The notes beneath the pieces were generated by a model that was not told where the DNA came from, did not search any database, and saw nothing but the letters and a program-made list of their open reading frames with translations. A stretch of 26,530 nucleotides of DNA from a virus, in IMG/VR virus record IMGVR_UViG_3300032287_003139, positions 1 to 26,530 of that record; one strand, given 5' to 3'. A program made the position numbers and the translations under genes. Within the stretch, counting starts at the first letter, position 1, and the number at the start of each line of letters is the position of its first letter. Below are positions 1 through 26,530 of this stretch, piece after piece.

Positions 1-116
1 ACGTTGCCTGTCAATGCCAATACATTGGTAACTACATTACCATTGGCGTCTATTACTTGCTTAGGCGGTATGCCAACGGAATAACCTTCCGGGGTATTGA
101 ATGGTTCTGATGCCAT
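1..116 (-). CDS. Unknown phage protein, 5' end only (runs off the window)
   Basis: Only the first 38 codons are visible, starting at the ATG whose A is at 116. The visible protein begins MASEPFNTPEGYSVGIPPKQ and continues with a DANGNVV segment. I do not recognise it firmly; a short N-terminus of this kind would suit a virion structural protein of a marine T4-like phage, but that is an impression from style only. An AGGAC Shine-Dalgarno-like stretch lies a few bases upstream of the ATG, and a late-promoter-like GATAAATA lies 31 bases upstream, so this looks like a late gene with a short, ordinary leader. It is transcribed away from the HNH-like gene at 219. Confidence 0.7.
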   Translation of the reverse strand, partial: MASEPFNTPEGYSVGIPPKQVIDANGNVVTNVLALTGN

Positions 117-147
117 ATATGGTCCTAATTCTTATGTCCTTATTATA

Positions 148-155
148 TATTTATC
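148..155 (-). promoter_or_regulatory. Late promoter-like motif GATAAATA
   Basis: On the minus strand the sequence reads GATAAATA, seven of eight matches to the T4 late promoter TATAAATA that gp55 recognises. Transcription starting about six bases beyond the motif would give a leader of about 26 bases holding an AGGAC ribosome site before the ATG at 116. Confidence 0.5.
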
Positions 156-179
156 TTCTCTTAGCATTACGGTTATGAT

Positions 180-204
180 AAAAAAGCACCCAGGTGCGCT
201 TTTT
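180..204. terminator. Bidirectional hairpin terminator or insulator
   Basis: GCAC (186-189) pairs with GTGC (194-197) around a CCAG loop. The stem is flanked by an A-run (180-185) and a T-run (200-204), so either strand gives a hairpin followed by U residues. It lies between two divergent genes and so most likely stops readthrough in both directions. The flanking A/T arms can also pair, with a two-base bulge. Confidence 0.45.
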
Positions 205-211
205 CTAAATA
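204..211 (+). promoter_or_regulatory. Late promoter-like motif TCTAAATA
   Basis: TCTAAATA matches six of eight positions of TATAAATA and carries the CTAAATA core seen upstream of several other genes here. It ends seven bases before the ATG at 219, so a T4-type start would leave a leader of only about two bases. Confidence 0.4.
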
Positions 212-218
212 GTAAAAT

Positions 219-584
219 ATGCTCACTAGACAGCCTTCAAGACCCCTTTGCACTAACTGTAAGTTATCTTTAGCTAAGCCTAACGGAGTCAGTAAACATG
301 GCTTTAATAAATGGCACAAGTATTGTGTAGACTGTGCAAGGGGTGCATATAATTCTAAATTTGGTTACCTATTACACAAGAAAAGCAAATGCGAAAAGTG
401 CGGGTTTGTACCTGAAGATAAGTGTCAGTTAGATGTTATCTATAAAGACTGTAACAAAAAGAACAAAGAAAAAAGTAATTTAAAAACTCTGTGTTCGAAT
501 TGTAATAGACTTTATCAGAAAAAACTAAAGGCAAAAAGAAAATCATTGTTAGACATTACTGCTGACACTGACTTTACTCTTTAA
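219..584 (+). CDS. HNH-like zinc-binding protein, catalytic residues apparently lost
   Basis: A 121-residue protein with four CxxC pairs: C11/C14, C36/C39, C58/C61 and C92/C95. The second half follows the layout of small HNH endonucleases: CxxCGF, then QLDV, then SNLKTLC, then CxxC. In a working HNH enzyme the residues after QLDV are normally D-H, and the last CxxC is followed by His. Here those positions read I74-Y75 and N96, so the general-base and metal-binding histidines seem to be missing. It probably keeps the zinc-bound fold for DNA binding or another structural role. It is a free-standing plus-strand gene between minus-strand genes. Its ATG lies just past a late-promoter-like motif and no Shine-Dalgarno is evident. 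Confidence 0.75.
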   Translation: MLTRQPSRPLCTNCKLSLAKPNGVSKHGFNKWHKYCVDCARGAYNSKFGYLLHKKSKCEKCGFVPEDKCQLDVIYKDCNKKNKEKSNLKTLCSNCNRLYQKKLKAKRKSLLDITADTDFTL

Positions 585-593
585 AGTACCCAC

Positions 594-616
594 AAAAAGG
601 GAGACCGAAGTCTCCC
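594..616 (-). terminator. Rho-independent terminator with UUCG loop
   Basis: On the minus strand, GGGAGAC-TTCG-GTCTCCC is a seven-base-pair stem with a UUCG tetraloop, followed directly by TTTTT (594-598). It ends the transcript of the small gene at 649-891 and stops it entering the oppositely oriented gene at 219-584. Confidence 0.85.
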
Positions 617-648
617 AGTTTGTCTTCCCATCCCGAAGGGTAATCTTA

Positions 649-891
649 TTATCTATTAGGCAAAGAAACAATCTTTTCGCATAGTTCTCGCAATTGTTTT
701 ATGTCAGTTAGTAATGCGGCGAGTTCTTTTGCAGTTTGTGAATCTTTGCACTCACATAATTCTTTTCCGTTTTTGTCTTTTACTTTTTTGTCATCACTTT
801 TAAAAGGTGCATAAAACTGATCAAATTTTTGACCGTATTTGGATTCGTTAACGATCCCTGACATTCTTTTTAAATGATCTATGTTTTCCAT
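649..891 (-). CDS. Small unknown protein, 80 residues
   Basis: The reading frame is open back to 951, but the upstream part is the terminator hairpin of the neighbouring gene, so I place the start at the internal ATG at 891 (protein begins MENIDHLKRMSGIVNES). A GATAAATA late-promoter motif ends four bases before this ATG, which supports the choice. The product is charged and mostly helical, with a lysine/aspartate-rich middle and a C-terminus rich in Leu/Ile heptads that may form a coiled coil. I recognise no family. It is its own transcription unit, with a promoter and a UUCG terminator, which suggests an independent late gene or inserted cassette. Confidence 0.65.
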   Translation of the reverse strand: MENIDHLKRMSGIVNESKYGQKFDQFYAPFKSDDKKVKDKNGKELCECKDSQTAKELAALLTDIKQLRELCEKIVSLPNR

Positions 892-895
892 ATAG

Positions 896-903
896 TATTT
901 ATC
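896..903 (-). promoter_or_regulatory. Late promoter-like motif GATAAATA, near-leaderless
   Basis: GATAAATA on the minus strand is followed by CTAT and then the ATG at 891. The T4 late box normally covers about -13 to -6, so the predicted RNA 5' end falls at the start codon. Confidence 0.55.
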
Positions 904-911
904 TAGAAATG

Positions 912-933
912 AAAAAAGCGCACCGAAGTGCGC
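912..933 (-). terminator. Rho-independent terminator with UUCG loop
   Basis: On the minus strand, GCGCAC-TTCG-GTGCGC is followed by six T residues (912-917). It lies downstream of the homing endonuclease gene and overlaps the spurious N-terminal extension of the 649-891 reading frame. Confidence 0.85.
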
Positions 934-969
934 TTGATTGTAACTTCCCATCCCATTGAGATATTGTAT

Positions 970-1725
970 TTATGCTAGTTTACGTTTTTTGCCACCAAGT
1001 TGCCAACCATCATCTAAGTAAATCTGTAGTGTATCTTTCTTTACTTTCTTCTCTGTGTTGTCTTTGTTGATACTTATGTTACCTATGTTTGCTTTTGCTA
1101 CATTAGCACCATGAGTTTTTACTTTGGGAATACCTTTTTGTTTTACTGAACGTTTTAGTTTTTCTTCTTCACTCATGGGACCTTTAGGTTTACCCTTTGA
1201 TGCTAGACTTTGTTTTTGTCTAGTTTCTTCACTATGTTTATAACCTATCATTTTAGACAATCTTTTCTTTTGTGATTCTTCAGAATATACTTTGCCACTA
1301 GTGTGATTAGCTTTTGCTTTCTCTCTTAGTAATTGTTTCTGTTCATCTGACATAGGTACACCTTTATTTTTTGCAGGTCTACCTTTCATTCTCTTACTAT
1401 GATTCTCTGCGTGTTCTATTCTATACTTTTCATAGACCCTTGCTGTAATCTTTGTATGATAACGTTCTTGGTATCTGTTCTCTGCTTTCATTCCATTGAG
1501 TGCATATAGCATCTTACTTCTATCTTCACCCTCTGTCATTTTAATCAATAACCAATGGCATATGAAATGTTCTCTTGCTGTTAGGTCTACTAAATTTTCT
1601 TTGTCATTGCTACCACCCATTGATTCCGGAATGATATGATGTAGTTCTGTGTAGCCTTCAGTAATGCGTTGCTTCGCATTGGAAGTTATTTTGTAATAGA
1701 GTTTGGAATATTTGTTTGTAAGCAT
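970..1725 (-). CDS. HNH homing endonuclease with NUMOD3 DNA-binding motifs
   Basis: Probably a free-standing homing endonuclease that cuts DNA of related phages lacking the insertion. With the start at the ATG at 1725 it has 251 residues. An HNH domain occupies about residues 27-60: ELHHIIPESMGG (His29/His30), then N44-L45 and H53/H57, the layout of the phage HNH family. Residues from about 110 to 200 contain NUMOD3-type repeats (HSEETRQKQSLASKGKP, MSEEEKLKRSVKQKG) that bind DNA. The frame is open to 1749, but the ATG at 1725 follows a perfect TATAAATA by five bases and gives a protein starting MLTNKYSKL, so I prefer it. It sits behind the major capsid gene with its own promoter and terminator, typical of selfish endonuclease cassettes inserted beside conserved genes. 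Confidence 0.88.
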   Translation of the reverse strand: MLTNKYSKLYYKITSNAKQRITEGYTELHHIIPESMGGSNDKENLVDLTAREHFICHWLLIKMTEGEDRSKMLYALNGMKAENRYQERYHTKITARVYEKYRIEHAENHSKRMKGRPAKNKGVPMSDEQKQLLREKAKANHTSGKVYSEESQKKRLSKMIGYKHSEETRQKQSLASKGKPKGPMSEEEKLKRSVKQKGIPKVKTHGANVAKANIGNISINKDNTEKKVKKDTLQIYLDDGWQLGGKKRKLA

Positions 1726-1730
1726 AGTAG

Positions 1731-1738
1731 TATTTATA
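1731..1738 (-). promoter_or_regulatory. Perfect T4-type late promoter TATAAATA
   Basis: An exact eight-base match on the minus strand. The spacer CTACT (five bases) separates it from the ATG at 1725, so the usual T4 late start would put +1 on the A of the ATG. Confidence 0.65.
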
Positions 1739-1770
1739 CAGAATATCACGTTCTACTAGTTTTAGATACA

Positions 1771-1791
1771 AAAAAGGGCACCGAAGTGCCC
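1771..1791 (-). terminator. Rho-independent terminator with UUCG loop
   Basis: On the minus strand, GGGCAC-TTCG-GTGCCC is followed by at least five T residues. It closes the head-gene transcript about 48 bases after the major capsid stop codon. Confidence 0.85.
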
Positions 1792-1838
1792 CTTTGTGTT
1801 GAGAAACCACTTGAAGTAGTTCTCGTAAGTGCTTGATT

Positions 1839-3035
1839 TCACTGAAAAGTAAGATTTTGCACGGCTATTTCCCCAACATAGTCGGCAGCATTACCAAAAC
1901 TCGATGCAGTATTAGTAAGCTCTATGTAGCCATAACGTGTCATGAACGAAACGACTGGTTCGAATGTTGATGGATCTAGAACAACACCAGAACTCATTAG
2001 AGGAATATATGGGCAATAGAACGCTGCTGCGTCTGTCTCGCTAGAACCCTTATAACCAACTAGAACTGGTTGTGTGTCAGGAGCATAAGAGTCAACGAAA
2101 ACTCTCATTGCACCGTTCAATGTACCAACAAACTTAGTGTTTGTAGGTGCTTCGAATGTACCTTCTGTTGTACGTGCAAATGCAGAAGTTGTTGCAGACT
2201 GTAGAACAGTCAATGCAGCACTTGATACAACTGCCCAGTTACCTGCGCCACGACGAGTACGTTGAGCGATCAAGTTAGCAACACGATTGATTAGAACAGC
2301 TAGAGCAGCGTGTTCGTCACCAACGTATGTAGCTGTACCAGATACAGTAGCTTGGTTGAATGTGAATTCAGTGCTTGCTAGAGTACGTAGAGACAATAGA
2401 ATTTCTTGGTCGATTTCAGCAGTAATTTCTTGTGCTAGAGCGGCCATGATTTCTGCTTCAACGTCAATACCATGTTGGCTTTGTGCGTCTTGAGCAGCTT
2501 CAAATGTCCAACGTGCTTGTAACTTACGTGACTTAGCTTCAACAGCCTGTCTCAAGATTTGTACGCTGATCTGCTTACCGCCGTTACCTTCAAGTGCTGC
2601 TGTATTATTAGCAGTATACTGGTTGGTACTATCAGTTAGCTGAGGTGTACGAGAATACGCCTGAGCGATCTTGAATGGGCTTAGAGCTTCTTCACCTGCA
2701 ACAACGCTAGTTTGCGCTGCTGAAGTGTCAGTCAAGTTCTGTGCATAACGGACACGTAGTGTATGGATCTGTCCAACTGGACCGGTCATTGGCTGAACAC
2801 CAACCAACTCGTTAGCGATAACAGTTGGCATAACACGACGGATAACTGGAAGAATAACGCGATTTAATGTAGCGATATTACCTGCAGTTGTTGTTCCTGC
2901 TGTAGATTCAGCAAGAAGTTGCTTTTTGGTGTTTTCTAAAATAACACCCATTGTTGAACGGCGAGTTCCTTTTAAGCCTTCTAACAGGGCCTCTTTGGTC
3001 TCTCCCCAACGGCTTTCTAAGAGTACTTTTGACAT
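1839..3035 (-). CDS. gp23: Major capsid protein (gp23-like)
   Basis: Forms the hexameric shell of the head. The 398 residues carry the gp23 family signature around residues 70-95 (IRRVMPTVIANELVGVQPMT, then GPVGQIHTLRVRYA). It is shorter than T4 gp23 (521). The N-terminus is a removable propeptide: gp21-type proteases cut after (L/I)-x-E, and such sites occur at ILE 32-34 and LAE 41-43, so the mature protein probably starts near residue 44. A strong AGGAG ribosome site (3045-3049) precedes the ATG with nine-base spacing, as expected for the most abundant virion protein. It follows the scaffold gene, as in T4, and is closed by a UUCG terminator. Confidence 0.95.
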   Translation of the reverse strand: MSKVLLESRWGETKEALLEGLKGTRRSTMGVILENTKKQLLAESTAGTTTAGNIATLNRVILPVIRRVMPTVIANELVGVQPMTGPVGQIHTLRVRYAQNLTDTSAAQTSVVAGEEALSPFKIAQAYSRTPQLTDSTNQYTANNTAALEGNGGKQISVQILRQAVEAKSRKLQARWTFEAAQDAQSQHGIDVEAEIMAALAQEITAEIDQEILLSLRTLASTEFTFNQATVSGTATYVGDEHAALAVLINRVANLIAQRTRRGAGNWAVVSSAALTVLQSATTSAFARTTEGTFEAPTNTKFVGTLNGAMRVFVDSYAPDTQPVLVGYKGSSETDAAAFYCPYIPLMSSGVVLDPSTFEPVVSFMTRYGYIELTNTASSFGNAADYVGEIAVQNLTFQ

Positions 3036-3064
3036 TTCTTTATTCTCCTAATATATGTCTTTGC

Positions 3065-4174
3065 TTATAGCCCTGCCAGACGCTTGATATCGATAACGTT
3101 GTCACGTTCTTCCATATCTACTACATCTTTTTTGGCAGATTTATCACCAGTAACTTCACTAATCATCCTTGACTCTGCTAACGCTTGCTTTTGAGCAGGT
3201 TTTGCAATAGCCCCAGTATTTAGGACTGCTGGTAGATACTTGTCGAAAGCGGCTTTCAGCTTTGGCGTCTGCACACTTTCTAGTAAATTCGTCATCACTT
3301 TAGCCTTTTCTTCGTTCAATGGAGCAAGTAACTCGCCCAATGTTTTTTCACGTTGATTAGACTCTTTCATAATACGAACTTCACGTTCCTTACTTTCGAC
3401 CAATTTCTTAGCTTGTGCCATAGTTTGTATAGCTTCTGCTAATTTTTGATCTTTCTCTTGTAGTTTTGTCATTAGCTTACGAGTTTCTGCTTTCTCATTT
3501 AAGTGAGTAACAGAGAATTCGCTTGCAAAAGCTTCAAACAGCTTACGTCCGAAATTGTTTTCTCGGGCTGATTGAATATCTTCCTTAAGCTGACTAATTT
3601 CACCCTTAAGATGTTTAGTAACGGCTGCATTCATCTTGTTAGCACTTTCAGTCACAAAACGTGACTTCAATGCTTCAAGTTGTTTACGACCTTCAGCAAC
3701 TAATTTAACCTTTGCTTCAACAACTGCTTTCTTATCCTGTGAGAATTCATTAATTTCACGGGCAAGTGCATGAACAATAAATTGCTCAAGTTTTTGTTGA
3801 CTCTCTTTTGCAATCTTACGATCACTGCGTAATTCTTTAATTTCTTCGGCTAGTTTAGTAACCATAAAGTCATTAAATTTTTGTGCATTTTCACGTAGTT
3901 TTTGCTGTGCTTTCACACGGTCTTCATTCATTGCTTGTCTTTCAGAATGAAATTCGGAAATTTCATTAGAAAGACCTTGTGTTACCATCTTATCTAGGGC
4001 TTCAACCATCACGCTTCTATCATGTTCGTAACGTTGTGCAAACTCCTCTCTGAGTTCTGCACGAACTTGATCACGTGCCTCATTCAATTTCTGTTGCCAA
4101 GCTTCATTTAACTGTTGCCCAACATCTTCATTGATAAGTCCGCTCTCAAGTAATGGTTTGATAGCATCAAACAT
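3065..4174 (-). CDS. gp22: Prohead scaffold / core protein (gp22-like)
   Basis: The main component of the internal core around which the capsid shell assembles; in T4 it is degraded by gp21 during maturation. The 369 residues are almost entirely charged and helical, with long heptad-like coiled-coil stretches from about residue 20 to 290 and no globular motifs, as expected for this family. Repeated segments of the type (K/R)LxExIxEx(R/K/S) run through the middle. The C-terminal tail contains ERDNVIDIKRLAGL. The assignment rests mostly on composition and position between protease and capsid genes. The start at 4174 has an AAAGGGG ribosome site and follows the protease stop by 12 bases. A CTAAATA motif inside the gene near its 3' end may give an extra capsid promoter. 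Confidence 0.82.
   Translation of the reverse strand: MFDAIKPLLESGLINEDVGQQLNEAWQQKLNEARDQVRAELREEFAQRYEHDRSVMVEALDKMVTQGLSNEISEFHSERQAMNEDRVKAQQKLRENAQKFNDFMVTKLAEEIKELRSDRKIAKESQQKLEQFIVHALAREINEFSQDKKAVVEAKVKLVAEGRKQLEALKSRFVTESANKMNAAVTKHLKGEISQLKEDIQSARENNFGRKLFEAFASEFSVTHLNEKAETRKLMTKLQEKDQKLAEAIQTMAQAKKLVESKEREVRIMKESNQREKTLGELLAPLNEEKAKVMTNLLESVQTPKLKAAFDKYLPAVLNTGAIAKPAQKQALAESRMISEVTGDKSAKKDVVDMEERDNVIDIKRLAGL
3217..3224 (-). promoter_or_regulatory. Possible internal late promoter for the capsid gene (CCTAAATA)
   Basis: The CTAAATA core found upstream of other units occurs on the minus strand within the scaffold gene, about 180 bases ahead of the capsid ATG. It is also coding sequence (Leu-Asn-Thr), and similar 7-mers occur by chance elsewhere in genes, so this is weak. 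Confidence 0.25.
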
Positions 4175-4186
4175 GCTTATTCCCCT

Positions 4187-4828
4187 TTATTTGATTTTGA
4201 GATCCTTGATGAGGCGTAATACTTCCTCCTTCAGGTATCTCTGTACTTTTTTGTCACCTTGAGCATCTTTTGCAATACCCAACAACTTATGCCCATGACG
4301 CATATTCATCATGCCTTCATAAATTGCCTTAGGATACGCATTAGGTGCGCTTGGTTGTGCGACAATATCCACAGTAACTATTTCAAAGTCACTGACACGG
4401 CCATCCATATCGCTAACGTTACCGCTGCCACGACTAGATACGCCAAGTTTAACACCACTCTCCAACATAGTAGTTACTAACTGCCCCATTGGAGTTGGTA
4501 GAATCTTTAGTTTTCCGAAACCATTAGCTCCGTCCATCCACATCTGAGTAATCATATGTGATACACGATCCAAATTAATTTTTAAGTCATCAGGGTGGTC
4601 TACTTCACCTAACACTGAATAACCTTCACTAATTTGTTTGTTTAGAGTTTCTACAGCAGTACTAATTTCAGAAACAGGGTAAACACGCTCATTAGCGTTT
4701 TTTACCCCGCCCTGAATGAAGATCCCTTTCATATATAGGCTCTTCGAATTGCCGTCACCTTCTTTGACCGATTCGACAATTATGCCGGCTCGGTCAAAAG
4801 TTAGATGCTCTTTGAGATACAAAGCCAT
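4187..4828 (-). CDS. gp21: Prohead core maturation protease (gp21-like, family S77)
   Basis: A serine protease enclosed in the prohead that cleaves scaffold, core and capsid proteins after (L/I)-x-E before DNA packaging. The 213 residues match T4 gp21 in length. Visible motifs are NANERVYP (44-51), GEVDHP with candidate catalytic His78, and LGVSSRG with candidate nucleophile Ser131 or Ser132. An acidic residue in VDIVAQPSAP near 154 may complete the triad. It lies between the acidic core gene and the scaffold gene, as in T4. The ATG at 4828 follows the upstream stop by 14 bases. Confidence 0.93.
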   Translation of the reverse strand: MALYLKEHLTFDRAGIIVESVKEGDGNSKSLYMKGIFIQGGVKNANERVYPVSEISTAVETLNKQISEGYSVLGEVDHPDDLKINLDRVSHMITQMWMDGANGFGKLKILPTPMGQLVTTMLESGVKLGVSSRGSGNVSDMDGRVSDFEIVTVDIVAQPSAPNAYPKAIYEGMMNMRHGHKLLGIAKDAQGDKKVQRYLKEEVLRLIKDLKIK

Positions 4829-4842
4829 TGCTCTCAGATTCC

Positions 4843-5778
4843 TTATCGAACGATTTTTCTTGTTGCTTTGCGTGACTCAGCAACTACACTCTTATCGTTC
4901 TGTGCTACGCTTCCACCTGCACCAACTTCTTTGCCGGTAGAAGAATCTTTTTTACCCCAGTCACGTGATGCTTTATCCTTGAATGAAGTTTTTCCTGCAT
5001 CTTGTGCTGGTGCGTTCTTCCAATTACTTGCATCTTTAACTTGTGTTTTACCTTTTGCAGCATAACCTGAAGGCTCTTTAGGTCCTGTTGGAACTGACTC
5101 ACTCGCACCAGCAAATTTTACTGGCTTGCTGTCCATTCCTGCTTGACCGCTATTTTGTAGAGTAGGGCTCTTTGTTTGAACACCGTTGTCGCCGCCAATT
5201 TTAGAACCATATAAACCTGGAACATTCTTTAGCTGAATGTTTTCCATAACAGATTCTTCCATAGCATCTTCTTCCGGTTCTGCTTCCATCATATCTTCTT
5301 CGCCGCCGAAATCTTCTTCGCCTTCTTCGCCGCCGAAATCTTCTTCGCCTTCTTCACCTTCTTCGTCGCCGCCGAAATCTTCTTCGCCGCCGCCCATAAT
5401 TTCTTCGAATTCAGCCATCAATTGATCTAGCTTATCTTCAATACGGATAACTGCATCTTCAACTGCGCCTTCACCACCTTCATCACCTAATTCATCAGAA
5501 TCGATATCGATAACTTCATCACCGTCGTCATCACCGATTTCAACTTCTTCGTCATCTTCGGTCATTCCGCCTGCTTCTTCGGCATTGATTTCGTCAAGTA
5601 GATCACCTACTTCACCTACCATGCCACCACCTTGCTGACCCATCATTTCTTCATCCATAATTGATTCATAAATTTCGCGTGATTTCTCTACTACGATATC
5701 ATGAAATAATTCACGGGCTCTGTCTTCGTCCTCATTAATAATGAGTTCGATTAGTTGTTCAAATTTTTTGTTGTCCAT
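4843..5778 (-). CDS. Large acidic prohead core protein (gp67/68-like position)
   Basis: Probably an internal prohead core component. The 311 residues divide into a helical N-terminus (1-45, with HDIVVEKSREIYESIMDEE), an extremely acidic Gly/Glu/Asp middle (about 60-180) with tandem GEEDFGGEE-type repeats, and a polar tail ending in basic residues (SRKATRKIVR). T4 has two small core proteins here, gp67 (acidic) and gp68 (basic), each well under half this size. This protein may combine both charge characters, or be unrelated and only occupy the slot. It has an AGGAG ribosome site and an ACTAAATA late-promoter motif upstream. Function is inferred from position, charge and the N-terminal pattern. 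Confidence 0.72.
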   Translation of the reverse strand: MDNKKFEQLIELIINEDEDRARELFHDIVVEKSREIYESIMDEEMMGQQGGGMVGEVGDLLDEINAEEAGGMTEDDEEVEIGDDDGDEVIDIDSDELGDEGGEGAVEDAVIRIEDKLDQLMAEFEEIMGGGEEDFGGDEEGEEGEEDFGGEEGEEDFGGEEDMMEAEPEEDAMEESVMENIQLKNVPGLYGSKIGGDNGVQTKSPTLQNSGQAGMDSKPVKFAGASESVPTGPKEPSGYAAKGKTQVKDASNWKNAPAQDAGKTSFKDKASRDWGKKDSSTGKEVGAGGSVAQNDKSVVAESRKATRKIVR

Positions 5779-5815
5779 TGTAAGTTTCTCCTGAATAGAA
5801 TGGCTTTGTAATAAT

Positions 5816-5823
5816 TATTTAGT
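5816..5823 (-). promoter_or_regulatory. Late promoter-like motif ACTAAATA
   Basis: Minus-strand ACTAAATA, about 37 bases ahead of the acidic core gene. The predicted leader of about 32 bases contains CAGGAGAA, a strong ribosome site. It probably drives the core-protease-scaffold-capsid block. Confidence 0.55.
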
Positions 5824-5892
5824 GAGTATCATAAAAAATAGCTCAATAACTACTGTTTTTTTACGTTTTTTTTTACGTTTTTTATATAGACA

Positions 5893-5900
5893 TGTAAATA
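5893..5900 (+). promoter_or_regulatory. Late promoter-like motif TGTAAATA, leaderless spacing
   Basis: TGTAAATA (seven of eight to TATAAATA) is followed by five bases (TATGG) and the ATG at 5906. This is the same spacing as at the genes starting at 1725 and 6749, and it supports choosing the internal ATG for the SGNH-like gene. Confidence 0.5.
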
Positions 5901-5905
5901 TATGG

Positions 5906-6529
5906 ATGAATACATTAATTATAGGTGATAGTTGGGGAGTTTTTTCCCCGTGGGGTCGCATAAAATATAACGCGATTAACATATCAGCTATGGGTCAAGG
6001 AAACATGGCTAACTTAAAAAGCGCATTTAGTTTTATGCAATGCAATGAAAGACCTATAGATTTGATAGTTTGGTACTATACTTCACTATGTCGAGACGGA
6101 GTCAATCTAAAAATTGAATCTTCTTTCCATGATTATTTAAATGCAGTACACGAAGAACTATTCACTCAGGTAAGTAGATTACGTAAAACTTTTCCCAAGC
6201 CAAAATGGGCTATAATAGGAGGCCATGCACCTATTTTTAACAAAGAAAAATACAATTGGGCTGAATTTGTCGTAGAAGATTGGCGTTCGGAATTAGTAGG
6301 CAGTCCTGTTCCTCAAAATCAAAGCTTAGGTTTACATAACGTATTAGATGGACTAAAGCAATCATATCCAAATTATGTAGATGAATTAATTAGGGAACTT
6401 GATGCAGAAAAAGAAATAATTGAATTAGGGAAGAAGCACACTCCTGATGTATTTTCTGACGGAGTTCATCCTAATATGAACAAGTCAACAGAGATGTGCG
6501 AGAGAATTTTAGATTTTTTTAAACAGTAG
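5906..6529 (+). CDS. SGNH/GDSL hydrolase-like protein
   Basis: A 207-residue protein beginning MNTLIIGDSWG. The GDS at residues 7-9 fits SGNH block I (nucleophile Ser9). A Gly at 30 in AMGQGN fits block II, and DGVHPN (Asp185, His188) is a good block V D-x-x-H. The block III GxND motif is not seen in standard form; the matching strand reads LIVWYYTSLCRD. Such enzymes remove acyl groups from lipids or sugars. In a phage it could edit surface glycans or be a virion component, but the substrate cannot be read from the sequence. The frame stays open to 5822, but the upstream residues are low-complexity and a promoter motif sits directly before 5906. It lies on the opposite strand inside the head operon and overlaps the neighbouring gene tail-to-tail by 11 bases. 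Confidence 0.72.
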   Translation: MNTLIIGDSWGVFSPWGRIKYNAINISAMGQGNMANLKSAFSFMQCNERPIDLIVWYYTSLCRDGVNLKIESSFHDYLNAVHEELFTQVSRLRKTFPKPKWAIIGGHAPIFNKEKYNWAEFVVEDWRSELVGSPVPQNQSLGLHNVLDGLKQSYPNYVDELIRELDAEKEIIELGKKHTPDVFSDGVHPNMNKSTEMCERILDFFKQ

Positions 6530-6749
6530 GTCCGCCTTCAGCATCTGGTTTAGGTCCGTACTGAGTGTGTACTTTTTTCAAATGTTGCTTCTTTTCATAA
6601 TTCCTAACATCTAACATCTTACGTAATTTTCTAATTTGTTTGAGTGTTAGTTTAGTTTTTCTAGATTGTTTCCATACAGGCTTACTATTGTCTTGGTTGA
6701 CGTCCTGATAACCAGCAACAGGTGGATCGAACATTTCTAGTAATTTCAT
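6519..6749 (-). CDS. Small basic protein in the prohead-core slot
   Basis: A 76-residue, strongly basic protein: KQSRKTKLTLKQIRKLRKML forms a Lys/Arg-rich helix at about residues 28-47, and the tail reads HTQYGPKPDAEGGPTV. It follows the portal gene, where T4 places its small core proteins gp67 and gp68, so a core or internal head role is plausible. I cannot name it from sequence alone. Its 3' end overlaps the SGNH-like gene on the other strand. The start at 6749 lies five bases after a GATAAATA motif, leaving no room for a ribosome-binding site on a transcript from that promoter; a longer transcript from upstream could also be used. Confidence 0.65.
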   Translation of the reverse strand: MKLLEMFDPPVAGYQDVNQDNSKPVWKQSRKTKLTLKQIRKLRKMLDVRNYEKKQHLKKVHTQYGPKPDAEGGPTV

Positions 6750-6754
6750 AATAC

Positions 6755-6762
6755 TATTTATC
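6755..6762 (-). promoter_or_regulatory. Late promoter-like motif GATAAATA, leaderless spacing
   Basis: Minus-strand GATAAATA, then GTATT, then the ATG at 6749. It lies in the 13-base gap between the portal stop and this ATG, so it is not constrained by coding. Confidence 0.55.
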
Positions 6763-8553
6763 TTATCCTACAGGACCAGCAGCGCCGCCAGGAATTGCTG
6801 CACCCGGTGCAGATGATACAGGACCTGCAACTTCGGGCCCAGCCGGCATGTCACCTTCTTCTGGTTCTGGCTGCTCCATCTCTTCCCCAGTTTGCTCATC
6901 TGCTTCTATATCACCAACAGAAACTCCAATATTACGTAAGTCAGATCCTTGCGGATTGTCATCTTCTGTCTTATTATTTTCTTCTCGCCATAATTCTTCG
7001 TTCTTAGTAATTTCTTCTTCAGTCAATCCTAAGAAACGTTCCATTGCAAAACGTTTAGAGATATAAGGGAATGCTTCCATAGTACCAAAAACTGACACAC
7101 GTGCATTATCCAATTCGCTTTGACGATATGCTGCAAAATTTTGCGGAGGATTAAACTTAAGTTGAAATAACCCACTGTCAATGTTAAAACCTCTCCAACG
7201 TAAGAATAATTTAAATTCTTCGTCAAGCTTCATTGCAATGTAGTTTTGCAAACGTTCGCAATATTGATTAAAGCGGAACTCTTGAATCATTGCTGTCCCT
7301 ACACGACCATCGCTCAATGGTGTTGTGTTATCATCAGGACCAGTTGGTAAGTATGAACTTGGAACACGTAATCCACGTGCTAATCTGTTGTTGAAATAAC
7401 GCAAGTCATCAATTTCACCTAAATTTTGTCCGCCTGGTAAAACTTCTACGCTAGACCCTCTTCCATCAGCAGTGACCGGAAAGAAATAATCTTCATTCAT
7501 TGACAATGGATTATATGTAGCGTCTACTATTGACTGCCCACCATAGAGACTTGGAATTCTACGTTGATGTATTTCGTTCTTAATTCGTTCAACGAATGCC
7601 ATAGCCATGTGACTTGGCATATTACCTACGTCAATCTTAAACATTCTACGTTCGGGCGCACGTTGCACACGATAGATAAGAACGGCATCTTCTAGTAATT
7701 CTTTTTGTTTATATACTTTAAATATGTTTTCTAGTATGGACTGTCCGAAAGGCCAGAAACGATCAAGACCTTCTGTTAAACTTAGATGAACTATATGTTT
7801 AGCATCTATGGCTGACTCGCTCTGGCCTAGAGTGAATCTTGAACCTGTAGTATTATATGGCATTGCAGGAACAGTGTAACCACCGCTGGCGCCACCTCCG
7901 CCTGTGCCACCTAACCCAGTTGCAGGATTTGCAGCAAAGTCTGTGTTAGTCTTTTGCGCCACTGACAAATTTTGTAAGTTAATGTTAATGTCTTTTAAAA
8001 CATATTGCTCAGGTTTCTTACCTTCACTTTCATTTACAATGACTTTAATAACTTTAACCATATCGACCCAGTATAACTTGAAGTTTTCAGGATCTCGCAC
8101 AAATACTTGATCACCGTATTTTATAACATTACGGAATATTTTAAATAAACGTACATCAAACTCATTTAGTTTACACCATTGTTGTAATTGCGTTTTAAGT
8201 AATTCAACTTCATGTGGTGTTGGATCTTCTTTGAACTCAAACGCAAAAGGAGTCTTATTCTGCTCATTCTTCATTGTACTGAACTCTGAAATGATGTCCA
8301 AACATGCATTAATTTCTGCATCTACATCCATCATTTCATATTGATTATATCGTTCAATACGATTAGGGTGACCTGTGTAGACTTCGGGGAGTCTACTCAT
8401 GTAATTTCTATAGCCCCATTCGAAGTTATTCCATCCGCCAGTGGAGCTAGCATTTTGTCCAGGTGAGCCATTCCAAGCCCCCGAATTACTATTACCACCG
8501 GAAATTGGGCTAGATACGCCGCTTCTATTTAAAAATCGTTTTTTATATGTCAT
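6763..8553 (-). CDS. gp20: Portal protein (gp20-like)
   Basis: Forms the dodecameric ring at the head vertex through which DNA is packaged and to which the tail docks; in T4-like phages it also nucleates head assembly. The 596 residues show family motifs: NRIERYNQYEMMDVDAEINA (63-82), RVQRAPERRMFKIDVGNMP (about 298-316), and a downstream stretch with LPGGQNLGEIDDLRYFNNR and GLRVPSSYLP. The N-terminal 40 residues are Gly/Ser/Asn-rich, and the C-terminal 60 are acidic and then Pro/Gly/Ala-rich, both probably disordered. T4 gp20 is 524 residues, so the extra length is in these tails. It follows the tape-measure gene and starts the head block. Confidence 0.95.
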   Translation of the reverse strand: MTYKKRFLNRSGVSSPISGGNSNSGAWNGSPGQNASSTGGWNNFEWGYRNYMSRLPEVYTGHPNRIERYNQYEMMDVDAEINACLDIISEFSTMKNEQNKTPFAFEFKEDPTPHEVELLKTQLQQWCKLNEFDVRLFKIFRNVIKYGDQVFVRDPENFKLYWVDMVKVIKVIVNESEGKKPEQYVLKDININLQNLSVAQKTNTDFAANPATGLGGTGGGGASGGYTVPAMPYNTTGSRFTLGQSESAIDAKHIVHLSLTEGLDRFWPFGQSILENIFKVYKQKELLEDAVLIYRVQRAPERRMFKIDVGNMPSHMAMAFVERIKNEIHQRRIPSLYGGQSIVDATYNPLSMNEDYFFPVTADGRGSSVEVLPGGQNLGEIDDLRYFNNRLARGLRVPSSYLPTGPDDNTTPLSDGRVGTAMIQEFRFNQYCERLQNYIAMKLDEEFKLFLRWRGFNIDSGLFQLKFNPPQNFAAYRQSELDNARVSVFGTMEAFPYISKRFAMERFLGLTEEEITKNEELWREENNKTEDDNPQGSDLRNIGVSVGDIEADEQTGEEMEQPEPEEGDMPAGPEVAGPVSSAPGAAIPGGAAGPVG

Positions 8554-8572
8554 GATATATTTGGGCTAACAG

Positions 8573-8580
8573 TATTTAGT
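8573..8580 (-). promoter_or_regulatory. Late promoter-like motif ACTAAATA
   Basis: Minus-strand ACTAAATAC lies in the 28-base gap between the tape-measure stop and the portal ATG at 8553. The predicted leader is about 14 bases with no clear Shine-Dalgarno. Confidence 0.5.
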
Positions 8581-8581
8581 A

Positions 8582-11500
8582 TCAAACTTTAGAATACTGT
8601 AATATCTTCTCCTGAATTCCATTGCTTGTTTCTAGCGTTCTGACTACTATATCCAGTCTAGTTGAAAGCATATTCATAGTATCTAAGTTAAGAGATATCA
8701 TTCTTTCAATTGCTTCGTTTGAACTAGACGGAGATGTTATTGTAGATGTTGCTGCGGAAGCATCAGTTGGTGCACCGTCAGCCGGAGTTGTTGCTAATTT
8801 TGCTAACACTGATCTAGGTTCTAATGGAGTTACAAGCTCGCCACCGTGCATTTCAACAGGGTAGCCTGAATCAGGACCGTCAAACATTCCACCTGTTCTC
8901 GCTTTTAATTCGAAGTGAACTGGGTCGCCGGGCACAGTTTGTTTCATTCCATACTTGTTCATTAGCCCTACAGCAGTAGGATCTGAGAACTGCTGTATGT
9001 CTATTGCAGCGCCTCTCTCATGTTTACTAGTTCCCGGTCTTGCAATTGCCATTCCTGCTGGACCTCTACCAGGACGGCCGGCTCTCTCTGATTCATCCCA
9101 TAAACGTTTTTGATCAGCCGAATCACGTTTGGCACTGTTTACCTGTATTTTTCGACCGGTATTTTTTTGGTATTCTTCTGCTGCACTAGCAACAGCTTTT
9201 TGTATACCAGAATCTAGCCCTTTAAAAGTTTCTAGAGTGCCACTTCTACCTGCAAATACTAATGACTTACTTACATCACCGACAGGTCCTGTTGATCCCA
9301 TATCGCTAGGACCTTTAGCAAAAGATTCTGTCCCTGATGATGACTTGCCTGAACTTGCCGTGACTGGTGCTGCGCCACCACCTGTAGGTTGAATCCCTGC
9401 TACTTGCTGAGAATAAGAATCAACTTTGTTAAGTACTTCTCCTCCTGTATAACCTGCGCCTCTAGTTATAGCATGTCCCGCAATCTGACTAGTAGCTAAC
9501 AAGTTAGCTTGAGATTGTGACATTGGTCCACTTGCCATACCCAACTGTTTTTGCATTGCACCTTTAGTGCGTTGCATATACCAAGAAACTACGTTTGCAG
9601 CTACTTTGGGATCATTAACCATATCAGGGTCTTTTACTAATCTATCATCTCCGAATATAGCCTTAGATGCTTCTGCATAGTTAGTCTTGCCAGTTAATTG
9701 AATATACCCTCGACCTCTAAATTTCCATCCGTCACCCGGTTCAACATTGCCCATTCTACGACCGATATCAGTATCTTTGCCGTACATGAATTCGCCCATT
9801 GACTGCGGGTTAGATTTGATTTGATTTAATTCTTGATCTGTTTTCCCTGATGCACGTTGACCAAACACATGTTTAATGCGTTCGTTACTAGTCTTGCTGT
9901 AGTCTAAGTTTTCATTAACTACTTTGCCACCGGACTCTTTCATTACATTACCAAGAACAGCATTTAGATAAGACTCATCACCCATGCCTTTTTGCATTAG
10001 TGCAGATTTTATGTCACCTAAATTCTGTTTTACATCTTGATCTACTGCTGGTCCTGCACCTGATGGCATCGCTGGTACAGGAGGTGCTGCTGCCCCTGGT
10101 GGGGGTAATGCTCCGCCTCCACCTGCAGGGGGTTCTCTAAGCTGCTCACGTAATCTAGATGCATCACCCATACCTGCTTTAAGTGCATCTGTCATCGAAT
10201 CCCCTACTTCTTGCGGGATATTACGAGTCAAATCTTTCTTTAGCTTCATGTCAAATGAGCCAAATGTATTTGTCATGCCACTTAAAACATCATTTGAATC
10301 CTCTAAGTAGCTAGATAATCTTGCAAATTGATCAGTCAAGCTAGCTGATACATCTAGTAGGTTCTCAAGTTGAGAACCACTTTGTGCGTGATCTTCTTGT
10401 TCTCCTAATTTAGGCTGTGCAATAGATTTAGGTAATGATGAGTCCATCATATCTAAAATCTGTTTAGCGGCTGAACCCATTCCTCCTTCTGCCGGGGTGA
10501 CAGCTTTTGGCTCAAAGCCTTTTTGCACAGTAAATTTTGGTGCAGATTCAGGTGGTGCTATAGGTGTCACTTTACCTTTTGGCTGTTCTGCTACACTGTC
10601 GATAGTAGCAGCACCTATCTTGTTAGCTCTTGCTAAGAATTCTTGTTTGACTTGTAAGTCAGCCTTTGCCATTGCTACTTGTTTAGAACCAACTGATTTC
10701 TTATCTCCCAAATCTTTAAGTTCTTTTTCGTATATTTCTTTCTTGCGATCTAGGTATTCTTTGTATAGTTTTTCATCTCGTTTAGCTAATTCAAATTCAC
10801 TAAATGTAAAACTTTCAGCTTTTTTAGTTTCTTTGACAGTAGCATCTGGTGTTTTTGCAACTACTGCAGGTACCTTAGGTGTTTCTAATGTTTCTGCTGC
10901 AGGCAATTTAGTAGCAACTTTGACTGCCTTAATTGGAGTTTCTGTAGTCTCTACTGGTTTAGTTATTTTAGCAGCACCTACTTTTTCTGCTCTTTCCGCA
11001 AATTCTTGTTCGGCTTGTGTTTTAGCCTTAGACATTGCTGCTCGTTTACCAAATCTAGAATCATCTCCCCACGCCTTTAGCTCTTTTTCGTATAATTCTT
11101 TCTTGCGATCTAGATATGCTTTGTATAATTTTTCGTCTTTCTTAGCTAATTCATTTTCGCTAAAAGTAAATGACTCAGGTGCTTTTGCTACCGGTACTTC
11201 AGGTATCTTTGCTCCAGGAACTTCAGGTGCTTTTGCTACCGGTACTTCAGGTACCTCAGGTGTTTTTGCTACCGGTACCTCAGGTGTTTTTGCTACCGGT
11301 ACCTCAGGTGTTTTTGCTACCGGTTTTATCGCTTCTTCTGTTTTAGTTATTTTAGCAGCACCTACTTTTGCTGCTCTTTCTGCAAACTCTTGCTCAGCCT
11401 GTGATTTAGCCTTAGACATTGCTGCCTGTTTACCATATATGGCATTATCACCCAAAGCTTTAAGTTCTTTTTCGTATAGTTCTTTCTTACGATCAGAATA

Positions 11501-14401
11501 CTCTTTGTATAACTTTTCGTCTTTTTTAGCCAACTCCATTTCGCTGAAAGTGAATTCGATGCTTTTAGCTCTCTTGGGTTGTCCCTCACCTGCGACTGGT
11601 TTAGCAATATCTTTAACACCAGGCTCTTTAACAGATTCTGGTTTGTTGAATCTAGATCCTATTAATCCACCTACTAGCATTCCTATAGGACCTAGTAGGG
11701 CTCCCATAGCCATACCAGTAAAAGTACCTGCTCCAAATGCCGGTGTTTTTTCTTTTGCTACTGGAACTTCTTTGTTCTCTACTACCGGTTTTACAAATTG
11801 TGCTTTAGGTATTTCTTTTCTGTCAGTTGATAAAACAGCACTAGTCTTAATAAATTCTGGTTTATTATCACTAGTACCTGCCATTTTTACTAAAGGTTCC
11901 AAAGACTTAACGATTGCGACCGGTAGTGGTAATGGACTTATTATAGATACTTTGACTATTTCATCTTTTTTACCTAACGGTGTTTCTGTTTTAGCTTCTT
12001 TTTCGTCTTTTTTAGCATCGGCCTTTTTAGCTGCTTCATCTACTTTCTTATCAGCACTATCAGTCATCTTAGCGATACTACCGCCTGCAACTTTACCAAT
12101 TGCTTCTCCACCTTTGCTACCCATCCATCCACCAAGAGCAGCACCCATAATCCCACCGATGATGGTACCCACAACAGGAACTGCTGATCCGATAGCTGCG
12201 CCCGCTGCTGCTCCTGCCCATGCGCCACCAGCACCACCGGCTGCTGTGCCTACTCCCCCGCCAACAACTTCACCCTTTTCGACTCTTGCTTCTTCTTTAG
12301 TTAGTTCCCCTGCTTTTTGTTTCTTATCAACTTCTTTTAGACCTTGGTAAGTGTCTACCGCCGCAGTGCCTACTGACAATGCTGCACCTATTAATGGTGC
12401 TGCTTTAGCAAATCCTGCTAGAGGGCCAGCTAATTTGCTTAATGCACTTCCTGCAGTGGTTGCTGCTGTAGCTGCACCACCTGCGCCTGCTGTACCTGCT
12501 GTTCCTACTGCCGTTGCTGCTACCGGAGCCGCTGTTGCTGCTGCCGGTGCTGCGGTCGCTGCTGCTCTTGCTACAGTAGGAGCCGCTGTTCCTGTAGCTG
12601 CTTGTGCCGCTCTTCCGGCTGCTACTCTTTCTAATCTTGCTGCTCTATCAAACCCTTTAGTAGGATCTAATGCTCTACCGCCTCTTGTAGTAGGGCCGCT
12701 AGGACCGGGGGCAGGACCAGGACCACGTGGTCCTCCTTTTGCTCCACCTGCTTTACCCAATGCATCTTTTAGTGCATCTGCACCGGATTGCAAGATCGAT
12801 TTACCTGCAACAGCGGCTAGTGCGCCGGCGGCTGCATATGCTGCCGCTGTTAATAATCCTACTGCAATGGTTCCTGCACCAAACCCACTTACCAATACGT
12901 TACCACTTGCAATTAATTTGTCGAATGCTTTACCGGCTTCGATTTCCAACGTTGTCATTTTGGCTCTGGCGTCTTGAGCCGGATCTGCACCTGGTTTACT
13001 AGCTTTATCTCTTGCTGCTTTAGCCTTCTTAAGTTCTTCGGTCATGTCTTTATCGCGGTTTGCGTTAAAGTTTTCCATTGACCTACGATTCATACCAAAT
13101 AACTTTTGAGTCTCCTCACTATGTACTGCTGCGCCTCCAACTGCGTCAACTGCTTGTCCTAGCTTTTTATTATAGGTATTCATGAACTCGCCGGTTACGG
13201 CTGTCATGTCACCACCTTTTTTGATAGCAGCTTCGAACTTCTCCATAGGAATGCCCAACCGTGCCATGTGAGCATTTTGGTCAGTCCATGTACCAGTTGC
13301 AAGTCTAGCTTGCATTGCTGCTGTAAGTTGAGCATCTCCTAATGAAGATATATTGGCTAAAAAGTCATTTCTAGCTTTTGCTTCATTTCGTTTAGCTTCA
13401 GCTCCTTCTTTATCACCGGCTGCTGCTAATCGTCTAGCTTCATTTTCTAACTTTACTTGTGATATTTGAAAATTAGTAGCAGCTAATGCTTCTTTTTGTT
13501 GCTTTTTGATGCTCTCGACATTCTCACCGGTTATTGCAGACAATGCTAATAAATTATCAGTATACTCTAATGAAGCTTTTTGAAGTGCATTTCTATCTTT
13601 TAATTCGTTGCTAATACTTCTACCTGAAGTACGCTGTAATGCAATATAATCAGCCTGATTCTGTATCAACTGCTCTTGGCTAATGCCCATTCGTTGATAT
13701 TCTTCTCGCTGCTTGTTAGTGATCTTTGTTAAGTCAGCAAAAGCTTTTACACCTTCACCCGTAGTCCCACCTAGATTAGTAAGGGCTGGTCCCAAAGACT
13801 GTATTGGTTTTACCAACAAGTCCATGTTCTTTGATGTGAGACCAGCACCGTGTGCCATCTCCATCAATTGTTTAGTAGTAAACGAACCTGCAGTACCAAA
13901 CTGTGCTATTGCGTCATTTGCTTTTAATAAGTTGTCTGCTTGCTGGGTGTATATACTAGCTAGCTTACCTGCTGCCTCAATAGTTCCACCGATAGCTTTA
14001 CCTAACATTCCAAAGTTACCCAGTGCTTTACCCATAGCACCAGTCATCTGTTCTATACCATCACTATATTTGGTAAAACTTCTAGATGGATCTTGACTTA
14101 CTAAGTTATTGAATAGTTTTTTTGTAGCAGCTACGCCGTTCTGCAATGCAGCGGCATAGTTTTCCATTACTTTGTTGTATTCTTTGGCTGACTCAATAGC
14201 TTCTTGTTGCGCTCTTGTCAGACCACTTGTACTTTTTTGCAATGTACCAAATGCAACACTTTGCTGTCTAATATCTTCAAATTTAGCAGCATCTTCTTTT
14301 TTGAGCATGGACATTCGCATTTGCATGTCATGGCCAAGGGTGTCATTCAGTCTATTGACTGCTTCTGTCAGTTCTATGTTGGGATTAATTTCGTAAGCCA
14401 T
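8582..14401 (-). CDS. Tape measure-like tail protein with GH19 and M15 cell-wall hydrolase domains
   Basis: A 1939-residue protein that probably sets tail length and is delivered into the cell wall on infection. The first ~500 residues are helical with heptad-like segments. Residues ~505-790 are Ala/Gly-rich, with glycine-zipper hydrophobic stretches (GTIIGGIMGAALGG). Residues ~948-1267 hold three similar charged repeats and a Pro-rich spacer. A GH19/lysozyme-like domain lies at ~1461-1615 (KESGG with a candidate catalytic Glu; WKFRGRGYIQLTGKTNY). An M15 peptidase lies at ~1729-1835 (SKHERGAAIDI and DPVHFEL, the zinc-binding His/Asp/His set). The role is inferred from size, domain layout and fusion to wall hydrolases. 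T4's gp29 is far smaller and lacks enzymes. Position next to the portal is not T4-like. No strong ribosome site precedes the ATG. Confidence 0.78.
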   Translation of the reverse strand: MAYEINPNIELTEAVNRLNDTLGHDMQMRMSMLKKEDAAKFEDIRQQSVAFGTLQKSTSGLTRAQQEAIESAKEYNKVMENYAAALQNGVAATKKLFNNLVSQDPSRSFTKYSDGIEQMTGAMGKALGNFGMLGKAIGGTIEAAGKLASIYTQQADNLLKANDAIAQFGTAGSFTTKQLMEMAHGAGLTSKNMDLLVKPIQSLGPALTNLGGTTGEGVKAFADLTKITNKQREEYQRMGISQEQLIQNQADYIALQRTSGRSISNELKDRNALQKASLEYTDNLLALSAITGENVESIKKQQKEALAATNFQISQVKLENEARRLAAAGDKEGAEAKRNEAKARNDFLANISSLGDAQLTAAMQARLATGTWTDQNAHMARLGIPMEKFEAAIKKGGDMTAVTGEFMNTYNKKLGQAVDAVGGAAVHSEETQKLFGMNRRSMENFNANRDKDMTEELKKAKAARDKASKPGADPAQDARAKMTTLEIEAGKAFDKLIASGNVLVSGFGAGTIAVGLLTAAAYAAAGALAAVAGKSILQSGADALKDALGKAGGAKGGPRGPGPAPGPSGPTTRGGRALDPTKGFDRAARLERVAAGRAAQAATGTAAPTVARAAATAAPAAATAAPVAATAVGTAGTAGAGGAATAATTAGSALSKLAGPLAGFAKAAPLIGAALSVGTAAVDTYQGLKEVDKKQKAGELTKEEARVEKGEVVGGGVGTAAGGAGGAWAGAAAGAAIGSAVPVVGTIIGGIMGAALGGWMGSKGGEAIGKVAGGSIAKMTDSADKKVDEAAKKADAKKDEKEAKTETPLGKKDEIVKVSIISPLPLPVAIVKSLEPLVKMAGTSDNKPEFIKTSAVLSTDRKEIPKAQFVKPVVENKEVPVAKEKTPAFGAGTFTGMAMGALLGPIGMLVGGLIGSRFNKPESVKEPGVKDIAKPVAGEGQPKRAKSIEFTFSEMELAKKDEKLYKEYSDRKKELYEKELKALGDNAIYGKQAAMSKAKSQAEQEFAERAAKVGAAKITKTEEAIKPVAKTPEVPVAKTPEVPVAKTPEVPEVPVAKAPEVPGAKIPEVPVAKAPESFTFSENELAKKDEKLYKAYLDRKKELYEKELKAWGDDSRFGKRAAMSKAKTQAEQEFAERAEKVGAAKITKPVETTETPIKAVKVATKLPAAETLETPKVPAVVAKTPDATVKETKKAESFTFSEFELAKRDEKLYKEYLDRKKEIYEKELKDLGDKKSVGSKQVAMAKADLQVKQEFLARANKIGAATIDSVAEQPKGKVTPIAPPESAPKFTVQKGFEPKAVTPAEGGMGSAAKQILDMMDSSLPKSIAQPKLGEQEDHAQSGSQLENLLDVSASLTDQFARLSSYLEDSNDVLSGMTNTFGSFDMKLKKDLTRNIPQEVGDSMTDALKAGMGDASRLREQLREPPAGGGGALPPPGAAAPPVPAMPSGAGPAVDQDVKQNLGDIKSALMQKGMGDESYLNAVLGNVMKESGGKVVNENLDYSKTSNERIKHVFGQRASGKTDQELNQIKSNPQSMGEFMYGKDTDIGRRMGNVEPGDGWKFRGRGYIQLTGKTNYAEASKAIFGDDRLVKDPDMVNDPKVAANVVSWYMQRTKGAMQKQLGMASGPMSQSQANLLATSQIAGHAITRGAGYTGGEVLNKVDSYSQQVAGIQPTGGGAAPVTASSGKSSSGTESFAKGPSDMGSTGPVGDVSKSLVFAGRSGTLETFKGLDSGIQKAVASAAEEYQKNTGRKIQVNSAKRDSADQKRLWDESERAGRPGRGPAGMAIARPGTSKHERGAAIDIQQFSDPTAVGLMNKYGMKQTVPGDPVHFELKARTGGMFDGPDSGYPVEMHGGELVTPLEPRSVLAKLATTPADGAPTDASAATSTITSPSSSNEAIERMISLNLDTMNMLSTRLDIVVRTLETSNGIQEKILQYSKV
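10602..11557 (-). repeat. Three ~72-codon repeats in the tape-measure gene
   Basis: Three diverged copies lie at about 11343-11557, 10958-11173 and 10602-10813. Each encodes FTFSE-x-ELAK(K/R)DEKLYK, then DRKKE(L/I)YEKELK, then a segment ending (K/N)(V/I)GAA(K/T)I. The first two copies are closer to each other than to the third. They are charged and helical, and separated by Pro/Thr/Val-rich linkers. Confidence 0.85.
11179..11325 (-). repeat. 24-bp tandem repeats encoding VAKTPEVP
   Basis: Five full 24-base units, one partial unit and a nine-base insertion. On the plus strand the unit is close to ggtgtttttgctaccggt plus acctca. They encode VAKTPEVP-like octapeptides between tape-measure repeats 1 and 2. 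The near-identical units at 11260-11325 suggest recent expansion. They are in frame with the gene. Confidence 0.9.
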
Positions 14402-14410
14402 TTTTATACC

Positions 14411-14418
14411 AATAAATA
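14411..14418 (+). promoter_or_regulatory. Late promoter-like motif AATAAATA
   Basis: AATAAATA (seven of eight to TATAAATA) on the plus strand would give a leader of about 49 bases for the gp26-like gene. That leader contains a small hairpin TGGGT-AAAG-ACCCA (14436-14449) and an AAAAGGAAC ribosome site. Confidence 0.5.
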
Positions 14419-14425
14419 ATACTTG

Positions 14426-14433
14426 TATTTAGT
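14426..14433 (-). promoter_or_regulatory. Late promoter-like motif ACTAAATA
   Basis: Minus-strand ACTAAATAC ahead of the tape-measure gene, with a predicted leader of about 19 bases. It lies back to back with the plus-strand motif at 14411-14418, so the two late promoters overlap and diverge within 71 bases. Confidence 0.5.
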
Positions 14434-14472
14434 ATTGGGTAAAGACCCAGTTTTAACTTAAAAGGAACATAA

Positions 14473-15303
14473 ATGGCATTCGACAACAATCCACTAAAGC
14501 AGTATTTCAGACGGCCTGCAGTTTACATCAGACTACCTAGCGGTGGAAAATATTACCCGGCGGGCGTTCTCGAAATGCCTGACAACGGCGAGATTCCTAT
14601 CTATCCAATGACTGCGATAGATGAAATTACAACTAAAACCCCGGACGCGCTGTACAACGGCACCGCAATGGCTGAACTAATTAAAAGCTGTGTACCTTGT
14701 ATTAAGGATCCATGGGCCGTCAATAGCATGGACCTAGATGCTCTACTAATCGGCATCAGAGCCGCTGGAGGTGGCAATGATATGGAGATTGAGTCTACCT
14801 GTCCCGCATGCAACGACTATGGAAAGTATGGCATCAATCTTGTAGCAATGCTTAGCCAAATGAAACCCGGCGATTATGGTAGTGAATTTAAAATTAATGA
14901 TCTATCTATTAAATTCAGACCTCTTAACTATAAAGAAATGAATGAGGCTAGCATAGGACAGCTAGAAATTCAACGTACTTTCATTATGTTAGAGCAAGAA
15001 GAAAATGAAGAAGTACGAAAAGAAAAAAGTAAAGATGCTCTAAAGAGAGTAACTGCGTTAACCATTAAGTTATTGACAGGAGCCATCGAATACATTCAAA
15101 CTCCTACTGTTCGTGTGGATGACAAAGCATTTATTCAAGACTTCTTGAACAATTGTGATAAAAATATGTATGTAGCTATACGTGATTTCAATGCCTCGTT
15201 GAAATCAGAAACAGAAATCAAACCTCTGAAAATTTCATGCGTACATTGCAAACACGAATATGATCAACCATTTACACTGAATACATCTGATTTTTTCGGC
15301 TAA
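14473..15303 (+). CDS. gp26: Baseplate hub / tail assembly protein (gp26-like)
   Basis: A 276-residue protein resembling the T4 gp26 family (T4_baseplate). Typical features are the N-terminal segment YIRLPSGGKYYPAGVLEMP (18-36), IPIYPMTAIDEITTKTPDAL (41-60) and the split zinc-binding pairs C110-P-A-C113 and C256-V-H-C259, which probably form one zinc ribbon. In T4, gp26 is needed for baseplate hub formation; its exact place in the finished particle is unclear, so an assembly role is possible. An AAAAGGAAC ribosome site precedes the ATG. The stop overlaps the next start as TAATG, so the two genes are translationally coupled. Confidence 0.82.
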   Translation: MAFDNNPLKQYFRRPAVYIRLPSGGKYYPAGVLEMPDNGEIPIYPMTAIDEITTKTPDALYNGTAMAELIKSCVPCIKDPWAVNSMDLDALLIGIRAAGGGNDMEIESTCPACNDYGKYGINLVAMLSQMKPGDYGSEFKINDLSIKFRPLNYKEMNEASIGQLEIQRTFIMLEQEENEEVRKEKSKDALKRVTALTIKLLTGAIEYIQTPTVRVDDKAFIQDFLNNCDKNMYVAIRDFNASLKSETEIKPLKISCVHCKHEYDQPFTLNTSDFFG

Positions 15304-15527
15304 TGCTTCTACGCCTCGATCCCGAGGGCATACAGAAGCTCGTAGACAACTACGAAAAGGCAGTCATTGACATAAAGAAAAGTGCTATGTCAATGGCGTG
15401 GTACATGCGGGGTGGTGCGACATATGAAGATATTCTGAATATGTCCTCCACCGAACGCGGTCAACTAGCTGAACTAATTGACAGTAATCTAGAGATTACA
15501 AAAAAGTCTGGATTGCCATTTTTTTAG
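15303..15527 (+). CDS. Small tail-assembly protein (gp51- or chaperone-like)
   Basis: A 74-residue helical protein starting inside the stop codon of the gp26-like gene (TAATG). The segment MAWYMRGGATYEDILNMSST, followed by ERGQLAELIDSNLE and ending GLPFF, has the pattern seen in small tail assembly chaperones: a Trp-Tyr helix followed by a Ser-Thr-Glu-Arg helix. In T4 the gene next to 26 is 51, a hub assembly factor much larger than this. A role in folding or loading the long tape-measure protein is likely but inferred from size, coupling and the pattern. No terminator follows directly; the structured region starting near 15616 comes next. Confidence 0.65.
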   Translation: MLLRLDPEGIQKLVDNYEKAVIDIKKSAMSMAWYMRGGATYEDILNMSSTERGQLAELIDSNLEITKKSGLPFF

Positions 15528-15615
15528 TAAAACAGTATACCTCTTTTCTAGATAAAATAATAAATGAAAGATTAAACAGCCGTAACTATTCATTTATCAA
15601 AATTAGTCTTTATAA

Positions 15616-16077
15616 AGATGTCCTTCGGACATCTAATACTTCACTAGTACTCACTTCGTTCGTACTACGTTCAGTATTCTACTGATTCTTTCTTATTGTT
15701 TTTGCTATATTAACATACGGAACATATTGCCGCTTTGAAGCCATGGTAGTGCTAAAAAGCACTACCAGTGGTTAAGGGAACTTGCCATGCCCGTCATCCA
15801 TTGTTGTCTGTCCCCCGTATATTCAGCTTGTTTGCTAATATACGCTACCGGTTGCTCTGTAAAGTTTATGGGATTGTAGTGAACCTATCAATGTCTTTCA
15901 ATTGACGATTCCGCAACGCACATTCTATATCTTCAAGACAAAATAGATATAGACTTGTTGAAGGTTCGCTTTGTCGATTGCCTTCTCGGTATTCCAAGGA
16001 ATCTAATCCTTGCTACTCCAGATCCGTCAGCACAGCACAACCTGTACAAACTCAAGGAGGGTCGAGCAACCCCGACC
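15616..16077 (+). ncRNA. Candidate large structured non-coding RNA in a 566-base gene-free gap
   Basis: Positions 15528-16093, between two convergent operons, hold no convincing gene but many hairpins. Stems: AGATGTC/GACATCT (15616-15634, loop CTTCG); TAGTAC/GTACTA (15645-15667); TCAGTA/TACTGA (15671-15685); GGTAGTGCT/AGCACTACC (15745-15766, loop AAAA, extendable to 15741-15771); CGTATATT plus AGC with GCT plus AATATACG (15816-15844); TCTATATCT/AGATATAGA (15924-15953), enclosed by CAATTGACG/TGTCGATTG (15899-15907 with 15972-15980); CAAGGA/TCCTTG (15995-16012); GGTCG/CGACC (16060-16077). The enclosing helix needs two G-U pairs, which pair only in plus-strand RNA, so the plus strand is favoured. 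No dedicated promoter or U-tract terminator is obvious; readthrough from the gp26 operon is the simplest source. I do not recognise it as tRNA, tmRNA, RNase P RNA or an intron. Confidence 0.5.
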
Positions 16078-16093
16078 AAACAAATTTAAAGAC

Positions 16094-16672
16094 TTAAGTG
16101 TTGTTGTTTAAGATAGGGAGAATATTTTGCGTTTGCAGATTTTGGATAGGTGACTTGGTGTCTTTTGTGCCTGAGTATGATTTAACTAAATCTTTGTTAT
16201 GTTTCCAAAAATGATCGAATTCTATAAAAAGCCAATCTCCGTATTTTTCAGATGTGTAGTATAAGAATTGATCGGTTATCCATGTAAACTTAGAAGGAAC
16301 ACATACGAATCTACCTTTTCTATTGAACTTCATCATTAGAATATTAAGATCCTCGGGTTCTGCTACTGCCATAAGTTGGTCTAGCCAACCGTTTAGCTGT
16401 TTACAATCTCCCGAAAGCATTAAATGAAACGGGAAATCTGCATAACTTTTGCATTCAGCATTAAACAGAGGAAAACTCTGTCCAGGTACAATATCGCCTT
16501 TGAATGAACGAATTTGACCTTCATGCAAATAGTCTTTGCGCTGCTGATTTTTGCCTCCCACATAAGCACCGGATCCCGGAGCGCGAATAAACGACTCTCC
16601 GTATAGTTTACTAAGATGTTGAGCGACTTCACGCTCAAAACTGGATCCTTTTGCTTTCTGTGGACTAGGCAT
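16094..16672 (-). CDS. PD-(D/E)XK nuclease, possible Holliday-junction resolvase
   Basis: A 192-residue protein with the layout of small PD-(D/E)XK nucleases: KGSSFEREVAQHL with Glu13, RAPGSGAY (30-37), KGDI with Asp60, and AECK with Glu73 and Lys75. Together these give the E...D...ExK metal site of Hjc-like resolvases and related phage nucleases. As the last gene of the gp47/gp46 operon it probably works on recombination or packaging intermediates and could stand in for T4 gp49 (endonuclease VII, a different fold). It could also be a restriction-type or repair nuclease. It starts 13 bases after the SPASM-like frame, with only a weak ribosome site. The last 30 residues are polar and probably disordered. 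Confidence 0.7.
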   Translation of the reverse strand: MPSPQKAKGSSFEREVAQHLSKLYGESFIRAPGSGAYVGGKNQQRKDYLHEGQIRSFKGDIVPGQSFPLFNAECKSYADFPFHLMLSGDCKQLNGWLDQLMAVAEPEDLNILMMKFNRKGRFVCVPSKFTWITDQFLYYTSEKYGDWLFIEFDHFWKHNKDLVKSYSGTKDTKSPIQNLQTQNILPILNNNT

Positions 16673-16685
16673 ACTATTACTTATG

Positions 16686-16964
16686 TTATGTTGATGCCGC
16701 TGAAATTATTTTCCATTGATTATCAAGGTTTGCTATATTTACAGGATTTGAAGTTTGACTATCATCGCATGTAGTAAAACAAATGCTATTTGGTACCGGT
16801 GACTCCCAACTATTGCTTAAACTATCAAAGTTTTCTTCTTCTAAAATTTTCTTTAACATTGGATTTAAGTTGGGGCCACCTCGATAAATGTAGCAGCATG
16901 GCAATATGTCACCTTTAGCAGTGACGAATAACTCGTTTGATTCTAATGCCCTGCAACGTATCAT
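16686..16964 (-). CDS. SPASM-like C-terminal part of the radical SAM protein (separate frame)
   Basis: A 92-residue frame that reads as the auxiliary iron-sulfur domain of a radical SAM enzyme: MIRCRALESNELFV (C4), AKGDILPCCY (C23, C24), then SICFTTCDD (C62, C66). This C...GxxxPCC...C...C layout matches the start of SPASM/Twitch domains, which are normally the C-terminus of one polypeptide. Its ATG overlaps the stop of the upstream frame (ATGA). It is in the -1 frame relative to the radical SAM part, and an A7 run lies 8-14 bases upstream of the shared stop. It is therefore either made by frameshifting as part of a ~303-residue protein, translated separately by re-initiation, or split by a mutation or sequencing error in the homopolymer. 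Confidence 0.75.
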   Translation of the reverse strand: MIRCRALESNELFVTAKGDILPCCYIYRGGPNLNPMLKKILEEENFDSLSNSWESPVPNSICFTTCDDSQTSNPVNIANLDNQWKIISAAST

Positions 16965-17596
16965 TTGTATTTTTTTCCTTTAGGAGGCTTCAAGAAAGGA
17001 ATATTAAGAAAGAATCTCCTGCTTACTTTTTCTCTGAAAGAAATAAATCCTAAATTTTCTGATAACTTTCTTGCCTCATCAACTTGATGTTCATTATGTT
17101 CAAACACAAGATATTCCCAGTGTGCTTTACCACCTGCAGCAATGAATGATTTAGCGTTTTCTATAATCTTTTCAAAGTCAGTATTTATTCTGTATATATG
17201 ATTGGTGTCCTTCAATCCATCAATGCTGAAAAAACAACTATCACCATTACGTGACAGTATATTACCTAATTTACTCCACCATATGGTGTCTCGTAGACTT
17301 CCGTTGCTGTTTATACTTAATGACATTCTAGGATTCACTTCTCTAAAATACTCAAATATCTTTATACAATCAGGTGCGGCAGCAGGATCACCGTAGTTAC
17401 CGCACATGTACATTGATTCTAATCTTTGTATGAACTCAATGTCAAACAACTCTTTTACTTTGTCCAATGACAATGAAACTGCATCCGTATCTTTATTGAA
17501 GTTAGGATCAACCTCTCTGGGACACATGGGACAAGCCGCGTTGCAGACGCTACTGGTCTCCATATGTAATTGCTTTACATTATTTCTATCAAACAT
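16961..17596 (-). CDS. Radical SAM enzyme, catalytic part
   Basis: A 211-residue protein with the radical SAM 4Fe-4S motif CxxxCxxC at C18, C22 and C25 (SSVCNAACPMCPREV). GNYGDPAAAP (about 67-76) corresponds to the glycine-rich SAM-binding region, and LSINSNGSLRD follows it. FFSIDGL near residue 120 fits the next strand of the partial barrel. It uses SAM to make a 5'-deoxyadenosyl radical; the substrate is unknown, and with a SPASM domain peptide or protein modification is common in the family. The start (ATG at 17596) overlaps the gp46 stop as TAATG, so it is co-translated with recombination genes. Near the 3' end, codons GGA AAA AAA TAC form an in-frame A-AAA-AAA slippery site four codons before the TGA. 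Confidence 0.88.
   Translation of the reverse strand: MFDRNNVKQLHMETSSVCNAACPMCPREVDPNFNKDTDAVSLSLDKVKELFDIEFIQRLESMYMCGNYGDPAAAPDCIKIFEYFREVNPRMSLSINSNGSLRDTIWWSKLGNILSRNGDSCFFSIDGLKDTNHIYRINTDFEKIIENAKSFIAAGGKAHWEYLVFEHNEHQVDEARKLSENLGFISFREKVSRRFFLNIPFLKPPKGKKYK
16970..16976 (-). other. Slippery heptamer A AAA AAA, candidate -1 frameshift site
   Basis: On the minus strand the zero-frame codons GGA AAA AAA TAC AAA TGA contain A-AAA-AAA in the phase used by canonical -1 frameshift signals such as dnaX. A -1 shift leads straight into ATA CAA ATG ATA CGT TGC, the frame of the SPASM-like domain, with no stop between. An A7 tract could also support polymerase slippage. Confidence 0.5.
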
Positions 17597-19350
17597 TATT
17601 CAACATCGACCGCAGTACTATATGAAGTAAATCCATTCTCCTTCACTACCTTTAGTACGTTGGGAACTCTACCTGCGAGTTCTTCTCTGTGTGATACTAA
17701 CCAGATTGATTTTTGCCTACGGCGAGACATGTCTTTAAGGATAGCTAGACTATTTTCTACACCCATAGTATCTAGTCCACTGTCAATCAATTCATCAATA
17801 AACAATGTATTGATGGGTGAGTACAAGCTCTCCCACACATCACGGAATGCAAAGCTAAGTCCCAAGATAAGTCGATTACGCTCACCACGCGATAGGTTAT
17901 CAAAGTCAAGTTCACGTCCTAACTCTGTGATTTCTACTTGCAGATCGTTTTTAAATACAACCTGATGTGGTAGGCCGATTTTGTCAAGATAATGAGTCAA
18001 CCTAGAATTTAAATAACTTAAGTTCTGATCAATAATCTTTTTGCGAACAAAACTGTCTTTACTTACCAATAGGTCTAGCAGGAACTTTTGGTGTTCCATC
18101 GTTCGTGTTAGTTTATTGATAGTATCAAAGCTAATTTCTTGTAGAGCCTGACTCTCCATTTCAACAATTTGTTCGGCATATGGATCAGATTCTTCAGCCT
18201 TCTTTTCAAGTTGTTTGATCAAGTTTTCTAGTTGAGAACTATGCTTGACTGCTTCAGCTTCGGTCTTGTAATGAGTGGTAGGTTTGGTACCTGCAACAAC
18301 AGGAAACTTAATCAACTCATCATACTGAAACTTTAAATCGTCAAGTAAGCTCTTAGTTTCATTTAGCGTAATTTGCTTTTTCGTAAGCACGGTTTGATGT
18401 TGATCATCATGAAACTCTTGACCACATGCATAGCACTTATGATCATTCAATGAAGTGATTTCAGACTCTAGCTTTTCGTAATTTTTATGTTCTTTGCTAA
18501 TATCTTTTAGTAAAGCTTTGACCTTATTATCGTATTCTGTGCTTAGTGTAACTTGTCGATTATATTGAATTAAATTCTTGTGGGCTTCTAACTCCGCACT
18601 AATATCAATCTCTACTAGTTGTTCATATTCAGCAGCCAAACTTGACAAATCCTCACCGTGTTTAGTTTTCCACAGTTTTTGTCTGCGCTTCAATGCTTCA
18701 ATCTGCTCTTTGACTCGCTTGTTCGCTTCTTCTACTGCCTTAACACGAAATTCTTCTTGTTGGATATCATCCTTCGTAGTTCTAAGTAGGTCTTTGATTA
18801 CTTCTGCTTTTTCAGACAGCAGAGTTATGCCGAGTAACTGTTCGATAATATCACGCTGCTCATTGGTTTTTAGTGCTAAGAACGGCTCAGAGTAGGTGTT
18901 GAGTGCAACAATATGTCTAAACATATCAGCAGACATGTTTAGTACACGTTCAATATACGCTTGGGTTTCTTTATTTTCACCTTGAGCATCATCTTGTGCT
19001 TTTTGTTGCACATTATTAACGTGGAACCTTAAAATATTAGGCTTGCGACCACGCTCAATCTTGTACTCAGTACCGTTAACGTTGAATTCAAGTGTAACCA
19101 ACATTCCTTTAGCATTGGTTCTATTAACCAGATTGTCTTTGCGAATATTGTTGATAGGAGTTCCGAACAGTGCGTAACTAAGACCTTGGATCAACGTGGT
19201 CTTGCCAGTGCCGTTTCTAGCACCATCACCACCTAAGTCTAAGTTCTCACCTAGAATAAGTGTTAGTTCTTTCTTGTCAAAGTCAACTGCTTGTGTAACT
19301 TGTCCGATTGACAAGAAATTACGTAATGTAATATTTTTTAAAATAATCAT
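17596..19350 (-). CDS. gp46: Recombination endonuclease subunit gp46 (Rad50/SbcC family ATPase)
   Basis: The ATPase partner of gp47 in DNA end resection, recombination-dependent replication and host DNA breakdown. The 584 residues show a Walker A at 43-52 (GARNGTGKTT), a long coiled coil on both sides of the zinc hook C306-Y-A-C309, the ABC signature LSRGERNRL (486-494), and Walker B with LFIDELIDSGLD at about 505-520. Length is close to T4 gp46 (560). In T4 the 47-46 order is the same, with small genes between; here a sulfotransferase-like gene takes that place and its stop overlaps this ATG (ATGA). The end overlaps the radical SAM start (TAATG). Confidence 0.96.
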   Translation of the reverse strand: MIILKNITLRNFLSIGQVTQAVDFDKKELTLILGENLDLGGDGARNGTGKTTLIQGLSYALFGTPINNIRKDNLVNRTNAKGMLVTLEFNVNGTEYKIERGRKPNILRFHVNNVQQKAQDDAQGENKETQAYIERVLNMSADMFRHIVALNTYSEPFLALKTNEQRDIIEQLLGITLLSEKAEVIKDLLRTTKDDIQQEEFRVKAVEEANKRVKEQIEALKRRQKLWKTKHGEDLSSLAAEYEQLVEIDISAELEAHKNLIQYNRQVTLSTEYDNKVKALLKDISKEHKNYEKLESEITSLNDHKCYACGQEFHDDQHQTVLTKKQITLNETKSLLDDLKFQYDELIKFPVVAGTKPTTHYKTEAEAVKHSSQLENLIKQLEKKAEESDPYAEQIVEMESQALQEISFDTINKLTRTMEHQKFLLDLLVSKDSFVRKKIIDQNLSYLNSRLTHYLDKIGLPHQVVFKNDLQVEITELGRELDFDNLSRGERNRLILGLSFAFRDVWESLYSPINTLFIDELIDSGLDTMGVENSLAILKDMSRRRQKSIWLVSHREELAGRVPNVLKVVKENGFTSYSTAVDVE

Positions 19351-19979
19351 AAGTTTTTAGCAAAAGAAAACCAATGTTTTACTTGTTCATAGTTAGTAAA
19401 TACATTTTTTTTATAATCAGGTAATCTTTCAGTTTGGCTTTCAATTTTAATATTGTATAGATTAAGTGGTGGAATATCAACTATGCCGGTTAAATCTTCA
19501 TAATAGAGCGTATGACTTTCATATAGTGATGCCGTTTTTCCCCACAATAAATTTTCTTTTTGTTTTTTAATTATGAAGTTATTAACTTGATTTGGGCTAA
19601 TAGTAATTTTAGTTTTTGTAAATTGTAAAAAGGGTTCGATATCAGTGGAACCATCCTTCTCAATATTTCTAAAACTGCTATTCATTTTGAATATTGCTAC
19701 TTCACTTAGAAACTGCTCAAACCTATTTTTTCTAGTACACCTTAGAATAACAGGATCACTATATTTGGTCAAATCATTGAGATATGAGAATTCGTGCGTG
19801 TTTAACAGGCATTCTGTACTAGGTTGATTATTCCAATAGATTTTATCATCTACTGTAGATGATTGCATAAAATCTACAAAGCAAAAGGCTCTATTCAATT
19901 TTTTCGATAGAAATTGCGCTACGCCTGTACTACCGGATCTGGGCTCACGAAAAATCCATATATCTCTATTCTCAATCAT
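19347..19979 (-). CDS. Sulfotransferase-like protein
   Basis: A 210-residue protein with the two PAPS-binding signatures of sulfotransferases. The 5'-phosphosulfate loop is near the N-terminus (FREPRSGSTGVAQFLSKKL, residues 10-28). The 3'-phosphate strand is LRCTRKNRFEQFLSEVAIFK (79-98), with Arg83 and Ser92 in the usual relation. The C-terminal KKNVFTNYEQVKHWF resembles the tail of Stf0-type sulfotransferases. It may add sulfate to a host or phage glycan or lipid; the substrate cannot be read. It overlaps both neighbours by ATGA, so it is translated with gp47 and gp46. It is AT-richer and more divergent-looking than its neighbours, which may mean recent acquisition. The family call rests on motifs only. 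Confidence 0.68.
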   Translation of the reverse strand: MIENRDIWIFREPRSGSTGVAQFLSKKLNRAFCFVDFMQSSTVDDKIYWNNQPSTECLLNTHEFSYLNDLTKYSDPVILRCTRKNRFEQFLSEVAIFKMNSSFRNIEKDGSTDIEPFLQFTKTKITISPNQVNNFIIKKQKENLLWGKTASLYESHTLYYEDLTGIVDIPPLNLYNIKIESQTERLPDYKKNVFTNYEQVKHWFSFAKNL

Positions 19980-20992
19980 AGGCTATTATATATTTCTAAT
20001 AATGTTTTTTTATCGAAATTTTTACTTTCGATTGCATTAATTTGATCTACTACGATCTGATCCACGGACTCAAATTTAAGGCCTACGTTGGCTTGTCCCT
20101 GATCAGTAGCCTCTCCCTTTATTGGAATAAGAACCATTTCACGTAGTTTGTGTTCAGGAATAAAAGTTTCTCGCAAGAAATTAGCTTCTTCATAGCTAAT
20201 ATCAATGTCCAAATGAACTCTAACATGGCTATCAATCAATAACAACCCTTCTGGATTCTCAAGCACATCACTCAACTTATGTACACGGAATACAGGTTGT
20301 CTTGGCCAACTACGGAATACAGGATCTTGTCCCCATTCTAATATAGACATACCACGTGCATCATCTCCGGCGTCTGCATAATTATGAGGAAATGCATTAC
20401 CGATGTACCAAATATTCTTGCGAGACTGTCGCTTGTGAAAATGCCCACTGAAGGCTTTTTCAAAACCCTTTAGATGTTCTTCGTTGATTTCACCGTGATC
20501 AGGCATCTCGACCATAGCATTCATATAGAAGTGTGGTAATTCAAGATGCCCAAATAGATATTTACCTGACATTTTCTTGAGTTTCTTGTAATCTTCCTGT
20601 ACTAACCACGGGCTGATTACAACATCACCTTGTTTGAAAAAGTCATTAATAATATGTATATTGGGCAGATGCTTTGCCCACTCAACAGAGTGAATATCTC
20701 TACGGTCTCTGTAGTACAAGTCATGATTGCCAGGTATAAAATATACCTGATCAAATGCTTTACTAAGTTTTTCTAATGCTTGCAATCCAAACTGTAAAGT
20801 ATGGATATTGATGCTTGCTCTATGATGATTCCAATCGCCAAGAAAGAAACAGGTTTCACAGTTTTCTTTCTTGGCTTGTTCAATGAACCAATCTACAAAG
20901 TTAGCACAATCCATATTGTGCTGTAAACTATTGCTCTTTAGTCCAAAGTGGATATCAGTAAATATGGCTGCTTTTTTGAAAAGATTATTCAT
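19976..20992 (-). CDS. gp47: Recombination endonuclease subunit gp47 (Mre11/SbcD-like)
   Basis: The metallophosphatase nuclease subunit that works with gp46. Numbering from the ATG at 20992 (338 residues, as in T4 gp47 at 339): TDIHFG with D13 and H15, LGDWN with D53, PGNHD with N89/H90, FGHLE with H149, and SGHFHKR with H184/H186. Together these make up the complete two-metal site. A TTG at 21040 would add 16 residues and lies five bases after the gp55 stop. I prefer 20992 because it begins directly before the first catalytic strand, matches the T4 length, and a TATAAT box sits seven bases ahead of it. Its stop overlaps the sulfotransferase start. Confidence 0.95.
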   Translation of the reverse strand: MNNLFKKAAIFTDIHFGLKSNSLQHNMDCANFVDWFIEQAKKENCETCFFLGDWNHHRASINIHTLQFGLQALEKLSKAFDQVYFIPGNHDLYYRDRRDIHSVEWAKHLPNIHIINDFFKQGDVVISPWLVQEDYKKLKKMSGKYLFGHLELPHFYMNAMVEMPDHGEINEEHLKGFEKAFSGHFHKRQSRKNIWYIGNAFPHNYADAGDDARGMSILEWGQDPVFRSWPRQPVFRVHKLSDVLENPEGLLLIDSHVRVHLDIDISYEEANFLRETFIPEHKLREMVLIPIKGEATDQGQANVGLKFESVDQIVVDQINAIESKNFDKKTLLEIYNSL

Positions 20993-20998
20993 CTCGAT

Positions 20999-21027
20999 AT
21001 TATAGCTGGGCTGTTGCTGATAAACAA
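20999..21027 (-). promoter_or_regulatory. Possible sigma70-type promoter for gp47
   Basis: On the minus strand, TTGTTT (21022-21027), a 17-base spacer and a perfect TATAAT (20999-21004). The expected start falls on the A of the ATG at 20992, so the transcript would be leaderless. The -35 match is weak. Confidence 0.35.
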
Positions 21028-21044
21028 CCGTAATGGTCAAAAAC

Positions 21045-21941
21045 TTATTCTTCGAATACTACTGCCCCAGAACCAGCACCTTGTCTAGACCAACTTGGGT
21101 TAAGTCCATTCATTTCCAAAATATCATCACGAATATTTTGGTTACGTTTTTCTGTATTTAGGACTCGGCAGAAACTATTAGTAATTGCAGCAGTATAGTA
21201 TGCGAAAGGGTTAGCAGATTTAGCTTCGTTAAAACGTAATCCTACATATGTTAGTTGCAATATAGCACTGTTACGCATCTCATCGTTGTACGTATATCCG
21301 CGCCAATTGTACTTCATCGCATATTTTTCACACATCATGATATACATTCTTGCTAGCTTATTTGTTATCTTACCGTGATCTTTGCTGAATTGCCCGTCAT
21401 CTAAGTTACCTACCCAATGACTTTTGCCCACGCAGTACAAGCTATTGTTATCGTCAATCTTATAGTGTTGGAATGGAGGAAAGTTTACTTTTACATGAAC
21501 CATATCATCAAGCGTTACTGGGCTAGCGTCTTCCAAATCTGCAAATATCTCGTCTGGATCCGGTTCTTCAAACTCAAAAATATCTTTTGCTGTCTTTTTT
21601 CTAGTAGTCTTTCTTGGTTGTTTCTGTGAAACCGGAATGTGATCCCAAGTCATAACTCTAAATACTAAATCTGTAGTAGGAACAGATTCGGCGGTTACTA
21701 GTGTGCCAGTTTCTATGCTTAATCTAGCTGCTCTAGTTTCTTTTGCTTGCTGTATAACATCATCTTTATATGCATATTCAAAGCATTTTTCTAATGCTTC
21801 TTGTGGCATATCGATAATGCAGTCATATCGATGATATTCTGGTTTTACAAAGTAACAATAAGTACTTTTACTTTCATGAATTTCTTTTAATATATCCTTA
21901 TTATTAAGGTAGTTTACGGGTTTTTTCGAAGGTAGTGACAT
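21045..21941 (-). CDS. gp55: Late-transcription sigma factor gp55
   Basis: Redirects host RNA polymerase to late promoters of the TATAAATA type. The N-terminus (VNYLNNKDILKEIHESK, residues 9-25) closely resembles the T4 gp55 start. The C-terminal part from about residue 186 has the sigma region 2-like core: KYNWRGYTYNDEMRN, YVGLRFNEAKSANPFAYYTA, then FCRVLNTEKRNQN. At 298 residues it is much longer than T4 gp55 (185); the extra ~130 residues lie between these parts and include a basic patch (KQPRKTTRKKTAKD) followed by an acidic stretch. First gene of its operon, behind a sigma70-type promoter and an AAGGAT ribosome site. Its presence agrees with the late motifs found across this window. Confidence 0.92.
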   Translation of the reverse strand: MSLPSKKPVNYLNNKDILKEIHESKSTYCYFVKPEYHRYDCIIDMPQEALEKCFEYAYKDDVIQQAKETRAARLSIETGTLVTAESVPTTDLVFRVMTWDHIPVSQKQPRKTTRKKTAKDIFEFEEPDPDEIFADLEDASPVTLDDMVHVKVNFPPFQHYKIDDNNSLYCVGKSHWVGNLDDGQFSKDHGKITNKLARMYIMMCEKYAMKYNWRGYTYNDEMRNSAILQLTYVGLRFNEAKSANPFAYYTAAITNSFCRVLNTEKRNQNIRDDILEMNGLNPSWSRQGAGSGAVVFEE

Positions 21942-21968
21942 GTGATCCTTATATGGTTAATTAAGTAC

Positions 21969-21997
21969 AGTATAGCATACTGGTTGCGTAAAAGCAA
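21969..21997 (-). promoter_or_regulatory. Sigma70-type promoter of the gp55 operon
   Basis: Minus strand: TTGCTT (21992-21997), 17 bases, TATACT (21969-21974). The leader of about 20 bases carries AAGGAT before the ATG at 21941. The -10 box lies in an inverted repeat CAGTAT-AGC-ATACTG (21968-21982), and a second one, GTTGC/GCAAC (21983-21998), covers the -35. A repressor or activator could bind these repeats. Confidence 0.6.
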
Positions 21998-22040
21998 CAA
22001 AAAGAGGGGTGGAAAGGTAAAAACTGCACTATTATTTATG

Positions 22041-22048
22041 ACTAAATA
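22041..22048 (+). promoter_or_regulatory. Late promoter-like motif ACTAAATA of the baseplate operon
   Basis: ACTAAATA on the plus strand, 20 bases ahead of the gp48-like ATG. The predicted leader of about 15 bases contains AAGGAT. It faces away from the gp55 promoter, so an early and a late promoter share this 127-base divergent region. Confidence 0.55.
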
Positions 22049-22068
22049 TAGATAAGGATTAAACTATC

Positions 22069-22941
22069 ATGGCACAACAAGCACTACAGGGAGCTATCGC
22101 TACGGCTAGACAACAAGCCACGGCTCAAGATCAGTATAATTACGCCGCTTTACGCGATTGGAGAGTTAGTCTAAGTTTAGCACCAGGGGCTGATTATCTT
22201 TACAGAGCAACCAATCCAGGAATACTACAGCCGTTAGCACTTACTGACGGCGTTATTTTCCCCTATACACCTCAAGTGCAAGTGCAATATTCAGCCAATT
22301 ATGATGCGACTGAAATTACACATAGCAATTACAAGATTTTTCAATACAAAAGTAGCGGAGTAGATTCTGTTACAATAACAGGAGATTTTACTGCGCAGGA
22401 CACATATGAAGCTAACTACTTGTTAGCAGTTATACACTTCTTCAGGTCAGTTACAAAGATGTTCTATGGCAATGATCAAAATCCAAAAAATGGAACACCT
22501 CCTCCACTATGTTATCTTTATGGATTGGGAGAATTTCAATTCAATAAACACCCTCTTGCAATAACTGGATTTAACTATTCATTGCCTAACGATGTAGATT
22601 ATATAAGAGCCTCAGCAGTACCAAATGCACCAGGGGAATCATCATTAAGTGGGATAGCATTTGGAAGCTTATCAAGTTCTAGGGAAAATAGAACTGCTTC
22701 TTCAGGGATAGGAGTAGGAGGTGCAGCTCCGCCCCCTAATTTTGAAACAGGTAGAAGCAAAGTAAATAATACCGGCGGAACAGTAGAACCTACATATGTC
22801 CCTACAAAAATGCAAATACAGATTTCTGCGGTACCGATAGTGTCTCGTCTAGACATAAGTTCTAACTTTAGTCTGCAAGATTATGCAACTGGTAGATTGT
22901 TGCAAGGTCCTCAAGGTCCGCAAGCAGGAGGTATTTGGTAA
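22069..22941 (+). CDS. gp48: Baseplate tail-tube cap protein (gp48-like)
   Basis: A 290-residue protein resembling the gp48 family of marine T4-like phages, which caps the baseplate hub and starts the tail tube. Recognised stretches are DWRVSLSLAPGADYLYRA (30-47), GVIFPYTPQVQVQY, LLAVIHFFRSVTKMFYGND and PLAITGFNYSLPNDVDYIRA. The region after about residue 180 is Gly/Ser/Pro-rich, and the C-terminus ends with a glycine-glutamine segment (LLQGPQGPQAGGIW). gp54 is an alternative assignment because both proteins are tube-like and related; the following gp53 gene fits either. First gene of the plus-strand baseplate operon; its stop overlaps the gp53 start (TAATG). Confidence 0.68.
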   Translation: MAQQALQGAIATARQQATAQDQYNYAALRDWRVSLSLAPGADYLYRATNPGILQPLALTDGVIFPYTPQVQVQYSANYDATEITHSNYKIFQYKSSGVDSVTITGDFTAQDTYEANYLLAVIHFFRSVTKMFYGNDQNPKNGTPPPLCYLYGLGEFQFNKHPLAITGFNYSLPNDVDYIRASAVPNAPGESSLSGIAFGSLSSSRENRTASSGIGVGGAAPPPNFETGRSKVNNTGGTVEPTYVPTKMQIQISAVPIVSRLDISSNFSLQDYATGRLLQGPQGPQAGGIW

Positions 22942-23255
22942 TGGCGACGATCAACGGTACTTATAGTGCATCAAGTCCGTACTATACTACGGATATTGTA
23001 AATAAGAAGTTTTTAGATGTGATGATAAATCGTCCGATACCGCCTCAATCTTCTGACGTATATTGGACAATAACAAAGGTATATGAGTATAGACCTGATA
23101 TGTTAGCATATGATTTGTATTCTGATCCTAAACTTTGGTGGGTGTTTGCTCAACGAAATCCTAATAGGTTAAAAGATCCTTATTTTGATTTTGTAACTGG
23201 CTTGCAAATTTATGTTCCTAAAATGGATCTGCTAAAAAGAGTACTAGGACTATAA
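22941..23255 (+). CDS. gp53: Baseplate wedge protein gp53
   Basis: A 104-residue protein matching the gp53 family, which joins baseplate wedges around the hub. Characteristic sequence is YYTTDIVNKKFLDVMINRPI, EYRPDMLAYDLYSDPKLWWV and FAQRNPNRLKDPYFDF. The last part (TGLQIYVPKMD) resembles the end of a LysM-like unit. An upstream TTG at 22935 is in frame, but the ATG at 22941 overlapping the gp48-like stop is the natural start. The next gene begins two bases after the stop. It is about half the length of T4 gp53 (196), as in other marine relatives. Confidence 0.85.
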   Translation: MATINGTYSASSPYYTTDIVNKKFLDVMINRPIPPQSSDVYWTITKVYEYRPDMLAYDLYSDPKLWWVFAQRNPNRLKDPYFDFVTGLQIYVPKMDLLKRVLGL

Positions 23256-23256
23256 T

Positions 23257-25527
23257 ATGGCAGAACCAATTTATGATGCGATGGGAAATTTTACCGGTGT
23301 GTATGCAGATGAGACACCGCAAGAGCCTGCAGGAACACAGGATAACCCCGACACATCAAACACAGGAACTACTCAAGCAGGTAGCCCTGGAACTAGTGGT
23401 AATGATAATAAACCCGGCAAGAGACCATTCAATCCGTTATCCGGTTATTCGAGCTACACGTATCAAATATCATTATACATGATAACTCCTGATGCATATG
23501 ATGTTTTTGTAAAAAATAATAGAAGAAATATTGAAGTAATAAACAATGCAGAAAATAACTGCGGTGGAGGTGCGTACTTACTCTGTCAGAGCGGGGGAAT
23601 TAACAATAATACCTCAATGCGGGCTCCAGGTTTTCACTATGATTATTATATTGATAACTTAGTCATTGATTCTGTAATAAGTCCTGATGGTAATTACTCT
23701 CCTACGACCAATGTAAAAATGACATTCAATATAACAGAGCCATATGGGTTCTCGTTTATATCTAATCTTAAACGTGCTAAGGCCGCATTAGAGGCATATA
23801 GTAAAACAATCAATTGGAAAGAAGCAACTAATACTAGCAGACAATTTTTTATAATGGGTATTAGATTTTTAGGGTATGACGCTAACGGAGAAGTTGTAGG
23901 CGAAGAGGGAACATTTGAGCGATTTTACGATATACTTTTTACTAAAGTAGATTTCAAGATTGACGGCAGAACAACTACATATCAAATAACCGCAGTTACT
24001 ATACCACCCACGATATCAATGAATCAGAAAAGAGGAGTTATTGATAAAGGTGCTACTGGATTGACTGGTAATACAGTAGAAACTATACTTAATAAATTAA
24101 CCACTAAGTTGAATAATGATCAAGCAGCAGATGTTAAATCAGGTTCTAGGGGAGAAGCAAATACCTATAATATTGTCTTTGTTAATGAAGCACAAACTAT
24201 TGCTAAATCTAGTATTGTTAATTCAGCAGACGTTCAAAAAATTAAATGGCCCATGGCTATGCCAAAATCAAAATCATTAGTTAATGATAACTTATCGGTA
24301 AAGTCTCAACCAAATAGCCAAGAACGCATTGTTTCTTTCACTAGAGATACTCCTATTTTACAAGCTATAAACAGTGTTATATCTCAAAGTGATTTCTTAA
24401 TAAAGGGACTAAAAGCAGTATATACCACTGACACACAACCTGATGCCAAAAAAGATTCCTATGATACCGAAACAATTAATAGTAATAAAACTGTTAAGTG
24501 GTACAATGTTTCTTCTGTAGTATCAAACGCAAGATTTGATACAAAAATTAAAGATTATGCATTCGACATTGAATATCAGATTAGAATGTACGAAACACCA
24601 GTCGTGCTTTCTGCATATGCTGATAAAACAACAGAATATTATGGTCCGGTAAAACGGTATGATTATTGGTGGACAGGAGAGAATTCTGAGGTAATCAGAT
24701 ACGAACAGTCATTAAATAATGCTTATTTTACAGTAGCATTGCAAGCAGACGGCATAACTACCGAAGCCACAGGCGGCGCAGCTAACGTGCCTATTGCGCT
24801 TGCTAAACGCCAACCGGTCGATAGATTAGGTAAGCTAGATTTAGGTAAAGAGGCTCAGAATAATTACGTTACTAGTATTATAGATCCAGGTAGCTTTGCA
24901 AACGCTAAGATCGAGATACTAGGTGATCCTGATTGGTTATCGAATGACAATCCACCTGCTAACGCAGAGGCATATCAAGGAAATCCTTTTTACGGCCCGG
25001 ACGGATTCAGTATAGATCCAAAAGCAGGTCAGGTATTTATTGAAATAGCTTTTAAAGAAGCAGTAGATTATGATCATAATGTAGGTCTCATGAACATAAA
25101 TCAGAATGTTTTGTTTTGGGATTATCCTCCTAAGATTCTAAAAAAATTAAAGGGAGCAATAAGTTATCGTGTGATTCAAGTTAAGAGCATGTTTAGGGGT
25201 GGAAAATTCACTCAATCACTAGAATGTGCAATCAATACTTTTGGATTTGATACAGGCTACGCAGATAGTACTGAAGGTAGAGCAGAAGCAGCACAAGAAG
25301 CAGAGAATGCAAGTGAGATGCAACGGTTAATGTCAAAAGGTAATCCTCCGGCAGGCTTAAAACCAGAACCTGCACCTTCAGCAGGTTCTGCTGGCGGGGA
25401 TGCATGTGGCCCGTCCGGAACTGCAGGTCCTACTAACCAAGAAACTACGAATGAAGGTGTGGCTAATGACGATTCGAATCCTCCATACGTAGATGCTATG
25501 GGCAATTATTATGGTGGTGGAAGATAA
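23257..25527 (+). CDS. Large baseplate hub protein (gp27-like role)
   Basis: A 756-residue structural protein. After a Gly/Thr/Pro-rich N-terminal tail (about 15-60), residues ~65-260 contain a beta-rich domain (SSYTYQISLYMITPDAYDVF, NVKMTFNITEPYGFSFISNL, FERFYDILFTKVDFKIDG) like the first tube-fold domain of hub proteins. Residues ~345-480 contain VSFTRDTPILQAINSVISQS, typical of the helical part of gp27/gpD-type hubs, and the ~600-690 segment (FWDYPPKILKKLKGAISYRV, GGKFTQSLECAINTFG) completes it. The order gp53-hub-gp5 supports a gp27-like function, though it is about twice the length of T4 gp27 and no direct homology is claimed. The N- and C-termini both carry a DAMGN-(F/Y) motif. Its stop overlaps the gp5 start. 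Confidence 0.6.
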   Translation: MAEPIYDAMGNFTGVYADETPQEPAGTQDNPDTSNTGTTQAGSPGTSGNDNKPGKRPFNPLSGYSSYTYQISLYMITPDAYDVFVKNNRRNIEVINNAENNCGGGAYLLCQSGGINNNTSMRAPGFHYDYYIDNLVIDSVISPDGNYSPTTNVKMTFNITEPYGFSFISNLKRAKAALEAYSKTINWKEATNTSRQFFIMGIRFLGYDANGEVVGEEGTFERFYDILFTKVDFKIDGRTTTYQITAVTIPPTISMNQKRGVIDKGATGLTGNTVETILNKLTTKLNNDQAADVKSGSRGEANTYNIVFVNEAQTIAKSSIVNSADVQKIKWPMAMPKSKSLVNDNLSVKSQPNSQERIVSFTRDTPILQAINSVISQSDFLIKGLKAVYTTDTQPDAKKDSYDTETINSNKTVKWYNVSSVVSNARFDTKIKDYAFDIEYQIRMYETPVVLSAYADKTTEYYGPVKRYDYWWTGENSEVIRYEQSLNNAYFTVALQADGITTEATGGAANVPIALAKRQPVDRLGKLDLGKEAQNNYVTSIIDPGSFANAKIEILGDPDWLSNDNPPANAEAYQGNPFYGPDGFSIDPKAGQVFIEIAFKEAVDYDHNVGLMNINQNVLFWDYPPKILKKLKGAISYRVIQVKSMFRGGKFTQSLECAINTFGFDTGYADSTEGRAEAAQEAENASEMQRLMSKGNPPAGLKPEPAPSAGSAGGDACGPSGTAGPTNQETTNEGVANDDSNPPYVDAMGNYYGGGR

Positions 25528-26530
25528 TGGAAGACGTATTTAAACCAGCTGGGGCGACTAAAGCAAGTAAGCCAGATGCTGGCGGTGGTGTAATTAGAAG
25601 TGTTCCGGTATATGGCATTGTAAAAAATAACATAGACCCTACTAGATCAGGAAGAATCCAAGTTTATCTTTCTGACTTAGGTGGTAATGACCCTGATAAT
25701 CCTGAAAATTGGGCAACAGTGTCATACATGTCACCTTTTTACGGATTCGTAGAACCTACAGCCGGAGAATCTGGATTAGGTGATTTTACTGCAAACCCAG
25801 CGTCATACGGTGTATGGAATAGCCCACCTGATTTAGAATCTACGGTTATTTGCATATTCATTAATGGTGATCCTAATTATGGATATTATATAGGTGGCGC
25901 ACCCAAACCTGAAGCTTTGCACATGGTTCCTGCTATAGGGTCGAGTACTAATGTAACAATCAATAATGACGGAGAGAGCCAGAGCTACGGTGGTGCTAGT
26001 GCATTGCCGGTCACAAATATTAATACAAATAATACTGCATTATCAGATGGCCCAAATTTCTTAGACGAACCCAAACCAGTACACAGTTATTTGGCTTCTA
26101 TATTGTTTAAGCAGGGATTGATTAGGGACACTATTAGAGGCCCTATAACAACTAGCGCACAGAGAGAATCTCCTTCTAGAGTTGGCTGGGGAGTGAGTTC
26201 TCCGGGTAGACCCATATACTCAGGTGGATATACTGATTCGACTATAGCAAGCGCCGCCGCTAATGCCATGGACACCGGGGCAGCAGGTTTACGTATTATA
26301 TCTAGACGAGGTGGACATTCTATCGTATTGGATGATGGTGACTTAGTAGGAAAAGACAATTTAGTTCGCCTTAGGTCTGCCGCCGGTCATCAAATTTTAA
26401 TGAGTGATGATGGACAGACATTGTTCATTATTCACAGTAACGGGCAAAGTTGGATAGAGATGGGTAAAGAAGGCACCATCGACATGTTCTGTACCAATAG
26501 TTTTAACGTTAGAACACAGGGTGACATAAA
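25527..26530 (+). CDS. gp5: Baseplate hub spike protein (gp5-like), 3' end beyond the window
   Basis: The ATG at 25527 overlaps the hub stop (TAATG), and 334 codons are visible before the window ends. Residues ~20-125 form the OB-fold of gp5/VgrG-type spikes: VPVYGIVKNNIDPTRSGRIQ, VYLSDLGG, ENWATVSYMSPFYGF, ICIFINGDPNYGYYIGGAP. From about residue 255 the sequence becomes the repeating strand pattern of the C-terminal spike (HSIVLDDGD, GHQILMSDDGQTLFIIHSNG, SWIEMGKEGTIDMFC). In T4 a lysozyme domain sits between OB-fold and spike; here the 130-residue linker has no T4-lysozyme-like motif, so this spike seems to lack it. Adjacent to the hub protein with which it should form the puncturing device. 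Confidence 0.85.
   Translation, partial: MEDVFKPAGATKASKPDAGGGVIRSVPVYGIVKNNIDPTRSGRIQVYLSDLGGNDPDNPENWATVSYMSPFYGFVEPTAGESGLGDFTANPASYGVWNSPPDLESTVICIFINGDPNYGYYIGGAPKPEALHMVPAIGSSTNVTINNDGESQSYGGASALPVTNINTNNTALSDGPNFLDEPKPVHSYLASILFKQGLIRDTIRGPITTSAQRESPSRVGWGVSSPGRPIYSGGYTDSTIASAAANAMDTGAAGLRIISRRGGHSIVLDDGDLVGKDNLVRLRSAAGHQILMSDDGQTLFIIHSNGQSWIEMGKEGTIDMFCTNSFNVRTQGDI

Follow-up and report, generated by a model that had tools for sequence, protein, structure and literature searches.

A structured, strongly covarying non-coding RNA beside the recombination genes of large uncultured T4-like phages

What is encoded in a stretch of 566 nucleotides (positions 15528–16093) that lacks any open reading frame of at least 60 amino acids? 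The window that we analyzed (26,530 nucleotides from IMG/VR record IMGVR_UViG_3300032287_003139) comes from a T4-like myovirus, with a major head protein, portal, baseplate hub, gp46/gp47 (SbcC/D), and gp55 late sigma factor. The gap separates two convergent genes: a small gp51-like ORF on the plus strand (15303–15527, assigned by synteny), which follows a gp26-like baseplate hub gene, and a PDDEXK “RusA-like” nuclease gene on the minus strand (16094–16672; PF24608, PHROG 244). A sequence-only reading had described the region as gene-free, which is correct, and had proposed that it holds a large phage non-coding RNA, read from the plus strand.

To collect homologous loci, we scanned IMG/VR with the gp26-like and nuclease proteins. 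In nearly all of the roughly 100 loci obtained, the interval between gp51 and the nuclease gene is 415–670 nt. A DNA profile of the RNA’s core found the RNA in 215 of 227 loci (some of these overlap on the same contig and some are partial). The profile also matched every locus among the listed matches from an independent scan with the sequence pattern of one hairpin (P10, below). At the loci with flanking sequence, the RNA lies on the strand of the nuclease gene, starts 0–70 nt past its stop codon, and converges on gp51. Where some relatives have about 600 nt of extra DNA (L163, L170, L177, L186, and L199), it separates gp51 from the 3' end of the RNA, which thereby keeps its link to the nuclease side. 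Each of 11 large contigs (90–525 kb) has a single match to our covariance model (R1), and it is very likely that these viruses depend on the RNA. One contig with the RNA, IMGVR_UViG_3300027749_002876 (L147; 524,565 bases), is among the larger phage contigs.

We did not find the RNA when R1 was run against the whole records of the phages PA5oct, Phosso, SCTP-2, and Atu_ph07; a single 17.6-bit match (E = 0.08) in four cultured-phage records was judged to be chance. When three diverse copies of the RNA were compared with cultured phages at the DNA level, no similarity was found, and a scan of GTDB with the P10 pattern gave two matches with no RNA around them, which we also attribute to chance. 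Near the same nuclease gene, PA5oct (L226, 3479–4991) and Phosso (L224, 3987–5000) have long stretches with small annotated ORFs or none, and these do not match the RNA profile.

For the structure statistics, we took 86 sequences that are less than 90% identical and scored on them a named structure with 84 pairs, including two pseudoknots. Across these sequences, 95.0% of the cells are paired; this percentage is inflated because the structure was partly derived from the same sequences, but the two-sided changes, which occur in 62 of the 84 pairs, are not. There are 1166 cells with two-sided changes, versus 330 in shuffles (sd 19), and the covariation score is 0.450, versus 0.170 for shuffles and 0.064–0.071 for slid registers. 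A covariation scan of all columns agrees with the named structure. Homologues share no conserved reading frame, and in nearly all of the roughly 100 loci the gap is open only in short, inconsistent frames. The sequence-only reading had named two observations that would speak against an RNA, namely homologues without compensatory changes or a protein frame across them; we looked for both and found neither, and there is strong support for the proposal of a large non-coding RNA. That the region folds by chance, or is a pair of terminators, has a negligible probability: convergent genes need terminators and the last two hairpins (P11 and P12) may act as such, but 62 covarying pairs in an RNA that is conserved at about 200 loci refute this explanation.

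Which strand is the RNA? Folding of the single sequence is uninformative on this point, because both strands fold far better than dinucleotide shuffles (z = -5.06 for plus and -4.65 for minus). In the homologue alignment, the non-Watson-Crick cells include 327 G·U pairs if read as the minus strand versus 63 if read as the plus strand; an earlier selection of pairs, made blind to strand, gave 195 versus 63. Because the non-Watson-Crick cells are mostly G·U only in the minus reading, we assign the RNA to the minus strand, and not to the plus strand as had been claimed. That claim drew on an enclosing helix (15899–15907 with 15972–15980) whose G-U pairs would hold only in plus-strand RNA, but this helix is not conserved in the homologues: covariation pairs 15901–15905 with 15888–15892 and 15975/15976 with 15967/15968. 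It also drew on a CUUCGG-type loop, which is C(UUC)G in the plus reading (no true UUCG tetraloop) and C(GAA)G in the minus-strand RNA.

G·T pairs are tolerated in single-stranded DNA as well, so formally we are describing a single-stranded minus nucleic acid, with RNA by far the likelier form. A single-stranded DNA structure, such as a replication or primosome-assembly site, would suit a locus that adjoins replication and recombination genes, but we consider it very improbable, as long-range pseudoknots and a candidate base triple are typical of RNA. In the candidate triple, the pair 15991–15846 with position 15863 is U-A*U in 38 and C-G*C in 15 of the 86 sequences, and these are the two isosteric forms of a major-groove triple.

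We infer from the conserved leader and the terminal hairpins that the RNA gene extends over 15616–16083 on the minus strand (about 450 nt); about 200 homologues found by profile, together with covariation, support it. Its conserved core of about 355 nt (15725–16080) reads from high to low coordinate, as do all of the elements described here. Hairpin P1 (16060–16077) forms the 5' end. P2 (16016–16059) has a CUCC/GGAG closing helix, an inner hairpin, and a conserved internal loop, UUGAG/GGAUCU; both P1 and P2 are supported by covariation. P3 (15995–16011) is a variable hairpin with two-sided changes in 4 of 4 pairs. There are two long-range helices: P4 (15846–15991), in which 15987–15991 pair with 15846–15850 (98.4% paired), and P7 (15851–15917), in which 15913–15917 pair with 15851–15855 (96.3% paired). 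Hairpin P5 (15960–15985) is 100% paired, with two-sided changes in four of its five outer pairs, and P6 (15921–15957) is 99.2% paired, with such changes in 10 of 10 pairs. P8 (15881–15911) and P9 (15817–15843) each have two-sided changes in nine of nine pairs. In pseudoknot PK1 (15812–15873), 15870–15873 pair with 15812–15815 (98.8% paired), and in PK2 (15804–15941), the P6 loop (15937–15941) pairs with 15804–15808 (99.5% paired; two-sided changes in 5 of 5 pairs). Toward the 3' end are P11 (15646–15666), which has a GA/GA internal loop and is specific to the RNA in large contigs, and the terminal hairpin P12 (15616–15634), which has the C(GAA)G loop, near-100% Watson-Crick covariation, and a weak U-run.

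Several stems that had been listed from the single sequence are real and covary (15924–15932/15945–15953, 15744–15753/15758–15767, 15816–15826/15835–15844, and 15616–15623/15627–15634), but the two pseudoknots and the long-range helices had been missed. A suggested competing pairing of 15931–15936 with 15958–15963 is unsupported, as those columns covary with other partners.

Hairpin P10 (15741–15771; UGGUAGUGC...GCACUACCA) is near-invariant: its sequence hardly varies, in contrast to most other stems, and 8 of its 13 pairs are invariant in the 86 sequences. Its exact pattern occurs in at least 120 viral stretches. P10 is flanked by two direct repeats on the minus strand, copy 1 at 15782–15790, (N)C-AU-GGCAA, and copy 2 at 15726–15733, (N)C-GGCAA-U, and changes in copy 1 are mirrored in copy 2. 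The first letter is the same in both copies in 79 of 85 sequences (G-G in 58, U-U in 16, C-C in 3, and A-A in 2), and other changes (GG to AG; CAA to CAU or CAG) are often found in both as well. Simple copying of the repeats by recombination is unlikely because copy 1 retains its extra AU. We sought a third strand for the repeats inside the RNA, in its vicinity, and, in four large contigs, close to gene starts, and found none. The co-changing repeats and the near-invariant P10 suggest sequence-specific recognition. A bolder proposal, which we offer tentatively, is that this is a core RNA, unrecognized before, that several lineages of large uncultured T4-like phages carry at one locus. Its mirrored repeats around an invariant hairpin would read a common co-evolving partner (RNA, DNA, or protein); the RNA would then be a new functional class, with the known motif Polynucleobacter-1 as one fragment.

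How might the RNA be made, and what might it do? It sits at the end of a run of gp55, gp47, gp46, and nuclease genes, directly downstream of the nuclease gene. Between the nuclease stop codon and P1, alignments show a conserved A/U-rich leader (16080–16093, minus strand; consensus AAAATTnG), which is possibly a processing site or a promoter. Searching for sigma-70-type promoters gave fewer than expected by chance, and no promoter was identified. Overall, the account that we consider rather probable is that a single-copy, minus-strand RNA of about 450 nt would be made with, or processed from, the transcript of the recombination operon (gp46, gp47, and the nuclease), or else transcribed from a promoter of its own at this leader. 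It would work in trans as a structural RNA (a scaffold or assembly RNA) that is needed during the lytic cycle, and it would belong to a superfamily of T4-like phage RNAs at one locus, with Polynucleobacter-1 as a partial known piece. A structural role seems the most likely, and we favor action in trans because the downstream gene is convergent and nothing on the same strand lies close enough behind to be regulated in cis.

The main rival is a structured element of the 3'-UTR, acting in cis to protect or regulate the nuclease, gp46, and gp47 mRNA and having no function as a free RNA. The RNA’s constant position, directly 3' of the nuclease ORF and on the same strand, would fit, and Weinberg (2010) flagged Polynucleobacter-1 as a probable cis-regulatory RNA (PMC2864571). 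We consider this unlikely, as two pseudoknots and about 355 conserved nucleotides are more than a stabilizer needs, and the RNA is retained where the upstream gene family is swapped (PDDEXK versus SegE). For example, the RNA is present at L010 and L011 although the PDDEXK gene is missing there, and L010 has a gene for SegE, of the GIY-YIG family, in its place.

The swap also bears on whether the RNA is a guide or cofactor of the adjacent nuclease, with a layout like that of omega-RNA and TnpB and with the mirrored repeats as guides. A structured RNA immediately past a nuclease ORF in all lineages, and two repeats that change together, would be consistent with this. The idea is weakened because two unrelated nuclease folds occupy the slot; in addition, SegE relatives from cultured phages sit elsewhere, without such a gap, and in four large contigs the surroundings of gene starts showed no complementary target motif. 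We regard a nuclease cofactor as improbable. The cultured phages with SegE that we considered (Melnitz, phiM12, ACP17, S-SM2, and BUCT-ZZ01) have a different gene context and no slot for the RNA.

Other parts of the neighborhood vary too. Between gp46 and the nuclease gene, the window encodes a radical SAM protein as two ORFs (16686–17596; the rSAM part and a SPASM part), and the presence of this protein differs strongly among relatives, which suggests a cargo slot. gp46 has two sizes among relatives, 584 amino acids (window, 17596–19350) versus about 692 (L010, 6168–8249), apparently because of a difference in an internal coiled-coil stretch. A moderately conserved element, CCGTAACTATTCATTTAT (15580–15597), lies just past the gp51 stop in many relatives, and others lack it. 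Read on the minus strand as ATAAATGAATAG, it looks like the core of a late promoter but would point into gp51. Likely late promoters of this phage ([AC]TAAATA or ATAAATA, a short distance before late genes, with a gp55-type sigma gene adjacent) lie upstream of 14473, 14401, 8553, 6749, 5778, 21941, and 22069. An ORF at 8582–14401 encodes a tape-measure-sized protein of 1939 amino acids whose C-terminal part has VanY and GH19-like matches.

Is the same slot filled in more distant relatives? At L020 and L016, where gp26 is more distant (38–46% identity), SegE is followed directly by another structured non-coding stretch. L020 has the same P1, a P2 in which CACC/GGUG replaces CUCC/GGAG around the same UUGA/AGAUUCU loop, and P11 and P12; L016 has a similar P1 as well as P11 and P12. 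Two scans with the SegE proteins of L016 and L020 gave at least 600 matches. Among the matches listed, gp46 lies upstream on the same strand in 138 of 160 loci examined, gp51/gp26 converge downstream in 71 of 160 (a count limited by the 2.5-kb flanks), and a P11-type core is found 3' of SegE in 78 of 152 loci, versus 1 after shuffling. The P11 hairpin occurs at most once per contig in four large contigs (200–260 kb). RF01718, the Rfam model of Polynucleobacter-1, matches 3 of 13 SegE loci tested, with 118, 64, and 59 bits, and the matches start just past SegE. A 2010 publication described this motif as a probable RNA from Burkholderiales and from freshwater and estuary samples (PMC2864571). 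The model covers only the 5'-terminal 140 nt or so of what appears to be a longer phage RNA, and Polynucleobacter-1 would thus be the 5' part of that RNA.

R1 gives chance-level scores in L016 and L020, and a possible homology between the cores of the window RNA and Polynucleobacter-1 is suggested by position and end elements rather than by core sequence. The window RNA and the SegE-linked RNAs are alike in being structured RNAs 3' of a nuclease gene beside gp46, with P11/P12-type hairpins at the end. They appear to belong to one proposed superfamily of phage RNAs, with the window RNA as a new and divergent lineage, and only a piece of that superfamily had been catalogued so far. Downstream of SegE at L309, L313, L289, L301, and L377, we saw several further RNA subtypes. 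In these, too, a hairpin is flanked by direct repeats that are almost identical (ACATGAAGTT occurs twice in L313, for example), and Rfam covers them only at the RF01718 matches.

These observations describe a large and very strongly covarying RNA, absent from Rfam, from giant phages that are uncultured but abundant as a group. They also give the orphan motif Polynucleobacter-1 a phage context (a slot beside gp46 in T4-like contigs) and its likely full length. To our knowledge, large phage RNAs such as GOLLD and ROOL are still without a function, and a further, unrelated large phage RNA at a fixed core locus enables comparison and experiment.

How does the RNA compare with known families? Rfam gave no match to the window, either at the gathering thresholds or at E ≤ 5, and none at E ≤ 1 to 15 homologous loci of the window’s type; neither the window nor these loci reached the 37-bit gathering threshold of RF01718. 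No Rfam intron model matched, which at the level of Rfam excludes a group I or group II intron, and ARAGORN called no tRNA or tmRNA in the window. The RNA is new to Rfam and is widespread in uncultured large phages. A literature search found nothing on it. GOLLD and ROOL are large, pseudoknotted, phage-encoded RNAs of unknown function (PMC12286853). The sequence-only reading had drawn this comparison without being able to match either family, and the search with covariance models agrees: this is a large phage RNA of that kind but, by Rfam's models, not a member of those families. The likeness (large, pseudoknotted, and phage-encoded) is by size and ornateness only, whereas the window RNA has a smaller core, a fixed place beside recombination genes, and no tRNA in the window. 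The omega-RNA, or reRNA, of TnpB is a structured RNA directly 3' of a nuclease ORF (PMC11061315). The window RNA has this position too, but the nuclease at loci of its type is PDDEXK or GIY-YIG rather than TnpB, and we saw no transposon ends. With Polynucleobacter-1, the likeness is one of place and of ends: Polynucleobacter-1 occupies the same slot in related T4-like contigs, past SegE and downstream of gp46, and the RNAs there end in P11/P12-type 3' hairpins like those of the window RNA.
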